DNA from: Gammaproteobacteria bacterium
GTDB taxonomy: Bacteria > Pseudomonadota > Gammaproteobacteria > S012-40
Assembly (NCBI GenBank): GCA_029881255.1
Contig: JAOUMY010000003.1
Span: forward strand, 244,732 to 308,731
Direction of reading: 5' to 3'
Length of the DNA: 64,000 nucleotides
Each line of letters begins with the position of its first letter. Position 1 is the stretch's first letter. This document shows, piece after piece, positions 1 to 64,000 of the stretch. The notes beneath the pieces are model-generated. The model made no database searches and was not told where the DNA came from. It saw nothing but the letters and a program-made list of their open reading frames with translations. The translations under genes were made by a program, and so were the position numbers.

Positions 1-185
1 GGATCAGTCAATCGAAATCGACCAATACCCAGACGCGCAAGAGTAAGCGCGTGATAACCACCTACCCCGCCACAACCAACTATTGAGGCCAAAGAACCAA
101 ACAATCGTTGCTGTTCTTCTTTCGATATGAGACCAAGATTCCGGCCAAATGCTTCCGAAATACTAAATCGGCTATGTTGAGACAT
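1..185 (-). CDS. ThiF/MoeB/E1-family adenylyltransferase, N-terminus only (gene cut by window edge)
   Basis: The reading frame starts with ATG at 185 and runs off the left edge after about 61 codons. The translated start carries the glycine-rich motif SIVGCGGVGGYHALTLARLG, the ATP-binding loop at the start of the ThiF/MoeB/E1 Rossmann fold. Proteins of this family adenylate the C-terminal glycine of ubiquitin-like sulfur carriers or peptides; which partner is used here cannot be seen. Rather than starting directly at the fold, it has about 35 leading residues. It lies 111 bp downstream of the acyltransferase at 297 on the same strand and may share its transcript. The nearby nitroreductase (2631) recalls ThiF-nitroreductase fusions of the MoeY type, so a joint role is possible but inferred. 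Confidence 0.75.
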   Translation of the reverse strand, partial: MSQHSRFSISEAFGRNLGLISKEEQQRLFGSLASIVGCGGVGGYHALTLARLGIGRFRLTD

Positions 186-296
186 CCGTGCCACCTATTT
201 GAATTAGTGTTTATAGACTAATTTTAGTATCGGCTATACGGAATGTAATTTGAACTCTTACCATATCGACAACATATGAATCTTCCCTACAAGGAA

Positions 297-1016
297 TCAT
301 AAGTTTGCCAAATCCAGCACTCTTTCCCTGCTCAAAAAGCTCTGATACCACGACTGATTAAATAACCGACTGTGTTGCGATCTACCTGTTTCCAAATCCT
401 TCACGAAATCGTCCACCTTACAATAATAAGGTTTACGGATTCCCCTGAAGTCTACTTCCGGCCCAATCTCAGTTAAATTAAATCCCAACGACCTAGCCAC
501 GCGAGCCAAAGGCAACGACTGCATGGCGAACCAGTGTTTTACACCAACATCAACGCTGTATTGATACATCGCTCGTAGCAATCCAAACAAAATCTCCGGC
601 TCTCTTCTGCGAGGCACCACTTTAACTATGTTCGTGTTGTTAGAATCAACGCCTTCCGATCTAAGTTGACTTCGGCGATGGGAGCTCAGAATACATGCAC
701 GAGATATTTCAGCACACTGGTCCAGACCGCCATAATACTCCGGAGACTCAACCTCACTATGGGCCCAAATTGGCATTCTCGTCGGCGCATCAAGCACGAG
801 CCGCATTGCAGCAACCCAACTTTCAGTCTTCTTACACCTTACGACAAAATGGGCGGATCTGTAGTCATACCTATCCCATTCCAACTCCTCGTTAAATTTT
901 TCACATCGCTCATATCCTGTTTCTAAACAGTAGACTTTATAACGAATCGAATAATTTAATCTTTTTGATGCAGCGGTGTCGCATAGAAATACTTCATATT
1001 GATCGTCGAATAACAT
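297..1016 (-). CDS. PEP-CTERM/exosortase system-associated acyltransferase (LuxI-like fold)
   Basis: This protein of about 239 residues resembles the acyltransferase family found beside PEP-CTERM/exosortase loci, which is related to autoinducer synthases and N-acyl amino acid synthases. Visible family features are the start YEVFLCDTAASKRLNYSIRY, then KVYCLETGYE, and a strand giving AAMRLVLDAP. Substrate and product are unknown. An in-frame TTG at 1070 would extend it by 18 residues. I prefer ATG 1016 because it has an AAGGG-like ribosome site and because a sigma-54-like promoter at 1088-1103 would start transcription near 1078, leaving almost no leader for the TTG. The family assignment is from pattern memory, so the family is fairly sure and the function is not. 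Confidence 0.8.
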   Translation of the reverse strand: MLFDDQYEVFLCDTAASKRLNYSIRYKVYCLETGYERCEKFNEELEWDRYDYRSAHFVVRCKKTESWVAAMRLVLDAPTRMPIWAHSEVESPEYYGGLDQCAEISRACILSSHRRSQLRSEGVDSNNTNIVKVVPRRREPEILFGLLRAMYQYSVDVGVKHWFAMQSLPLARVARSLGFNLTEIGPEVDFRGIRKPYYCKVDDFVKDLETGRSQHSRLFNQSWYQSFLSRERVLDLANL

Positions 1017-1087
1017 AGCCCTTATTTCATACTGGTAAAACGTACAGGAATTATCCTTATTAGGCCCCAAACCCCATTTTTTGAAAA

Positions 1088-1103
1088 TGCAAGGACTAGT
1101 CCA
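1088..1103 (-). promoter_or_regulatory. Putative sigma-54 (-24/-12) promoter of the acyltransferase gene
   Basis: Read on the minus strand this is TGGACTAGTCCTTGCA. It has the invariant GG and GC separated by exactly ten bases and a perfect TTGCA -12 box; the -24 box is TGGACT against the consensus TGGCAC. The transcription start would be near 1078, about 60 bases before ATG 1016. The nearby operon encodes PrsR, a sigma-54 activator, which makes the match plausible. Confidence 0.5.
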
Positions 1104-1240
1104 TCAACAAACAAGGACTCTTAAAACGAAATGCGATGGACAATGTATTTGAAGAAGACACTATGTTTTGATCGTGTTAGGCTAAATTAGTGAGAAAAAT
1201 GATCAAGATTAGCAATTTATTACGGCGATTAGTGACGCCA

Positions 1241-1266
1241 ATAAAAACTGTCGGCTTTAGCAGACA
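1241..1266 (-). terminator. Probable Rho-independent terminator after the GNAT-cNMP gene
   Basis: On the minus strand TGTCTGC-TAAA-GCCGACA forms a seven-pair stem with one mismatch and is followed by GTTTTTATT. It begins a few bases after the stop codon at 1273. It separates the fusion gene from the downstream acyltransferase, which appears to have its own promoter. Confidence 0.45.
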
Positions 1267-1272
1267 AGACAC

Positions 1273-2496
1273 CTAGGAAGCCTTGTTTTTTTGTACTAAA
1301 AACCTAATCAACTTCTCGCCGTAATCAAGATTACCGGCAAATTTCTTGATTTCAAGCACCCGTCGAACTTCGTATTCCCTCACTCCTGCAGACTTCGCCA
1401 GATCTTTTGGCCCAATACGTACAACCTTCGCACCTGGAACCTTCGTGTCGGGCAAAGACTTCTTTAGCAAATCATTTAAGGCATATTCAACTCTGCCGGT
1501 CTGTGGCGCGAAGGCCATTACCATTGCCAGATCGTCAGTTCGCCTGATTCGGTCAGCAAACACGGCAAAAAGTTTCTCCACTAAAGGCGAATCAAAATTA
1601 ATAATTTTCTGAAATACTTTTTTATCAATCCTGATTACCTCTACATGTGTATTGGCAACTGCACTAGCCGATCTACTACTGTCGTCAATTAACGAAAGCT
1701 CTCCGAACAATGCGCCTCGAGCAAGCGTTGCCAACGTTAACTCTCGTCCATCATCATCTTTTCGTGCAATAGCCACCCAACCGCTGTCCAGAATATAGGC
1801 CTCCCCCCCTAGATCCCCTTCAGAAAAAAGCGTTTCACCCGGTGCAAAAAGCATCCTTTCGAAGTGTTGCGCGAAATTGTCTAGCCAGAACGTGTCAAGA
1901 TTGCTATCTAAGAGCTGTCCAAACGCCCATTGATAAACATCAGAAAATTTCGTAAACATCGGGACTATATGATTAGTGTATTCTTCAACCCATACCTTTT
2001 CAGCAAGCGCTGCGAAGCCTAGATGCTCATACACTTTTGTGGTTTCATGGTTAGAGGTTGCGATCACATGGGTCACGCCCCAGCCTGCGCATACCCCGGT
2101 GGCCATTTTCAACAAAGCCTGCAAAACATCTCGTCGACGGCGCCAGTTTGATCGTATCGCCAGCATTCCTGCGCTTGCGAAAATGGAATCACTCCCTGTT
2201 TCAAGCCTCCATTCCTTGTGTTTTATTTGGCGCAATTCTAAAAACGGAAAAATCGAGTCAGGGGGCAGGCCAACTTCAGAATCCCGGGTAATGCGAATAG
2301 TGCCTACCGGTTCGTTAGAATCATAGGCGATGATGTTGGTTGTACTTGGCAACGCATCATAGCGATCAACAATGCGTTGTGTTGGTAAGGGACTACCGCC
2401 AAACTTGCCATCTTCAACGACATATACTTCGTGACGGAGCCAGAATACGTCATCCAGCTCCTTCTCTGAACGAGCAACTTTTAGTATCGTTGCCAT
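1273..2496 (-). CDS. GNAT/N-acyl-synthase-like domain fused to a cyclic-nucleotide-binding domain and a winged-helix-like C-terminus
   Basis: This 407-residue protein has three visible parts. Residues about 1-190 are an acyltransferase of the GNAT/LuxI-like superfold (start RSEKELDDVFWLRHEVYVVE, later PVGTIRITRD and a CoA-loop-like region RSNWRRRRDVLQALLKMATG). Residues about 210-330 are a cyclic-nucleotide-binding domain with the phosphate-binding cassette GALFGELSLIDDSSRSASAV, including the expected Arg and Ser. The last 75 residues (DLAKSAGVREYEVRRVLEIK) look like a Crp-type helix-turn-helix, which is weaker evidence. The inferred role is acyl transfer controlled by cAMP or cGMP, as in mycobacterial cAMP-gated acetyltransferases, though those have the opposite domain order. 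It is divergent from the nitroreductase at 2631. Confidence 0.75.
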   Translation of the reverse strand: MATILKVARSEKELDDVFWLRHEVYVVEDGKFGGSPLPTQRIVDRYDALPSTTNIIAYDSNEPVGTIRITRDSEVGLPPDSIFPFLELRQIKHKEWRLETGSDSIFASAGMLAIRSNWRRRRDVLQALLKMATGVCAGWGVTHVIATSNHETTKVYEHLGFAALAEKVWVEEYTNHIVPMFTKFSDVYQWAFGQLLDSNLDTFWLDNFAQHFERMLFAPGETLFSEGDLGGEAYILDSGWVAIARKDDDGRELTLATLARGALFGELSLIDDSSRSASAVANTHVEVIRIDKKVFQKIINFDSPLVEKLFAVFADRIRRTDDLAMVMAFAPQTGRVEYALNDLLKKSLPDTKVPGAKVVRIGPKDLAKSAGVREYEVRRVLEIKKFAGNLDYGEKLIRFLVQKNKAS

Positions 2497-2630
2497 AAGT
2501 TATAACCTGAGTGATACTCGCGATAATTAGGACGTCTTACTTCGATAGTATCGACAGGTTTTCCTGTAACATTTACATGAAAGTTTCCAGGCTATGGAAT
2601 TAACGATGAATAGTGGAGCCACCCATATTG

Positions 2631-3683
2631 ATGCAAGACGAAATAAAGGATTTAATTCTCGAACACGCCATCTCTGCACCCTCAGCCGATAATTCCCAGC
2701 CGTGGAAATTTCACTGGAATGGAGAAATTTTAGAGATACATATCGACGAAACGCGGAGTGGCGGGCCGTCAGACAAGTCATTTTTACTGAGCGATATGTC
2801 GATTGGAGCGCTTATAGAAAACATCTCTCAAACCTCATTTATTTTAGGGTATAAGGACAAGATCACGTTATTCCCTCGAGGGGTAATCGAAGCACCTTTT
2901 TACACCGCGCAAATCGAATTTCACAAGGACGATCAAGCCGACATCGACCTCCAGGCCGCTAGAGATCGACTACAGTTCATAAGAGATCGACATACCGACC
3001 GAAGCTTTCCCTGGAAAGAGATCCCTGCCGAGACCAAAGAGAGTCTCGCTTCATTGTGCGAGGACATTCCAGGCACGGATATCATTTGGTTAAATCGACA
3101 GGAAAAAAAGACTGCCCGCCAGGCTATGTGGCAGGCGGAATCGTTGAGATTCTCTACCAAAGAACTTCACAGTGAGCTGTTTTCGTCCATACGCTTTGAC
3201 ATCGGGTGGAAAAACAGTACGAAAGAGGGTTTGGCCCCTGCTTCGCTGAATGTGGAATGGTTTGCACGCCCGGTATTCAGCGCCTGCAGGCGTTGGAGCC
3301 TGATGAGAATGCTTAATTTGATTGGCGCCGCAAAAGGATTTGGATTCCGCTCGGCATATTTGCCAAATCTGTTAAGCCCCGAACTTGTTGCCATCTGCAC
3401 TAGTGGTGACTCGCGCCAGGCAATAATTTGTGGTGCACGTACAATGCAGCGATTCTGGTTACTCGCGAATAAAAAAGGCCTTTCAATTCAGCCGTTTGCC
3501 GCTCCGAGCGTAATTTACCTGGCTAAAGAAATACCTGTTTCCGAAAACAAGTCTTCGAAGATAAAAGAAAAACTTGCTGCACTTAACCCCAATATGAGTA
3601 TTTTGATTCTGTTGCGGGCTGGTCTTTCATCGACACCCAAGCCTGGTCATACCTCTTTGAGACGGGGTCTTTCCGACTTCTAG
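2631..3683 (+). CDS. Nitroreductase-family (FMN) protein
   Basis: The N-terminus AISAPSADNSQPWKFHW matches the first conserved block of nitroreductase-family flavoproteins, which contacts FMN phosphate, and the C-terminal GFGFRSAYLPN and GARTMQRFWLLANKKGL fit the fold's later helices. At about 350 residues it is longer than classical nitroreductases (about 200) and resembles the long type that is paired with or fused to ThiF domains. An in-frame GTG at 2613 would add six residues; ATG 2631 has GGAG about 12 bases upstream, so neither start is strongly favoured. Its position beside a ThiF gene and two acyltransferases suggests a small-molecule or peptide modification role, which is inference. 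Confidence 0.7.
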   Translation: MQDEIKDLILEHAISAPSADNSQPWKFHWNGEILEIHIDETRSGGPSDKSFLLSDMSIGALIENISQTSFILGYKDKITLFPRGVIEAPFYTAQIEFHKDDQADIDLQAARDRLQFIRDRHTDRSFPWKEIPAETKESLASLCEDIPGTDIIWLNRQEKKTARQAMWQAESLRFSTKELHSELFSSIRFDIGWKNSTKEGLAPASLNVEWFARPVFSACRRWSLMRMLNLIGAAKGFGFRSAYLPNLLSPELVAICTSGDSRQAIICGARTMQRFWLLANKKGLSIQPFAAPSVIYLAKEIPVSENKSSKIKEKLAALNPNMSILILLRAGLSSTPKPGHTSLRRGLSDF

Positions 3684-3738
3684 GCTGTCGGCAAAATTAA
3701 CATCAGATATTATTCTTTTATTTCAATGCATTACATCC

Positions 3739-3770
3739 GTTTGGAAAAATTACGCGTCGATATTTCAAAC
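3739..3770. promoter_or_regulatory. Inverted repeat, possible activator (PrsR) site
   Basis: GTTTGGAAA at 3739-3747 and TTTCAAAC at 3763-3770 form an imperfect inverted repeat with a 15-base spacer. It lies about 140 bp upstream of the sigma-54-like element at 3908, a usual distance for an enhancer-binding activator. Nothing but position links it to PrsR. The rest of 3684-3907 is AT-rich and shows no gene. Confidence 0.25.
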
Positions 3771-3907
3771 TTATATTGGGTACACGCTATCTGAAGAGTC
3801 GAAATTATTTACAAGATCTACTGGTGATAGATGATTATCTCTGAGAACATACTTCACTCCATATTATTTCCCTTTAATTACATTGAGTTAGCTTACCGCC
3901 ACGCACT

Positions 3908-3923
3908 TGGCTCAGTTCCTGCA
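3908..3923 (+). promoter_or_regulatory. Putative sigma-54 (-24/-12) promoter of the PEP-CTERM gene
   Basis: The sequence TGGCTCAGTTCCTGCA keeps the invariant GG and GC ten bases apart, with TGGC at -24 and TGCA at -12. Transcription would start near 3935, leaving about 47 bases before ATG 3982. PEP-CTERM genes in organisms with PrsK/PrsR are expected to be sigma-54 dependent, and PrsR is encoded at 10933. Confidence 0.6.
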
Positions 3924-3981
3924 AACTAAGAGATAGATTGCAAACCAATCGAACAATTTGATTAACAATTGGGAGTTCAAA

Positions 3982-4827
3982 ATGAAAAAACTAGCTACTG
4001 TGTTAGCGATCGGAACAGCTCTCGTAGCTGGCTCTGTATCTGCTTCTCCAGTTAACGTTGGTGGTGTTGTTTGGGATCCGGCCAGCCTGGATGACTACTT
4101 TGCCACTGACACTATGTATGAATCTGTTGCCATCCCTACTGGCGCTATGAGTACTGGCGTTGCCAATGTTTATGATTTTACTGGATCTAATGAACTTAAA
4201 GGTTACGGTAAAATTACAAACATCAATGGTGATACTACTACTTTCTGTCCTGGTTGTGAGCTTACCTATCAATTCGGTGGCCTATACCTGAACCAGTGGA
4301 TCGACGTTGATGGTGACGGTAGTGTTGACGCCGGTGACCATATTTCCTTTACTGGTGGCTGGGTTAATTTTTACGTTGATTTCACCCCTGACTTCAACAA
4401 TGTTAGCTCCGCTTCTGCTGGTGACGAAGGTGGCGCAAACAACCTATGGTTGAGCCTTGCAGGCAATACTCAAACTGCTACTTATGGTGCAAACAGCATC
4501 AGCGGTACATTGTTTTCAACTATCACTACGGGAACTTTGGGTACCGGAACTGAAGGCGGAAATGGATTCGGTAACTTCGATGTTACTGGCGGTCTAGCCA
4601 ACGCTAACTTCGACACTGATTCCCAGGTTGGTGGCTCTGATTTCAGATTCACATCATCCTATCAGCCACGTACATGCTCACCTACATGTCCTGAAGGGAA
4701 TAACCTGTTCGGATCAAACGACATCTATGCCGACTCCATTCCTGAGCCTGGCATGCTTGCGTTGTTTGGCGCTGGTCTGATCGGTCTTGGCGCTACTGCG
4801 GTTCGTCGCCGTAAAATTGCTGCCTAG
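3982..4827 (+). CDS. PEP-CTERM sorting-domain protein
   Basis: This 281-residue secreted protein starts with a clean signal peptide (MKKLATVLAIGTALVAGSVS, cleavage near SAS) and ends with the three-part sorting signal: the PEP motif SIPEPGM, a hydrophobic stretch LALFGAGLIGLGATA and the basic tail VRRRK. Exosortase is expected to cleave at this signal; no exosortase gene is in the window. The middle is rich in Gly, Thr, Asn and Asp, has two cysteine pairs (CPGC and CSPTC) and the Asp/Gly-rich stretch DVDGDGSVDAGDH, which looks like a calcium-binding or dockerin-like loop. ATG 3982 is chosen over an upstream ATG at 3958 because GGGAG lies six bases before it. It is followed by a strong terminator, so it is a single-gene unit. 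Confidence 0.9.
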   Translation: MKKLATVLAIGTALVAGSVSASPVNVGGVVWDPASLDDYFATDTMYESVAIPTGAMSTGVANVYDFTGSNELKGYGKITNINGDTTTFCPGCELTYQFGGLYLNQWIDVDGDGSVDAGDHISFTGGWVNFYVDFTPDFNNVSSASAGDEGGANNLWLSLAGNTQTATYGANSISGTLFSTITTGTLGTGTEGGNGFGNFDVTGGLANANFDTDSQVGGSDFRFTSSYQPRTCSPTCPEGNNLFGSNDIYADSIPEPGMLALFGAGLIGLGATAVRRRKIAA

Positions 4828-4848
4828 TCCGAGATACACCGAAACTAG

Positions 4849-4881
4849 AAGGGCTGTACACTATGTACAGCCCTTTTTTTA
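4849..4881 (+). terminator. Rho-independent terminator after the PEP-CTERM gene
   Basis: AAGGGCTGTACA at 4849-4860 pairs perfectly with TGTACAGCCCTT at 4864-4875 around a CTA loop. A run of T residues follows. Confidence 0.9.
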
Positions 4882-4912
4882 TTGAGAAAATATTTACAAA
4901 GGAAAGTTTTCT

Positions 4913-5503
4913 ATGTCGCCATCCAAGATTCGCCTGACTATTGTGCTTTGCTGTCTTTCACTCATATCCAGCGCTTTTGCCGCAGACTCCGACGGCTCAT
5001 ATGCGGTTAAAGGTGCAGGCATTTCTAGCTGTGGAAAATTTGTAAGTGCGGCAAAGAATAAAAAAGATCTCTATTTAGTCTATGGCGGCTGGGTGGAGGG
5101 GTATATTACGGCTTCTAACCAACACCTTGACCAAACGTTTGATCTCGCGCCCTGGCAATCGACCCAGTTATTACTGAAGATTATCGAGTCTGTCTGCACT
5201 CAAAATACAGAGCAAAACCTTCATCAGGTACTGGCCCGAATAAGCGCCGATATGAGTAGACAACGTATTGCTAAAGGGGGGAAGTTTGTTGATATCGACG
5301 GAAAACGAAACTACATATTCCAGGAAGAGGTCATCGAACGAATAAAACAGGCGCTCAAGAACAAAGGATTATATACTGGACCTGTGAATGGGGAATACAC
5401 CTCAGACCTTCAGAAATCATTAAAACAATTTCAGAAGAACATCAATCAAAATCAAAGTGGCCTTCCGGATCAGGGCACATTACTCAAACTCTTTTCACAA
5501 TAA
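4913..5503 (+). CDS. Exported protein with C-terminal peptidoglycan-binding-like domain
   Basis: The 196-residue product has a signal peptide ending near SSAFAAD, so it is probably periplasmic. The C-terminal region (about 140-195: IKQALKNKGLYTGPVNGEYT, then LKQFQKN and GLPDQGTLLKLF) fits the three-helix PG_binding_1 fold of cell-wall-binding proteins. The middle has an SCGKF...VYGGWVEGYI...SVC pattern with two cysteines that recalls small Rap1a-like periplasmic proteins, but I do not assign it. A good ribosome site (AAGGAAAG) precedes ATG 4913. It is convergent with the prsT operon and comes after a terminator, so it probably has its own promoter. Confidence 0.6.
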   Translation: MSPSKIRLTIVLCCLSLISSAFAADSDGSYAVKGAGISSCGKFVSAAKNKKDLYLVYGGWVEGYITASNQHLDQTFDLAPWQSTQLLLKIIESVCTQNTEQNLHQVLARISADMSRQRIAKGGKFVDIDGKRNYIFQEEVIERIKQALKNKGLYTGPVNGEYTSDLQKSLKQFQKNINQNQSGLPDQGTLLKLFSQ

Positions 5504-5514
5504 CAATTACCAGG

Positions 5515-8121
5515 TTACTTGGCCTTAATCGTTTCAAGTGTATCCAATATGGCCTTGTTATTGGGTGCGAGCTCAGTTGCTTTTTCAGCATAGGACAGAG
5601 CTAGTTTGCTATCTGTATCTTTAAGCAGCCACGCCAAATTATTTAGCGCAAGAACATGCTCTCCATTTAATTCAACGGCCTTCTTATAAGCGCCTATAGC
5701 TCTATTTTTTTCCCCCATCGCGTCATAAGCCGTCGCAAGTACATATTGCAACTGAGCATCTTCCGGATTCTTACGCTTTGCGTCGTCAAGGACATTCATT
5801 GCTTCTGTCTTTTTACCCATAGACCAATATGCTTGTGCCAGCTTCTGCACAACATCAGCATCAATATTTTGCTTTGCAAGCTCTTCATAGATCTCAACCG
5901 CTATCTTTGGCTTATTTTCAAACATCGCCAATTGGGCTCGCAATAATCTTTCAGCGACATGATTGGTGGTTCCAGCTTTCTGCAGTTTATCAATCCACTG
6001 AGATGCCATCCGGTAATTTTTTTCAGCAAAATAGATATTGACTTTTGCAATCACAGCAGGAACAAAGTTCGGGCCTCTATCTAAAGAACGATCCAGAGCC
6101 TTTACTGCCTCAGCCTTATTATTTAGTGCAAAATATGCTGTATACACCAAATAATGCGCTAGTGCGGACTCTTCTTCTAAACGAGCAAGACTTCTATAAG
6201 ACTCCAAGGCGTTCGTGTACTCTCCAAGCATCATCTGAGCGTTACCCATTTCGGCCAAAACAGCTGAGTTTTTACCCACCTGTCGCTTTATATTTCTAAG
6301 CTCGGCCAGAGCCTGAGAAGCCTTTTGCTGTTGTAGATAAATCCTGGCGAGCAGTACCGCTCCGCTAATTTCATCACTGTCTTTCTTTTGAGCCTTTTTG
6401 ATCATTTCGGCTGCACCATCAAATTTTCGCTGTCTCATTTGAAACTGCGCAAAATCATACAGTGTTGTTACATGATCCGGATTCTCTTTCAAAACTGCTT
6501 CAAAATACACTTCGGCTTGCCCAAAATCGCCCTTTTTTACCTCGAGCGCAGCTAGATTCCGCCCTGCTGGCGGATAACCAGGCGTTAATTCAAAGGCACG
6601 CAAGAAAGCATCTCGAGCAGCACCCTCATTACCCGACAATAAATGCACCGTACCCTGCATGCTAACCAAAAGTGGACTATTTTTATCCAGCGCTTCAAGG
6701 CGCTTTAATTCGTTGATCGCATTCACATAGTTTTTTGCTTTAATATGGGTTTGTACTATTGCGAGATTTGCAGAAATATCATCCGCTCCGTCACTCATTC
6801 TGGTAAATTCCGCAATCGCTTGATCATACTCGCCCATTCCCACTAAACTTTGGGCGAGACCACCGCGTATCTTTTTATCTTCGGGAACCTGTTGAAGTGC
6901 CTTTCTAAAGTAGGCAACTCCACGTTCAGCGTCTCCCGCACTTAAAGAGGCAGAAGCGATAAGCGCCAATGTTTTGGGTGTAAGCTCTTTTCTTTTTTCC
7001 AGTGGCTTCAACGTCTCCACAGCAGCATTAGCCTCGTTTCTGGATAATTGAGTAAATGCAAGCATCTCTCTCGCAATCTGATTACCAGGTACCAAAGACA
7101 AAAACCGTTGCAAGTGGTCTTCTGCTTGCTCAAAATTCCCTTCTATTGTATTGATAGCCCCCAGAATCAAAATAGCGCCTTGATGGCCGGAGTCTGCTTT
7201 TACAACTTTTTCCGCCAAATCTTTTGACTTGGAATACTCCTTTTTCTGAAACGCTAACACGCTGCGAATTTGATTTAAATCAGACCGATCCGGAAAGCTA
7301 CGTTTGTGGAATGTATCTCTTAAACTATTTAATAGATTTTCACTCTTTTCAGTACTGTTTTCTTCAAGGTATTGTTCAATCTGCCCCTTTACCGCAACAA
7401 AGTAGTAATAGTCCTGTAGGCTAGTCGATAAAGAAGCCGCTTTCTCGTATGAAGCTATTACTTGAGCAGAATCTTTTACGCTTCGATAGACATCCGCCCT
7501 AGTAAGCCAGGCTAAAACATCGTTGGCATTCTCTCGGATCGATTCTTCAACGATTTCTATCGCCTCTTCGTTTCTTTTGTTTATTAGCGACACTCTAGCT
7601 AATCCTAGATTTGCCCTCGTTTTAACGGCCGAAATATTCGCAGCGCTCTTGTACGCAGCTTCAGCCTGTTTAATATCCTTTAGTTGGAAATATGCGTCGC
7701 CCCGTGCAACCAATTTGCCTCCTCGTAACAACTCGGAGTCCCTATCACTAAGCTCCATATAGGCTAGTGCCTCATGTGCGCGCCCCTGCATCAACATTGC
7801 GTCACCAAGTCTTGAGACAATCGCTTCAGGACTAACCCCTAGTTCTGCGGCCCTTCGTAGCTCTTTCTCTGCTCCTCCACCCATGCCAATTCGCGTATAT
7901 ATATCACCTAACAAATATCTCGCCTCGGCGCTATTCGGATAGTGAGCCAATGCATTCTTGAGAAAGATAGTGGCCTCACGATAATCGCCCTTATCCGTAG
8001 AGACCTTTGCACTTTCAATATATTCTTGTTCTGTCAACACCTTCTCAGCGCAACTGAAAAGCGTTCCCACTAGAAAAGTTAAAACAATTAGCTTAGTAAT
8101 ATTCCCGAAAGAACTGACCAT
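5515..8121 (-). CDS. prsT: PrsT-type TPR repeat lipoprotein, second copy (PEP-CTERM system)
   Basis: This 868-residue protein is almost entirely tetratricopeptide repeats (for example GDYREATIFLKNALAHYPNS, later GEKNRAIGAYKKAVELNGEH) and matches the large PEP-CTERM-system TPR protein PrsT. Its N-terminus ends in the lipobox TLFSC, so it is predicted to be a lipoprotein. Such proteins are thought to scaffold exopolysaccharide or PEP-CTERM assembly in the envelope; the exact role is not established. Its ATG overlaps the stop codon of the upstream paralogue as TAATG, so the two are translationally coupled. It is the last gene of the minus-strand prs operon. Confidence 0.85.
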   Translation of the reverse strand: MVSSFGNITKLIVLTFLVGTLFSCAEKVLTEQEYIESAKVSTDKGDYREATIFLKNALAHYPNSAEARYLLGDIYTRIGMGGGAEKELRRAAELGVSPEAIVSRLGDAMLMQGRAHEALAYMELSDRDSELLRGGKLVARGDAYFQLKDIKQAEAAYKSAANISAVKTRANLGLARVSLINKRNEEAIEIVEESIRENANDVLAWLTRADVYRSVKDSAQVIASYEKAASLSTSLQDYYYFVAVKGQIEQYLEENSTEKSENLLNSLRDTFHKRSFPDRSDLNQIRSVLAFQKKEYSKSKDLAEKVVKADSGHQGAILILGAINTIEGNFEQAEDHLQRFLSLVPGNQIAREMLAFTQLSRNEANAAVETLKPLEKRKELTPKTLALIASASLSAGDAERGVAYFRKALQQVPEDKKIRGGLAQSLVGMGEYDQAIAEFTRMSDGADDISANLAIVQTHIKAKNYVNAINELKRLEALDKNSPLLVSMQGTVHLLSGNEGAARDAFLRAFELTPGYPPAGRNLAALEVKKGDFGQAEVYFEAVLKENPDHVTTLYDFAQFQMRQRKFDGAAEMIKKAQKKDSDEISGAVLLARIYLQQQKASQALAELRNIKRQVGKNSAVLAEMGNAQMMLGEYTNALESYRSLARLEEESALAHYLVYTAYFALNNKAEAVKALDRSLDRGPNFVPAVIAKVNIYFAEKNYRMASQWIDKLQKAGTTNHVAERLLRAQLAMFENKPKIAVEIYEELAKQNIDADVVQKLAQAYWSMGKKTEAMNVLDDAKRKNPEDAQLQYVLATAYDAMGEKNRAIGAYKKAVELNGEHVLALNNLAWLLKDTDSKLALSYAEKATELAPNNKAILDTLETIKAK

Positions 8122-10892
8122 TAATTCAACTCCCTAAGCAATGCCTTCGCTTCTTCCCGCATAGTAAAATCACTGTTTGCGAGCAAGCGATCGACTTCGG
8201 CTTTCGCCTGTCTTTTATTTCCCTGTTTAGCCAAACCATATGCCAGGTGGTACTTGATTTCTAAAATATGAGGCGCAATAACGCTCGCTTCCTTCACGAT
8301 ATTGACACCACTGTTCACGTCTCCTGCTTTTATAAGAGACCAACCATATGTATCCATTACAGCTGGATTCTTGGGCGCCAGATCAAATGCCTTTTTACCA
8401 AATTCGATTCCACGTTTGTCCGCTTTCTCTGCATAGATCCAGGCCAGATTATTTAACGCGGCAACATTATCAGATTGCATTTTTACAACTTCCTGATAAG
8501 TCTTTATAGCGTCGTCATCCCGCCCAGCAGATTGGTATTCAGTTCCTAGAGCCATCAATACGGCCACATTGGGTTCGTTTTTCTTTTGCCAATCCTGCAA
8601 CACCTTTATAGCGGTTTGTGCATCGCCTGACTCTTTATGTGCTAGTGAGAGTTTCTGAACAATTGCATGGTGAGCTGACTTTATTAACGCTTCGCGATAT
8701 GGAGTAATTGCATTTTTAAACTGTTTTTTCTTCATTGCTATATCACCGGACAACACCCAGCCTGCGGCGTTTGTTTCATCCATTTTTTGAAGGGATCTGG
8801 CTACTCCTAGTGCTTTGTCGAAAGCACCTTGTTTCAAATACAATTCGCCCAGAAGAAGATTAATAGCTAAATTGTCACCAAATAACTTCCCGGACTCTTC
8901 CAGCGCCTTTATTGCTGCACTTTCCTGTTTACTGGCAATCAAAGATCTCGCTAGCCCAAGAATGACATTCGCAGAACTCGGAAACTTATCTTTGAGAAAA
9001 CGATACCGATCAATTGCACTCGTAAATTCCTTGTTCGCCAAATATGCCATCGCCTGGGTTTCAATCAACATTGGATTGCTCGGCATTTTTTCCAATGGCG
9101 CTCTTAGCACCTCTAGTGCATTAAGGGGTTCATTCTGCGTAATATAGAATCTTGCCATCGTGGTAACCGCACGAACACTTTCAGGGTTGGCTTTTTGTGC
9201 CTCCGACAACCATCGCTCAACACCTTTACTATCCCGTTCAATAGCGGCGATTCTGGCTAACCCCAATAAGGCTTGCTCATTAGTTTTGTCATGCCTGATG
9301 GTTTCTTCGTATATAGTTTTTGCTTCTGTGGGTTTGTTTTCGGTAAGTGCAATTCGGGCCAAATTCAGGCGAGCTGGCGAAAACGTATTATCCAGTTTCA
9401 ACGCCTTTTCAAAATCACTTTTTGATGCCTTGAAATCCTTTTTTCCCATAGAAGCAACGCCACGAAAATTGTATGTGACAGGATCTTTTGGCCTCTTTTT
9501 CAACATGGCATTTGCTGCTTTTAATGCCTCGTCGTATTTCTTATTCTTTATGTGTGCAGTGATTAGCATCACGTCCGCCTGCACCACATCTTTGTCCAGA
9601 CCTGACGCCATTTCTAACGTTGAGACTGCTTGATCGAGATCGCCGCTGACCAGATAACCCAAACCGAGCTGAGTGCGAATACCAGCCTGATCCGGATCAA
9701 GTTCTACCGCGGCTTCCAGCAATTGAGTACCACGGATAGAGTTGCCAGAGCGCAGATATGCTGACCCGAGCAAGGTCAGTGTATTGGCATCCGCAGACTC
9801 ATCTTTTTCCCAACGCGACAAAACTTTAATTGCGTCATCAAAACGCCCCTGTTTCATCAACACCCCGGCATACATTCTAGCTCCCTGGAGATGACCAGGG
9901 TTCGCTTTATTGAACCGGGATAAGTAATCAGACGCCTGCTCGAGGTTACCTTTCTGGAATTGGATATTACCCATTAACAATATGCTGGGCATGTGATCGC
10001 GAACATTGGCGATAACTTTTTCCAAAGCGGCTTGCGCTTCATCAAGCTTTTTTTCCGCAAAGAAGACAAATGCGCTAAAATAATTTGCCATTGGATGAGA
10101 GGGCATGCGCTTAAGCACATCATCAATCAAGGCTCTTGCCTCGGTTGGTTTATTCTTTGCGATGTATATTGAAATGAGCCCGAGCTTAACGTTCATATTT
10201 TCGGGCTTGTACTTCAAAGCTTCTTTGTATGACTTCTCTGCCGATTCCAAATCCTTATCCAGACGCGCTAACTCTGCCTTTAGCGACAAAGCGGGAACAA
10301 ACGTCTTGTCTGCATTAATCGCTTTTTCAATATAGGATTTCGCACTCGCCACTTCTCGATTGCTCAGTGCGATTCGCGCCATACCAACAAGCGCTCCGGC
10401 GGTTGTCGGATCTACTTCAAGTGCCGTCTTATATTGTTTTTCCGCCTTATCGAACTGACCTAACACCATGTGCGCATCACCACGACGATAAAGAACACGG
10501 CCTCGCACATCTGCGGGTAATTGCTGATCGTCCTTTATTTCATCCAGGAGATCATTGGCACGTCCTTGAGACAGATAGGTTTCCGCAAGGGGATCGAGCC
10601 AGTCAACGTCTGCGGCACCCAAACTGCGAGCGCGGCGCAGTTCTTTTTCTGCCGATGGCGTATCGCCGACTTCCAAATAGACTTTACCCAGTAACAATCT
10701 TGCTTTATGACTATCCGGATTTTTCTGTAGCGCGTTTTTCAAATGGATAATCGCTGCGCGATATTCTTTCGCTTCGAATTTCTGTTCTGCGTCACTGATA
10801 AATTGGCTTACGTCTGTTGCCGCCGTTGCCGCATAAGAAATTCCTAAAAAACTCCAGACAAAAACTAGCAATATATTTCTAAATAATGTCAT
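8121..10892 (-). CDS. prsT: PrsT-type TPR repeat protein, first copy (PEP-CTERM system)
   Basis: This 923-residue protein consists of TPR units from about residue 25 to the end (start EAKEYRAAIIHLKNALQKNP, end GYGLAKQGNKRQAKAEVDRL-like region). It has a signal peptide (hydrophobic LLVFVWSFLGISYA, then ATAATD) but no lipobox cysteine, unlike the neighbour at 5515, so one member of the pair is predicted to be soluble in the periplasm and the other membrane-anchored. Both match the PrsT family that co-occurs with PrsK/PrsR and exosortase. It lies 40 bp downstream of prsR, which suggests one transcript with the regulators. Confidence 0.88.
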   Translation of the reverse strand: MTLFRNILLVFVWSFLGISYAATAATDVSQFISDAEQKFEAKEYRAAIIHLKNALQKNPDSHKARLLLGKVYLEVGDTPSAEKELRRARSLGAADVDWLDPLAETYLSQGRANDLLDEIKDDQQLPADVRGRVLYRRGDAHMVLGQFDKAEKQYKTALEVDPTTAGALVGMARIALSNREVASAKSYIEKAINADKTFVPALSLKAELARLDKDLESAEKSYKEALKYKPENMNVKLGLISIYIAKNKPTEARALIDDVLKRMPSHPMANYFSAFVFFAEKKLDEAQAALEKVIANVRDHMPSILLMGNIQFQKGNLEQASDYLSRFNKANPGHLQGARMYAGVLMKQGRFDDAIKVLSRWEKDESADANTLTLLGSAYLRSGNSIRGTQLLEAAVELDPDQAGIRTQLGLGYLVSGDLDQAVSTLEMASGLDKDVVQADVMLITAHIKNKKYDEALKAANAMLKKRPKDPVTYNFRGVASMGKKDFKASKSDFEKALKLDNTFSPARLNLARIALTENKPTEAKTIYEETIRHDKTNEQALLGLARIAAIERDSKGVERWLSEAQKANPESVRAVTTMARFYITQNEPLNALEVLRAPLEKMPSNPMLIETQAMAYLANKEFTSAIDRYRFLKDKFPSSANVILGLARSLIASKQESAAIKALEESGKLFGDNLAINLLLGELYLKQGAFDKALGVARSLQKMDETNAAGWVLSGDIAMKKKQFKNAITPYREALIKSAHHAIVQKLSLAHKESGDAQTAIKVLQDWQKKNEPNVAVLMALGTEYQSAGRDDDAIKTYQEVVKMQSDNVAALNNLAWIYAEKADKRGIEFGKKAFDLAPKNPAVMDTYGWSLIKAGDVNSGVNIVKEASVIAPHILEIKYHLAYGLAKQGNKRQAKAEVDRLLANSDFTMREEAKALLRELN

Positions 10893-10932
10893 ATTTGACT
10901 ACACACTCTTGGCTATCGCTCGAACGAGCGGT

Positions 10933-12282
10933 CTACACTTCGATGCCCAATTTCTTTATCAAATCATAAAGCGTTGGTCTACTGACGCCCAACAGTTCCG
11001 CCGCCTGGGCGATATTATTGTTGACGTGACTCAATGCACGCAAAACGGCCTTTCGTTCTGCGTCCTCGCGAACTTCACGTAAATTAAACGGCATAGTCGC
11101 TTGTCCAACTTCATCAAGCTCCAATTCTTCAGCATGAATTTGGCTGCCGTCAGCCATGATGACTGCTCGTTTGAGTTTGTTCTCCAGTTCCCGCACATTC
11201 CCTGGCCATGAATAGTTTTCCAATGCCACCAACGCATCTTTTGCAAACCCTTTTATTTTACGATTGTGTTCTTTTGCGAAACGATCAAGAAATGCCCGCG
11301 CCAGTAACACTACATCACCCTCCCTCTCACGCATGGGAGGTATTGTGACCGTTATTTCACTCAGACGATAATAGAGATCTTCTCTAAACTCACCTGACTT
11401 AATCATGTCTGCAATGTTGCGATGGGTTGCACATACCACCCGCACGTTCACAGGAATTTCCTGGCGCCCACCGACACGCTCGATCACCCGTTCCTGCAAA
11501 AAGCGCAGTAATTTCGCCTGTAACGGCATGGGCAAGTCACCTATCTCATCAAGAAACAAGGTGCCCTCATGGGCGTATTCGATTTTTCCGGGCGTTTGTT
11601 TGGCCGCGCCGGTAAAAGCCCCTTTTTCATACCCGAACAATTCACTTTCGAGTAAATTTTCCGGGATAGCTGCGCAATTAATGGCGACGAAGCGTTGCGA
11701 TCTACGGGGACTCAAGTCATGCACGGCTCGGGCGAGCACTTCTTTCCCTGTCCCGCTCTCGCCGAGCAATAAGGTTGTTACATCAGTAGGCGACACTCGC
11801 TCAATTGTGCGTACAATCTTCAACATTTGCGGGCTATTGGCAATCAAACCATCCAGTGGAGAATGGCCTGACTCTATAAGTCGCTTATTTTCCAGCTCCA
11901 ATTCACGCACGCGAAAAGCGCGATTAACAATGAGGCCAAGAACTTCTGCTTCGATGGGTTTCAAATAGAAATCATAGGCACCTATTCCAATAGCACGCAC
12001 GGCGCTATCGCGGTCATCGTTTCCGGTTACGACTATGACCTTGGTATCTGGCAATAAGGAAAGAATTTGTTCGAGAGTAGCAAGTCCTTCACTCGTCCCG
12101 CCCGGATCAGGCGGGAGCCCCATATCCAGAGTGACTACCTGGGGCATATGGCGTCGCAAAGCGCTAATTGCCTCCTCACGATCACCGGCAATTACGGTGT
12201 CATAGTCGTCAAAACACCACCGGAGCTGGCTCTGAATCCCCGGGTCGTCTTCTACGATGAGCAGCGTACCGCGTTTGCTCAA
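10933..12282 (-). CDS. prsR: PEP-CTERM-box sigma-54-dependent response regulator PrsR
   Basis: This NtrC-type activator of about 449 residues has a receiver domain (LLIVEDDPGIQSQL, phosphoacceptor in VVTLDMGLPPD, Lys in FYLKPIE), an AAA+ domain with Walker A GESGTGKE, the sigma-54 contact loop GAFTGA and Walker B LFLDEIGDLP, and a C-terminal Fis-type HTH (NIAQAAELLGVSRPTLYDLI). The frame stays open up to an apparent start at 12372, but I place the start at TTG 12282: it has AAGGAGT six bases upstream and gives the normal family length. It is expected to act with PrsK (12405) on sigma-54 promoters such as those proposed at 3908 and 1088. Confidence 0.92.
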   Translation of the reverse strand: MSKRGTLLIVEDDPGIQSQLRWCFDDYDTVIAGDREEAISALRRHMPQVVTLDMGLPPDPGGTSEGLATLEQILSLLPDTKVIVVTGNDDRDSAVRAIGIGAYDFYLKPIEAEVLGLIVNRAFRVRELELENKRLIESGHSPLDGLIANSPQMLKIVRTIERVSPTDVTTLLLGESGTGKEVLARAVHDLSPRRSQRFVAINCAAIPENLLESELFGYEKGAFTGAAKQTPGKIEYAHEGTLFLDEIGDLPMPLQAKLLRFLQERVIERVGGRQEIPVNVRVVCATHRNIADMIKSGEFREDLYYRLSEITVTIPPMREREGDVVLLARAFLDRFAKEHNRKIKGFAKDALVALENYSWPGNVRELENKLKRAVIMADGSQIHAEELELDEVGQATMPFNLREVREDAERKAVLRALSHVNNNIAQAAELLGVSRPTLYDLIKKLGIEV

Positions 12283-12404
12283 ATCTGGACTCCTTGCATA
12301 AATTCTACGTCTGACATGAACTATTCTATCTGGGAAGGCATCACGACTTAATGCCACTCGTGGACCAAACACAATAACATGTTTTTGCCAGTAATTTTAC
12401 CGTC

Positions 12405-14453
12405 TTATGCCAATGGAAGCTCTAACCTAAAGGTTGTACCCTCACCCAGGGTACTGCGAACGCTTACGCTCCCCCCCATATCCTCAATAAATTGACGAAC
12501 TTCATGGGCGCCTATCCCCATCCCCGTCAGCCCTTTCGTGCTGTCAAACGGTTTGAATAGCCGGTTACGAATAAAATTTTCATCCATTCCGCTTCCAGTG
12601 TCTGTTACACAAATCACTGCATTTCCACTTTCTCTGGCTATTGAAACCGTTATTTTTCCATTGGGTGGGGTTGCATCCTGGGCATTCTGTACGAGGTGAC
12701 CAATATTCGATACCAACCTGTCTTTATCCGCGATGACAAATAATTCCTCAACGCCTCCGTTAAGTTCGGGCACGGGGCGTGATGTCGCCTTGTCTTTTAC
12801 TACGGTAGACAATATCTCGCTTAACGGAACTCGCTCAGCCTTTTCCGAAGACAGGGTGCCAGTCTTCAGTTGAGCCAACAAGCGATTCATGCGCGCGACG
12901 GCATTCTCAACGGTGTTAATCGCGTCATCAACGAAAGCAGGATTATGTTTATGCTTCTCCGCGTTTTTCACCACCAGACCCAACTGCGACATTAAATTCT
13001 TTAAATCGTGCATAACATAGGCAGAAAGACGATTAAATGCTTCAAACTGCCGCGATTCCGCCAGGGCCAGGGCGGAACGCGCCTGCGCGAGATGAATCGC
13101 CACCTGCCGACCAGCGGTTTTGAGTAAATCAATATCTTCCCAGTTAAACTGTCTAGGTGCTCTTGGGTTAGCGAGAATAATGAATCCGTATAATTGGGTT
13201 TGCAACATTAGTGGCACTACCAGCCAGGCGCTATCCTGATCCTTCAGCCATTGAGGCAATTGCAGGTCAGCATATAGTACTGAGCCATCCCGATACTCGT
13301 GTAGATTGATGACCCACTGCCATTGCTCGAGGAATCTTGGCAAAGATGCATCCGCCGCTTCCGACATGCCGTTTAGATCCGACATACTCATGTGAGCAAC
13401 AGCTTCATAGCCCCGATTTTTCTGATTTATCCACAACACGCCGCCAGGACTGTCGACCATATCGGCCAGTGCAACAATCGCTTTTTCTTCCAGACGCTCT
13501 ACCTTGTGCTCTGACGAGAGCTGTCGGATCAGACGCAACCACTCCTCACGATAGTCATATCGGTAATTAAGGAAATGTTTGTCGATAAAAACTCTTAGTC
13601 GTCCCCGCATCCCGCCGGAAGACACCACAGCCAACAGCACCATTAACGCGCCAAACACGAAGGCATTGCGGATGATCGTACCCCAGTCACCACCATATTC
13701 TCTTAGGTAATACCCGCCACCCGCGACGATAAGTAAATACACGCCCGCCGCCAACACCGCTGAAGAATAGAATATAACCTGACGTGACACGGTGATGCTT
13801 AGCGTGGCATCGGGGAATCGCCGAATACCCAAACCCAACAGAACCATGGCAAATACAGACACCACCCCCCTCGAACTCCAGTTGTCAATGTCTACACGTT
13901 GAAACAACAGGGCTTCGCTATAGAGATAAAAATCATGTATGTAAACTGCGCCAAATCCGATACAGAGAAACTTGAATGCCCAACGTTGCTCACGACTACT
14001 GCGAAAAACCTGCTCAACCAGGATCAGACCTAACAGAGCAAGAACTAAATGACCGATAATCCGAACTTCGAAACCAAGCCAAGAACCCATATTCGTATTG
14101 CCGCTCGCCACAAACAACAGTAGCGCCAGCAACAACAGCGGAATCACATAGGAAATTCGTTCAAGTACGGCGTACCACGTACCACGACTCTGGGATAGGG
14201 TTCTTATCAACTTCAATAACAGGTAGGACCACAAAAGATTCCTGATAATCTCCAGGCTCACCGCCCAGATATTCGATGCAAACGAATGATATGCGGAATG
14301 CGCGCTGGCGATTGCCCATAAAAGCCCCGCCAGCATGGCCACCGCAAGTTCGATACTGGCGGTGCGCTGCCTCCACATCGTCAATAGCAGAACAAAAATA
14401 GTCAGAAAGCTCAGGCCAGCGAGACCATAACTGATCACGCCTATGCTAAACAT
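12405..14453 (-). CDS. prsK: PEP-CTERM system sensor histidine kinase PrsK
   Basis: The 682-residue protein has an N-terminal half of eight to nine membrane segments, a GAF-like middle region (about 320-460), a dimerisation/phosphoacceptor helix containing SAYVMHDLKNLMSQL, and an HATPase domain with N box VQNAQDATP and G1 box VTDTGSGMDENF, then GMGIGAHEVRQF. This is the PrsK architecture. It should phosphorylate PrsR. ATG 14453 lies 15 bp after the stop of the sugar transferase, and prsR follows after about 120 bp, so the genes form one operon. Confidence 0.92.
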   Translation of the reverse strand: MFSIGVISYGLAGLSFLTIFVLLLTMWRQRTASIELAVAMLAGLLWAIASAHSAYHSFASNIWAVSLEIIRNLLWSYLLLKLIRTLSQSRGTWYAVLERISYVIPLLLLALLLFVASGNTNMGSWLGFEVRIIGHLVLALLGLILVEQVFRSSREQRWAFKFLCIGFGAVYIHDFYLYSEALLFQRVDIDNWSSRGVVSVFAMVLLGLGIRRFPDATLSITVSRQVIFYSSAVLAAGVYLLIVAGGGYYLREYGGDWGTIIRNAFVFGALMVLLAVVSSGGMRGRLRVFIDKHFLNYRYDYREEWLRLIRQLSSEHKVERLEEKAIVALADMVDSPGGVLWINQKNRGYEAVAHMSMSDLNGMSEAADASLPRFLEQWQWVINLHEYRDGSVLYADLQLPQWLKDQDSAWLVVPLMLQTQLYGFIILANPRAPRQFNWEDIDLLKTAGRQVAIHLAQARSALALAESRQFEAFNRLSAYVMHDLKNLMSQLGLVVKNAEKHKHNPAFVDDAINTVENAVARMNRLLAQLKTGTLSSEKAERVPLSEILSTVVKDKATSRPVPELNGGVEELFVIADKDRLVSNIGHLVQNAQDATPPNGKITVSIARESGNAVICVTDTGSGMDENFIRNRLFKPFDSTKGLTGMGIGAHEVRQFIEDMGGSVSVRSTLGEGTTFRLELPLA

Positions 14454-14468
14454 TGTGTTCGCCCCTGA

Positions 14469-15854
14469 CTAGCGGGCACCTTTGCCCCATAGGATTACCT
14501 CTGCGGTCTGAAACAACACCGTCAGATCGAGAAAAATGCTGTAATTTTTTACATAATACAGATCAAATTGCAGTTTCTCGACGGTGTCTTTTTCTGTCGA
14601 ACCATAGGGATAACATATTTGCGCCCAGCCAGTAACTCCGGGTTTGACACGATGTCTTTCTGAATAATGCGGAATCGAACGAGAAAATTCTTCAACAAAT
14701 TGCGGTCGCTCCGGACGAGGTCCAACGAAACTCATATCACCACTTAACACATTGAATAGTTGCGGCAATTCATCGATACGTGTCTTACGAATAAATCTAC
14801 CAATTCGAGTCACTCGATCGTCATTTTTCTGCGCAAACTGGGCGCCATGCTTCTCCGCGTCAACCCGCATTGAACGAAATTTATATACCTGAAAGAGGCG
14901 CCAATTTCTGCCCACTCGCACCTGTTTATAAAAAACCGGCCCCCTATCTTCCAGCTTTACCAAGACGGCCGTTATCAGCATGATCGGAAGTACGGGTATA
15001 AGTAGCGCTACGCTGGCTACAAGGTCAAAAACGCGCTTAACAAAGTCTCGCATGAATCCATGGGTAAAACCGTCAGAAAAAATCATCCAGCTCGGATTAA
15101 GAATTTCGAGCAAAACCCTGCCAGCCTGACGCTCAAAAAAAGTTTGCAACTCGACTACTTCGATACCGGACAACTTGCAATCCAACAATTCATCTACCGG
15201 GAAATGTTTTCTTCTATCTGTTATTGCAACAACCAGCTCATCAATATCATGCTCCTTGCAATAATCGACAAGTGCCGTTTCCGGCTTAACAATCAGACTA
15301 TCAGGGATCTGCTGGCTCTCTTCCGGCAACGAAACATAACCGACAATGTGAAAACCTCTTCGATCGGTTTTGCGCTTTAATCTTTTCTCTATAATGCTCG
15401 CCTTACTGCCTGCACCAAGAATCAAAATGCGTTTTTGCCAACTTTCGCGATGAACCAGCTTGATGAACAACAAACGGCTCACCACTACCAGCACTACAGT
15501 GACAGCCGCCGACCAGGCAAACGCACCACGCCCGAGAAACAACTCAGGAAAAATATAGAATAACAAGCCCATCAGAGCGAAGGCGCTGGCCAGTGCCGCA
15601 AGCAGGCGAAAAAACATACCTCGCAGACCATCGCGCATGTGTCGCTGGTACAAACCCATCGCGGTAAAGCATGAGAATACGACGAGTGCAAATACCAACG
15701 CCCTAGGCCAAATGACGGCGACATCTTCGATATTGCTAATCGTTCCAAAACGAAACAATAAGCCTAAGTAAACAGCCAAGGCAGCGCCAATGACTTCAGA
15801 TAGACTGAGCCAGATGAGAGATTTGGGGATGTAGTGCTTGAAAATTCGAATCAT
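14469..15854 (-). CDS. epsB: Polyprenyl-phosphate glycosyl-1-phosphate transferase, EpsB/TIGR03013-like
   Basis: The 461-residue protein has four N-terminal membrane helices, a CoA-binding-like Rossmann region (LILGAGSKASIIEKRL, about 145-160), and a C-terminal bacterial sugar-transferase domain preceded by a membrane helix (KRVFDLVASVALLIPVLPIM). Catalytic-domain blocks FYKQVRVGRNWRLFQVYKFR, RIDELPQLFNVLSGDMSFVG and RPERPQF are intact. It would load the first sugar phosphate onto undecaprenyl phosphate at the inner membrane to begin an exopolysaccharide unit. This family is typical of PEP-CTERM/exosortase loci. It is the first gene of the minus-strand prs operon. Confidence 0.9.
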   Translation of the reverse strand: MIRIFKHYIPKSLIWLSLSEVIGAALAVYLGLLFRFGTISNIEDVAVIWPRALVFALVVFSCFTAMGLYQRHMRDGLRGMFFRLLAALASAFALMGLLFYIFPELFLGRGAFAWSAAVTVVLVVVSRLLFIKLVHRESWQKRILILGAGSKASIIEKRLKRKTDRRGFHIVGYVSLPEESQQIPDSLIVKPETALVDYCKEHDIDELVVAITDRRKHFPVDELLDCKLSGIEVVELQTFFERQAGRVLLEILNPSWMIFSDGFTHGFMRDFVKRVFDLVASVALLIPVLPIMLITAVLVKLEDRGPVFYKQVRVGRNWRLFQVYKFRSMRVDAEKHGAQFAQKNDDRVTRIGRFIRKTRIDELPQLFNVLSGDMSFVGPRPERPQFVEEFSRSIPHYSERHRVKPGVTGWAQICYPYGSTEKDTVEKLQFDLYYVKNYSIFLDLTVLFQTAEVILWGKGAR

Positions 15855-16071
15855 TTGAGAGAAATGCCGCTACCGTTTCCTTTACTGGATGGGCCCGGGG
15901 AGTCTGCCAGCCCAAGCCGAAGAATTCCATAACCCAAATGGGTTAATAAGCTTTCAACGTACTATTTGTAAAGGCCAATTACAACTTATCTTGAAAAAAA
16001 AGGAAGTGAAGAAAATTACACAATTTGTCCATATCGCCGGACAGAGTCTAACTAAGGGAATTTGCGGTCAT

Positions 16072-16551
16072 CTATAAGTGTTGATCCATATTATGTGCCT
16101 TGATACCCCAGGCGAATAGCGAGAATATCTTATCGTTGGTTTTGCGTAGACGCGACACCATGCGCGCCGTCAAGGCCTTGATAAATCTAAAACCCAGCTG
16201 CGGATACTGCTCGAGAAATTCCATTAAGCGATCTCCATCAATCACTACGAGATCGGCATCGCTGATCGCCATGACAGAGGTTGACCGAGGCTCGTCATCA
16301 AATAGCACCAACTCGCCGAAAATTTCACCCGCATTCAGGTCGCATACACCCGGATTGAGCTGTCGCTGTCCTTCTAACTCCACCCGTCCCACAACTCTCA
16401 CTGCGCCTTTTTCAAGCCAATACAGCGATCGACTCTCAGTCCCCTGACGTATAATTTCCGTACCCGTCGGCACATGGTCACGACGCCAATTTACACCCTC
16501 AGGAAAATCAGGGTTAGATATTATTTCGGCGATCAATTCATCCAGGTTCAT
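16072..16551 (-). CDS. Single-domain cyclic-nucleotide-binding protein (Crp-like, no HTH)
   Basis: The 159-residue product is one cNMP-binding beta-roll (PTGTEIIRQGTESRSLYWLE) with the cassette GEIFGELVLFDDEPRSTSVM, including the Arg-Ser-Thr phosphate contacts, followed by a helix ending in RLRKTNDKIFSLFAWG. There is no DNA-binding domain, so it may act by protein contact. It is divergent from the ugd cassette at 16703 and is the second cNMP-binding protein near the PEP-CTERM locus (see 1273). No partner is apparent. Confidence 0.7.
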   Translation of the reverse strand: MNLDELIAEIISNPDFPEGVNWRRDHVPTGTEIIRQGTESRSLYWLEKGAVRVVGRVELEGQRQLNPGVCDLNAGEIFGELVLFDDEPRSTSVMAISDADLVVIDGDRLMEFLEQYPQLGFRFIKALTARMVSRLRKTNDKIFSLFAWGIKAHNMDQHL

Positions 16552-16702
16552 GTAATTAGCCTCAAAATGTAACGCTTTTGTACTATATCGTGTCGCTGCG
16601 ACAAAAAATTGAGCCCAACTCAGTGACTTTCCGCATGTTTATCCCGCCCAAGTTTGTTAAAATTCCGCACAAATTCTGTCACTGAAGAGAATATAGGCTC
16701 TC

Positions 16703-18043
16703 ATGAACGTAACAATATTTGGTAGTGGATATGTCGGTCTTGTCACAGGGGCCTGTCTCGCCGAAGTTGGTAATGATGTGATATGTATCGATGTTGACGA
16801 AGAAAAAATAGCGCGCCTGCAAAAAGGCGATATCCCTATCTTTGAGCCAGGTCTCGAAACCATGGTTATACGTAATGCCGAGGCGGGTAGATTACGTTTC
16901 ACCGCCGATGTAAAAATGGCTGTTGACCACGGATTATTCCAGTTTATTGCAGTGGGCACTCCGCCAGATGAAGACGGCTCTGCCGATTTACAATATGTGG
17001 TCGCTGTCGCACGCAGTATCGCCGAAAACATGCAAGACTATCGCGTGGTCATCGACAAATCGACAGTCCCTGTCGGTACGGCGGACAAAGTCAAAGCGGA
17101 GATGTTGGCCGTCTTGCAAAAACGCGGTGCAGATCTGGAATTCGATGTGGTATCCAATCCCGAATTCCTCAAAGAGGGCGCAGCGATTGATGACTTCATG
17201 AAACCCGACCGAATCGTAGTGGGTACGGATAATCCCCGTACCGGTGAACTGTTGCGCGCGCTGTACGCACCTTTCAATCGCAATCACGAACGCGTCATCC
17301 TGATGGATATCCGTTCTGCGGAACTGACCAAATATGCAGCCAATGCCATGTTGGCGACCAAGATCAGCTTCATGAACGAATTGTCCAACCTGGCCGAGTT
17401 GCTCGGTGCCGATATAGAACACGTACGACTTGGCATCGGATCTGATCCACGTATCGGCTACCATTTTATCTATCCAGGCGCCGGCTATGGCGGATCATGT
17501 TTCCCCAAAGATGTTCAGGCGCTGGAAAGAACCGCTGCGGGCGTAGGCTATAATGCGGAACTACTGGTTTCCGTAGAGTCTGTGAACAAGCGTCAGAAAG
17601 ATAAATTGTTCACCATGATTAGCAAACACTTCAAGGGTGAACTGGAAGGAAAGACTATCGCACTTTGGGGACTTTCTTTCAAACCGAACACTGACGATAT
17701 GCGCGAAGCACCAAGCCGGTCCCTGATGGAAGCATTGTGGAAGGCAGGTGCTCGAGTGCAAGCCCATGACCCCGAGGCAATGGAAGAAACACAACGCATA
17801 TATGGTGATAGAGTAGAGCTGAAACTTTGCGATACCATGTATGAATCATTAGAGGGTGCCGACGCGCTCGTGGTAATCACAGAGTGGAAACCTTTCAGAA
17901 GCCCGGATTTTCAGCGTATCAGAAAAGCGCTTAAGAACCCGGTGATTTTCGATGGCCGTAACATCTACGATCCTAAACAGCTCGAAAACATAGATATAAC
18001 CTATTACGGCATAGGACGTGGCGCAAGTATTAAAAATAAATAA
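16703..18043 (+). CDS. ugd: UDP-glucose 6-dehydrogenase
   Basis: This 446-residue enzyme oxidises UDP-glucose to UDP-glucuronate with two NAD+. The N-terminal Rossmann motif [20 protein letters not shown], the central substrate loop [15 protein letters not shown], and the catalytic-cysteine motif [16 protein letters not shown] with Cys in SCFPKD are all present, with C-terminal [12 protein letters not shown] as expected. Length is normal. It is the first of three same-strand nucleotide-sugar genes (gap 32 bp to the next), which suggests an exopolysaccharide-precursor operon. ATG 16703 has only a weak AGG-type ribosome site. Confidence 0.96.
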
Positions 18044-18075
18044 AAGCAGAATAGAACACAGACAAAGGACGAAAT

Positions 18076-19353
<1,278 letters not shown>

Positions 19354-19362
19354 GGCTAAATA

Positions 19363-20370
19363 ATGAAAGTTTTAATTACTGGTACCGCTGGATTCATCGG
19401 CAACGAGCTCGCGCGCAGATTACTCGATCGTGGTGACGAAGTGATTGGAGTGGATAATCTCAACGATTACTACGACGTCAATCTCAAAAAGGCGCGCCTG
19501 GCACGCATTGCTGATCACCCTGGTTTTACCGATTGCCGCGTCAGTATCGAAGATCGCGCCGCTATCGAGGAAGTGTTTAAAAAACACAAACCCAATCGGG
19601 TAGTAAACCTTGCAGCGCAAGCTGGAGTACGTTATTCCCTGGAGAATCCTCACGCCTACGTCGACTCCAATATCGTTGGATTCGTCAATTTACTCGAAGG
19701 CTGTCGACACAACGACGTCGAGCACCTGGTGTACGCATCCAGTAGTTCGGTATATGGCTCAAACACCAATATGCCTTTCTCTGTACACGACAATGTTGAT
19801 CACCCCGTCAGTCTTTACGCCGCGAGCAAAAAAAGCAACGAACTCATGGCCCATACTTACAGTCATCTGTATCGATTGCCAACAACCGGCCTACGCTTTT
19901 TCACGGTATATGGCCCCTGGGGTCGTCCAGACATGTCGCTATTCCTGTTTACCAAGGCCATACTCGAAGGACGCCCCATAGATGTTTTCAATCACGGTAA
20001 ACACCGCCGCGACTTTACCTATATTGATGACATCGTCGAAGGCGTTATTCGCACACTGGACAAGATCGCCACTCCCAATCCGGACTGGAATAGTGACAAT
20101 CCCGACACGGCAACCAGTAATGCGCCCTACCGCGTCTACAATATTGGCAATAATCAGCCGGTGGAATTGATGTACTTCATCGAAACCCTTGAGAAATGTT
20201 TAGGAAAAGAAGCCAAGAAAAATTTCCTGCCACTGCAGGCAGGTGATGTTCCCGCAACCTATGCCAATGTGGAAGCACTCACCAAAGATGTAGGGTTTAA
20301 ACCTGACATGTCTATCGAGGAAGGAATTTCACGCTTTGTAAAATGGTATAGAGAATTCTATAAGGTGTGA
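19363..20370 (+). CDS. UDP-glucuronate 4-epimerase-like NAD-dependent epimerase
   Basis: The 335-residue SDR epimerase has [20 protein letters not shown] (NAD-binding TGxxGxxG), the Ser-Tyr-Lys catalytic set (ASSSSVYG and [15 protein letters not shown]), and the CapI/LspL-type block [20 protein letters not shown]. Together these indicate interconversion of UDP-glucuronate and UDP-galacturonate, which fits the UDP-glucuronate made by the first gene. Length is typical. A hairpin follows directly after its stop. Confidence 0.9.
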
Positions 20371-20376
20371 GCTTAG

Positions 20377-20408
20377 GCGCGAAGGCAGCGGAAAATCTGC
20401 CTTCGCGC
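20377..20408. terminator. Strong hairpin between convergent genes, probable terminator
   Basis: GCGCGAAGGCAG at 20377-20388 pairs perfectly with CTGCCTTCGCGC at 20397-20408. No long T-run follows on either strand, so it may work as an imperfect bidirectional terminator. Confidence 0.55.
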
Positions 20409-20422
20409 GTACATTGTTCAAC

Positions 20423-21073
20423 TTATTTGATTTTGCGTTCGAAGTAATAGGCTAAGGTAACCAATCCATCATAGGTCTGGTCCCAATCGGAACCGGCATC
20501 TTTTTCGTCCCAACGACGTACACGGCCTTGGCCACCATCAACCTGACCATCAACAGTTTCATCCACCCAGCGAGCGACGTCTACTGATACATTGTATGCC
20601 ACGACAACATTCGCTGGCTTTCCATTTGGCACGCCATGTCCCACCTGGAAATGCCCATTTTGACGATGCTGGCTCAATTTAAAATTTGTTGTTTCCGCAT
20701 CCACAATACCCATCTGGCGCAAGGCATCGAACGTCGCAGTTATAGATTCTTCGGCGCTGTTTCGACAACTCGCAGGCAATTGGCTATTGGCAATAATGCG
20801 TACACTTTCAGGGTTGCTGACACGATCCGGATGATAACTGATAACACCGTTACCATCGCAGTCACCGGGCCATACATGACGGATTTCCCTGTGCGCCCAG
20901 AGATGGCTTTCCAGTTGGGTTAAATCCTTATAAAAATTTTCTTTCTCCAGGTTCCCAACGTAGTCTACGCCTTGCACAGCCACGCCAAACGCAATGCCAG
21001 AACTCACCACCAGGCCAGCCAGATTTACTAACGTAAAACCACCTTGTTTCTGGACATTCCACTTATTACCCAT
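20423..21073 (-). CDS. Type IV pilin-like (pseudopilin) protein with atypical N-terminus
   Basis: The protein of about 216 residues has a prepilin-like start, QGGFTLVNLAGLVVSSGIAF, where cleavage would occur after GG and before FTL. Position 5 of the mature form is Asn instead of the usual Glu, which matters for pilin methylation and assembly, so it may be a minor or divergent pseudopilin. The rest (DCDGNGVISY, two cysteines, then QVDGGQGRVRRWDEKDAG) shows no family I can name. A GTG at 21085 is also possible; ATG 21073 has AAGGTG upstream. It has a CRP-type site upstream (21173). Confidence 0.55.
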   Translation of the reverse strand: MGNKWNVQKQGGFTLVNLAGLVVSSGIAFGVAVQGVDYVGNLEKENFYKDLTQLESHLWAHREIRHVWPGDCDGNGVISYHPDRVSNPESVRIIANSQLPASCRNSAEESITATFDALRQMGIVDAETTNFKLSQHRQNGHFQVGHGVPNGKPANVVVAYNVSVDVARWVDETVDGQVDGGQGRVRRWDEKDAGSDWDQTYDGLVTLAYYFERKIK

Positions 21074-21172
21074 TTTTAGTTTCACCTTACACCCTTTCAG
21101 ATCGAATTGTTGTCGACACTGAACTCTTCATCGGATAACAGAATATTACAATTACCCTCTTTACAGTGGTTT

Positions 21173-21188
21173 TGTGAAAGATTTCACA
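21173..21188. promoter_or_regulatory. CRP/Vfr-type operator
   Basis: TGTGAAAGATTTCACA contains both perfect CRP half-sites (TGTGA, six bases, TCACA) and is a perfect seven-base palindrome around GA. It lies about 100 bp upstream of the pilin-like gene start at 21073, consistent with control of that gene, though the bound protein is inferred. The rest of 21074-21313 shows no gene. Confidence 0.6.
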
Positions 21189-21313
21189 CCCTTACAGGCG
21201 TCAATATTGGAATTTGACGGGTTCGTCACACATTGAGGAGATCAGATAAAGTGTCTGAAATAGAATACAAAAAGAACCAGTAGGGAGTTTTCTGCCCGCC
21301 GAGGCTGGTAAAG

Positions 21314-22036
21314 TTAGCTTGGGAGTACAACCCCAAGTCGCTGGGCGACAGCCTCATAGGCCTCTACCACGCCGCCGAGTCCCTGACGAAAACGATCCTT
21401 GTCCATTTTCTCCCGTGTATTGGCATCCCATAGCCGACACCCATCTGGAGAAAATTCGTCACCTAGCATCAACTTGCCTTTGAATCGACCGAATTCCAGC
21501 TTGTAATCCACCAGCATCAGTCCAGCATCCGCGAACAGTTTTTTCAGCACGGTATTCACTTCAAAAGTCAGGCGTTTCATCTCTGCTACTTCGGCCTCAG
21601 TGGCCCAACCAAATGCAAAGATGTGATAGTCGTTAATCATTGGGTCATGGAGTGCATCATTCTTGAGGAAAAACTCAAAAACCGGTGGATCAAGATCTAT
21701 ACCCTCTTTCACACCCAGTCGACGAACCAGACTTCCAGCAGCAGTATTGCGTACCACGCACTCGACTGGAATCATTTCCAAACGTTTTACCAGCGACTCC
21801 TGGTCTGATAGCAATTGAATCTGGTGTGTTGGGATACCGGCCTTGGCAAGCTTATCCATGATGAACGCATTGAAGTGGTTGTTGACCATTCCTTTACGAT
21901 CGAGCTGCGCGATTTTTTCACCATCAAATGCGGAAGTATCATTGCGGTATTCGAGTATTAGCGCATCGGGGTCATCACTTTCGTAGACGGATTTCGCTTT
22001 ACCTTTATACAGCTCTTTACCTTTAGTGACTTTCAT
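21314..22036 (-). CDS. purC: Phosphoribosylaminoimidazole-succinocarboxamide synthase (SAICAR synthetase)
   Basis: This 240-residue enzyme of purine biosynthesis joins CAIR and aspartate with ATP. The start [20 protein letters not shown], the block [20 protein letters not shown] and [16 protein letters not shown] are standard PurC features, and length is typical of the bacterial enzyme. It follows bamC after 5 bp in the common gammaproteobacterial order dapA-bamC-purC, so it is probably co-transcribed. Confidence 0.97.
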
Positions 22037-22041
22037 AGGAT

Positions 22042-23007
22042 TTATCTCAGATTGTCTTTCAGGCGTATCAACATATTCTTGGCTTCCTCGGTCAGATCAG
22101 GACGGCCTTCACCATCTTCTAACCAGACCAGCGTCTTTTGCTCACTCAGCTCTTTGAAACGCACAGTGACATTTTCCCGTTTGTTAAATAACGCCCCGGC
22201 GATAGAGATATCGGCTTCTTCACTCAAGCGCACCACCAACTTGCCTGCGTCCTTGTTACGATCTGCCTGCAAATGCCCCATGCGATCTACTGCTGACGCG
22301 ACTAACTGCCAGGCGCGACCAAAACCGGTATGAATCTCCAGCGCAGGTGGCTGGTTGTCCAGTTTGAGCACAGAATCCGGGCTCTCACGCTTGGCCTGAT
22401 TGATCATCTGTTGCTTGAGGCGCGGCTCAACGCTGAAATAATCCAGCATCAAACCCATAACCTCAATTTCGAGCTCTTCGTCAGAAAACCGCGTGCCCCA
22501 CACCTGATGCATCGAGCCCGCAGCAAAATTCAGTTGACTACCCCTATGCGCGACAAAAATCAGCGTTTTTTCTGGACCATCTGGTTCGATCCTTACACGA
22601 TACCTGTCTCTGAAAAAATCACTGCCAGGTAATTTTATCCAGTCGGTTTCCATGATACCCAAACGGGTATTCTGCCAGTCCAGGGGGATACCGTTGTGTA
22701 TAAAGAAATCGCGCACATGTTCCCACACAATATCGCTTTTGCTGCCTATTTCGATCCAGCGAAGCCGGCCGTCACGATGCAATTCAACCTTACCGCCATG
22801 CGACAAGGTCAGTTTTTCCTCCAGCAACTTACCAATTTGCGGAATCTTGAATCCTTCTTCATAACCAGGCTGAGTTAAATCAGGTGGAATTTCAAGTATG
22901 GGTATGCTGGGACTACGTTTATAAAATCCCGTATCCTGCGTCGCGCATGCCGTAAGAATGGTCGCAAGCGCGAACAAAGCCAATTTCGTCATCAGATGAT
23001 TGCTCAC
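22042..23007 (-). CDS. bamC: Outer membrane protein assembly factor BamC
   Basis: The 321-residue lipoprotein has a signal sequence ending in the lipobox LTAC, then the unstructured [13 protein letters not shown] segment used by BamC to bind BamD, and two helix-grip domains in the remainder. It takes part in outer-membrane protein insertion with BamA-E. The start is GTG 23007, three bases after the dapA stop; an internal ATG lies at 22992. The dapA-bamC-purC order supports the name. Confidence 0.93.
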
Positions 23008-23010
23008 GAC

Positions 23011-23886
23011 CTAGAGCGCTCCTGCTTGCCGCATCGCTTCACGCACGGCCTCTCTGTGTTGCTCTGACAAGACTGTCATTGGTAGCCGAATTCCAGGTGG
23101 TATTCGACCCATTTCGCACAATGCCCACTTTACGGGTATAGGATTGGATTCCAGAAACAACTTCTTGTGCAGTCCCATCAACCCCTGATTGATTTCCCTG
23201 GCAGACGTGATATCGCCAGACAAGACTGCCTCACACATTTGATGCATGCGCGCCGGCGCGACATTCGCCGTAACGGAGATCACGCCATGACCGCCAGCGG
23301 CCATGACATCTAGGGACAAATCGTCGTCTCCACTGAGTACGAGAAATGACGGTCCACAAGCACTGATCAAAGCTTCAACACGCTCAAGACTGCCAGAGGC
23401 TTCTTTAATACCGATAATATTGGTAATTTTAGCCAGACGGGCTACCGTCTCGGGCTTCATATCGACGGCAGTACGCCCAGGAACATTGTAAAGAATCTGT
23501 GGAATATCAACAGCTTCGGCAATCGCCTTATAGTGTTCATAGAGCCCTTGCTGGGTTGGCTTATTGTAGTATGGAGTAACAAGCAGACAGGCGTCGGCGC
23601 CAGCTTCCTTGGCGCAACGGGTCAGATCAATAGCTTCTGTTGTGGAATTTGCGCCCGTACCAGCGATGACTGGAATTTTCCCGGCAGCGCGTTGTACAAC
23701 ACGACGGATAACCTCGCAGTGTTCTTCTTCGTCCAGGGTCGCTGATTCACCAGTAGTGCCAACAGCGACAATAGCATCAGTGCCCGACTCGACATGCCAG
23801 TCCACCAACGCGTCCAGAGCGGCAAAATCCAACTCCCCGTTTTCCGCCATTGGAGTAACCAGAGCGACGATACTGCCTCGAAACAT
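23011..23886 (-). CDS. dapA: 4-hydroxy-tetrahydrodipicolinate synthase
   Basis: The 291-residue enzyme condenses pyruvate with aspartate semialdehyde in lysine and diaminopimelate synthesis. It has GTTGESATL, the tyrosine-containing ILYNVPGRT, and the Schiff-base lysine in IIGIKEASG. A GTG at 23898 would add four residues, but ATG 23886 has GGAG at proper distance and gives the E. coli-like length. It heads the dapA-bamC-purC operon. Confidence 0.97.
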   Translation of the reverse strand: MFRGSIVALVTPMAENGELDFAALDALVDWHVESGTDAIVAVGTTGESATLDEEEHCEVIRRVVQRAAGKIPVIAGTGANSTTEAIDLTRCAKEAGADACLLVTPYYNKPTQQGLYEHYKAIAEAVDIPQILYNVPGRTAVDMKPETVARLAKITNIIGIKEASGSLERVEALISACGPSFLVLSGDDDLSLDVMAAGGHGVISVTANVAPARMHQMCEAVLSGDITSAREINQGLMGLHKKLFLESNPIPVKWALCEMGRIPPGIRLPMTVLSEQHREAVREAMRQAGAL

Positions 23887-24034
23887 GCCGATCTCCACGT
23901 AAAAATGAAATGCGAATGGTACTTAGCCCATGGGTTAATAGCAAGGGACAAGCCTTAAATTTGCAGGGCGTGATATCATGCCCTTGAACTTGTGAATATG
24001 ACCCAACCAGTCGCCAATCGTTCAAGGAGTCAGG

Positions 24035-24502
24035 ATGAGCACAGTCGAACTCAACAAAAAGGTACCGAACTTCGAACTTCCCGCCACCGGCGAACAAACC
24101 ATAAAACTTAGTCAGCTCAAGGGTAAAAAAGTTGTCATCTATTTTTACCCCAAAGACAGCACTCCTGGTTGCACAACTGAAGGTCAAAACTTTCGCGACA
24201 ACCACTCAAAATTCAAGCGTGCCGGTGCAGTAATACTTGGCGTTTCCCGAGACAGTATAAAGTCACACGAAAATTTTAAATCCAAACAGGAATTCCCGTT
24301 TGAATTATTATCCGACAAAGAAGAAACCCTGTGTCGGCTTTTTGATGTCATCAAGGAAAAAAACATGTACGGCAAAAAGGTGATGGGCATAGAACGCAGC
24401 ACCTTTCTGATCGACGAGAAAGGCGTTTTACGGCATGAATGGCGCAAGGTGAAGGTACCTGGTCACGTTGATGAGGTATTGGCTGCAGTTAAGTCTTTAT
24501 AG
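24035..24502 (+). CDS. bcp: Thioredoxin-dependent peroxiredoxin (Bcp/PrxQ family)
   Basis: The 155-residue protein reduces peroxides with thioredoxin as donor. The peroxidatic cysteine is Cys46 in PKDSTPGCTTEGQNFRD. Position 51, where many Bcp proteins have the resolving cysteine, is Gln; the only later cysteine is near residue 98 (ETLCRLFDV), so the resolving cysteine may be in another helix. It is divergent from dapA and 11 bp ahead of the PhoH gene, so the two may be co-transcribed. Confidence 0.93.
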   Translation: MSTVELNKKVPNFELPATGEQTIKLSQLKGKKVVIYFYPKDSTPGCTTEGQNFRDNHSKFKRAGAVILGVSRDSIKSHENFKSKQEFPFELLSDKEETLCRLFDVIKEKNMYGKKVMGIERSTFLIDEKGVLRHEWRKVKVPGHVDEVLAAVKSL

Positions 24503-24513
24503 GAGTCACCAGA

Positions 24514-25902
24514 ATGAATGAAGAAAACAAGTTATTCGTACTCGACACCAACGTATTGATGCATGATCCCAGCTGTCTGTTTCGTTTCCAGGAACACGAT
24601 ATCTTTCTTCCCATGGTTGTCCTCGAAGAGCTGGACAAAAATAAGCGTGGGCATTCGGAGGTCGCGCGCAATGCACGCCAGGCCAGCCGATTTCTCGAAG
24701 AGGTCATTGGCTTTTCTTCCCGCGAAGAGATCGAAAATGGCCTCAAACTACCCGAACCCAAGAACACAGATTACAAAAGCGGTCGACTGTTTCTGCAGAC
24801 TCGCGAATTAACCTATGAGCTCCCTCAAGGTATCCCTGGCAATGTCCCGGACAACAACATATTGGGGATATCGATCGCGCTGCAGGACCAGCACAGTGAA
24901 AAACACATCATACTGGTCACCAAGGATATCAATCTTCGAATCAAGGCCGCTGCACTAGGGGTCCGAGCCGAAGACTACAGCACCGACCAGGTCATTGATG
25001 ACATCAATATTCTGTATAGTGGCGCCTGCAAACTCGAAAAAGATTTCTGGGATACTCACGGCGACAATATCGAATCATGGAAGGAAAGTCACAGCAGTTT
25101 TTATCGCGTTTCTGGCAAAGACATCCAGCAGTGGTATCCGAACCAGTTTATTTATTCTGAGGATGAAGAATTCCAAGCCATTGTACGTGAAACGCAAGAC
25201 ACCACGGCCAAGCTTCAAACGCTTACCGACTTTGCCAGCACCACTCACAATGTCTGGGGAATCCATGCACGCAATCGTGAACAGAATTTTGCGCTGAACG
25301 TATTAATGGACCCGTCTATCGATTTTGTTTCATTGCTTGGGCAAGCGGGTACCGGTAAAACATTGCTGACCTTGGCAGCCGGTCTGGTACAGACCCTGGA
25401 TATGAAACGTTACCAGGAAATCATCATGACCCGCGTAACCGTCCCGGTTGGTGAGGACATTGGTTTTTTACCTGGTACGGAAGAGGAAAAAATGACGCCG
25501 TGGATGGGCGCACTCATGGACAATCTCGAAGTCTTGACCTCGCCACCTGACGCCGGGGAATGGGAACGCGCCGCCACCAGCGATCTGCTTCAAAAACGCA
25601 TCAAGATTCGTTCATTGAACTTTATGCGTGGACGAACGTTCCTGAACCGCTACGTGATTATCGACGAGGCGCAAAACCTGACGTCGAAACAAATGAAAAC
25701 GCTGATTACTCGCGCCGGTCCCGGCACCAAAATCGTTTGTCTCGGCAATGTTGCGCAGATCGATACGCCATATCTTACCGAAACCACGTCAGGCTTAACC
25801 TATGTGGTCGATCGCTTCAAGAACTGGGAGCACAGTGCGCACATTACCCTGCAACGCGGCGAACGCTCGCGCCTCGCAGATTACGCATCAGCGGTACTGT
25901 AG
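24514..25902 (+). CDS. PIN-PhoH fusion ATPase (PhoH2/YlaK type)
   Basis: The 462-residue protein has an N-terminal PIN ribonuclease domain (FVLDTNVLMHDPSCLFRF, VVLEELDKNK, later VTKDINLRIKA with acidic residues) and a C-terminal PhoH ATPase domain (Walker A GQAGTGKTLLTLAAG, Walker B YVIIDEAQNLTSKQMKTLIT, and GNVAQIDTPYL). PhoH2 proteins act as RNA-unwinding, RNA-cleaving enzymes in known bacterial cases. Length is typical of this form, and it follows bcp closely. Confidence 0.93.
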   Translation: MNEENKLFVLDTNVLMHDPSCLFRFQEHDIFLPMVVLEELDKNKRGHSEVARNARQASRFLEEVIGFSSREEIENGLKLPEPKNTDYKSGRLFLQTRELTYELPQGIPGNVPDNNILGISIALQDQHSEKHIILVTKDINLRIKAAALGVRAEDYSTDQVIDDINILYSGACKLEKDFWDTHGDNIESWKESHSSFYRVSGKDIQQWYPNQFIYSEDEEFQAIVRETQDTTAKLQTLTDFASTTHNVWGIHARNREQNFALNVLMDPSIDFVSLLGQAGTGKTLLTLAAGLVQTLDMKRYQEIIMTRVTVPVGEDIGFLPGTEEEKMTPWMGALMDNLEVLTSPPDAGEWERAATSDLLQKRIKIRSLNFMRGRTFLNRYVIIDEAQNLTSKQMKTLITRAGPGTKIVCLGNVAQIDTPYLTETTSGLTYVVDRFKNWEHSAHITLQRGERSRLADYASAVL

Positions 25903-25925
25903 GTAGGCATTATTCAAACGAACAC

Positions 25926-27002
25926 TTAGGTCGCTGCGGACTCTTTGTTCTCGTCCTGATTCTTGGGCCAGGCATTGAGTACCGCTTTGACCAGTGTGGC
26001 CAAAGGTATCGCAAAGAAAATACCCCAAAAACCCCAGACGCCGCCAAAGAAAATTATCGCGACGATAATCGCAACCGGGTGTAGATTCACCGCTTCAGAA
26101 AATAAGAGCGGTACTAACACATTTCCGTCCAGTGCCTGGACTATGCCGTAGGCAATAATCAGATAGAAAAACTCTGGCGTCCAGCCCCATTGAAAAAACG
26201 CCACTAAGGCAACCGGAATCGTTACCACCGTTGCGCCCACAAACGGCACCAACACAGACAAGCCGACAAGCAAGCCGAGCAGCACCGAGTAGTTCATACC
26301 CATCAACGCAAAAACCAGATAGGTAACAAAACCAACGATGATAATTTCGACTATTTTTCCTCGAATATAGTTACCGATTTGTTCGTCCATTTCCCGCCAC
26401 ACCTGGGTAACCAGACCACGATCCCGTGGCAAATAGCGAGTCGACCACAATACGATTTGATACTTATCTTTGAGAAAAAAGAACACCAGCAACACGATCA
26501 GAATCAAATACACCATCCACGTAATCACGCCACGCAAGGATGCCAGGGAATACGACAGAACTGCCTGGCTTACCTTCGCAACTTCGGCGGCGATACTTTT
26601 CATGATGTCGCGAACCTGTTCCTCAGATATCAAATGCGGAAACTGCTCGGGCAACTGTAACAGCGCCTTTTGCGTGCTCGATATCATCTTAGGCAACTCT
26701 TCGATAAATTGTACGATCTGCTCAACTAACAGCGGTACCAATCCAACAATGCCTACGACTAAACAGACGAGAAACAGCGCGAATACGATGGGCATGGCAA
26801 ACTTACGTTTAATTTTGCGCCGTGTAAGCTGCCAAACGAGGGCCTCCAATAGATAGGCAATCACGATAGCGATCAACAAGGGTAATAGAATTTCTCCCAT
26901 ATAGATCACAATCGCGAACATGGAGACGAGTATCAGCGCAAGTATGACGGCCTGCGGGTTCGAAAAATGCCGGTAGTACCAGGTCTTGAGCATATCAATC
27001 AT
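25926..27002 (-). CDS. AI-2E family transporter (PerM/YdiK-like permease)
   Basis: The 358-residue membrane protein shows about eight hydrophobic segments and the family pattern PLLIAIVIAYLLEALV near the N-terminus, IGNYIRGKIVEIIIVGFVTY in the middle, and LVPFVGATVVTIPVALVA and EAVNLHPVAIIVAIIFFGG later. Members of this family export small molecules or ions; the substrate is unknown. Its ATG overlaps the stop of the 115-residue gene at 26999 by four bases (ATGA), so it is translationally coupled to that gene. It may be wired to the amidotransferase-like protein at 27346. Confidence 0.85.
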   Translation of the reverse strand: MIDMLKTWYYRHFSNPQAVILALILVSMFAIVIYMGEILLPLLIAIVIAYLLEALVWQLTRRKIKRKFAMPIVFALFLVCLVVGIVGLVPLLVEQIVQFIEELPKMISSTQKALLQLPEQFPHLISEEQVRDIMKSIAAEVAKVSQAVLSYSLASLRGVITWMVYLILIVLLVFFFLKDKYQIVLWSTRYLPRDRGLVTQVWREMDEQIGNYIRGKIVEIIIVGFVTYLVFALMGMNYSVLLGLLVGLSVLVPFVGATVVTIPVALVAFFQWGWTPEFFYLIIAYGIVQALDGNVLVPLLFSEAVNLHPVAIIVAIIFFGGVWGFWGIFFAIPLATLVKAVLNAWPKNQDENKESAAT

Positions 27003-27346
27003 GACTGGCCTTCCTTTAATCGCTGATAGTGCTTCTTAAATACAAGTTCGAGTTCCTCAATGACTTCTGTCCTACCGCGTCCCTGCATCACATGCTGGGT
27101 GACTAACACCGATGTTTCATTCAACATTTTCGATTTATCCAGCATAGGATAGGACTGTGACAAACGCTTAAGCGCCCCTACCACCGTCTCGCCTTCTTTC
27201 GCTGAAATTACATTCGGCTCCGATACTGGCAAAGATGTTGCCGCGTGCCTGCCTTGCAGGAACAACCCAAAGTCGAGCAAGGAATTACGGCCCTGCCCAT
27301 CCAGCTGACGAAAGATTTCGAGCAATTGTTTTTCGGTTTTATTCAC
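26999..27346 (-). CDS. Conserved hypothetical protein coupled to an AI-2E-family permease
   Basis: The 115-residue product starts at GTG 27346, overlapping the TAG of the upstream gene (TAGTG), and ends overlapping the permease start. It is mostly helical and charged (start NKTEKQLLEIFRQLDGQGRN, then ETVVGALKRLSQSYPMLDKS, end EVIEELELVFKKHYQRLKEG). No catalytic motif is visible. It may be a small adaptor between the gene products on either side. Confidence 0.75.
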   Translation of the reverse strand: MNKTEKQLLEIFRQLDGQGRNSLLDFGLFLQGRHAATSLPVSEPNVISAKEGETVVGALKRLSQSYPMLDKSKMLNETSVLVTQHVMQGRGRTEVIEELELVFKKHYQRLKEGQS

Positions 27347-28086
27347 TAGGATTCAACATTGATTCGAAATACGGGAGGTTTCTTACGTTCTGTCATCAAG
27401 TCCAGCGCTTTCACCAGAGCGACGATTACCGCATCGGTTGTTCTTTGAGATGTCTCCCATTCGTCGCGCGCCTGCTGCAAGATGTCGCCGATGTGATCCG
27501 GTGTCGATCGACCCGCTTCCATGATCATATCTTCAATCATCCCCGGTTTTAACTCAGGACGGAAAAGCAAACCATATACCAACTCGTTTGGCCTTATCGC
27601 GATCCAGTGTCCATAGTCATCCACTAACAGCGGCTCTAATCCTTCAGGTAATGATGCGTCGCCATTAAACATCACTAAGACCTTTTTTCCGTCTACGGAT
27701 TGCGCGAGTAAATCCTGTTTGCCCGCTGAGGTGATATGCGCTGTAGTCCAATACGCGTTGTGCAATGGCTCTGAAACAGGTGTTGCGCCATAAAATTCGG
27801 CCACCAACAAACCACCCATACCGATGCCCACCACAGGTCGTTTGGATTTTTCGAAAATGCCGATGAGATTCTTCTCAGATTCAAGCCAAGGCATGTTTTC
27901 CCTGTCCTGGCTAGGTATATGGCCACCCAATAGAAACATTGCATCAAACTGCAGCGCTGATCCCGGCAAATCCTGACCGACAAACGGACGAAAATAGTTG
28001 AAACCGATATCGCGTTTTTCTAATTGCGATTCGATCAAACCTAAAAACTCACTATAGTTATGCTGGATAATGGCGTAGTTTTTCAT
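27346..28086 (-). CDS. Class I glutamine amidotransferase-like protein lacking the catalytic residues
   Basis: The protein of about 246 residues has the flavodoxin-like amidotransferase fold pattern (YAIIQHNYSEFLGLIE; FDAMFLLGGHIPSQD; PVVGIGMGGLLVAEFYGATP; ELVYGLLFRPELKPG). Where active enzymes have GICxGxQ the sequence reads GIGMGGL, and the His of the HPE motif is Arg (FRPE). There is no cysteine in the whole chain, so glutaminase activity is unlikely. A start at 28119 would add 11 residues. It is the first gene of a tightly coupled trio with 26999 and 25926. Confidence 0.75.
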   Translation of the reverse strand: MKNYAIIQHNYSEFLGLIESQLEKRDIGFNYFRPFVGQDLPGSALQFDAMFLLGGHIPSQDRENMPWLESEKNLIGIFEKSKRPVVGIGMGGLLVAEFYGATPVSEPLHNAYWTTAHITSAGKQDLLAQSVDGKKVLVMFNGDASLPEGLEPLLVDDYGHWIAIRPNELVYGLLFRPELKPGMIEDMIMEAGRSTPDHIGDILQQARDEWETSQRTTDAVIVALVKALDLMTERKKPPVFRINVES

Positions 28087-28169
28087 ATGTGCATATGTGA
28101 TTAGCGACGGAAACAGCACTTGCAGGATTTAGTCCCACACACTGCTTCAGCCAGCTAAAACGGGTACAC

Positions 28170-29078
28170 CTATTCGAGCCCAGGATGGTCCTTGCAATAC
28201 TGACGTGCAAACTCGAGCAACTCGTCCATGGCGCGTTGACGGAATTTCTGTTTCTGGTGAACAAAAGAAAATGGTCTCTCTATCGGCGGATCCAGTTTGA
28301 TCGCAACCAGAGTACCCAAGGAGAGCTCCTTACTCAATGTGGCGCGTGACAATACGGTCATACCGATATTTGCCTCAACCGCGCCTTTAATGGCTTCAGG
28401 ACTACCGAGTTCCATAATCACATCAAGCTCATTAGGATTGATACCTATCCCATGGAGATATTCCAAAATCACCTCGCGCGTGCCTGAACCTTCTTCACGA
28501 CATATATAGGGATGTTCAAGCAATTGCGCCGGCGTAATTCTCGACTCACCTGCAAGTGGGTGCTTAGGCGGAACGATCACCACAAGCTGGTCTTTCTTAC
28601 ACAACTCAACCGCGAGATTCTTGTTCTGTACTGGCGCCTCAACCACACCCAGATCGATGACATTATTCTCAACCATCGACACAATACCCTCGGTGTTGGA
28701 GACTTTGAGTCGCACGTTTACATCAGGATATTTGTGTTTAAAATCACCCAGCAGAGAAGGCAGCATGTATTCCGCGATGGTGGTACTGGCGCCGATAATC
28801 AGGACGCCGCTGACCTCGCCGGTCAATTCTCTAACCGCATTTTCCATTGCCGCATATTGTTCGAAAATCTTGCCCGCATGCTCATACACCCGCTTTCCGG
28901 CTTCGGTGAGACTTATGCGGTTATGGGTACGATCAAACAGGCGGGTATTAAAATATTCTTCGAGCTGGCGTACCTGAAAGGTGACCGCCGGTTGGGTCAT
29001 ATGTAGGGTTTCCGCAGCCTTGGTAAAACTCAGCAGCTTGGCTACGGTGTGGAATACTTGTAATCTTCGATCAGCCAT
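28170..29078 (-). CDS. LysR-family transcriptional regulator
   Basis: The 302-residue protein has an N-terminal HTH (HTVAKLLSFTKAAETLHMTQ, then PAVTFQVRQLEEYFNTRLFD) and a substrate-binding domain (GASTTIAEYMLPSLLGDFK, REEGSGTREVILEYL). Pattern resembles CysB/CysL-like or Cbl-type members, but a ligand cannot be named. ATG 29078 has GAAGGTGAG upstream. It is divergent from the TM2 gene and a T-N11-A operator lies between them at 29133, which suits autoregulation and control of the neighbour. Confidence 0.92.
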   Translation of the reverse strand: MADRRLQVFHTVAKLLSFTKAAETLHMTQPAVTFQVRQLEEYFNTRLFDRTHNRISLTEAGKRVYEHAGKIFEQYAAMENAVRELTGEVSGVLIIGASTTIAEYMLPSLLGDFKHKYPDVNVRLKVSNTEGIVSMVENNVIDLGVVEAPVQNKNLAVELCKKDQLVVIVPPKHPLAGESRITPAQLLEHPYICREEGSGTREVILEYLHGIGINPNELDVIMELGSPEAIKGAVEANIGMTVLSRATLSKELSLGTLVAIKLDPPIERPFSFVHQKQKFRQRAMDELLEFARQYCKDHPGLE

Positions 29079-29132
29079 CTCACCTTCAATATAAATTCGC
29101 TTTTAGGGATGGATAATATCAGCTAATACTCT

Positions 29133-29159
29133 AGAATTGAAATACTTTCACTCAATTCT
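29133..29159. promoter_or_regulatory. LysR-type T-N11-A operator
   Basis: AGAATTGA and TCAATTCT are perfect eight-base inverted arms around an 11-base spacer, the classic LysR box. It sits between lysR-type gene 28170 (start 29078) and the TM2 gene (start 29171), so the encoded regulator probably binds here. Confidence 0.7.
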
Positions 29160-29170
29160 GTTGGGATAAC

Positions 29171-29725
29171 ATGAGCAGCGCCTGGGAAGAAATCGATCTC
29201 CACGGTAAAGGGGTACAGAGCGTTAACAAGCGCTTCATACGCGCGCGCAAACGCCCTCTTTTCGCCTATCTTCTCTGGTTCTTATTTCCACTCGGCGCGC
29301 ACCGAATTTATCTTCAAAGCGCGCTATTCGCAGCAATATACAGCTCTCTCAGTGCTATCAGTCTTATTCTATACCTCACCGAGACTACTTTCGCCTGGCT
29401 GCCACTGTTGAGCATGGGCGTGCTGGCTGTTGTCGATCTTGTTTGGATAGACCGACGCATAATTCAGATTAACAAAGAACTGCGTAGCGCTATCTACTTA
29501 CAACAAGACAAGGACACCATGCCTGACGCAAATTTTCGAGGAAAATACAGCCCCGATCACGATGATTATCTACGTGACTATACGGATATTAAAAATTCGG
29601 AAATCCCTGCGGACAAGCGCGTAGGACAGGATAAACGCGGCAAATCTTATACACCCTCCTTTGCCGAGCAAGAGGCACTATTACGTGAATTGGCGCGCCA
29701 AAAACAGGCGAGGACAGAAAAATAG
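29171..29725 (+). CDS. TM2-domain membrane protein
   Basis: The 184-residue protein has the TM2 pattern: two membrane helices around residues 28-75 with RPLFAYLLWFLFPLGAHRIY at the start of the first, then a long charged C-terminus (about 90-184). TM2 proteins are small inner-membrane proteins of mostly unknown role. It is divergent from a LysR regulator and just downstream of that regulator's operator, so it is a candidate target gene. Confidence 0.75.
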   Translation: MSSAWEEIDLHGKGVQSVNKRFIRARKRPLFAYLLWFLFPLGAHRIYLQSALFAAIYSSLSAISLILYLTETTFAWLPLLSMGVLAVVDLVWIDRRIIQINKELRSAIYLQQDKDTMPDANFRGKYSPDHDDYLRDYTDIKNSEIPADKRVGQDKRGKSYTPSFAEQEALLRELARQKQARTEK

Positions 29726-29731
29726 CGTTTC

Positions 29732-30874
29732 CTATTCCTCTGTGCGTTGATACATCTGCAAATAGGTCTTACGCTCAAGTGGCACTGTTGCCGCTACCTT
29801 TAACATATCGTCAAGGTGACGCTCCTGACTCATACCGACTAAAGCCGTACCGATACCTGGCGTTGAACGATTGAACTGCATCGCTCGTTGCGCGGGATTT
29901 TCCAGGTCGGAGGTCATCTTAGTCACGATGTCCAGACTCTGCTGCGCGAGTTTGCCCTTCATCAGACTGTGACTCGACATTACATACAGATTGAGCTGAT
30001 AGGCCGCCTGTACGGTCGATGCAATATTATCCTGACCAGTGGCCTGACTAAAACGCGTAAAGCCTTCCGTCATCACCTGATTAAATGGCATTTGTATAAG
30101 CTGAAAATGGTGTTGCCCGTTTCCACCGAGTACTTGTTTTGCGGCTTTTTCCGCCAGACCCAGGAGTGAGGTCAACGACTGAAACATCACATCGTCAGTG
30201 GCTACACGAAATCCATTAAAAGTTGAAATTCCGTAACCACGCAAAACACCTTCCGCTACAGCCTTTTCCAATTCGACAAAAACCGGTAAAAGTTTTCGAT
30301 TTAAATTTTCTTTTCCAATTTCGGCGATATGTATTTCCGGCTGATCTATCAAAAACGCATCCAGCGTATTTACGCCTATCTGTGTGCGTGATTGATCCAG
30401 CTGATGACGAATATGGGCCGGTGTCAGTAAGTGGCAACTCGCCGCAAGATCTTCCAAACTTCCTAGCCCTTGTGCAACAATCTCTGATTCAAACCAATTG
30501 TTAAAATCAGCAGGCGGTCCATCGGGAAAACACAGAAAGCCTCCCTTTGAAACAATATATACCGCCTCTCGCGCGACGCCTTGATCGAACGCTTTCTGCA
30601 AGCCTAAACCGACAGCCTTTAACGATCGTCCATAGCGATAGTGTGTAGCGGTATCAATCACATTGATTCCGCCACCCACGGCTCTCGCCACGATATCGGC
30701 AATCGCGCGATCTACCTGCCCATCCGCAAGACCAGGAAAAGTACCGATGCCGAGACTACTGAGTCGCATGCGTGTTTTGAGAAATTCACTAAAATGTCCT
30801 ACGGCAGTAAACCCTGCACACAACTCCGCATAGTGTTTCGTGCCCTGTGCTGTGGCAAAACCTTCAATCAACAA
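29732..30874 (-). CDS. Aldo/keto reductase family protein
   Basis: The 380-residue protein has the AKR block LSSLGIGTFPG, INVIDTATHYRYGRS (catalytic Asp and Tyr region), VYIVSKGGF (catalytic Lys) and LDAFLIDQPE. This indicates an NADPH-dependent (beta/alpha)8 barrel oxidoreductase; the substrate is unknown. The only plausible long start is TTG 30874 with a poor ribosome site; the next Met is within the first conserved block. It lies 12 bp downstream of the HDAC-like gene and is probably co-transcribed with it. Confidence 0.8.
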   Translation of the reverse strand: MLIEGFATAQGTKHYAELCAGFTAVGHFSEFLKTRMRLSSLGIGTFPGLADGQVDRAIADIVARAVGGGINVIDTATHYRYGRSLKAVGLGLQKAFDQGVAREAVYIVSKGGFLCFPDGPPADFNNWFESEIVAQGLGSLEDLAASCHLLTPAHIRHQLDQSRTQIGVNTLDAFLIDQPEIHIAEIGKENLNRKLLPVFVELEKAVAEGVLRGYGISTFNGFRVATDDVMFQSLTSLLGLAEKAAKQVLGGNGQHHFQLIQMPFNQVMTEGFTRFSQATGQDNIASTVQAAYQLNLYVMSSHSLMKGKLAQQSLDIVTKMTSDLENPAQRAMQFNRSTPGIGTALVGMSQERHLDDMLKVAATVPLERKTYLQMYQRTEE

Positions 30875-30886
30875 TGTCCCGCCTCG

Positions 30887-32107
30887 CTATCGAAATAGTG
30901 GATGGTGTTCCCCTATCCGCTGTATTAACTCCCGAATCTCAGATCGAATTTCGCCTTCCTGCGCAGCATCAAATCGCCGCTGGAAAAATGTCGAAAAATA
31001 GTCTTCATCCTCATCCAGATCCCATTCGACCGCGCGCAGTAAATCTCCTGCTTGCGAGGGTAGCTCATCACTCAACTCTCGTCCGCTCAGCACCGCCCAC
31101 ACACCTGCCCAGCAACGCGCCAAAGCAAGAGGATGATAACCTCCACCGCCAAGCACTGCTAAGCGCGGCCCGCCGGACTCGGCTAGCGGCGCCGTTTTCA
31201 AAACCTGCTCAAGCACCTCGAGAAATAACTGTGTCGATATGGAAAATTTTCCTAATGGGTCTGGCATCAGAATATCTGTTCCGGCCTGCAACACTATCGC
31301 CTGCGGTTTAAAACTTTGTAACATTGGCTGCCAAAGCTGAGTAAACACATAGCGGTATTCACTATCATTGGTCTTTTCGGGAAGAGGAACATTGAGCGCC
31401 AAGCCGTTCTCTCCCCATTGATCCCAATGACCACCGCTAAACGGATAGGCCTTACCCGTATCCATATGAATCGAAAACGTCAGCACTGAATCATCATTCC
31501 AAAACGCATATTCGACACCATCACCATGATGTGCGTCGATATCGAGGTACAACACACGCAAGCCCTCCCCGCGCAGCCTTAAAATCGCCAACGCTGGGTC
31601 ATTAAAAAAACAGAAGCCGCAGGCTTTGTCAGGCAAGGCGTGATGCATACCTCCAGCAGGACTGAAAGCCGGTATTCCTCGAAGCGCATATTCTGCCGCC
31701 TGAATGCTACCACCAGTGGCCGTAGCCGGCGTGGTATAAAATCCCGGAAACCAGGGATTCTCCGCAGTCCCGATATTAAACCGTTGGCGGTATTCTCGAC
31801 TCACCCTCCCCTGCTCTTCACTTAGTCGCATTGCCTGAAGATAAGGCGCCGTGTGGAACATCAATAACTCATCTTCGCTAGCCATACGCGATGGTACAAA
31901 CTCATCTGAGCCAATCGCGTTAAGCGCCTTAATCAAGTCATAGGTCAAGGAGACTCGTGGAATACCCAGAGGGTGATTTGCCCCATAACTATGCTTACGG
32001 TAGCGCTCTGCGGCGATAAACACGGCACGCCGGCTTGCCACCGACATTGCTCCTTTAGATCCATGACTGAGGTTTTTTTGCGGTTTCTTTTCCAAAAGAA
32101 ATGCCAT
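30887..32107 (-). CDS. HDAC-family (AcuC-like) deacetylase
   Basis: The protein of about 406 residues has the metal-dependent deacetylase fold of the histone deacetylase superfamily, with the His pair in AGGMHHALPDKACGFCFFND, the zinc ligands in LYLDIDAHHGDGV, the third ligand region LQAGTDILMPDPLG and the active-site Tyr in LGGGGYHPLA. Bacterial members deacetylate small acetylated metabolites, polyamines or proteins; the substrate here is unknown. TTG 32134 would add nine residues, but ATG 32107 has GGGAG at the right spacing. It is followed at 12 bp by the aldo/keto reductase. Confidence 0.87.
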   Translation of the reverse strand: MAFLLEKKPQKNLSHGSKGAMSVASRRAVFIAAERYRKHSYGANHPLGIPRVSLTYDLIKALNAIGSDEFVPSRMASEDELLMFHTAPYLQAMRLSEEQGRVSREYRQRFNIGTAENPWFPGFYTTPATATGGSIQAAEYALRGIPAFSPAGGMHHALPDKACGFCFFNDPALAILRLRGEGLRVLYLDIDAHHGDGVEYAFWNDDSVLTFSIHMDTGKAYPFSGGHWDQWGENGLALNVPLPEKTNDSEYRYVFTQLWQPMLQSFKPQAIVLQAGTDILMPDPLGKFSISTQLFLEVLEQVLKTAPLAESGGPRLAVLGGGGYHPLALARCWAGVWAVLSGRELSDELPSQAGDLLRAVEWDLDEDEDYFSTFFQRRFDAAQEGEIRSEIRELIQRIGEHHPLFR

Positions 32108-32302
32108 TACTTTCTCCCGGTTTCCCCTACCCAACTGAAAACAATCTCATTCTAATCGACTTGGCGAATTCAAGATAATCCATGTCATCAGCCTTAATAG
32201 CAACAATTAAGAAACGTAAATTCAAATCGCCTATCGAGATTCCCCTCTTTATTTTTCTGCTACTATTCCGAAACAGATACAAACCACTTCCAGGAGATCA
32301 TC

Positions 32303-32620
32303 ATGTCTAAGCTGGTACGCAGTATTCGACTCAACAACCTTGAATACAACGTCAATAGAGATCCTCAGATCTATCGCCGATTGATCAATCAGGAATTTCG
32401 GCTCACGGTGATGTTAGACGGGAGTGGTGAGGCGCAAGTGAGTTTTTTTGTGGACGGCAAGAACGAACAGCAAAAATTTCAGCTTCCGGGAAAATTTGAC
32501 TATCGTTTCAGCTTTGGCAGCGAGGGAAGCCGGACGGGAATCGTTCAGATCCAAAAAGATAACGAAAAACTGGAATACACATTGAGACTCGATACCTTGG
32601 AAGAGCATTGGCGGGTTTAG
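32303..32620 (+). CDS. Hypothetical protein, 105 residues
   Basis: I do not recognise the family. The protein is rich in beta-type residues (EFRLTVMLDGSGEAQVSFFV, then GKFDYRFSFGSEGSRTGIVQ) and has no signal peptide or cysteine, which suggests a small soluble beta-fold protein. CCAGGAGATC gives a good ribosome site just before ATG 32303. It is convergent with the CheY-like gene at 32628. Confidence 0.65.
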   Translation: MSKLVRSIRLNNLEYNVNRDPQIYRRLINQEFRLTVMLDGSGEAQVSFFVDGKNEQQKFQLPGKFDYRFSFGSEGSRTGIVQIQKDNEKLEYTLRLDTLEEHWRV

Positions 32621-32627
32621 CGGATTC

Positions 32628-33020
32628 CTATTCGCTCATGGTCGTGTAACGCTGCACGACCTCCAATAGTCTTATGACGTCCACAGGCTTAGTCAGGTAG
32701 TCATCGAATCCCGCTTCGCGCCCCTTTTCCATATCCGTCGGCATCACGTTCGCGCTCAAGGCCACGCATGGGATATGACGCAATTCAGGCGACTCTTTAA
32801 TCGCTTTTACAATTTCCAAACCGCTCATACCCGGAAGGTTGATATCCACAATCAACAGGCTGGGTTTATAGGTTTGAGCGAGATTAATTCCCAAAACACC
32901 GTTTGGCGCGGAATGAAATTCCACATTATCGAGTTTAGCCAGAATCTGCTCGACCAGTTTCAGGTTGGCAAGATTGTCCTCAATATAGATAACACTCTTT
33001 TTTTTGATGGATTCCGTCAT
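32628..33020 (-). CDS. Stand-alone CheY-like response regulator
   Basis: The 130-residue product is a single receiver domain: acidic pocket VIYIEDNLANLKLVEQIL, phosphoacceptor Asp in LLIVDINLPGMSG, conserved Ser in PCVALSANVMP and Lys in DDYLTKPVDVI. It has no output domain, so it would act by protein contact. ATG 33020 is preferred to the more distal start at 33053 because AGGA lies nine bases upstream. Confidence 0.88.
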   Translation of the reverse strand: MTESIKKKSVIYIEDNLANLKLVEQILAKLDNVEFHSAPNGVLGINLAQTYKPSLLIVDINLPGMSGLEIVKAIKESPELRHIPCVALSANVMPTDMEKGREAGFDDYLTKPVDVIRLLEVVQRYTTMSE

Positions 33021-33148
33021 TCTGTCAAATCCTGAGCCCTTACAAACAACCAAATATTATTCCCAGCACGCACCGTGCCGATGACTTTGAGCACATTAAC
33101 ATTCATTTCTTCAAGCGCAAAGTGTAACGGTAGAACCACAAGAAGAAA

Positions 33149-33179
33149 ATAAAAAAGGCCGACACAGAGTGTCGGCCTT
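33149..33179 (-). terminator. Rho-independent terminator after the large lipoprotein
   Basis: AAGGCCGACAC at 33155-33165 pairs perfectly with GTGTCGGCCTT at 33169-33179. On the minus strand the stem is followed by a T-run, so it terminates the gene ending at 33202. Confidence 0.88.
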
Positions 33180-33201
33180 CACGTTACAAACCAAATATTG
33201 A

Positions 33202-34845
33202 CTATGGAACTAGTACTGCTGGATTAGCACAGTCAACTTGTACTGGACCATCTGTACCGTCCATGTCATAGCAGTTAGGCGCTGCCAGTGACACTTCGTG
33301 AGTTATGTCTGTGCCATCAGCTGCCGCACCAATTTCAACTGCGGTGATATTTAGCGGACCAGCAGCCTTGATTTCGAAGATCTCATGGTGCTTATTCCAA
33401 GTACTACCATCAGTTTCTGTTATCAACTCATCATAGCTATTATCCATGCTAACCGCTGTACCAGCCGCCGCAGTCACGTGGAATGAACCTGCGTTATCCC
33501 ATGGACCATTGTGATCGGTACCAGAGTTCGCAAAATCTACCTTCACATCCAGAGCAACATCGGTAGTAATGGTTTTGGTACCGATTTGGGCAAGACCCGT
33601 GATATCAGCTGCACTAATTTTGATGGAATCGCTACTGTTGGAAACATTAGTAGGATCAGCAACAAAAGTCTGTTTCCAGGTACTGTCTACCGCTATGCCC
33701 GTAGGACCAACACTCAGACCTGTCACCTTGATAGATTCGCTACCTAGGGTACTATTGATAACGACTTCGCCCGTCAACTTAGCCAAAACCAGCTTGAATG
33801 TGGACTCAATTTCAGTTTCATGCCACACGCTTGTATCGTCATAGTGGCCATCCATATAGTGGTCAGTACCCATGAAATTGACAGCCGCTACACCCAATGT
33901 TGTTTTGATGGTGCTGTTATTGGTATCGAGCAATACTTTAACCAAAGGCGCTTTTGCGATATGAACATCAGTTCCAGTCGTCGCGTCTGTCACAATTACG
34001 TCTTCGATAACACCGAATCCTGCGCCATAAGTACCATCCGCATTGTCTTTAAGACCAAGACGAACCACACCGTGCATATTGGCAGGCAGTCTCATGCTTT
34101 GCTCTACGGTGAGACCTGCGGTCGTCTCAACATCGGTGACCATACTCTTGAAACCAGAAAGCTCACCCTGGAGATACCATTCGTCCGGACTATATCCGAA
34201 TCCGATGGGCTTTAGGTCTTTATATGTAAGCACGAACACACCCGCGTTATCAGCTGCCAGGGTGTGTACTAAACGTGCGTTAGTTGCCAAGGCCTCACAA
34301 GGTTTGTCTGGAACAGTATCGTACATATCTGTAGTCGGATTGTATTCATCACGAACGCAGATTACGCTGATGGAAGCTGTTTTCACTTTCCAAGTGATGA
34401 CATTGCCTACATGGCTCTCTTTCTCCAGATGAGAAACGATTTCGTCAAAAAACATCCCTATTGGGTCATCACCAGTTACGCGACCACTAAGTTTGCCCAT
34501 CATTGAAGAAGCGCCCTTAAGCATTTTTGCCATTGTTTGGTCGCCGCTTTGGTTCGAGCCATCATCCAGAGCCGTTAGTACAGTATCTGTACCACCGATC
34601 AGATGACCAACTGCTGGAGCCAATTTGTTCACCAGGTTGTAGCGCACGTTAGTCATAGCTGTAGTGGAATCAACTTCAACAACAGTTGTCGCTTCAGTGA
34701 ACTTGCTGCCGTCTACGGCGACGATGTCGCTACCAGAGGAAACGTCATTCCCAGCCAGCAGCTCATCAAGTACTCCGGTTTCGTGTAAACAGGCTGTTGT
34801 TGATAAGGCCAACACGCCTGCCATCAAAAATTTGGATTTCATCAT
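33202..34845 (-). CDS. Large hypothetical lipoprotein
   Basis: The 547-residue protein has a signal peptide with lipobox STTAC (about residue 19), so it is predicted to be a lipoprotein. The mature part is dominated by Thr, Asp and Gly, contains two cysteine pairs near the middle (SVICVRD and KPCEALA) and another near the C-terminus (PNCYDMDGTDGPVQVDCANP), and is mostly beta in pattern, as in extracellular matrix-type or adhesin-like proteins. I do not recognise a family. ATG 34845 has AGGAGAG upstream and a strong terminator follows. Confidence 0.65.
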   Translation of the reverse strand: MMKSKFLMAGVLALSTTACLHETGVLDELLAGNDVSSGSDIVAVDGSKFTEATTVVEVDSTTAMTNVRYNLVNKLAPAVGHLIGGTDTVLTALDDGSNQSGDQTMAKMLKGASSMMGKLSGRVTGDDPIGMFFDEIVSHLEKESHVGNVITWKVKTASISVICVRDEYNPTTDMYDTVPDKPCEALATNARLVHTLAADNAGVFVLTYKDLKPIGFGYSPDEWYLQGELSGFKSMVTDVETTAGLTVEQSMRLPANMHGVVRLGLKDNADGTYGAGFGVIEDVIVTDATTGTDVHIAKAPLVKVLLDTNNSTIKTTLGVAAVNFMGTDHYMDGHYDDTSVWHETEIESTFKLVLAKLTGEVVINSTLGSESIKVTGLSVGPTGIAVDSTWKQTFVADPTNVSNSSDSIKISAADITGLAQIGTKTITTDVALDVKVDFANSGTDHNGPWDNAGSFHVTAAAGTAVSMDNSYDELITETDGSTWNKHHEIFEIKAAGPLNITAVEIGAAADGTDITHEVSLAAPNCYDMDGTDGPVQVDCANPAVLVP

Positions 34846-34953
34846 TTTCTCTCCTGAAATTATCTATTACTCTCGGCTTTTTCCTATCGTCTTATCAGGG
34901 GAGGAACTTGACTCACTAATACCAAGGGGTCTCAAAAAATGGGAATTCGGGCA

Positions 34954-34984
34954 CAAAAAAAAACGGAAGGCTAAGCCTTCCGTT
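34954..34984 (-). terminator. Rho-independent terminator after the persulfide dioxygenase gene
   Basis: AACGGAAGGC at 34962-34971 pairs with GCCTTCCGTT at 34975-34984 around TAA. The A-run at 34954-34961 becomes a T-run on the minus strand, just after the stop at 35009. Confidence 0.88.
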
Positions 34985-35008
34985 CTAACTATTTACAATT
35001 GTTACAAA

Positions 35009-35710
35009 TTACGCAGCATTTGCGTCATTTAATCCACACACCAGATTTCCCGGTACCGCGACATCAATGCGCTTAGGCTTGGGCAGGTTCATGGTGTCCA
35101 TGATGTGCATAAAATCGGCTTTTGGCTTGTGATTACCCAATCTAGGGTTTAGTGCCTTTTCTTCGCCTATTGTGGACTGAGTAAAACCTTCATAGTCGTG
35201 GCCCGGGTAAACCGCGGTCTCATCCGGCAGGTTAAATAACTTTGCGTGTATAGACTCATACAAAGTCGAGGAATTACCTTGTTGAAAATCTGTACGGCCG
35301 CAAGCACGGATCAAAAGCGCGTCTCCAGAAAAGACGGCACCATCTATTAAGTAACTGATATCACCATTGGTGTGGCCAGGGGTGTGCATTGCGACAACTT
35401 TCTGATCACCCAAAGAAAACACCTGATCATCGACTATTTGTATATCCGCGCACTTCGCGCCACCTTCGGCATGCACTCCAACTTTACATCCCAGCTGCTT
35501 GCGCAACTCACCCGCGCCGGTCACGTGATCGGCGTGCACATGCGTTTCAAGCGCGTACTTCAAGGTAAGACCCAGGTCTTTGATATACTTCGCGTCGCGC
35601 CCCACGCGTTCTTTCACAGAGTCGATAATCGCGGCTTCCTTTGTGGTCTCATCCCATATCAGATAGGTGTAAGTCCAGGTATCTTGATCAAACAGTTGAC
35701 GGATCTTCAT
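35009..35710 (-). CDS. Persulfide dioxygenase, ETHE1 family
   Basis: The 233-residue metallo-beta-lactamase-fold protein matches ETHE1-type persulfide dioxygenases, which oxidise glutathione persulfide to sulfite. Metal ligands are in ETHVHADHVTGAGEL (His57, His59, then Asp61-His62), MHTPGHTNGD, FSGDALLI and VYPGHDYEGF. Length is typical of the bacterial form. ATG 35710 has AGGAGG upstream. It lies with two rhodaneses and a MarR regulator, a grouping that fits sulfide and persulfide detoxification. Confidence 0.93.
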   Translation of the reverse strand: MKIRQLFDQDTWTYTYLIWDETTKEAAIIDSVKERVGRDAKYIKDLGLTLKYALETHVHADHVTGAGELRKQLGCKVGVHAEGGAKCADIQIVDDQVFSLGDQKVVAMHTPGHTNGDISYLIDGAVFSGDALLIRACGRTDFQQGNSSTLYESIHAKLFNLPDETAVYPGHDYEGFTQSTIGEEKALNPRLGNHKPKADFMHIMDTMNLPKPKRIDVAVPGNLVCGLNDANAA

Positions 35711-35764
35711 ACAGCCTCCTTAGTTAGAATATTATCTATTACTAATATAAAAGGGCAAAAAATT

Positions 35765-36055
35765 TTACCCTTGCATGTAGTTTTGTAACGAACCTACGTT
35801 GTGAACACTGCTAAAGCCCATGCTGTTGAGTATCATCTGCGCCTGGGCGCTACGACCACCACTCAAACAATACACAACCACTGGCTTAGTGATATCAAGT
35901 TTGTTTGCCAGGTGGGGAATCATATTCACTGGAATATTTACCGCGCCTGGGACCGCGCCCATGCCATATTCCTGAGGATTGCGTACATCTACGATCTGCG
36001 CACCGTGCTCCTGAACCAGGCGACGAGCTTCTGAACCTGAAATAATCCGCATCAT
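35765..36055 (-). CDS. Single-domain rhodanese
   Basis: The 96-residue product is one rhodanese domain (IVDVRNPQEYGMGAVPGAVN) with active-site loop CLSGGRS, whose cysteine would carry a persulfide. ATG 36055 has GGAGG upstream; a longer frame begins at 36088. It is 54 bp upstream of the persulfide dioxygenase and probably transfers sulfane sulfur in the same pathway. Confidence 0.88.
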   Translation of the reverse strand: MMRIISGSEARRLVQEHGAQIVDVRNPQEYGMGAVPGAVNIPVNMIPHLANKLDITKPVVVYCLSGGRSAQAQMILNSMGFSSVHNVGSLQNYMQG

Positions 36056-36100
36056 TTTCTGCCTCCAATTCGCTAAAAGTAAAAACAAAAATATTGTGGT

Positions 36101-36529
36101 CTATGCTTTGAGCTTATCGCACAACCCGATCAGGAGATGGCGTTCATTTTCATCAAGACGACCTAACAACTGTTGCTGAACTTCCAGTCTCACTGGCTTC
36201 ACCTTGTCTAACAATTGTCGGCCTGTGTCCGTCAGAATATAGGCCTGCTCCCGAGTACCCGCGATACTTTCACGTCCTATCCATCCGTTTTTTTCCATGA
36301 CCTGTAGCTTACGACTCAGTACGCTACGTTCACTCTCTGTCTCATCAGCAATGTCCCGAATGGTACATTTGCCTTGCTGTGCTATCAGATTCAGTACCGG
36401 TAACTGAGTTGCCCGAATACCGAATGGCCGATAGGCATCGTCATACGTCTTTAACACCACATGGCTGGCTCGAAGCATTTGAAGATTCATACACTTCAGT
36501 TGTTCAGAATCAGGCGTCAAAGTGGACAT
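36101..36529 (-). CDS. MarR-family transcriptional regulator
   Basis: The 142-residue protein has the MarR winged helix: LPVLNLIAQQGKCTIRDIAD, then ESERSVLSRKLQVMEKNGWI, and the wing REQAYILTDTGRQ. It sits within the persulfide group, so it may regulate those genes, with ligand or thiol sensor unknown (it has cysteines at CMNLQ, GKCTI and GLCDK). A tandem-repeat site lies just upstream at 36550-36573. Confidence 0.9.
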   Translation of the reverse strand: MSTLTPDSEQLKCMNLQMLRASHVVLKTYDDAYRPFGIRATQLPVLNLIAQQGKCTIRDIADETESERSVLSRKLQVMEKNGWIGRESIAGTREQAYILTDTGRQLLDKVKPVRLEVQQQLLGRLDENERHLLIGLCDKLKA

Positions 36530-36549
36530 GAGCTAGCTCTCGCGCTTCG

Positions 36550-36573
36550 TGTATATGCATTAATGTATATGCA
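36550..36573. promoter_or_regulatory. Tandem repeat, probable MarR operator
   Basis: TGTATATGCA occurs twice as a direct repeat (36550-36559 and 36564-36573) separated by TTAA; parts also read as inverted half-sites. It starts 20 bases upstream of the MarR start codon at 36529, where autoregulation is expected. Confidence 0.5.
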
Positions 36574-36645
36574 CTTTACTCGGAAGTCAACCTCGGAAAA
36601 ACAGGTGAATCTTATTGCTACACAATTGTGTTATAAATCTTATAG

Positions 36646-37179
36646 TCACTCGCAATTACCCGCAGCCTGGCAATATGCTTTCCTCAAAGACGGATCTGTG
36701 CGATTCCACGGCGCCTTTGCCAACAATGATGCGACAGCGCAATTCCCAGTCAAACCAGCCATCAGCAAGCCACCGCCAAATACGATAGTGGCAACAGAAA
36801 ACCATTGATTCACAAATGCACCAAGGGCCGCAAAAACTACAAGCAGGCAACCTACAATGATTTGCATTTGGCGCATGAGTGGCAACGGCGCCTTGGCAGC
36901 GGCCTGCACTTCCATGCCTTGCTCCTTCCAAGCCACGATGCCCCCGGGGAAGACCGAATAGGAATGTGCATCGTTATATCCAAGCCCTTGCGCCTGCGCC
37001 AATGCCTGAGCAGCTCTGGCACCGCTACGGCACATAAGCACAATTTCTTTATCTTTCAATTGATTAAGTATGCCAGGTGCGACGGTTGTGAAAACCGAAA
37101 GCGGCACATTAATCGAATGTTTTACATGCTCCTGCTCATATTCGTCGCGCTCACGCACGTCGAGTATTACCCTCGTCAT
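36646..37179 (-). CDS. Rhodanese with C-terminal two-helix membrane domain (YgaP-like)
   Basis: The protein of about 177 residues has an N-terminal rhodanese domain (TRVILDVRERDEYEQEHVKH) with active-site loop CRSGAR and a C-terminal DUF2892-type pair of membrane helices (QIIVGCLLVVFAALGAFVNQ and TIVFGGGLLMAGLTG). This is the architecture of E. coli YgaP, an inner-membrane sulfurtransferase. ATG 37179 has GAGG upstream; longer in-frame starts to 37296 lack family support. It is in the persulfide group with its own apparent promoter region. Confidence 0.88.
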   Translation of the reverse strand: MTRVILDVRERDEYEQEHVKHSINVPLSVFTTVAPGILNQLKDKEIVLMCRSGARAAQALAQAQGLGYNDAHSYSVFPGGIVAWKEQGMEVQAAAKAPLPLMRQMQIIVGCLLVVFAALGAFVNQWFSVATIVFGGGLLMAGLTGNCAVASLLAKAPWNRTDPSLRKAYCQAAGNCE

Positions 37180-37341
37180 AGTTGGCCTCATATTTAGAAT
37201 ATAACTAATTAATGAAACGCTAATATATACATCAGGGTAATGAATTTCAAGTACGTGGTTCACATGAAGGCTTTGTTTCAACCCCTGTAAGCCCACTAGA
37301 CAAAAATAAGCGCCAGACTTATCTACATTGATATTTTCCGG

Positions 37342-37464
37342 TCATCGATTGAACGAGTCCGCTTGCCGAACTATTGCTGCGCGGCGTTCCTCACGCCAGA
37401 CCTTGACAAACCAGACAACAATTACTGATAACAGCCCAATCAGTAATACGGTTAGTCCACTCAT
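37342..37464 (-). CDS. Small membrane protein, 40 residues
   Basis: A short frame begins at ATG 37464 with a perfect GGAGG seven bases upstream and ends at 37342. It encodes one hydrophobic helix (LTVLLIGLLSVIVVWFV) followed by a basic tail (VWREERRAAIVRQ). No family is assigned. It has the look of a single-pass inner-membrane protein or short regulator. Confidence 0.55.
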   Translation of the reverse strand: MSGLTVLLIGLLSVIVVWFVKVWREERRAAIVRQADSFNR

Positions 37465-37599
37465 AAAACCTCCATGATGTTTTTTGATTCTTTATATCCT
37501 TGTTTCAGTAACGAAACAGCAGCGCCTCCATTTGAGAAAAATCTGGCGACGTGGTCAATAACCCATTTCGGCTATGCCGTTTATAACTTTTTATTTCAC

Positions 37600-37615
37600 T
37601 GTGATGTTTCTCACA
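37600..37615. promoter_or_regulatory. CRP/Vfr-type operator
   Basis: TGTGATGTTTCTCACA has both perfect half-sites spaced by six bases. It lies between two divergently read small frames (start 37464 minus and start 37691 plus) and is about 75 bp ahead of the latter. Confidence 0.55.
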
Positions 37616-37690
37616 GCCGTACGCCGGACTTTTGCCGTTAAATGAATAGTCAGGACAAACAAAACAGTCACAGCAGCGAGAGTAGCCATC

Positions 37691-37864
37691 ATGAAAACAC
37701 AGCTTTATCTTGTAGAGGAAAATAACTATTTTGAGGACGATAATGACTATCACTTATCATCACAGGCAACCCCCTCAGAACACATCGATATATGGCATAC
37801 CTTTTTTCCTATTGATGACGACGACTGGGATGACATCTTCAGTGATGGCGTTATCACGCCATAG
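37691..37864 (+). CDS. Small acidic protein, 57 residues
   Basis: A frame from ATG 37691 to 37864 encodes a very acidic protein (ENNYFEDDNDY, then FPIDDDDWDDIFSDG). The ribosome site is weak (GAGAG). A CRP-type site lies upstream at 37600, and it precedes the hybrid kinase by about 100 bp. It may be a real small protein or a leader; I cannot decide. Confidence 0.4.
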   Translation: MKTQLYLVEENNYFEDDNDYHLSSQATPSEHIDIWHTFFPIDDDDWDDIFSDGVITP

Positions 37865-37932
37865 AGCAATCATTTGAATAGAATTTCAATATAAAAAAGG
37901 CGTGATGCTTCCCTCGCAAACATGCTAGATTG

Positions 37933-37951
37933 TGATGTTTTATAGACATCA
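37933..37951. promoter_or_regulatory. Palindrome upstream of the hybrid kinase
   Basis: TGATGT and ACATCA are perfect six-base arms around a seven-base spacer, 19 bases before ATG 37971. It could be an operator or a transcript hairpin near the start codon. Confidence 0.35.
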
Positions 37952-37970
37952 TATTCAAGAGGGAACGCAT

Positions 37971-40658
37971 ATGGTTCACTCTCGCTTGCCTGTAGGCTTA
38001 CTACTACTCGTAGCGTCGGGAGCTGTTCGGGCACAGATCACAACGACCGATGTAAGTACACACCTTCCTGCATCATCAATAATTCTGCCGACTCTCGTCG
38101 GTGTTATAGTCGTACTCTCCTACTACATCTGGCGTCTCAGAAAAAAGGATCACAAAACCGAAGACTCGACGCTATTCCAACAACTGGCGGAAAATATACG
38201 GGAGACCTTCTGGGTTTTGTCTCCAGACTTTACGCAAATTCTTTATATTAGCCCCGCATACGAACGTATTTGGGGTAAAACGCGCGAGAGCCTTATTGCT
38301 CGCCCACAATCCTGGCTTGAAAGCATACATCCTGATGATAAAGCGTCGGTGTCAAAAGCACTCAACGACTCCCAAAGCGGCATCGCTGAAGTATTGGAAA
38401 TTCCCGAATTTCGTATTCTACGACCTGATGGCGGCGTACGATGGATAATGATGCGCTGCTACCCCGTTCGCGATAAGCAGGGCAATCTTCAACGAATAAC
38501 CGGACTCACTGAAGATATTACGCAAAGAAAACTGATTGCAGAATCCTTACAATCTACCAACCGTGTTCTGGAGACTATGGGAGGCAGCACTCGCGCTATC
38601 GTGCGCGCTGAGTCGGAACAAGAATTATTACAACAAGTTTGCAAGAATCTCGTCGATGCCGGCGGTTATCAATTAGCATGGGTTGGTTTTAAACGTGAAG
38701 ACGTCGATCGTTCAGTTTCCATCAATGCCTATGCCGGAGACTCTCAACAATATCTAAACAAGATACAGGTCGGCTGGGGCGACAATGAACAAGGCCAGGG
38801 CCCAACTGGCAATGCCATTCGCTCTGGAAAGACACAGATTAATCAAGCGTCGACAAAAAATGTTTTGTTCGCCCCATGGCGAGCCAAAGCCTTGCAATTC
38901 CAACTCTCGTCGTCGGCATCTCTGCCATTGCGTATTGATGGCGTAGTGATCGGCGCGCTGAATTTATATTCGTCAAAACTAAACGCTTTTTCAGAAAAAG
39001 AAATCTTGATGCTCGAGAACCTAGCTGATGACTTATCTTTTGGCATCACTTCCTTACGATACCGTTCGGCTCTAAACGAAACAAAGCGTCAATTAACGGC
39101 AACCTTGGAACATATTACTAATCTGACAGAGACCATTCCCGACATACTTTATCAAATTGACAAAGATGGAAAATTGATTTCATGGAACCGCAAATTGCAG
39201 GAGATAACCGGCTATGGCCCCGTAGAACTGGCGCAGAAAAATCTCATCGACATTTTGGAAAACGACGAAGAAAACTGGGCGGAACAACGACTGCACGCGG
39301 TTTTCACATCTGGTGAAAGCGACGATCGTTTCAACATTGTCAATACTGACAATGAAAAACTGCCGTTTCATTTTAGAAGTCGAATTTTTCATGATGCAGA
39401 CGGCAACGTCGTTGGCGCAACGGGTATTGCAAGATATCTGGGAGACGAGCTTCGCGCCAAGCGCGAATATGAACAAGTACAACACCAATTACAACAAGCC
39501 CAAAAAATGGAAGCCGTTGGTCAGCTTACCGGGGGTATTGCACACGACTTCAATAATATTCTTACAATCATAATAGGGTACATCGGCCTAATGCAGGATG
39601 AAGGCAACAATATAAAACCACCCATGAGAAGCTATCTCGATGAAATATATCATGCCGCTTATCGCGCCAGAGATCTAGTCAGCCAATTACTTACGTTTTC
39701 ACGCACAGATACTCTGGAACGCGAGCTCCTGTCTATTGATCCTATATTAAAAGAACTCACAAGAATGATAAGAGCAACCATACCCAGTAGCATCGATATA
39801 CGGGTTCGTACTCACGACGAAGGAAAGTTGCTGAACGGAAATCCCGTTCAACTTCATCAATGTATAACAAATCTTGTCATCAATGCACGCGACGCTATCG
39901 AAGAACAGGGAACGATCAATATTGAAACTCATATTGCTAATAACGTGCAGGGAGTTTGCAACTCTTGTCATGAGTCGTTTGAAGGCAATTACATATCTCT
40001 TACAGTAGCTGATACAGGCGGTGGTATTCCACGCAGTTTGAGCGAGCGGATATTTGACCCTTTTTTCACCACCAAACCTCTTGGCAAGGGAACAGGAATG
40101 GGGCTCCCCATGGTGCATGGCATTGTTCATAAACATAATGGCCACATCAGGCTTACTAGCGACGGCGAAGGTACCCAATTCGAGATTTTACTGCCCTACG
40201 AAGAAAATCATTCCACGAAGAAAATTCGTCTCGTTCATTCAAAAGACGAAAAGGTGACGTCATCTGGAAAAAACCGACATATTCTACTGGTCGACGATGA
40301 GTTATCGATTACCCATTTCATGCAGGAGTTGCTTAATTTAAAGGGTTACCAAGTGACTACATTCAACTCAAGTCTCGAGGCCTTGAGTTATTATGAAAGC
40401 CACACTCGCGATTTCGATGTCGTTATCACTGACCAGACCATGCCTCGCTTAACGGGCAAACAACTTATACAAAGACTACTCGCCATCAATCCAGGTCAAA
40501 AAATAATTTTATGCTCAGGCTATAGCGAGGAAATTGATGAATCCAAAGCACTAGAAGTAGGTGCATATTGTTATTTGAACAAACCGATTGAAAACGAACA
40601 GCTTATCAAAAAACTGGAAGAATTATTCGCGAAGTCTGAAGCGAGTGTGCTGGCCTGA
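37971..40658 (+). CDS. PAS/GAF hybrid sensor histidine kinase with C-terminal receiver
   Basis: The 895-residue protein has an N-terminal signal/anchor and a second membrane helix ([20 protein letters not shown]), a PAS-PAC unit ([20 protein letters not shown], about 70-185), a GAF domain (about 200-360), a second PAS (about 385-490), a HisKA helix with [17 protein letters not shown], an HATPase ([33 protein letters not shown]) and a REC domain ([17 protein letters not shown], Asp in VVITDQTMP). Such proteins feed a phosphorelay. The start ATG 37971 has GAGGG upstream. The partner is unknown. Confidence 0.9.
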
Positions 40659-40676
40659 CCAAGAGGTCAGACCAGC
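40649..40676. terminator. Hairpin between convergent genes
   Basis: GCTGGCCTGACC at 40649-40660 pairs with GGTCAGACCAGC at 40665-40676 with one mismatch. No T-run follows on either strand, so termination is only possible. Confidence 0.4.
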
Positions 40677-40694
40677 AGCGATATAATAGAAAAT

Positions 40695-41246
40695 TTAGAA
40701 GTTATAGAAGAAGCTCACGCCAGGTCTGGGCTCCACGAAGACTAAGCCTTTCTCATTCAACTGCAGATCACGAAAACTTGCGATGTAGGTCAAGTCCAAA
40801 GACAAGGCAAATCCTCTTTGCGCTGGATTGCCGATATCCATTCCGATTCCGGCTCCAATATGAAAATAGTCGCTCTTTTCCTGCAAATAAGTTAAAGGAT
40901 CTTCATATTCTGCGCCAATCTCAACTTCCGCGCCCATTAAAACCTTTAACGCAACTGGAAAAAACTGCTCAGAAAAATTGGTATAGTGTATATACCTGCC
41001 AACCATTAACGCCAAGTCGCCGTATTTATCACCCTGGTCTTTGTTGTAATAGGCGATCATACCGGCCTGAAAATAGTTATCGCCCATGTAGCGACGATAC
41101 ATCATACCTTTCCCGGTAATCCATCCAACACTCACGCCCAGCGCATCAGATGCCCGATTTTCCGGTGTAGGGGCTGAACTTCCCGAAGCGCTTACCAAAC
41201 CAGGTAACAATGCGATACAGATCGCCAATACAAGATGTTTTTTCAT
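40695..41246 (-). CDS. Small outer-membrane beta-barrel-like protein
   Basis: The 183-residue protein has a signal peptide (start MKKHLVLAICIALLPGLVSA). The mature part alternates polar and aromatic residues (MGDNYFQAGMIAYYNKDQGD, GIGMDIGNPAQRGFALSLDL) and ends in aromatic Phe (FFYNF), as in outer-membrane barrels. No family is named. ATG 41246 has GAGG upstream, with TTG at 41249 one codon earlier. Confidence 0.55.
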   Translation of the reverse strand: MKKHLVLAICIALLPGLVSASGSSAPTPENRASDALGVSVGWITGKGMMYRRYMGDNYFQAGMIAYYNKDQGDKYGDLALMVGRYIHYTNFSEQFFPVALKVLMGAEVEIGAEYEDPLTYLQEKSDYFHIGAGIGMDIGNPAQRGFALSLDLTYIASFRDLQLNEKGLVFVEPRPGVSFFYNF

Positions 41247-41521
41247 CAATAGATCCTCTGTTTTTTATTTTCCCGCATAGCAATTTGCTGCGCGATGTTA
41301 TGCCAAATTTGCTATATGCAAGAATATACCTCTAGCTTATATCAATGGGCTGACATTCAACAACCAAGTTTTCTTTGATTGTTTTAAATAGTAAGATGAA
41401 GGCGCTATATGGGCGAATAGACAAAAAGCGCAGTTCTTTGACATGCGCAAACACAATTTGTAACTTACGGCAGTATCGCTGCAAAGACGACTGCCCTGAG
41501 ATCCAAAGACAAGAATACCCT

Positions 41522-42517
41522 ATGTATACACGTCTCCTATTACTAAGCATCCTGAGCCTGCTGCTGATTTTTGGAAGCGCCTGTTCAAGCACACGCGTAC
41601 TTACCACGGAAGAAAACATCTCTATCAAGATAAAAAGTTTGTTGTATAAACGTTCAGGAACATACTTTCGGGCGCAGCACATCGACGTCACACCCCAAAA
41701 AGTCATCGCGGTCACGAATACCGGGGAGCAAGTGGAACTGGACCGGGACGACGTGCTGGCAATTGAAAACACAGATCGAAAAAAAGGCATGTTGAGAGGC
41801 GCTGGCTACGCCGCGCTAGGCGCTGCTGGGCTGACGGCCACCTTAACGAGCTCCGCATTCGCATCTGTGTTTCCTCCAGCGGCCATTAGTTTAGGTTTGG
41901 TCGGAGGTGGTATAGGATTTCTTGGTGGTTATCACGAAACCATTTTTTTACAGAGCAGCAAACCGACCTCATCCGAAAACAGCCGCGAAGATCAAATACC
42001 CTGGGAACGTAGTAAGTTTTATGTCGGCGTGGAAACGGGCCCCATCTGGGCAAAATCTCCTGCCTCCGGCCTCTCTACCAGCATAACCCGGCTCGCGTCG
42101 TCCAGTTCGGTTTACCCGGTTTTAGAATTCGGTATGACATTGAATCCCCATACCCTTATGGGAGTCCGTTTTGGAAGTATGTTAATCTCCCGTTATGAAA
42201 AACAAGTCAGTACCTTCGAAGACTTTAGTGACCTTACGTTTGTAACCACATTATTTCCGAAGAAACGCGGTCTGTTCTGGCGCGCGGGCGGCGGCCTGAC
42301 GGAATACATTCAAACAGATGATTTATACGACCCATACCATGCGAGTCATAACAACAACTCCACGCTAGGCTTGAACGCCTTGATAGGTCTTGGATATGCT
42401 AGCCGGCTAAGCCGACATATGCATCTAACGTTCGGCTCGGACTTGAACAATTATTTCCTTAGCCATTCCAGATCTGGACATGTGTTGAATCTTCATCTTG
42501 GCCTTTACTGGTATTAA
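41522..42517 (+). CDS. Hypothetical lipoprotein with barrel-like C-terminus
   Basis: The 331-residue protein has a lipobox (FGSACSSTR), then a beta-rich region (about 25-80), a Gly/Ala-rich hydrophobic stretch (GYAALGAAGLTATLTSSAFA and a second segment), and a C-terminal half with outer-membrane barrel-like strands ending in Tyr (LHLGLYWY). The start is ATG 41522; a longer frame from 41375 lacks a signal. No family is recognised. It overlaps the gene at 42514 by four bases at its end, tail to tail. Confidence 0.55.
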   Translation: MYTRLLLLSILSLLLIFGSACSSTRVLTTEENISIKIKSLLYKRSGTYFRAQHIDVTPQKVIAVTNTGEQVELDRDDVLAIENTDRKKGMLRGAGYAALGAAGLTATLTSSAFASVFPPAAISLGLVGGGIGFLGGYHETIFLQSSKPTSSENSREDQIPWERSKFYVGVETGPIWAKSPASGLSTSITRLASSSSVYPVLEFGMTLNPHTLMGVRFGSMLISRYEKQVSTFEDFSDLTFVTTLFPKKRGLFWRAGGGLTEYIQTDDLYDPYHASHNNNSTLGLNALIGLGYASRLSRHMHLTFGSDLNNYFLSHSRSGHVLNLHLGLYWY

Positions 42518-42900
42518 CCCCAGTCATATTGCTTAATGAAAAGCGGTAAGATCGCTATGATTTCATCCCGGCTAAAAAAGCGATCTGCTCGCGACATGCG
42601 CATTTCGTTTTGTAACTCCTCGCTACCGCCGAAACAAAAAACCGGCAACATAATCTGATGTTGCATACGGATGTCGCGGATTACGTCGAGAGGATCAAAT
42701 ACGTCCACTTCATCAAGGTCCAGAAGCAGGAATCGAAACAATAGAAGATCACCCCAGTCTCCAAGATCCTCAAGATCTGTCACAGAAGAGGCAACCCAGT
42801 CCTCGGGAATACTATTTTTTATCCTGGAAATCATAGACATGTCGTTAGACATGATGATAATCCGTTTTTCCATTCGCTTTTCAATCGTTGGGTAAACCAT
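42514..42900 (-). CDS. Receiver-like hypothetical protein
   Basis: The 128-residue protein follows a receiver-like alternation: a first strand KRIIIMSNDMSMISRIKNS, an Asp in the third strand (RFLLLDLDEVDVF), and a later strand MLPVFCFGGSEEL. Conserved receiver residues such as the acidic pair are not clearly kept, so it may be a degenerate receiver. The start at 42900 has GAGGTGG upstream. It is beside the chemoreceptor, divergent from it. Confidence 0.5.
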   Translation of the reverse strand: MVYPTIEKRMEKRIIIMSNDMSMISRIKNSIPEDWVASSVTDLEDLGDWGDLLLFRFLLLDLDEVDVFDPLDVIRDIRMQHQIMLPVFCFGGSEELQNEMRMSRADRFFSRDEIIAILPLFIKQYDWG

Positions 42901-43018
42901 CTACCACCTCTATGCTCCCTGCATGTTGACCATAAGGCGCTGGAACTTCAGAAATTTCTGGCGCTGTCGATATTTCTTAAGGTAATTGGCTGAGTATAAA
43001 CAATAGTTCGCTGAATAT

Positions 43019-44083
43019 ATGAAGAAAAAAAGTATCTTACGTCAACTATTTCTATCATTTGTTGGATTTGGCATGTTTATGGGCATTGTTTTTCCGTTCT
43101 ATGCCAATTTCTTTGTGGAATGGAAGCCAGGTATGCTGATCTGGTTTGTTGTTGGCTGTCTGGTAGCCGGTTCCAGCATTGGCCTGTTCAGCTACGCCAT
43201 AACCCAACAAGTTCTGATAAAGAAATTGGCGCGTATTGCTAGCGTTGCCAATTCCATAAGCCAACGAGATATAAGCCAGCGTTGCGTCATTGAGAGTGAC
43301 GACATCATAGGCTCGATAGCCGACAGCATGAATGGCATGGCGGATAGCCTGAATGAAGTGGTGTCCGAAATCAACGAGCTTTCTAAAAACTTGCAATCGG
43401 TCTCTAGCATCTTGGCAGACAAAGCCAAGCTAACCAGTGACGGCGTGGCGTCTCAGCTACGTGAAATTGAGGATATTAATCAGGAACTCCGTGGTATAGA
43501 GGCTATATCGGAATCTTCGCTGGAGGCAGCCGAACAATCCGCAAATTTTCTGGAAAGCAAAATGTCCGAAATGTCTTCCTCTGTTGGGGTGCTAGCTTCC
43601 CATACCGTAGACATTTCAAACATGCTGGAAAATATCACTCGAATCACAAGTAAAACCAATATCCTGGCAATTAACGCCTCTATTGAATCGGCGCGCGCTG
43701 GTGAACAGGGGCGTGGGTTTTCGGTAGTGGCGGAAGAAATCCGTCAACTCGCCGGTAAAACCCAGCAAGCGACAAACGATGTTCTCAGCAATAGTGCGAT
43801 TCTCAGTAAGCATTCCGAAAATGCGCTGGCATCACTACAAAATCACAATCAAGATGACAACACAAATGATATTTCCAAATTGAAACAAGTCGTGGAAAGC
43901 GCTCGTAACAGACAAAAATCAGCCGTTTTACACATCTTCGATAAGGTCAAGGAAATTGAAGCCATACTTGAAGCCACAAATACCGGCAGTCACGAAACCC
44001 TGGATCAAAGTAAAACATTAACCAGGCATATAGAGGACTTCAACACTATTATTCGAACCTTCAAGCTGGACCATACTGCATAG
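43019..44083 (+). CDS. Chemoreceptor-like protein (MCP) with HAMP, no periplasmic sensor
   Basis: The 354-residue protein has two adjacent membrane helices ([19 protein letters not shown] and [18 protein letters not shown]), a HAMP domain (about 60-115) and a methyl-accepting signalling hairpin with [20 protein letters not shown] at the tip. There is no space for a periplasmic sensor domain, and it is shorter than usual MCPs, so it may sense through the membrane or cytoplasm. It is close to the receiver-like gene at 42514, though no other chemotaxis gene is seen nearby. Confidence 0.85.
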
Positions 44084-44084
44084 C

Positions 44085-44483
44085 TCACGCACCGTCGGAA
44101 TCCCCGGCATCCTGCTGGTAGAAATGTTCGAAATAAAAATCACGCTGCTTGAGATCCTGATATAACAAACTTCTTTCCGCAAAGCCCTGCTCCATCACCT
44201 TTATCAATGCCTGCGCCTGATCGCCATCAACGATATGCATACGCCCGAGCAAATCCTGATCTGTCCGCAAAAAATGCTCGATAAATTCGCCGCTATCATC
44301 TACATAAACAAGAAACGACTTCGCGTTAGCATCCATGGGGTCTAAAGGCTGCATCACTAACTTGCCCAGCCAGGCAATTCTCGCCACCTGGTTAAATTGA
44401 TTGATATCCAGCTTCGCCCCAGCTTTATACTTGCGCAATTCATTCTTAATTGCGCCGATATCTGTAACCTTGATATCTTTCAT
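44085..44483 (-). CDS. Hypothetical protein, 132 residues
   Basis: Start MKDIKVTDIGAIKNELRKYK, soluble, charged, no cysteine. No family is recognised. ATG 44483 has GGAG upstream. It is convergent with the chemoreceptor (gap one base), and upstream of it on the same strand is the cysteine-rich small protein at 44563. Confidence 0.6.
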   Translation of the reverse strand: MKDIKVTDIGAIKNELRKYKAGAKLDINQFNQVARIAWLGKLVMQPLDPMDANAKSFLVYVDDSGEFIEHFLRTDQDLLGRMHIVDGDQAQALIKVMEQGFAERSLLYQDLKQRDFYFEHFYQQDAGDSDGA

Positions 44484-44562
44484 TACCGTTCACTCCACAT
44501 GATTTGAAGCTACACTCCCAACGCGTCTTTGGCCACGCAATGCGCAGCGTGAAAAACCACGT

Positions 44563-44964
44563 TTATACATCTTCTGCGTGACATTTTTGTCCGCTTTGCG
44601 CAAGATACTCAAGAACGCAATTTGCATGGCTATTTTTAACCAAATGATTTACCTTGGTTTCAGCGGTAGATTCCGAGCTCATGCTGGCTAAAAGAAAAAA
44701 GCGCTCCAGTCCCTGCTTTGCCCATGGCGATGAACTTACGGGAATCAAATCCAGCATTCCTTTGTGCTCGCCAATACGATATTTCATCTGTCGGTTTGTT
44801 TGAGCAACGCTATCCATATCGGCTTCAGGTTTCAATAGCTCGGTGGCAAGCGATTGGTTAAAACTGGAAACAGATATCTGCGTACTCACCACGGTATGAG
44901 TATACTGCGTTTTAGTAACACTCATACTATTCATATCGCAACAGCAGTGCATTTCAGATGACAT
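44563..44964 (-). CDS. Hypothetical protein with N-terminal CCC motif
   Basis: The 133-residue protein starts MSSEMHCCCDMNSMSVTKTQ, with three adjacent cysteines that could bind a metal or carry redox chemistry, and has two more near the C-terminus (HANCVLEYLA, GQKCHAEDV). AGGAG lies seven bases before ATG 44964; a longer frame begins at 45120. No family is recognised. A weak sigma-54-like element lies upstream (see 45003). Confidence 0.55.
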   Translation of the reverse strand: MSSEMHCCCDMNSMSVTKTQYTHTVVSTQISVSSFNQSLATELLKPEADMDSVAQTNRQMKYRIGEHKGMLDLIPVSSSPWAKQGLERFFLLASMSSESTAETKVNHLVKNSHANCVLEYLAQSGQKCHAEDV

Positions 44965-45002
44965 ACAATTTCTCCTGTCTGGTTTGCCTGGAGACGGTTT
45001 AT

Positions 45003-45018
45003 GCAACACCACTTCCCA
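45003..45018 (-). promoter_or_regulatory. Weak sigma-54-like element
   Basis: On the minus strand this reads TGGGAAGTGGTGTTGCA-like, with TTGCA at -12 and GG ten bases from GC, but the -24 box is poor. It lies 39 bases before the CCC-motif gene's ATG. The remaining intergenic stretch 44965-45313 holds a better match on the other strand (45267) and no gene. Confidence 0.25.
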
Positions 45019-45266
45019 ATTGATCAAAATATGTTCGGACGTACAGGTGCGTGTATAGCAAAATACTGCGGGATATATAGAATCCAATTTGTCGGACATA
45101 CTCAACATGATTTGCTTCATACCGCGAGCTTAGGAAAAGTTTTGCCGCGTTACGCGTCTTATTGCCGTTTATCTAGTTATTCAAATTGATCATTTTGTGT
45201 GAATACACTTCGTTTACTGAACGAGAGTACAGGTTTCTGTATCCGGTGAAGCAATAGTCAAATCAT

Positions 45267-45282
45267 TGGCACAATCCTGGCA
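45267..45282 (+). promoter_or_regulatory. Putative sigma-54 (-24/-12) promoter of the LuxR-type gene
   Basis: TGGCACAATCCTGGCA has a perfect -24 box (TGGCAC) and GC ten bases after GG; the -12 box is TGGCA against TTGCA. The predicted start is near 45294, 20 bases before ATG 45314. Confidence 0.5.
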
Positions 45283-45313
45283 AAAATACTTTTATGCCAG
45301 AGGTTGCAAACAC

Positions 45314-45544
45314 ATGGAACAACAGACGCCAAAATCACTACTGACTTCTCGCGAGAAAACCGTTCTGCGCTGGGCTATGGAAGGAAAAAGTGCATGGGAA
45401 ATCGGCACAATACTCGGTATTACGGAGCGGACAGTCAAATTTCATTTTACTAACATCTATCGCAAGATGGGGGTCAGCTCACGATCTCAGGCGATTGTAC
45501 AAGCCCTGGGAAAAGGCATCGTCAACCTGGGTTCTATTGCTTGA
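45314..45544 (+). CDS. Orphan LuxR/GerE-type HTH protein
   Basis: The 76-residue protein is one LuxR-type DNA-binding domain (LLTSREKTVLRWAMEGKSAW, then GITERTVKFHFTNIYRKMGV) with no receiver or autoinducer domain. It resembles stand-alone HTH regulators. ATG 45314 has only a distant AGAGG upstream; a TTG frame from 45266 would overlap the promoter. A sigma-54-like element lies upstream, suggesting activation by an enhancer-binding protein, which may be unlinked. Confidence 0.7.
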   Translation: MEQQTPKSLLTSREKTVLRWAMEGKSAWEIGTILGITERTVKFHFTNIYRKMGVSSRSQAIVQALGKGIVNLGSIA

Positions 45545-45602
45545 AGATGGCTTCCTGATAAGGGTAAGATGAAGACGGCCACAACAATAATGGAGTCTTC
45601 AT

Positions 45603-46406
45603 ATGTCCCGTGAAAATGACCACGCACTGCGCTTCTATCACGAGGTCCTGGGATTAGATCATTTGCATTATGGTCTTTGGAACGATGATGACGACCTCAC
45701 GTTCGAGAATTTGAAACGCGCCCAACAGCGGTATGAAGACTTTCTGGTGGACAACATCCCGACAAATGCCAAATCCATACTGGACGTCGGTTGTGGCACA
45801 TCTGCCTTGACCAAGCGCCTGCTGGATAGAGGTCTAGAGGTTGAGGGATTATCACCGGACCAGACGCAGAAAGACCTTTTCACGTCCACGCTGGAGGTGC
45901 CATTTCATCACACCCGTTTCGAAAATTTCTCGACCAACCGTACCTATGATTGCCTGATTATGAGCGAATCGGCGCAATATATTCCGTTAAAACAGCTTTT
46001 CGATAATGCGCGAACCCACCTCGCTCCTGGCGGGCATCTACTGGTATTCGACTATTTTATTAATGACCATGCCCAGGGCATCTTTGCCAAAAGCGGCCAC
46101 AATTATCGAAAATTCGTAGAGAGCGCCAACAATACCGGGTTCCGAATTTTACGTGAGCTGGATTATACCCACAGCACCATCAAGACTCTCGACCTTGGTA
46201 GACAGTTTGCGGACCGCGCAAAGATCGCGCTGGAAATTCTGACGGAGAAGCCCAAACGCCGGCATCCACGCATTTATAGCCTGGTTAATTGGGCATTTCG
46301 CAAAAAGATTAAACATCTTCAGGAGCAGATGCAGTTGCTGGACTCAGAAAGGTTTAGAAACCAGAAAAAATATGTATTTTTTGAATTTCAATGTTTGTCG
46401 GGGTGA
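45603..46406 (+). CDS. Class I SAM-dependent methyltransferase
   Basis: The 267-residue protein has the SAM-binding motif SILDVGCGTSALTKRLLDRG and a later SESAQYIPL-type motif, in the Rossmann methyltransferase fold; its C-terminal part is basic (KKIKHLQEQMQLLD). The substrate is unknown. GGAG lies eight bases before ATG 45603. It follows the orphan LuxR gene by 58 bases. Confidence 0.82.
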   Translation: MSRENDHALRFYHEVLGLDHLHYGLWNDDDDLTFENLKRAQQRYEDFLVDNIPTNAKSILDVGCGTSALTKRLLDRGLEVEGLSPDQTQKDLFTSTLEVPFHHTRFENFSTNRTYDCLIMSESAQYIPLKQLFDNARTHLAPGGHLLVFDYFINDHAQGIFAKSGHNYRKFVESANNTGFRILRELDYTHSTIKTLDLGRQFADRAKIALEILTEKPKRRHPRIYSLVNWAFRKKIKHLQEQMQLLDSERFRNQKKYVFFEFQCLSG

Positions 46407-46408
46407 AT

Positions 46409-46783
46409 TTACGTTCTTTTAAATACAAATTTCAGAACCGTATAAATTCCGATACTTGCCATCAGTATCCCACTCAATGCCGACGTTGGTGCGTGATTCT
46501 GCTGGATATACACATCCTGGTACAGAATAATTGAGGCCAGCGAGATACACAAAAAGGCCCACGATATCCGTGCCGCTCGATAGTGTACGAGAATTTCCCG
46601 CTCATCAAACTTTGGCCTACCTTCATTATCAAGCCGATTACGCCGTGGATACCATGCAAGCGCGATAACCAGTGGCAACAATCCCACGGCCAATCCAGCA
46701 AGCAAGGACTTGCTAACTAAGCTAACTATTGCCACTAGACACAGTGCAATCACAATATTTCTGACAAGGTAAGATTTATTCAT
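46409..46783 (-). CDS. Small membrane protein co-encoded with an XRE regulator
   Basis: The 124-residue protein has about four hydrophobic segments (NIVIALCLVAIVSLVSKSLL, LLPLVIALAWYPRRNR, SWAFLCISLASIILY, ILMASIGIYTVLKFV), a short cytoplasmic charged loop (DERE) and no signal for export. Such membrane proteins are often paired with a small HTH regulator; the function is unknown. It lies 11 bp downstream of the XRE gene and is likely in the same operon. Confidence 0.7.
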   Translation of the reverse strand: MNKSYLVRNIVIALCLVAIVSLVSKSLLAGLAVGLLPLVIALAWYPRRNRLDNEGRPKFDEREILVHYRAARISWAFLCISLASIILYQDVYIQQNHAPTSALSGILMASIGIYTVLKFVFKRT

Positions 46784-46794
46784 CCGATTACTCC

Positions 46795-46995
46795 CTAAAC
46801 CACCAAGAAAAAGACTTCTTCCACGTGCAAGCCCAGCGACTCACCAATGCGTAAGGCTAGTTTTACTGAGGGCTCATAATTTCCTTTCTCAATCGCGATG
46901 ATAGTTTGCCGGCTCACATCCACCTGCTCAGCGAGGTCCTGTTGGGTTAAACCCTTGTTCTTACGCACTTCCTTGAGTCTGTTTTCGAGTTTCAT
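46795..46995 (-). CDS. XRE-family HTH regulator
   Basis: The 66-residue protein is one HTH (LKEVRKNKGLTQQDLAEQVD, then VSRQTIIAIEKGNYEPSVKL), as in Cro/C1-like regulators of the YozG group. ATG 46995 is read from a consensus promoter (47025-47052) overlapped by two operator-like repeats, so it very probably represses itself and the membrane protein. Confidence 0.9.
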   Translation of the reverse strand: MKLENRLKEVRKNKGLTQQDLAEQVDVSRQTIIAIEKGNYEPSVKLALRIGESLGLHVEEVFFLVV

Positions 46996-47005
46996 CCCAA
47001 ACCTT

Positions 47006-47027
47006 AATGTAAAGCATGCTTTACATT
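47006..47027. promoter_or_regulatory. XRE operator 1 (perfect palindrome)
   Basis: A 22-base perfect palindrome with core TGTAAAGCATGCTTTACA lies directly downstream of the -10 box of the XRE promoter. It is suited to blocking initiation. Confidence 0.75.
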
Positions 47028-47052
47028 ATAGTTGGCAATACAGATATGTCAA
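47025..47052 (-). promoter_or_regulatory. Sigma-70 promoter of the XRE gene
   Basis: On the minus strand -35 is TTGACA (47047-47052), followed by a 16-base spacer and -10 TATAAT (47025-47030), both at consensus. Initiation would be at about 47018, just inside operator 1. Confidence 0.8.
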
Positions 47053-47064
47053 GCATCCTTTACA
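47047..47064. promoter_or_regulatory. XRE operator 2 (imperfect copy)
   Basis: TGTCAAGCATCCTTTACA differs from operator 1 at two positions and overlaps the -35 box. The two copies are centred about 39 bases apart. Confidence 0.6.
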
Positions 47065-47167
47065 TTCTTCCACTATGACTCTGTGGATTTGAAAATAAAG
47101 AATACCGATCTGATACCGATAATTTTTGGGTAACTTTTCACACCCCAATACAAGGAGCTCACTGGAA

Positions 47168-47953
47168 ATGAACAACATCGCAAAAGGACTGGTTACCCTC
47201 GTTGCCTGTTCGAGTATTTTTCTTGCCTGTAAACACGACGCCGGTACAGGTAGTTCCTCATCACTCAAGATGATGCTGAGTGACAGTGCGGCTAGTGCCA
47301 AGTTACAGCCGCGCACTTCGCACACTATCGAATTCAGTGATGGAGCCACTACTTTCACCATTACCGAAGCACGTATGAATATCCGCGACATCCGATTCAA
47401 TACCAGTACGACAGCTGGAAACGCCGAAGACTACACTGTTCCCGGCGGCCCATATGTCATGAATCTAATCGACGGAACTGCTTTACCGCAAAATATTTCG
47501 TTTGACGCGCCAACTGGCAACTATAAACGCGTCGATATACGCCTCGACGAATCAAATATTGAAGATGGCGTGGTTACGACGGGCGACGCATTACTGGGCA
47601 ATGCCCTGGTGGTAAAGGGAACCCACAACTACAACGGTGTCACCGATGGCACCTTCACGCTGACGGTAAAAGTATCAGAAGACATTCGCTTTGAGCCCAC
47701 GAACGGTATTGTTGTTGATACCGATGCTGGCGCGAATGTGACGCTGACATTTAATGTTACAGACTGGTTGGAAGATCCGGATGCAGCTAACGCTGGCACC
47801 AAGATTGATCTGACAGGTTGTATTGCCTCAGCAGGTTTGATGGATAGCAAAAATCACATTACCCTGGATGAAGGGACGCAGTGTGAAAGCGTGTCTGCAT
47901 CGATCGGAAATATCATCAAAGACAATATGAAGAACCGCTACGACTTTAACTAA
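47168..47953 (+). CDS. Hypothetical DUF4382-like lipoprotein
   Basis: The 261-residue protein has a lipobox (SIFLACKHDAG), and a mature domain of beta-type sequence (FTITEARMNIRDIRF, YVMNLIDGTALPQNI, FDAPTGNYKRVDIRLDESNI, ANVTLTFNVTDWL) resembling DUF4382 surface proteins. The role is unknown. AAGGAG lies ten bases before ATG 47168; a longer frame starts at 47126. It is followed by a terminator. Confidence 0.7.
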   Translation: MNNIAKGLVTLVACSSIFLACKHDAGTGSSSSLKMMLSDSAASAKLQPRTSHTIEFSDGATTFTITEARMNIRDIRFNTSTTAGNAEDYTVPGGPYVMNLIDGTALPQNISFDAPTGNYKRVDIRLDESNIEDGVVTTGDALLGNALVVKGTHNYNGVTDGTFTLTVKVSEDIRFEPTNGIVVDTDAGANVTLTFNVTDWLEDPDAANAGTKIDLTGCIASAGLMDSKNHITLDEGTQCESVSASIGNIIKDNMKNRYDFN

Positions 47954-48058
47954 ACTGATTTAATTAAAGTCTAAAGGCTAGTAATTTTCGAAGTTGTCGA
48001 GCGCCCCAACAAACCTACTCGCTCGATAAACGCGAAGCATACAGCCGAACAAATTAAT

Positions 48059-48086
48059 AAGGGCCTTTGAGAGGCCCTTTTTTTTC
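48059..48086 (+). terminator. Rho-independent terminator
   Basis: AAGGGCCT at 48059-48066 pairs with AGGCCCTT at 48072-48079, followed by a T-run. It lies between the convergent lipoprotein gene and the sHdr cluster end. Confidence 0.85.
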
Positions 48087-48088
48087 AA

Positions 48089-49237
48089 CTAATCATCGAG
48101 ATCTTCGTGAAAGGTTCCGATTTGCTCTCCCGCCATTTGTCGCCGAACGACATCGACATCTTTGTCATTTAGCGCGAAAGGAAAAGAATAGATATTGGTA
48201 GGTGAGGAATCACCGTAGGGTCGATTACAGGCCGACACTTCGTCGTCCTTACCTGGACAACCCGAGGTCTGAAAAGGTACGCCGGTACTGATTAGCTCTT
48301 CCAGCTCGGATCTTTCGATTCCGTAGTCGACGACCTGACCGGCGCTATTAAACGTCATATTACGCACATTGCCGCCGCGATAATCGATAATAAAACGCGC
48401 CAGTTGTACACGTCGCCACTGATCGGGAGAGACCGCTTCCCAGTCTTCCATCATCGAACCTTGCTCGGGGAAAAAGGCAAACATGTGATTATGCCCGCCC
48501 ATATCGCGTATGCGTTGGCAGATATCAAGAATCTCTTGTTCGGTTTCGCCCATACCACAGATTAAATGTGCACCGAATTTTTCGGGACCAAATATCTCCG
48601 CGGCCCACTCAATTGCCTGCCAATAACGCTCCCAGGTATGGGGACTGTCTACGGTTTTGCCTCGGGTACGTTCAAATATCTCTGGCGTGACTGCATCAAG
48701 GGCAACGGTAAAAATATCCGCACCGACCTCTTTCATTTCGCGAATATATTCATACGACATGGTAGTGGGATTGGACAATATCGATACCGGAATATGCGGC
48801 ACTTCTTTGACCCACTTTTTCAACATTTCCATCGAGTCATCATCGGAGTTCGGATGGGTGATCATGGAAATACACATACGTTCAAACGCGGCCTTGTCCT
48901 GGCCGGCTTTTACTCTTTCGATGACTTCATCATATTTCGCGGTCGGCCAATCAACGCGTATGAAATTTCTATCCGCGTAGTCTCGCGATTCCTCACGATG
49001 TCGCGCCAGACCACAGTAAGAACAATTGGCACGACAACCCTCAGGATAGGTAACTAACAAATTAAGACAATGAGTACACGAGGTTCGGTGCATATTACCC
49101 GGCACCAGGCCCAGGGTTATGGCTGCCGCTGTAGACATTTGCACATATTCTGGCGAGCGCATGTTCGGAGTTTTTACAAAATAATCTGGTTTGTAAAAAT
49201 TCAGTGGTGCTGTAACGTTTTCCGCCGTCGTACTCAT
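48089..49237 (-). CDS. lipS2: Radical SAM lipoyl-assembly protein, LipS-type (probably LipS2)
   Basis: The 382-residue protein has the radical-SAM motif CRANCSYC (CxxxCxxC) and a BioB-like following region (GLARHREESRDYADR), and a second cysteine cluster upstream (HRTSCTHCLN). Enzymes of this pair insert two sulfur atoms into octanoyl groups in the alternative lipoate assembly pathway found with sHdr. Which of LipS1/LipS2 it is cannot be decided by eye; I call it LipS2 because it is distal to lbpA. It is the last gene of the sHdr cluster, ahead of the 48059 hairpin. Confidence 0.8.
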   Translation of the reverse strand: MSTTAENVTAPLNFYKPDYFVKTPNMRSPEYVQMSTAAAITLGLVPGNMHRTSCTHCLNLLVTYPEGCRANCSYCGLARHREESRDYADRNFIRVDWPTAKYDEVIERVKAGQDKAAFERMCISMITHPNSDDDSMEMLKKWVKEVPHIPVSILSNPTTMSYEYIREMKEVGADIFTVALDAVTPEIFERTRGKTVDSPHTWERYWQAIEWAAEIFGPEKFGAHLICGMGETEQEILDICQRIRDMGGHNHMFAFFPEQGSMMEDWEAVSPDQWRRVQLARFIIDYRGGNVRNMTFNSAGQVVDYGIERSELEELISTGVPFQTSGCPGKDDEVSACNRPYGDSSPTNIYSFPFALNDKDVDVVRRQMAGEQIGTFHEDLDD

Positions 49238-49301
49238 TCGATACCCTCACTCAACACTGTTGCTCTGTTTGGCGTTCTGTTTAAACGATTTACCCGTATG
49301 T

Positions 49302-50426
49302 CTATAAAACTGCCGCCAGTTCCTGATGCTGTTCTTCAAAATACTCGTCGAAGGCGATCCATCCACGACGCATGATTTCATCATCATTGGCCCGATCGCC
49401 GCGCCAGAAATGTTTCAACCATAGTCGACGCTCTACCGCTCGGCCTATTGTCGTACCGTATTGTTCAAACACCTCGTCGACATACTCACCTAACGCTTCG
49501 GTATCACCATTAATGGTGTCGGCGATGGCACTACCTGCCCACTCGCCGGATTGCACTGCCGATGCAATACCTGCCCCGGTGATCGGGTGAGTTAAACCTG
49601 CCGCATCTCCTACGAAAACCACATCTTGTTCCACCAGGGTTTTGCGTATGCCGCCAACAGGAATGGCACCGCCTGTGCGCGATAATATGGTTTCACCTAG
49701 CACCCCTTCAAGCACTAGTTGGCGATGCAAATCATCCAAGGGAATTTTCAAATCCGGTTGGAAAAGTTTGTCTGCACCCATTCCGATATTGGCCACATCG
49801 CCCTTGGGAAACAACCAGGCATAGCCGCCCGGAAAATTATCGGATAACCAGATATCGGTGTCGAAGTATGGCTTTAACAAGGGCACGGTATACTGGCGCG
49901 TATTCACCGTGTCCAATGCATCGAGACCAAGAAAACGCGCAACAATCGAATGCGGTCCGTCGGCGGCAACCAGATAGCGATAATGTACATCGGCCATGTG
50001 ATCGCGAAACAATATCGTTGCGGAATGTCCAACGGGATCAATATCGGTTAAGCGTGTGTCGTCATATAACGTTGCACCTGCCTGCCGAGCCTTGGCCGCG
50101 AGCGCGCGATCAAACTGGGCGCGATCAATCATAATCCCAGGAAAGGGAGACTCTTCTACCGCGCCTGAGGGCAGGTATGTCTTCATACCTTCAACGGTTT
50201 GTACGCGCACCGGCGACGATGCTGCATAAGCGCCTAAGGGCATGGGAATAAACTCTGCGCATTGTACGGGCTCACCCAGGTGGCGTTTTTTGTCGATTCC
50301 AATAACCGATAAGCCCGCCTTGGCTACTGCCCAGGCCGCACTACTCCCTGCCGGTCCCAAGCCAACCACTAATACATCAACGGCTATATGCCGACGATCC
50401 AGGCGAACACCAAATGTCTCAGCCAA
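49302..50426 (-). CDS. lipT: FAD-dependent oxidoreductase, LipT-type (geranylgeranyl reductase family)
   Basis: This protein of about 374 residues is a flavoprotein of the geranylgeranyl-reductase family (VDVLVVGLGPAGSSAAWAVA, then VFVGDAAGLTHPITGAGIA). In sHdr-linked lipoate-assembly clusters the LipT protein of this type is proposed to pass electrons to LipS1/LipS2; that is known association, not shown here. The start is probably TTG 50426, with GGAAG upstream; it overlaps the lplA-type gene's stop by eight bases. A longer frame starts at 50474. Confidence 0.85.
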   Translation of the reverse strand: MAETFGVRLDRRHIAVDVLVVGLGPAGSSAAWAVAKAGLSVIGIDKKRHLGEPVQCAEFIPMPLGAYAASSPVRVQTVEGMKTYLPSGAVEESPFPGIMIDRAQFDRALAAKARQAGATLYDDTRLTDIDPVGHSATILFRDHMADVHYRYLVAADGPHSIVARFLGLDALDTVNTRQYTVPLLKPYFDTDIWLSDNFPGGYAWLFPKGDVANIGMGADKLFQPDLKIPLDDLHRQLVLEGVLGETILSRTGGAIPVGGIRKTLVEQDVVFVGDAAGLTHPITGAGIASAVQSGEWAGSAIADTINGDTEALGEYVDEVFEQYGTTIGRAVERRLWLKHFWRGDRANDDEIMRRGWIAFDEYFEEQHQELAAVL

Positions 50427-51507
50427 CAGATTCTTCCAAGGTTTCCAGCTGCAATGCTGACTCGATCGCTGCAATAAAATCTGCGCGCGACAACATCAAC
50501 ATTTCAACCGGGTAATTATCAAAAAAGCGATTCACATTCACACGCAAATCCGCGACGGGCGTGTCTTTCAATGCCGCTTCCAAATCTATGATCATGCGAC
50601 GTGGATTTACAAAAAAATCACCCGTAATCCACAACTGTTTGATGTGGTTGCGTTCCGTGTCTAACCCGACGGTGACGCGCATCAAGCCGCCTGCGGTTTT
50701 ACTGATTCCGTCCATATTGACCGAAGCCGATGCAGGTTTTTGATTCAGATAAACCCATTCCGACGTATCGATATCAGTCAGGTTTTCGGCGAAACGTCTC
50801 TTTTCAACTTCACTCAATTCGTCCGCTACAAAGAATTCCAGGTCGAGTTCTTTAGCAAAGGCCTTCATCATTTCGCTCTTAACTTTATCCAGAGCCGGCG
50901 CTTCACCAAGCAAATCTTTGAGATTGGCAACCCGCTCGCGTGCGGATTCAATCATTTTGTCATTGAGTTTTTCTGCAGGGATTTTCAAAACGCGCAGCAT
51001 ACGCTCAACATCGAAATCTACCAGCAAGGTACCTTGGTAAAGAATCGAATTACCGTCGAATGCGCCACCAGTTCCTGAGATCTTTTTACCATCCACCTCA
51101 ATATCATTGCGCGGACGAAACTCCGCATTCACACCGAGTGCGCTAATCCCCTTCGCTGCCGCTGTGCAGATTTTTTTGGCAATTTCGCCCATATCGGCGG
51201 TGCCGAGGGTTTGTTTATCGAGATACAACTCCCAGCCTATTTGTGTCTGATCGAAATAGATCGCGCCACCTCCGGTAATACGTCGCTGGATCTCGATACC
51301 GTTCTCTTTGCAATAATCTTCACGCAATTCTTGTTCGACGCTTTGATGAAAGCCTATCAGGGCGCTGGGGGGAAATTGCAGGAACCGCAGTGTATTGGGT
51401 ATAAAACCTTCCTGATGCAACTCCAATAAGGTTTTATTTAAAGCCATGTTTTCGGCCGCTGAACGCAAGCCGGTATCCAGGAGTCTCCAGCGTTTTTGAT
51501 CTCTCAT
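50419..51507 (-). CDS. sHdr-associated lipoate-protein ligase, sLpl(AB)
   Basis: The 362-residue protein is an LplA-type ligase: substrate-binding RRITGGGAIYFDQTQIGWEL and the catalytic-lysine region GKKISGTGGAFDGNSILYQG, plus an LplB-like accessory C-terminal domain (GGLMRVTVGLDTERNHIK). It would transfer lipoate or octanoate to the LbpA proteins. ATG 51507 has AAGGAG seven bases before it; an apparent start at 51528 lies upstream of this. It lies between lipS-type and lipT genes. Confidence 0.88.
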   Translation of the reverse strand: MRDQKRWRLLDTGLRSAAENMALNKTLLELHQEGFIPNTLRFLQFPPSALIGFHQSVEQELREDYCKENGIEIQRRITGGGAIYFDQTQIGWELYLDKQTLGTADMGEIAKKICTAAAKGISALGVNAEFRPRNDIEVDGKKISGTGGAFDGNSILYQGTLLVDFDVERMLRVLKIPAEKLNDKMIESARERVANLKDLLGEAPALDKVKSEMMKAFAKELDLEFFVADELSEVEKRRFAENLTDIDTSEWVYLNQKPASASVNMDGISKTAGGLMRVTVGLDTERNHIKQLWITGDFFVNPRRMIIDLEAALKDTPVADLRVNVNRFFDNYPVEMLMLSRADFIAAIESALQLETLEESVG

Positions 51508-51600
51508 CCCTACTCTCCTTATACTCATCTAATTTTAGTCCGCATCCGTGAACATCGGCTGGATGCAATATACAAAATCTATTCGGGTTGCGCCCAAGAG

Positions 51601-52758
51601 TTATCCCGAGACTATCTTTATATTTTGTAGTGCATGGCCGCGATTAAAAAAAGCAGGCCGTTTATTCGCACGCTCATGTGCAAGCACTTGCTCCAAATTG
51701 AGTTCAAGCGTATCCGCAGTTTCGTCCATGGACATAACTTCTTCGCCCACCGCGATTGAACAACATGCCGGCGTAACCTTTACCTGTCGTTCCAGACGTG
51801 CCGCCAGTTCAACAACGCCTTCGGCTGGATGCGCAATACCGCTCATTCCCGCCATAACCGCATAGCTGTCGATTTTAACCTTGGCCAGTCCTGGCGGACG
51901 TGCGCATCCCAGTAACAAGGGTGTATTTGGCAATGCCTCACGAGCATCCATAAAAAAGCGACCCACCTCGGTAGTATCAGGTGTTTTAAACGGACGCTTT
52001 TCAGGCGCATACTGTGGCATGACCACCACCAGCACGACCGCATCAGGTGTATAGCGTTGCAACATTTTTAGGGCCTGCCATTCACCGAGCAATTGTCCAT
52101 AGTGCAACCCGATGACGATATGGGGAACGACTTTCATTTTGGTGTTGACCAGTGAAGCCAGCGTCGCTTCGAAATCATCAACTGTACGTTTTAAATGATA
52201 AACCTGCGTAATGGTTTCCTGAGCGCCAATCACATCCATCATCGCAGCGTCTATGCCGGATTGCTCCATGGACAAGGCGATATCATCATTCACCAGGGCG
52301 GTGTGCATGGCTATTTTAAAAAACGGAAATTCATCTTTTATGCGTCGTATTGTGGAATAGTACGAGTCGTATTCGACTTCATTACGGTGATTTGAACCGC
52401 CGGTTATCAACATACCCCGGCCACCCTGTTCAATCACGCGATTGACTACGCGCCATAATTCTTCCGGCGTTTCCGCCGCTATCATCGGCTCGAGTATTTT
52501 CGCCTTGCAGTGATCGCATTGCAGTTTGCACTTGGCTCCAGTAATCGATACCGCTGGCCAGGCACTACTGCTACTGCATGCACTGAGTTCCGAGCTGAGA
52601 TAGGTTTTAAACGTCGGGGTATAGAAATTTATGCCATTTAATTTGGCCGAATCAGGTAATCCCGACCAGTGTGATTCCATATATTGAATGAGATCCGAGT
52701 CCAGTTCGATATCTTCTAAGGCTTCGACACGTTGCGCGGCGCCCATCCAGTCAAACAT
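51601..52758 (-). CDS. lipS1: Radical SAM lipoyl-assembly protein, LipS-type (probably LipS1)
   Basis: The 385-residue protein has the radical-SAM motif CKLQCDHC (CxxxCxxC) within VSITGAKCKLQCDHCKAKIL, and a later GLHYGQLLGEWQALKML region. It is the second LipS-type protein of the locus, placed next to lbpA and lplA; lipoate assembly by two radical-SAM proteins is the known pathway. TTG 52764 is also open; ATG 52758 has GAGG upstream. The LipS1 label is tentative. Confidence 0.8.
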   Translation of the reverse strand: MFDWMGAAQRVEALEDIELDSDLIQYMESHWSGLPDSAKLNGINFYTPTFKTYLSSELSACSSSSAWPAVSITGAKCKLQCDHCKAKILEPMIAAETPEELWRVVNRVIEQGGRGMLITGGSNHRNEVEYDSYYSTIRRIKDEFPFFKIAMHTALVNDDIALSMEQSGIDAAMMDVIGAQETITQVYHLKRTVDDFEATLASLVNTKMKVVPHIVIGLHYGQLLGEWQALKMLQRYTPDAVVLVVVMPQYAPEKRPFKTPDTTEVGRFFMDAREALPNTPLLLGCARPPGLAKVKIDSYAVMAGMSGIAHPAEGVVELAARLERQVKVTPACCSIAVGEEVMSMDETADTLELNLEQVLAHERANKRPAFFNRGHALQNIKIVSG

Positions 52759-52849
52759 ACCCAACCTCGTTAATCACGACTTGAAAACAGCGGAGAGATA
52801 TTGCGGTCTTGTGCCACCATTTCCAGTGACACAAGACGACAACAATGCA

Positions 52850-53290
52850 TCAATTACAACCGTCGAAACCTTCCGAATTCATCTTCGATTCGAAAGCACT
52901 TGTGGCTGCGCCACCGGTAACCAGATCGGAGGAATCGCCATCCCAATCTTCAGGTTTGATCTTTACCAGCCAACCGTCGCCATACGGGTCGCTATTGATT
53001 AAGCCGGGAGTGCTAGAAACCGCGTCATTGATTGCAACGACTTCACCCGCTACAGGAGACTTCGCCGGACCTACCCATTTGCCGGATTCGACCGTAGCAC
53101 AGGATTTGTCTTTCTTGACATCCTTACCTACTTTCTTCGGGGTATAAGAAACGATTTGACCCGCAAGCGCCGCTGCATATGATGTCATGCCCACCGTGAT
53201 GGTGCCGTCATCTTCCTTGCGCGCCCATACATTATTGTCCACGTTGTAACTCAGATCTTCAGGTATTTCACAGCCTCGAACTGCACCCAT
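52850..53290 (-). CDS. lbpA2: Lipoate-binding protein LbpA, copy 2
   Basis: The 146-residue GcvH-like protein has the lipoyl-lysine segment CATVESGKWVGPAKSPVAGE with Lys71. sHdr-linked LbpA proteins carry lipoate as a covalent cofactor essential for sulfur oxidation. ATG 53290 has GGGAGGAG before it. A second copy (53816) has the lysine at the same position. Cys at 7 is shared with copy 1 in the N-terminal segment (GCEI/NGCEF). Confidence 0.92.
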   Translation of the reverse strand: MGAVRGCEIPEDLSYNVDNNVWARKEDDGTITVGMTSYAAALAGQIVSYTPKKVGKDVKKDKSCATVESGKWVGPAKSPVAGEVVAINDAVSSTPGLINSDPYGDGWLVKIKPEDWDGDSSDLVTGGAATSAFESKMNSEGFDGCN

Positions 53291-53411
53291 GATGCACTCC
53301 TCCCGGATTAATATACAAAATAAATGTGGTAAAACCCGTTTCCGCGCAGAAATGATTTCCACGCCCCTCGCTATTTTTCTTTAGCAAATTATTCGATCGT
53401 GCGTCTACTGT

Positions 53412-53813
53412 TCAGAAGGATAATACCTTATCGGCACTGAGTATCAAGTCCGCAAACACACCGCCGCCAACGACTTCATCTACTTCGTCGATTAAATCAA
53501 TATCAGGATCGATTTCATAACCCGGTAGCGCAGGCATGCAGCAAACGATTTTAACACCGGCCTGCTTGGCGTCGCGCAAAAAATCAATTATCAGCTTGCC
53601 ACCATCCATTGCGACCAGCGTATCGGCGATACCTTTACGCAAAAGATTCACACCTTCCATGGTGAAGAAGAGTTTAACCTCCGCATCCATCGCCGCTAAT
53701 ACTGTCGCTACAAAAAATGGCGTCGCACATCGATGCGGCGTACTTGGTCCGCTCGTCATCATAATCATGACACTTTGTTCTTCATCGCTATCAATATAAT
53801 GGGAGTCAGCCAT
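53412..53813 (-). CDS. DsrE-family protein
   Basis: The 133-residue protein has DsrE-type features: a first strand MIMMTSGPSTPHRCATPFFV, a middle VKLFFTMEGVNLLRKG, and a strand with adjacent cysteines VKIVCCMPALPGY that would bind sulfane sulfur. It starts two bases after the lbpA1 stop, between the two lbpA genes. It probably takes part in intracellular sulfur transfer, but it is not the DsrE3A type at 60185. Confidence 0.85.
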   Translation of the reverse strand: MADSHYIDSDEEQSVMIMMTSGPSTPHRCATPFFVATVLAAMDAEVKLFFTMEGVNLLRKGIADTLVAMDGGKLIIDFLRDAKQAGVKIVCCMPALPGYEIDPDIDLIDEVDEVVGGGVFADLILSADKVLSF

Positions 53814-53815
53814 CG

Positions 53816-54259
53816 CTATTTTCTCTCACACTGTATATCTTCCTTCGCCACCCGTGCGCAATAACCCTGTTTCGCTTCATCACCGGTTTTAAAAACCGAC
53901 AGATAATCCTGTTGACCTGACGCCGGTTTAACGCGGGCAATCCAGGCACCATAAGGATCAGAGTTCAACAAGCCGGGAGCATCCAGTACTGCGCTATTGC
54001 CCTCAAGAATTTCGCAATCAATCAGATTGGGCACGGGGCCTGCCCACTTGCCACTTTCCACAGTGGCTACAGGTTTTCCTGCGGGGCGGAGGGTGCCAGG
54101 TTTACGTACCCGAACATGCAGAATTCTTCCCGCAATAGACTGGGAGATATCGGTCATACCAACTTTGAGCGTGCCGTCAGTATCGACAGATACCCAGATC
54201 TGGTATTGATCATCATAGTAAAGTTCGGGAATAAATTCGCATCCGTTGCATTCGATCAT
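53816..54259 (-). CDS. lbpA1: Lipoate-binding protein LbpA, copy 1
   Basis: The 147-residue GcvH-like protein has the lipoyl-lysine segment VATVESGKWAGPVPNL with Lys71, and GLLNSDPYGAWIARVKP near the end. It is predicted to be lipoylated by the lplA-type ligase at 50419. It lies between shdrB2 and a DsrE gene. Two LbpA copies of similar length with a DsrE gene between them are unusual in my knowledge. Confidence 0.92.
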   Translation of the reverse strand: MIECNGCEFIPELYYDDQYQIWVSVDTDGTLKVGMTDISQSIAGRILHVRVRKPGTLRPAGKPVATVESGKWAGPVPNLIDCEILEGNSAVLDAPGLLNSDPYGAWIARVKPASGQQDYLSVFKTGDEAKQGYCARVAKEDIQCERK

Positions 54260-54335
54260 TTAAAACGTTCCCTTTTCGACAGGCAAAACAGAGAGAACTA
54301 GAACGCTCTCTCTGCGCGCAATCCAGAGTGAGTAA

Positions 54336-55247
54336 TTACAACACACCTTTTTGCTTCAGGAAATCGATCGAATCGCTGACATTCTCGTGTATACCCAATT
54401 TGCGTGCGGACATCCCCAGGGAAAGCCCCAGCAATTGAGTAAAATAGAGTATCTTGACGTTGGTTTTAATACCAAACACCTTCTCCGCTCGCACCTGATG
54501 CATTTCCAGGCCAGAGTGACAGGTAGGACATTCGGTTGCAATCACTTCCGCACCGGAGTCTTCTGCGGCTTGCAGGAGGTTCAAAACCAGTTGTGTAGAC
54601 GTGTCTGCATCAGACAAAGTGTGCGCACCACCACAACAGGCAGTCTTGAGCGGATAATCCACGTTTTCAGCACCGGCGGCACCGAGCAAATCATCCATAT
54701 AATGTGGCTTATAAGTAGACTCCGATCCTGGGCCGGCATCTTTCTCGGGAAAGATCTGGCGTGGTCGCGTATACATACAACCGTAGTAATTGGCGATTTT
54801 AATTCCGTTGAGCGATTTCTTCATGCGCTCCTTAATACCCTCAGAGCCGATTTCCTCCATCAGCCACTCGAGTAAATGCACGGTGCGCACATCGCCTTTA
54901 TATACCGGGTCATTGGCCTTCTTGGCCAAGTCCTGAACCGTGTTCAATGCGTCCGGCGAGGTGGCCAGTTCATACTCAGCCTTTTTGAGATTGTGATAGC
55001 AACCGTTGCATGGCGCCATCACCGTATCGAAACCCATCTGCTCAGTGGCGATCGCCAGATTACGTGCCGACAAATAGGTCTGCAACATGGGGTGCACATT
55101 TTTTACTTCCATAGCACCGCAACAGTTATAGTCGCGCAGGTTTTCCATTTGCAGCTTTAACTCACCTACAATCGCGCGCGTAGATCTGTCGTAAGGCCCA
55201 CCGGTACCTTCCAATGCACAGCCGGGATAATATGCCACCTTAGCCAT
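54336..55247 (-). CDS. shdrB2: sHdrB2, heterodisulfide reductase-like subunit B
   Basis: The 303-residue protein contains two canonical CCG-type cysteine-rich motifs: YNCCGAMEV with PCNGC, and TACCGGAHTL with ECPTC, preceded by YPGCA and YYGCMY. These bind noncubane iron-sulfur clusters in HdrB. It is part of the cytoplasmic sHdr complex. Its start overlaps the sHdrC2 end by eight bases. Confidence 0.93.
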   Translation of the reverse strand: MAKVAYYPGCALEGTGGPYDRSTRAIVGELKLQMENLRDYNCCGAMEVKNVHPMLQTYLSARNLAIATEQMGFDTVMAPCNGCYHNLKKAEYELATSPDALNTVQDLAKKANDPVYKGDVRTVHLLEWLMEEIGSEGIKERMKKSLNGIKIANYYGCMYTRPRQIFPEKDAGPGSESTYKPHYMDDLLGAAGAENVDYPLKTACCGGAHTLSDADTSTQLVLNLLQAAEDSGAEVIATECPTCHSGLEMHQVRAEKVFGIKTNVKILYFTQLLGLSLGMSARKLGIHENVSDSIDFLKQKGVL

Positions 55248-55956
55248 GTGCAGCCTCCTTTTGTTCCTTCACATATTGCTTTAGCACTTCGCCTGTCTTA
55301 CCCCAGGATTTGGTCTTGGGTGGAAACAACACATGCAAGCCGGAATGAATCAAATGCTTTAGCGGTAGATGCTTAATCATGCGCTTAACCATTTCCACAA
55401 ACCAGTCCTGCATCAGCGCCTGGCCTGTCTTGGCAAAAAAGTTTTTCAATACCGCGCTGTCTTCTATGCGTCCGCGTTTTTGAATTTGATCCCAGAATTC
55501 TTCATCGAAGTGCGCGGCCGGACTCTTTTCGGTAATGCCCTGATCTTCCATCCAATGAGAGAGTGCCTTCATCACACCTTCGGGGCGTACGTCTTTAGGA
55601 CAGATATGCGTACATTTGTTACAGGAAACACACTGCCAGATAATGTCTTTGTCTTTGATGATTTCGTCGGTCAGACCGAGTCGTGTCAGATAAATCCAGT
55701 AGCGTGGATTGAAGTTCACGTTTTGCGCGTACATGGTACAGGAGTTGGTACACGAACCACATTGCCAGCAGCGATGTACATTCTCTCCGCCGCCGTAGGC
55801 CTGTATGGTTTTCTCGAAATGTTCATTGTAGTCACGCAGAGTGCGTGGCGTAATCATAGTGTTCCAGTGCCCGGAAACATCCACGCCTTCGATGACCAGA
55901 TTATCTTTGGTATGCAAACGTTCCGCATCAATCAAGGATTTTTCATGGATAGCCAT
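55240..55956 (-). CDS. shdrC2: sHdrC2, heterodisulfide reductase-like subunit C
   Basis: The 238-residue protein has two ferredoxin-like cysteine motifs, CWQCGSCTNSC and CVSCNKCTHICP, each for a [4Fe-4S] cluster. It is predicted to pass electrons between sHdrA and sHdrB2. The order Hyp-C2-B2 and the overlap with shdrB2 fit the complex. Confidence 0.92.
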   Translation of the reverse strand: MAIHEKSLIDAERLHTKDNLVIEGVDVSGHWNTMITPRTLRDYNEHFEKTIQAYGGGENVHRCWQCGSCTNSCTMYAQNVNFNPRYWIYLTRLGLTDEIIKDKDIIWQCVSCNKCTHICPKDVRPEGVMKALSHWMEDQGITEKSPAAHFDEEFWDQIQKRGRIEDSAVLKNFFAKTGQALMQDWFVEMVKRMIKHLPLKHLIHSGLHVLFPPKTKSWGKTGEVLKQYVKEQKEAAHG

Positions 55957-56004
55957 GCATTTCTCCGTTACTTACGTTTTCCGCTGTTTACGCTGCCGGT
56001 CTCG

Positions 56005-56850
56005 CTAGTGAATCACGTTTTGTTTGACCCGCAGCCTGCCACTCCGTTTACCCGCTTCTATACCCAACAACTTACAAATAAAATCTATCGGTTCTATTCT
56101 TCCACCAAACTCACCCGCCATCATGCCGACACCACTCGACATCGCAATAAAATAGTCGGCGTATGCCTGAGCCAATAAGAGATCGACCATGAATGGTACA
56201 TCCCGGTAATAGCCTTGCTCGGCAATTTGTTCCGCCAACCAGACCCGTGCGGCTTCAAACTGTCCCGGCTCATTACTAATGGGAACATCAGACATCCCAT
56301 CATTGCTGCGAATAAATTCTCGCAAGGCACCGCTCACCGATCCGCTATCCCATACCCAGCGTGTCATTAACGGGTATTTACCTGGCGCAAAAAAATGCAG
56401 GGCTTCCGCCGCAAAATCCCAGGCGGCCCGTTTTATTTTGCGATTGTCGGTAGCAAACAAATCGGCAAATGACCCCATACGTTCGCTAACGTTTTCTCTT
56501 CCATGCATCAGGATCGACATCTGCTTTAACAACGCTTCATGAGAAACGGCGTCTGTTCCAGTTGGCAATTTTCTACGCGCGGGAAACACCGCGTCCAACA
56601 AAATCGCAAATCCCTCAGCATCAAGTTCCGGCAATTCACTTGCGGACAAGGCATCTTGAAACAAGTGGTGCTTGGTATTCAGCGCTTCAATATATTGTTC
56701 CAGTCCACCACGTTCTTCCGCCGCTTCGATCAGTTGATTTAATTTATGAGCGCAAATGTTCTTATCGAGCTCAACCTGTAGTGGCACAGGAGCAACACGA
56801 TCGCCATTGACATCATGAAGTGCCGCAGAGTTTTTCTTGAACCACAGCAT
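56005..56850 (-). CDS. Conserved sHdr-cluster hypothetical protein (Hyp)
   Basis: The 281-residue protein occurs between shdrA and shdrC2, the position of the conserved hypothetical gene of sHdr clusters. It is soluble and largely helical (LSASELPELDAEGFAILLDA, KRAAWDFAAEALHFFAPGKY), with no cysteine pattern. Its function in the complex is not known. Confidence 0.8.
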   Translation of the reverse strand: MLWFKKNSAALHDVNGDRVAPVPLQVELDKNICAHKLNQLIEAAEERGGLEQYIEALNTKHHLFQDALSASELPELDAEGFAILLDAVFPARRKLPTGTDAVSHEALLKQMSILMHGRENVSERMGSFADLFATDNRKIKRAAWDFAAEALHFFAPGKYPLMTRWVWDSGSVSGALREFIRSNDGMSDVPISNEPGQFEAARVWLAEQIAEQGYYRDVPFMVDLLLAQAYADYFIAMSSGVGMMAGEFGGRIEPIDFICKLLGIEAGKRSGRLRVKQNVIH

Positions 56851-56870
56851 GCGCGTTTGCCTTTGGAAAC

Positions 56871-57899
56871 CTATTTTAGATCCGCAATAGCGCGCATAGC
56901 CGCAGCCGCGCCCTGCGAAATCGAATCATCTATTGTTTCCGGACCATAAGCAGCACCTGCCGCATATACACCTTTTCGTGTCGTCCCGCAGGTGTTGGTA
57001 TAATGCTCTGCGCGCTCGATATAGCCATGTTTTTCGAGACCAACCCCAAACACGTTGGAGATTTCGGGATTGTTTTCATTAGGGTCCATGCCTATCGCGT
57101 GAACAACGATATCAAACGGGATAACAATGGGACGTTTAACCAGGGTGTCTTCACCCTTAACCAGCAAACGACCATCCGCAGAACGTGTAACTTCGGCAAT
57201 ACGCGCCTTGACGTATTTGACTTTAAACTCTTCCTGCGAACGCCAGTAAAAACGATCCTCGTATAAACCGAAGGTGCGAATATCCATGTAGTAGATAAAG
57301 ACATCGGTTTGCGGAGACATCTCTTTTATTTCCATGGCCAGATTTGCGGACACCGTACAACAAATCTTTGAACACCATTCGCGACCAATTTGACGGTCGC
57401 GCGAACCAACGCATAAAAGAATTGCCACGCGCTCAGGTACTCGTCCATCAGATGGACAGGCAATCTTGCCTGCACTCACCATTTGTTCCATTTGCGTCGT
57501 CGTCAACACATCTGGAAATGTACCGAAACCCCACTCGGGCTTATTTATCGAATCAAAGTGTGTAAACCCTGTGCCTAACACCACTGACCCTGCATTGACT
57601 GTCTTACCGTTGCTCAAGGTTGCGGTAAATTTACCCACGTCCCCGTCTAACTTAGTAACTTTACTTCCCTTGTGGACTGCGATGTTGCCATCATTTTCTA
57701 CACGACTGACCATGCGACCTATTGCGTCTTTGGCCCATTCACCAGACGGTACTAGCTTGGCGTAGCCGGATAGTATTGGCGCCCCACCCAGTTTGTCTTC
57801 CATTTCAACCAGAACAGCTTTCTTGCCCGCTGCGCTTACCGCTGCCGCTGCTGACAAACCAGCCGGTCCACCACCTACTATCAGTACCGTATCAGACAT
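56871..57899 (-). CDS. shdrA: sHdrA, heterodisulfide reductase-like FAD subunit
   Basis: The 342-residue protein begins with the FAD-binding motif IVGGGPAGLSAAAAVSAAGK and has a cysteine cluster LLCVGSRDRQIGREWCSKIC suited to a [4Fe-4S] cluster, then GVYAAGAAYGPETIDDSIS. It is the short form of HdrA typical of sHdr. It starts five bases after shdrB1. Confidence 0.93.
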   Translation of the reverse strand: MSDTVLIVGGGPAGLSAAAAVSAAGKKAVLVEMEDKLGGAPILSGYAKLVPSGEWAKDAIGRMVSRVENDGNIAVHKGSKVTKLDGDVGKFTATLSNGKTVNAGSVVLGTGFTHFDSINKPEWGFGTFPDVLTTTQMEQMVSAGKIACPSDGRVPERVAILLCVGSRDRQIGREWCSKICCTVSANLAMEIKEMSPQTDVFIYYMDIRTFGLYEDRFYWRSQEEFKVKYVKARIAEVTRSADGRLLVKGEDTLVKRPIVIPFDIVVHAIGMDPNENNPEISNVFGVGLEKHGYIERAEHYTNTCGTTRKGVYAAGAAYGPETIDDSISQGAAAAMRAIADLK

Positions 57900-57904
57900 T
57901 GATG

Positions 57905-59311
57905 TTAGCCCCCAATCGCGAGTTTTGGATCATAGAGATATTCGATTTTGCCTGCTTCAACTTCTTTCAGATAGGCTTCGAATTTAACCTTGGCGTCACC
58001 CCAGCTAATTCCCATTTTCTCCACGACTTCTTCACATGGTGAGGCGTGCCATTGCAGTTGTACAATCTTGAACGGATCGGCGCCACATGCGAGTGCGGCA
58101 AATTGCACATCGGCCATAATCGGTAAATTAAATTCCTGATTATGAGAACGACCTATCCATTGATTCTTATCCATTGTTGTAATACAGCCGGTGTCTATGC
58201 CTAACATCACGTCAGCATTTGCCTCCTGGCGTGCGACTTTGATTTTTCTATCCATCGTGAAAGAACGGGTAAATTCGCGCTCTGAAATGATGTGACGGAA
58301 ACCAAATCCACAACAGTCATACCAGGTTGAGTAATCAATAACATCAGCGCCTAGCGCCTGAGCGATGGAAGTACCCGGTGCAGTACGATTACCACCGAGT
58401 ACATCTGGGTCGTAAATCGCATCTTCATGTACCATCTTGTAGTAGTGACACGCCGCGTGCACGGTTGTACGAATATTGGAAACATCGATGGTCTGTAATT
58501 CATTGGCAATACGATTACGCATTACATGAACCCATTCCGAATAGTGAATAATCTCTTCCGGTATCACCAGCTTGCCGTCAACCAGACGACCAAGCTTACC
58601 CAGTATCTTTTTTACCTTTTCACGGAGTGCACTCGACTCGACCAGATACTTGCGAATTTCTTTATAATTTCCGAAAGAAGTACCGCAGTGGACAAGTGGA
58701 TAAAAATGACCTGGTTTGTAACCCATGCGGTTACCTGAGACATAGGCCTGATGAAAGTTGCGTAAGAATACGGCAGCGAGTGATTCAACGTTGCCTATGC
58801 CTGAACCGTGATAGTTCCATGCCGTACAGGAGGTCTGATCTGTTTCGTCCAGATAATCTTTACCGGGGACAAAACCAAACTTGTTCATGAACCACATCAA
58901 CGAAGTCGGATAACCGGGAATATTGCCGCACTGGCCGCAAGATTTGTGATGCCACAACTGAGTAACCGGGACTTTTTTATCCCAGCCAAAAAGCGTCTTT
59001 ACGACTTCAGGTTTGTGATCATCGGTTATGCGATGAACTATGATTTCGCCATCTTTTTCCAGTTCCCACATGTGTTCGCGTATATCATCCATACGCTCAC
59101 CAAGATCGACGGTGCGACGGTCCACATGTTTTCGCACCCACTCTGTCGCCTTGATCGCATCTTCGCCAGAAAGATTCGATGCCTGAAAGAACGAGCCATG
59201 GCCAGCAATACCTTGGCCATCGGTGTTATGAAACCCTGGCTTCATGGTCCCAGGACCGGCGCCATCGGGGCCAGTATTGTGATTACCAGGTTTGTTGGTG
59301 TCGTTGCTCAT
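57905..59311 (-). CDS. shdrB1: sHdrB1, heterodisulfide reductase-like subunit B
   Basis: The 468-residue protein is longer than sHdrB2. Its C-terminal CCG-type motif is present (YDCCGFGFRH, upstream HAACHYYK, downstream DTGCITT). The N-terminal motif is degenerate: KSCGQCGN, then SCTAWNYHG instead of CCG and VHCGTSFG instead of CxxC, so at most one canonical noncubane cluster is expected. ATG 59311 has GGAGG upstream. It follows shdrC1. Confidence 0.92.
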   Translation of the reverse strand: MSNDTNKPGNHNTGPDGAGPGTMKPGFHNTDGQGIAGHGSFFQASNLSGEDAIKATEWVRKHVDRRTVDLGERMDDIREHMWELEKDGEIIVHRITDDHKPEVVKTLFGWDKKVPVTQLWHHKSCGQCGNIPGYPTSLMWFMNKFGFVPGKDYLDETDQTSCTAWNYHGSGIGNVESLAAVFLRNFHQAYVSGNRMGYKPGHFYPLVHCGTSFGNYKEIRKYLVESSALREKVKKILGKLGRLVDGKLVIPEEIIHYSEWVHVMRNRIANELQTIDVSNIRTTVHAACHYYKMVHEDAIYDPDVLGGNRTAPGTSIAQALGADVIDYSTWYDCCGFGFRHIISEREFTRSFTMDRKIKVARQEANADVMLGIDTGCITTMDKNQWIGRSHNQEFNLPIMADVQFAALACGADPFKIVQLQWHASPCEEVVEKMGISWGDAKVKFEAYLKEVEAGKIEYLYDPKLAIGG

Positions 59312-59360
59312 GGCAAAACCTCCACGTTATAAAACGTTTAGTACGAAAAGAAACGACGAC

Positions 59361-60050
59361 TCAATCGTCGTCTTCTTCCTGTTCTTCAAGCCATTCTTCG
59401 TATTCTTCGCGTTTTTCATCGATGAAATCTTCGATGACATCGAAGAGGTTCTCATCCATTAACTCCAGCGCGTCCAGTACGCCTGTCATTTCCCAAATGG
59501 TATACATTTCGACAGATGTCTTGAGACTGACTTCCCAAGCGGTATCCGTCGTCTGCAGTGTTTTTACTGGAATCGCTTTGCGCAGCGTTTTGAGATTGCC
59601 TTCAACTTTTTGAATATTGGGACCCCAATCGGGAAAGTGATCGGGTTGTATCATGTCGGGGGAAAGCTGATTGCCGGTGGTAATCAATTTAAGCATGACG
59701 CGGCCAAACGGACGCAACACATCTTTTGCCGATTGCATGCCGTGTTTGATGGAGACTTCACGCATGATAGCCACCAGACCGCCGGGAGAATTCTTAAACG
59801 GACAACGTGCGGCGCAAGTCATGCATTGCGCGCATGCCCAGATTTTTTCCTGCATTGCATCGTAAATCTGATCGACGTTTTCTGTCCAAAGCAGTTGGAC
59901 AATTTCTCTTGGGCTATAGTCGTAGAATTGCGCGGAAGGACAGGTGGCGGTGCAAATACCGCAGTTTAAGCACCCATTGAGTTCGTGATCATAGCGGAAA
60001 TCGCTGCGGATATCGTCGAATATCTGCTGCATTTGTGCGTAGGTAGCCAT
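59361..60050 (-). CDS. shdrC1: sHdrC1, heterodisulfide reductase-like subunit C
   Basis: The 229-residue protein has two [4Fe-4S] motifs: CLNCGICTATCP (Cys27, 30, 33, 37) and CAQCMTCAARCP (Cys73, 76, 79, 83). The C-terminus is very acidic (EEYEEWLEEQEEDDD). It is the first gene of the shdr block, separated from dsrE3A by a terminator-like hairpin and a possible promoter. Confidence 0.92.
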   Translation of the reverse strand: MATYAQMQQIFDDIRSDFRYDHELNGCLNCGICTATCPSAQFYDYSPREIVQLLWTENVDQIYDAMQEKIWACAQCMTCAARCPFKNSPGGLVAIMREVSIKHGMQSAKDVLRPFGRVMLKLITTGNQLSPDMIQPDHFPDWGPNIQKVEGNLKTLRKAIPVKTLQTTDTAWEVSLKTSVEMYTIWEMTGVLDALELMDENLFDVIEDFIDEKREEYEEWLEEQEEDDD

Positions 60051-60116
60051 GCCTTAGATTGCTCCTTCCGTTCAGTTAATACCGAAAACAAACCATCCCA
60101 ACTCATCCACTATATG

Positions 60117-60145
60117 ATTATATTCTGATAATAACACCGATAAAA
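60117..60145 (-). promoter_or_regulatory. Possible internal promoter before shdrC1
   Basis: On the minus strand a TATAAT -10 box (60117-60122) lies about 60 bases before the shdrC1 ATG. The -35 region is weak (TTTATC at 60139-60144). It follows the terminator-like hairpin at 60141. Confidence 0.3.
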
Positions 60146-60169
60146 AAGGGCGATTTATCATCACCCTTT
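60141..60169 (-). terminator. Terminator or attenuator between dsrE3A and shdrC1
   Basis: AAAGGG at 60145-60150 pairs with CCCTTT at 60164-60169, with GAT/ATC extending the stem and one mismatch. On the minus strand a T-run follows. It would limit read-through from tusA-dsrE3A into shdrC1. Confidence 0.65.
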
Positions 60170-60184
60170 CTTCTACGGCCGAAA

Positions 60185-60652
60185 CTACATATAAAGGTTG
60201 ACGTCAGATTCGCCGGCAAACTCAAAAAAAGTTGCTGCGCCGCCATATTCAATCCCATCAATCAAATCGCTATGTTTGAAATCAAACAAATCGACTGTCA
60301 TTTGACAGGCAATAATCTTTACGTCTGCTTCTATGCAAAGATCGCGCAGTTCGAGCACATCTGCGACACCCTTTTTCTTCATCTTTGCCTTCATCATGGA
60401 AGTCATCATGGCTTGCATGCCCGGCAAAGCCTGCATCATTACTGGGACTGGCATAGGCATAGGCATCGCAGGATTTCCCAGCGATGTCACTTTCAGATCC
60501 AGCTTCTTCTTTAACAATTGCAGCCCATAAAAAGTGAAGAATATCTGCACTTCATAACCCAGCGCGGCCGCCGTTGACCCGAGAATGAATGGGGGATATG
60601 CCCAATCAAGCGAGCCTTTGGTTGCGATAATCGCGAGTTTTTTTTCGTCCAT
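60185..60652 (-). CDS. dsrE3A: DsrE3A-type sulfur-transfer protein
   Basis: The 155-residue protein matches the DsrE/DsrF/DrsH-like family used with TusA and sHdr: start KLAIIATKGSLDWAYPPFIL, a Met/Pro-rich loop MPMPMPVPVMMQALPG, and a strand with the probable reactive cysteine VKIIACQMTVDLF. It is expected to accept sulfane sulfur and pass it to TusA. It is 86 bp downstream of tusA. Confidence 0.9.
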   Translation of the reverse strand: MDEKKLAIIATKGSLDWAYPPFILGSTAAALGYEVQIFFTFYGLQLLKKKLDLKVTSLGNPAMPMPMPVPVMMQALPGMQAMMTSMMKAKMKKKGVADVLELRDLCIEADVKIIACQMTVDLFDFKHSDLIDGIEYGGAATFFEFAGESDVNLYM

Positions 60653-60738
60653 ACACGGTACCCCTTTGATAGCCTCGTACTATTGGCGTTGGGCCACCGC
60701 TTCCGTGTGGTAAAACCAAACTGAAAGCCGCTGCGTCC

Positions 60739-60969
60739 TTAGCTCTTTTTGATCAGAAAGTAAAACTTGCCACCTTCTTCACGTGACTCCATCAACTCAT
60801 TACCGGTTTGCTTTGCAAACGCCTCAAAATCTTTTACCGCACCCGGATCGGTGGCAATAACGTGTAATACCTGCCCTGCAGATAACGTCGCCAGCGATTT
60901 CTTGGCACGCAAGATAGGTAGTGGACAATTCAAACCCGATGCATCCAGTTCCTGATCAAAATTCGCCAT
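60739..60969 (-). CDS. tusA: Sulfurtransferase TusA
   Basis: The 76-residue protein has the TusA signature GLNCPLPILRAKKSL with the sulfur-carrying Cys15 in CPLP, then VLHVIATDPGAVKDF. It is a cytoplasmic persulfide carrier. It is the first gene of the minus-strand sulfur operon; AAGGAG lies seven bases before ATG 60969. Confidence 0.95.
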   Translation of the reverse strand: MANFDQELDASGLNCPLPILRAKKSLATLSAGQVLHVIATDPGAVKDFEAFAKQTGNELMESREEGGKFYFLIKKS

Positions 60970-61337
60970 GCTTCAGCTCCTTACTCCAATATTTATACTT
61001 TAAAGATAGATTATAGAAAATTTGTTGAGAGTCAAAGGTAACATAACCCATAGGTCGTATGCATCACCCACTTTATATCGTTCGGGTAGAGAAAAGATTA
61101 ACACACCCGTTCAGTAGCTTATGCTAAGTTCACAATAAGTTACAAAAGAAGTGATACACGATCCAAAACTCATCCCAACAGCCGTGAAGAATATCACAAA
61201 AACTTAATATTAAAATATACGAATATTTAACCTATATTCAAACCCAACTATTGAAGAGCTTGATTTTCTGCGAAATCGCTCGACACTATACAGGGCACCA
61301 ACATCTATCTACCTGCCAACGCAACCAGGAGAAATTT
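60970..61337. other. Intergenic region between divergent tusA and the 61338 gene
   Basis: This 368-base AT-rich region contains the tusA promoter candidate at 61010 and presumably that of the plus-strand gene. I see no further gene, tRNA or clear repeat in it. Confidence 0.6.
61010..61036 (-). promoter_or_regulatory. Possible sigma-70 promoter of tusA
   Basis: On the minus strand the -10 box is TATAAT (61010-61015), with TTTGAC at 61031-61036 as the best -35 box, but the spacer is only 15 bases. Initiation near 61003 would give a leader of about 34 bases. Confidence 0.35.
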
Positions 61338-61643
61338 ATGAAAAAAGATGATTTTCAAGAAGATACTCGCTACGTGGTAAGCCTTAAAGACAACGCGGGT
61401 AAAGTTCGGCCTGCAAAGTTCTACTTATTGAAATGCCACAAAGACAATATGATAGTTCGCTTCACCGACGGTGACGGCGGCATACGCAAGATCGCTTACG
61501 AGAATGTAGTCAAGATTGTTGCCAAACACCCGGTCCCGGAACAAAACCGCTATCACATGCCGGCTGCGCTACTTGACGAGAAACACTGGAAAGAACGCGA
61601 AGAGCTAATTCACTATTCATCCATGTCTCACGCTGGAAAATAA
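61338..61643 (+). CDS. Hypothetical protein, 101 residues
   Basis: No family recognised. The product is small, basic and soluble (RYVVSLKDNAGKVRPAKFYL, then FTDGDGGIRKIAYENVVKIV) and looks like a beta-rich, SH3-like or Hfq-like fold in strand pattern, though this is only an impression. AGGAG lies eight bases before ATG 61338; an upstream frame starts at 61251. Confidence 0.6.
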   Translation: MKKDDFQEDTRYVVSLKDNAGKVRPAKFYLLKCHKDNMIVRFTDGDGGIRKIAYENVVKIVAKHPVPEQNRYHMPAALLDEKHWKEREELIHYSSMSHAGK

Positions 61644-61746
61644 TCGACAAATTACTGGAAACCAACATTTGGCCGACACTAAAGGAATCATGCTAAGGTA
61701 GCGAATATAGTATCTCCTGATCGTAGATAGGAAACGGACGTACCCT

Positions 61747-63189
61747 TTGAAGCACTGGTATTTGATTTTCCGAATTTTGCTATTGTCCCTGCCGTCCGCA
61801 CTAGTGTCTGCAAACGATATTAATTTGCCGACGATTGGCACCGAAGCCAACACACGTCTATCGGTAGAAGAAGAAGAGCAGCTTGGCGCGGCCTTCATGC
61901 GTAGTATTCGCCTACATTTGCCGGTTTCCAGTGACCCTGAAGTTATCGACTATATATGGAATCTTGGCTTTCAACTGGTTTCCAGCAGTAATTTCAACAC
62001 CCGTCCCTTTTATTTTTTCGTCGTCAATGAATCCATCATCAACGCTTTTGCAGGTCCTGGCGGCTATATTGGTGTCAATGCAGGACTAATATTGGCGTCA
62101 CGGGATGAACACGAACTGGCTGGCGTCATTGCACACGAAATCGCGCACATCGCGCAACGCCACCTCGATCGTGCGTTTAGTGCCGCGGAGAAACTCACGC
62201 TACCAACAGCCGCCGCCATTGTTGCGGCCATATTACTGGGCGGGAAAGATATTAATCTTGCAGAGGCCGCTCTTGCCGCCACGCTCGCCGCCAACATACA
62301 GACACAACTCAATTTTACGCGCAAACATGAACTGGAGGCCGACCATATTGGCATGCAGATTCTTGTCGCGTCAGAATTTGATCCACATGCGATGCCGCGT
62401 TTCTTTGAGCGTCTCCAACAGCAAGATCGGCTATATGATGATCAACTACCCGAATTTCTACGCACTCACCCAGTGACAACGAATCGCATTGCTGAATCGA
62501 AAGATCGAGCAAGTAAGTATTTACTTAAGCCCAAAAGCTCGGATATCCAATATCAGCTGATAAGAGAAAAGTTACGTGTCGCCAATAGCACCAATCCTGG
62601 CAAACTGGTGAAATTTTATTCTGCCAATAAAGAGGCTGGAATTGCAGAACACCGTTTTGCTCACGATTATGGCTACGCCCTCGCACTACATGCCGATGGT
62701 CAGTTTAAAAAGGCGCGCAACATCCTCAATCAACTCATCAAGAATGACAAGGAGCGCATTAGCTACCGCGTATTGCTTGCCCAAATCGAGTTTGCCGATG
62801 GCAACCAGGCCTTGAGTGAAAAGATTTTCCACGACGCATGGCAGCTCTATCCTCGAAATCGCACCGTCACGCAATATTATGTAGAGATGCTACTCGCCTC
62901 CAACCAGGCAGCGAAAGCAATCAATCTCCTTAAAACCCAGCTCGATCAACGCCCATCACCGGTTGTATTCGAGCTTTTAGCTAAAGCTGAAGGTGAAAAT
63001 GATAGACCTGGCGCCGCCTTGGCGATGCTTGCTGAATATTATTTTATGTTTGGTCAGATTCATACTGCCATTGAACAATTGAGTCTTGCCCTACGCCAGA
63101 AAGATGTTTCCGCGTCTGAAGCCAACAGAATCGAGCAACGTATCGCCGAACTGAAGCGCATTGCAATTATCGAAAAAGAATTTCGGTAA
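61747..63189 (+). CDS. bepA: M48-family metalloprotease with TPRs, BepA-like
   Basis: The 480-residue protein has a signal peptide, a zinc protease domain with HEIAH (residues 130-134) and the third ligand in KHELEADHIGMQI, and a C-terminal TPR part (RKARNILNQLIKNDKERISY, EKIFHDAWQLYPRNR). BepA and YfgC of this architecture act in outer-membrane protein quality control in the periplasm. The start is TTG 61747, giving a good signal sequence, though its ribosome site is distant. It lies next to the sox genes without obvious shared function. Confidence 0.9.
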   Translation: MKHWYLIFRILLLSLPSALVSANDINLPTIGTEANTRLSVEEEEQLGAAFMRSIRLHLPVSSDPEVIDYIWNLGFQLVSSSNFNTRPFYFFVVNESIINAFAGPGGYIGVNAGLILASRDEHELAGVIAHEIAHIAQRHLDRAFSAAEKLTLPTAAAIVAAILLGGKDINLAEAALAATLAANIQTQLNFTRKHELEADHIGMQILVASEFDPHAMPRFFERLQQQDRLYDDQLPEFLRTHPVTTNRIAESKDRASKYLLKPKSSDIQYQLIREKLRVANSTNPGKLVKFYSANKEAGIAEHRFAHDYGYALALHADGQFKKARNILNQLIKNDKERISYRVLLAQIEFADGNQALSEKIFHDAWQLYPRNRTVTQYYVEMLLASNQAAKAINLLKTQLDQRPSPVVFELLAKAEGENDRPGAALAMLAEYYFMFGQIHTAIEQLSLALRQKDVSASEANRIEQRIAELKRIAIIEKEFR

Positions 63190-63407
63190 TTCACCGAATG
63201 CTTATTTTTCTCTCCACTTTCTTTATGGGCCAATAAGCTAAAATCACTTGAGAATTATAATTAAAAGAGTTAGTGTGCCCTGATAACACGTTGGTACTAG
63301 AGTCTTTTAGTCAAACTAGGTTGCAGTAATTCCAAATTTTTCTGAATGCAAATCTGCTACCAAAGAAAACTAATCTCTGGTTTTTATATGATCGAGGAGG
63401 GTGATGC

Positions 63408-63770
63408 ATGAAATCCAAGGGAACGCTCGTTTCAGCGATCAGCGCCGTTGCTATCGTTATCGGTAGCTTGGGGGCACAATCGGCTGTTGCGGATGTGGTT
63501 GAAGAAGGTCGCGAGATCGCTTTTGACCGTAAGAAGGGGAACTGTCTGGCGTGTCACGCCATTGATGCAAAGGGCGCCAGCCTGCCAGGCAATATCGGCC
63601 CGCCATTGAAAAACATCAAAGATAGATTTGCCAGCAAGGAAAAATTACGTGCGCAGATTTATGACGCCACGGTAAACAATCCAAACACCATCATGCCACC
63701 TTTTGGCAGACACAACATTCTGTCAGGCGGTGAGCTGGATAAAGTTGTTGAATTCATCTATTCGCTCTAA
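63408..63770 (+). CDS. soxX: SoxX, thiosulfate-oxidising multienzyme cytochrome c
   Basis: The 120-residue protein has a signal peptide (ending near SAVADV), one CxxCH haem site (Cys46, Cys49, His50 in CLACHAID) and a distal Met in TIMPPFGRH. In the Sox system it forms SoxXA (SoxAX), which starts thiosulfate oxidation by attaching it to SoxY. ATG 63408 has GGAGGG upstream. It is directly ahead of soxY. Confidence 0.93.
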   Translation: MKSKGTLVSAISAVAIVIGSLGAQSAVADVVEEGREIAFDRKKGNCLACHAIDAKGASLPGNIGPPLKNIKDRFASKEKLRAQIYDATVNNPNTIMPPFGRHNILSGGELDKVVEFIYSL

Positions 63771-63799
63771 GTTTTTTTGAATCTAACAGGAGAAACACT

Positions 63800-64000
63800 G
63801 TGAGTATGAAACGCAGAACCTTCTTGAAAGGCAGCCTGATGACCAGCGCACTAGGTGTCGCTGTCGGCGCCGGTTTGTTAAAGCCGAATACGGTGCTCGC
63901 TGCGTGGCCAGAGGCCGCGTTCAAGGCTGACTCAATGGATGGCGCAATTTCCGCCGTTGATGGTGGTGGCGCTACTGAAACCGACAAAATCAAATTTGTA
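63800..64000 (+). CDS. soxY: SoxY, sulfur carrier, N-terminus only (cut by window edge)
   Basis: The frame starts at GTG 63800 after AGGAG and runs off the right edge after 67 codons. A twin-arginine signal (KRRTFLKG) and the hydrophobic stretch LGVAVGAGLLKP point to Tat export, as for SoxY. The start ATG 63806 is also possible. SoxY carries sulfur on a C-terminal cysteine that lies beyond the window. Position after soxX supports the name. Confidence 0.85.
   Translation, partial: MSMKRRTFLKGSLMTSALGVAVGAGLLKPNTVLAAWPEAAFKADSMDGAISAVDGGGATETDKIKFV

Follow-up and report, generated by a model that had tools for sequence, protein, structure and literature searches.

What does a protein with the fold of a glutamine amidotransferase do once the residues that would make it an enzyme are gone? 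The question is raised by a gene in the window analysed here, a stretch of 64,000 nucleotides from a gammaproteobacterial genome, where it lies behind the gene for a LysR-type regulator and ahead of those for a small all-helical protein and an AI-2E/PerM-type permease (Table 1). The initial annotation described the amidotransferase-like gene and the latter two as minus-strand genes overlapping start to stop, and proposed a membrane sensor or transporter unit in which a dead amidotransferase-like protein serves as the non-enzymatic, ligand-binding subunit. The description of the genes, including their coordinates and the overlaps TAGTG (1 nt in common) and ATGA (4 nt in common), stands in full; the partnership with the permease, as argued below, does not. 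Sulfur oxidation by sulfur-oxidizing heterodisulfide reductase-like (sHdr) systems is widespread, but neither the inventory of its components nor its mechanism is yet complete, and on the strength of sequence comparisons we put at roughly 0.62 the probability that the gene is a genomically displaced counterpart of LipX, a non-catalytic accessory of the sHdr pathway.

Table 1. Genes of the two loci discussed, with positions in the window
Feature	Coordinates	Strand	Basis or remark
AI-2E/PerM-type permease, 358 aa	25926..27002	-	PF01594, E 4e-73
Small all-helical protein, 115 aa, GTG start	26999..27346	-	no family assigned
Pseudo-amidotransferase, LipX-like, 246 aa	27346..28086	-	alignment, AF2 model, GATase fold by Foldseek
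LysR-type regulator	28170..29078	-	neighbourhood counts
TM2-domain membrane protein, divergent from LysR	29171..29725	+	neighbourhood counts
lipS2, lipoyl synthase component of sHdr-associated lipoate cluster	48089..49237	-	
lipT-like FAD oxidoreductase	49302..50474	-	TIGR02032
slpl(AB), lipoate-protein ligase	50419..51528	-	
lipS1, lipoyl synthase component	51601..52764	-	
lbpA, GcvH-like lipoate-binding protein	52850..53362	-	LbpA2 by cluster order
DsrE3-like sulfurtransferase	53412..53813	-	
Second lbpA, GcvH-like	53816..54259	-	LbpA1 by cluster order
shdrB2	54336..55247	-	
shdrC2	55240..55956	-	cluster order
'hyp' gene of sHdr cluster	56005..56850	-	
shdrA	56871..57899	-	marker in co-occurrence survey
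shdrB1	57905..59311	-	
shdrC1	59361..60050	-	
dsrE2, sulfur carrier	60185..60652	-	NF047629, above cutoff

Fold and catalytic residues

Foldseek matches an AF2 model of the window protein (pLDDT 90) to GATase structures with a probability of 1.00, the best being 1o1y (E 1.9e-15) and 8khs, DnfC (E 2.9e-15), and the model clearly predicts a class I amidotransferase (flavodoxin-like GATase) fold. The sequence itself scores below the cutoff of the Pfam GATase family (19.2 vs 22.8 bits), and its match to the NCBIfam PRK07053/PRK06490-type GATases is weak (E 4e-15; 55.7 bits vs a curated cutoff of 250). Class I enzymes of that type (PF00117; PDB 9xfs, 1o1y, 3m3p, 8khs) have the fold in common with the window protein, at Foldseek E values to 1.9e-15, together with weak sequence similarity; they carry a Cys-His-Glu triad, whereas the window family has Gly for Cys, Arg for His, and a distinct conserved C-terminal extension.

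Alignment to Cys-bearing relatives and to PDB 9xfs places Gly89 (codon 27820-27822), within the motif GIGMGG, at the position of the nucleophile, and Arg176 (codon 27559-27561), within FRPE, at that of the catalytic His, while the triad Glu is retained as Glu178. The earlier observation that the protein has no cysteine, and FRPE in place of HPE, is thereby confirmed, with a cysteine count of zero. The total absence of cysteine is incidental, because relatives have 0-8 cysteines elsewhere in the chain; as judged from the alignment, the trait of the family is the loss of the nucleophile and the His.

That loss extends to the whole family. In an alignment of 43 rows, the window protein included, with relatives 53-69% identical, Arg stands at the His position in all 43, the nucleophile position holds Gly (in one case Ala), and none of the 40-odd relatives with 50-69% identity has the Cys or the His; 20 additional rows from genomes of the class show the same dead triad. 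The oxyanion glycines are mostly retained, Leu replaces the Gln of GxCxGxQ in most members, and a C-terminal motif, RPExKPGxxEDxxME, is nearly invariant. Among 74 close pairs the median dN/dS is 0.093 and the maximum 0.22. By these measures the pseudo-amidotransferases are an old pseudoenzyme family under strong purifying selection, and local decay of a single gene, tried as an explanation, is ruled out by the family-wide loss of the residues together with the low dN/dS. Homologues with both Cys and His, which would have pointed to such decay, are absent from the clade, and the next relatives, of the LipX type, also lack the Cys; both residues are present only in paralogues ~20-33% identical, such as the copy in the same genome at C1:1106038. 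The proposal of a non-enzymatic amidotransferase-like protein is thus borne out, in so far as a triad loss conserved throughout the clade can indicate it.

LipX as the nearest relative

The nearest homologues beyond the clade of the window protein, at 34-36% identity and without the Cys, are members of sHdr operons, where slpl(AB) immediately precedes them and dsrE3 follows. This is the published position of lipX in sHdr clusters (Hden_0687; PMC10451225). LipX itself is called only a putative glutamine amidotransferase (PMC10332631), appears in descriptions of sHdr clusters as 'putative glutamine amidotransferase' or 'GATase1' (PMC10332631, PMC10451225, PMC6067878), and has been placed among the lipoate-assembly enzymes (PMC11582611; PMC10332631). 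The linked LipX proteins have Gly at the nucleophile position and Gly in place of the triad Glu, and carry HPG or NPG where the window family has an invariant RPE; since the HPG form has a His at the position of the family's Arg, the chemistry of the cleft may differ between the two. They resemble the window family in the loss of the nucleophile and in N-terminal QHT..xYLG and C-terminal KxxMxEDxxMEF-like motifs, and differ from it in location, the one lying in the slpl-dsrE3-shdr cluster and the other elsewhere, behind LysR.

Phylogenetically, the unlinked genes, the linked LipX and a homologue from genome G378 form one clade (support 100/100) apart from 17 Cys-bearing GATases. Within it the unlinked genes and the linked LipX fall into separate subclades, each at 100/99, and G378 is a long branch of uncertain position. 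The dead amidotransferase of G378 (L131:6870-8278; motifs GIELGGQ and HPQ) is encoded away from sHdr, with hemL on one side and, on the other, a divergent DsrE2-like gene that is followed by a cysteine dioxygenase-like gene. The sHdr cluster of that genome has, ~2.4 kb away (L197:4271-5670), a gene for a LysR 54% identical to that of the window, whose neighbour is TusA-like by eye.

The two forms complement each other in their distribution. None of the genomes searched closely has both the unlinked gene and a linked LipX: sHdr clusters without lipX accompany the unlinked gene, and genomes with linked lipX have no unlinked gene. The window is a case in point, as a search of its genome for LipS1 matched inside the window itself, ~20 kb from the pseudo-amidotransferase, where a full cluster (48089-60652) has the order dsrE2-hdrC1B1A-hyp-C2B2-lbpA1-dsrE3-lbpA2-lipS1-slpl-lipT-lipS2 and lacks lipX. 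From the tree and this distribution, the unlinked clade may stem from an ancient duplication or be a LipX orthologue that has moved.

Co-occurrence with sHdrA

The distribution of the gene follows that of sHdr closely. Among 369 genomes of Gammaproteobacteria in the GTDB sense, with sHdrA scored as present at E<=1e-60 and gene-bearing loci from a separate contig collection left out of the counts, 23 carry the pseudo-amidotransferase or its sHdr-linked relative, 22 carry sHdrA, and 22 have both (Fisher p 1.6e-34, kinship ignored; 13 families). The sole mismatch, G346, has the gene without sHdrA and is a genome 75% complete; one of the 22 sHdrA genomes, G178, carries the gene as a linked LipX. 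Within the family of the window's organism, sHdrA (>=84% identity) is present in 7/7 genomes with the gene and in 0/6 without it, the latter having at most distant HdrA paralogues of ~35% identity. In other classes a dead relative accompanies sHdrA in four of four genomes, linked in G380, G425 and G609 and unlinked in G378. LipX is likewise always found in sHdr-bearing genomes where this was tested.

How much of this pairing reflects common descent or proximity has to be weighed. In most genomes of the class the gene is unlinked to sHdrA, the distance being 219-773 kb in G031, G117, G273 and G367; the loci lie ~20-30 kb apart in the window, G038, G132, G183 and G246, so some of the co-inheritance could be physical. 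On a tree of the adjoining LysR, at least 5 gains or losses of the gene fall on well-supported branches, and the best tree has 8; with the 39 genomes for which both traits are known, presence changes 6 times, and the well-supported independent pairs are concordant in 3/3 cases, too few for significance. The co-occurrence is partly phylogenetic. Because the pairing with sHdr carriers is nonetheless near-exact, the protein probably assists that pathway in a non-catalytic capacity rather than belonging to a membrane sensor.

sHdr enzyme or lipoate assembly

The alternative that survives best, though we consider it unlikely, is a catalytically dead lipoate-assembly factor that aids LipS1/S2 and sLpl(AB) in building lipoate or placing it on LbpA. 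The linked relatives do lie directly after slpl(AB), and the literature groups lipX with the lipoate-assembly genes (PMC11582611, PMC10332631). Two genomes speak against it by separating the two functions. G117, a single contig 99% complete, combines sHdr with two lbpA genes and the pseudo-amidotransferase, and in it LipS1 was not found genome-wide, nor any lip genes in the sHdr cluster. G003 (L199:7312-13250), conversely, retains lipS2-lipT-slpl-lipS1-lbpA2-dsrE3-dsrE2, lacks the block from hdrC1 to lbpA1 in the cluster, and has no pseudo-amidotransferase. In E. coli, moreover, lipS1-slpl(AB)-lipT-lipS2 without lipX suffices for the lipoylation of LbpA (PMC10332631), although lipX could still raise the efficiency of the reaction or act on LbpA1. 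Taken together, G117, G003 and this reconstitution make it more likely that the protein works with the sHdr enzyme itself than that it helps to make lipoate, and the dissociation, which is one genome each way, suggests that the pseudo-amidotransferase follows sHdr and not lipoate assembly. The arrangement of G117 (L198:5156-12184), sHdr and two lbpA genes without LipS1, is of separate interest, since LbpA there must be lipoylated by another route.

Gene neighbourhood

The immediate neighbours of the gene tell of a unit in which it is a guest. LysR lies directly upstream of the pseudo-amidotransferase in 52/53 loci, with a 4-nt overlap in many, and on the downstream side the small protein follows within 150 nt in 48/54. 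LysR is also present in 20/20 loci without the gene, and 17 of these 20 keep the order LysR-small protein-AI-2E. This order being intact without the gene, LysR-small protein-AI-2E is the older unit, and the pseudo-amidotransferase, inserted between LysR and the small protein, is, with the TM2-domain gene, an optional member. The small protein is found in 133/369 Gammaproteobacteria (GTDB sense) vs 23/369 for the pseudo-amidotransferase. Members of its family are usually flanked by a conserved LysR on one side and an AI-2E permease on the other, with PhoH convergent, in a conserved unit without a name; no Pfam model passes for it, the only similarity being a weak N-terminal one to DUF2281, and it has no solved relative and no structural match (E 2.7 or worse). 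The divergent TM2-domain gene stands in 48/50 loci with the pseudo-amidotransferase and 0/20 without it, which makes its product a further candidate for an sHdr-associated part.

These counts bear on the possibility that the protein is a ligand-sensing partner of the adjoining LysR, reporting sulfur or nitrogen status. The near-constant position directly behind LysR, often with overlapping genes, and the restriction of the TM2 gene to loci with the pseudo-amidotransferase would fit such a partnership; the regulator's presence in many genomes without the gene does not, and the sHdr-linked relatives have neither LysR nor the small protein beside them. We regard it as improbable. A search of the open-access literature found no paper joining LysR, an amidotransferase and a pseudoenzyme.

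Less probable again is an enzyme whose old cleft has taken on another chemistry, one that needs no cysteine. The invariance of Arg176 and Glu178, the glycines kept at the oxyanion site and the extremely conserved surroundings of RPExKPG could be read in this way, but the elbow has no nucleophile, with Gly in nearly all members and the Gln of GxCxGxQ mostly replaced, the linked LipX lacks the Glu, and no set of residues for a new active site is common to both subclades.

The membrane sensor or transporter with AI-2E is the weakest reading, hardly credible in spite of the overlapping genes in the window and its family, and it is ruled out as a partnership by the neighbourhood counts: AI-2E comes immediately after the small protein in 15/45 loci with the gene, being absent there from the other 30/45, vs 17/20 loci lacking the gene, which makes AI-2E the older neighbour, and sHdr predicts the presence of the gene far better. 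What the window has in common with AI-2E/PerM permease units (PF01594) is a permease beside the small protein; the genes that belong together are those for the small protein, LysR and AI-2E, and the pseudo-amidotransferase is optional.

Proposed role and implications

We therefore return to the reading of the protein as a displaced, non-catalytic counterpart of LipX. From its residues it is predicted to hydrolyse no glutamine. The former active-site cleft (Gly89, Arg176, Glu178), together with the helices of the invariant C-terminus (KPGMIEDMIME... to residue 238), would instead bind some ligand or partner from the sHdr machinery, for which an sHdr subunit, lipoyl-LbpA or a thiol sulfur carrier are candidates, and this binding would help to assemble, load or regulate the machinery. 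The site of the gene behind LysR and ahead of the small protein-AI-2E unit would probably serve co-regulation rather than joint work with the permease.

A broader proposal, to which we give even odds, is that a dead amidotransferase is a universal non-enzymatic part of proteobacterial sHdr sulfur oxidation, acting as a chaperone, subunit or sulfur-carrier adaptor. Two circumstances would have kept such a component from notice: in Beta- and Gammaproteobacteria its gene lies away from the sHdr cluster, next to LysR, and the cluster-linked form has been taken for a lipoate-assembly enzyme. While sHdr clusters and LipX are already known, we found in the open-access literature no account of LipX as a pseudoenzyme, of an unlinked counterpart pairing with lipX-less sHdr clusters, or of its tracking sHdr over LipS1. 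If the proposal is true, it adds to the sHdr pathway a conserved protein invisible to gene-cluster surveys, LipX would be reclassified as a pseudoenzyme with its assignment to lipoate assembly brought into question, and the TM2-domain membrane protein is flagged as a further possible part of the pathway.
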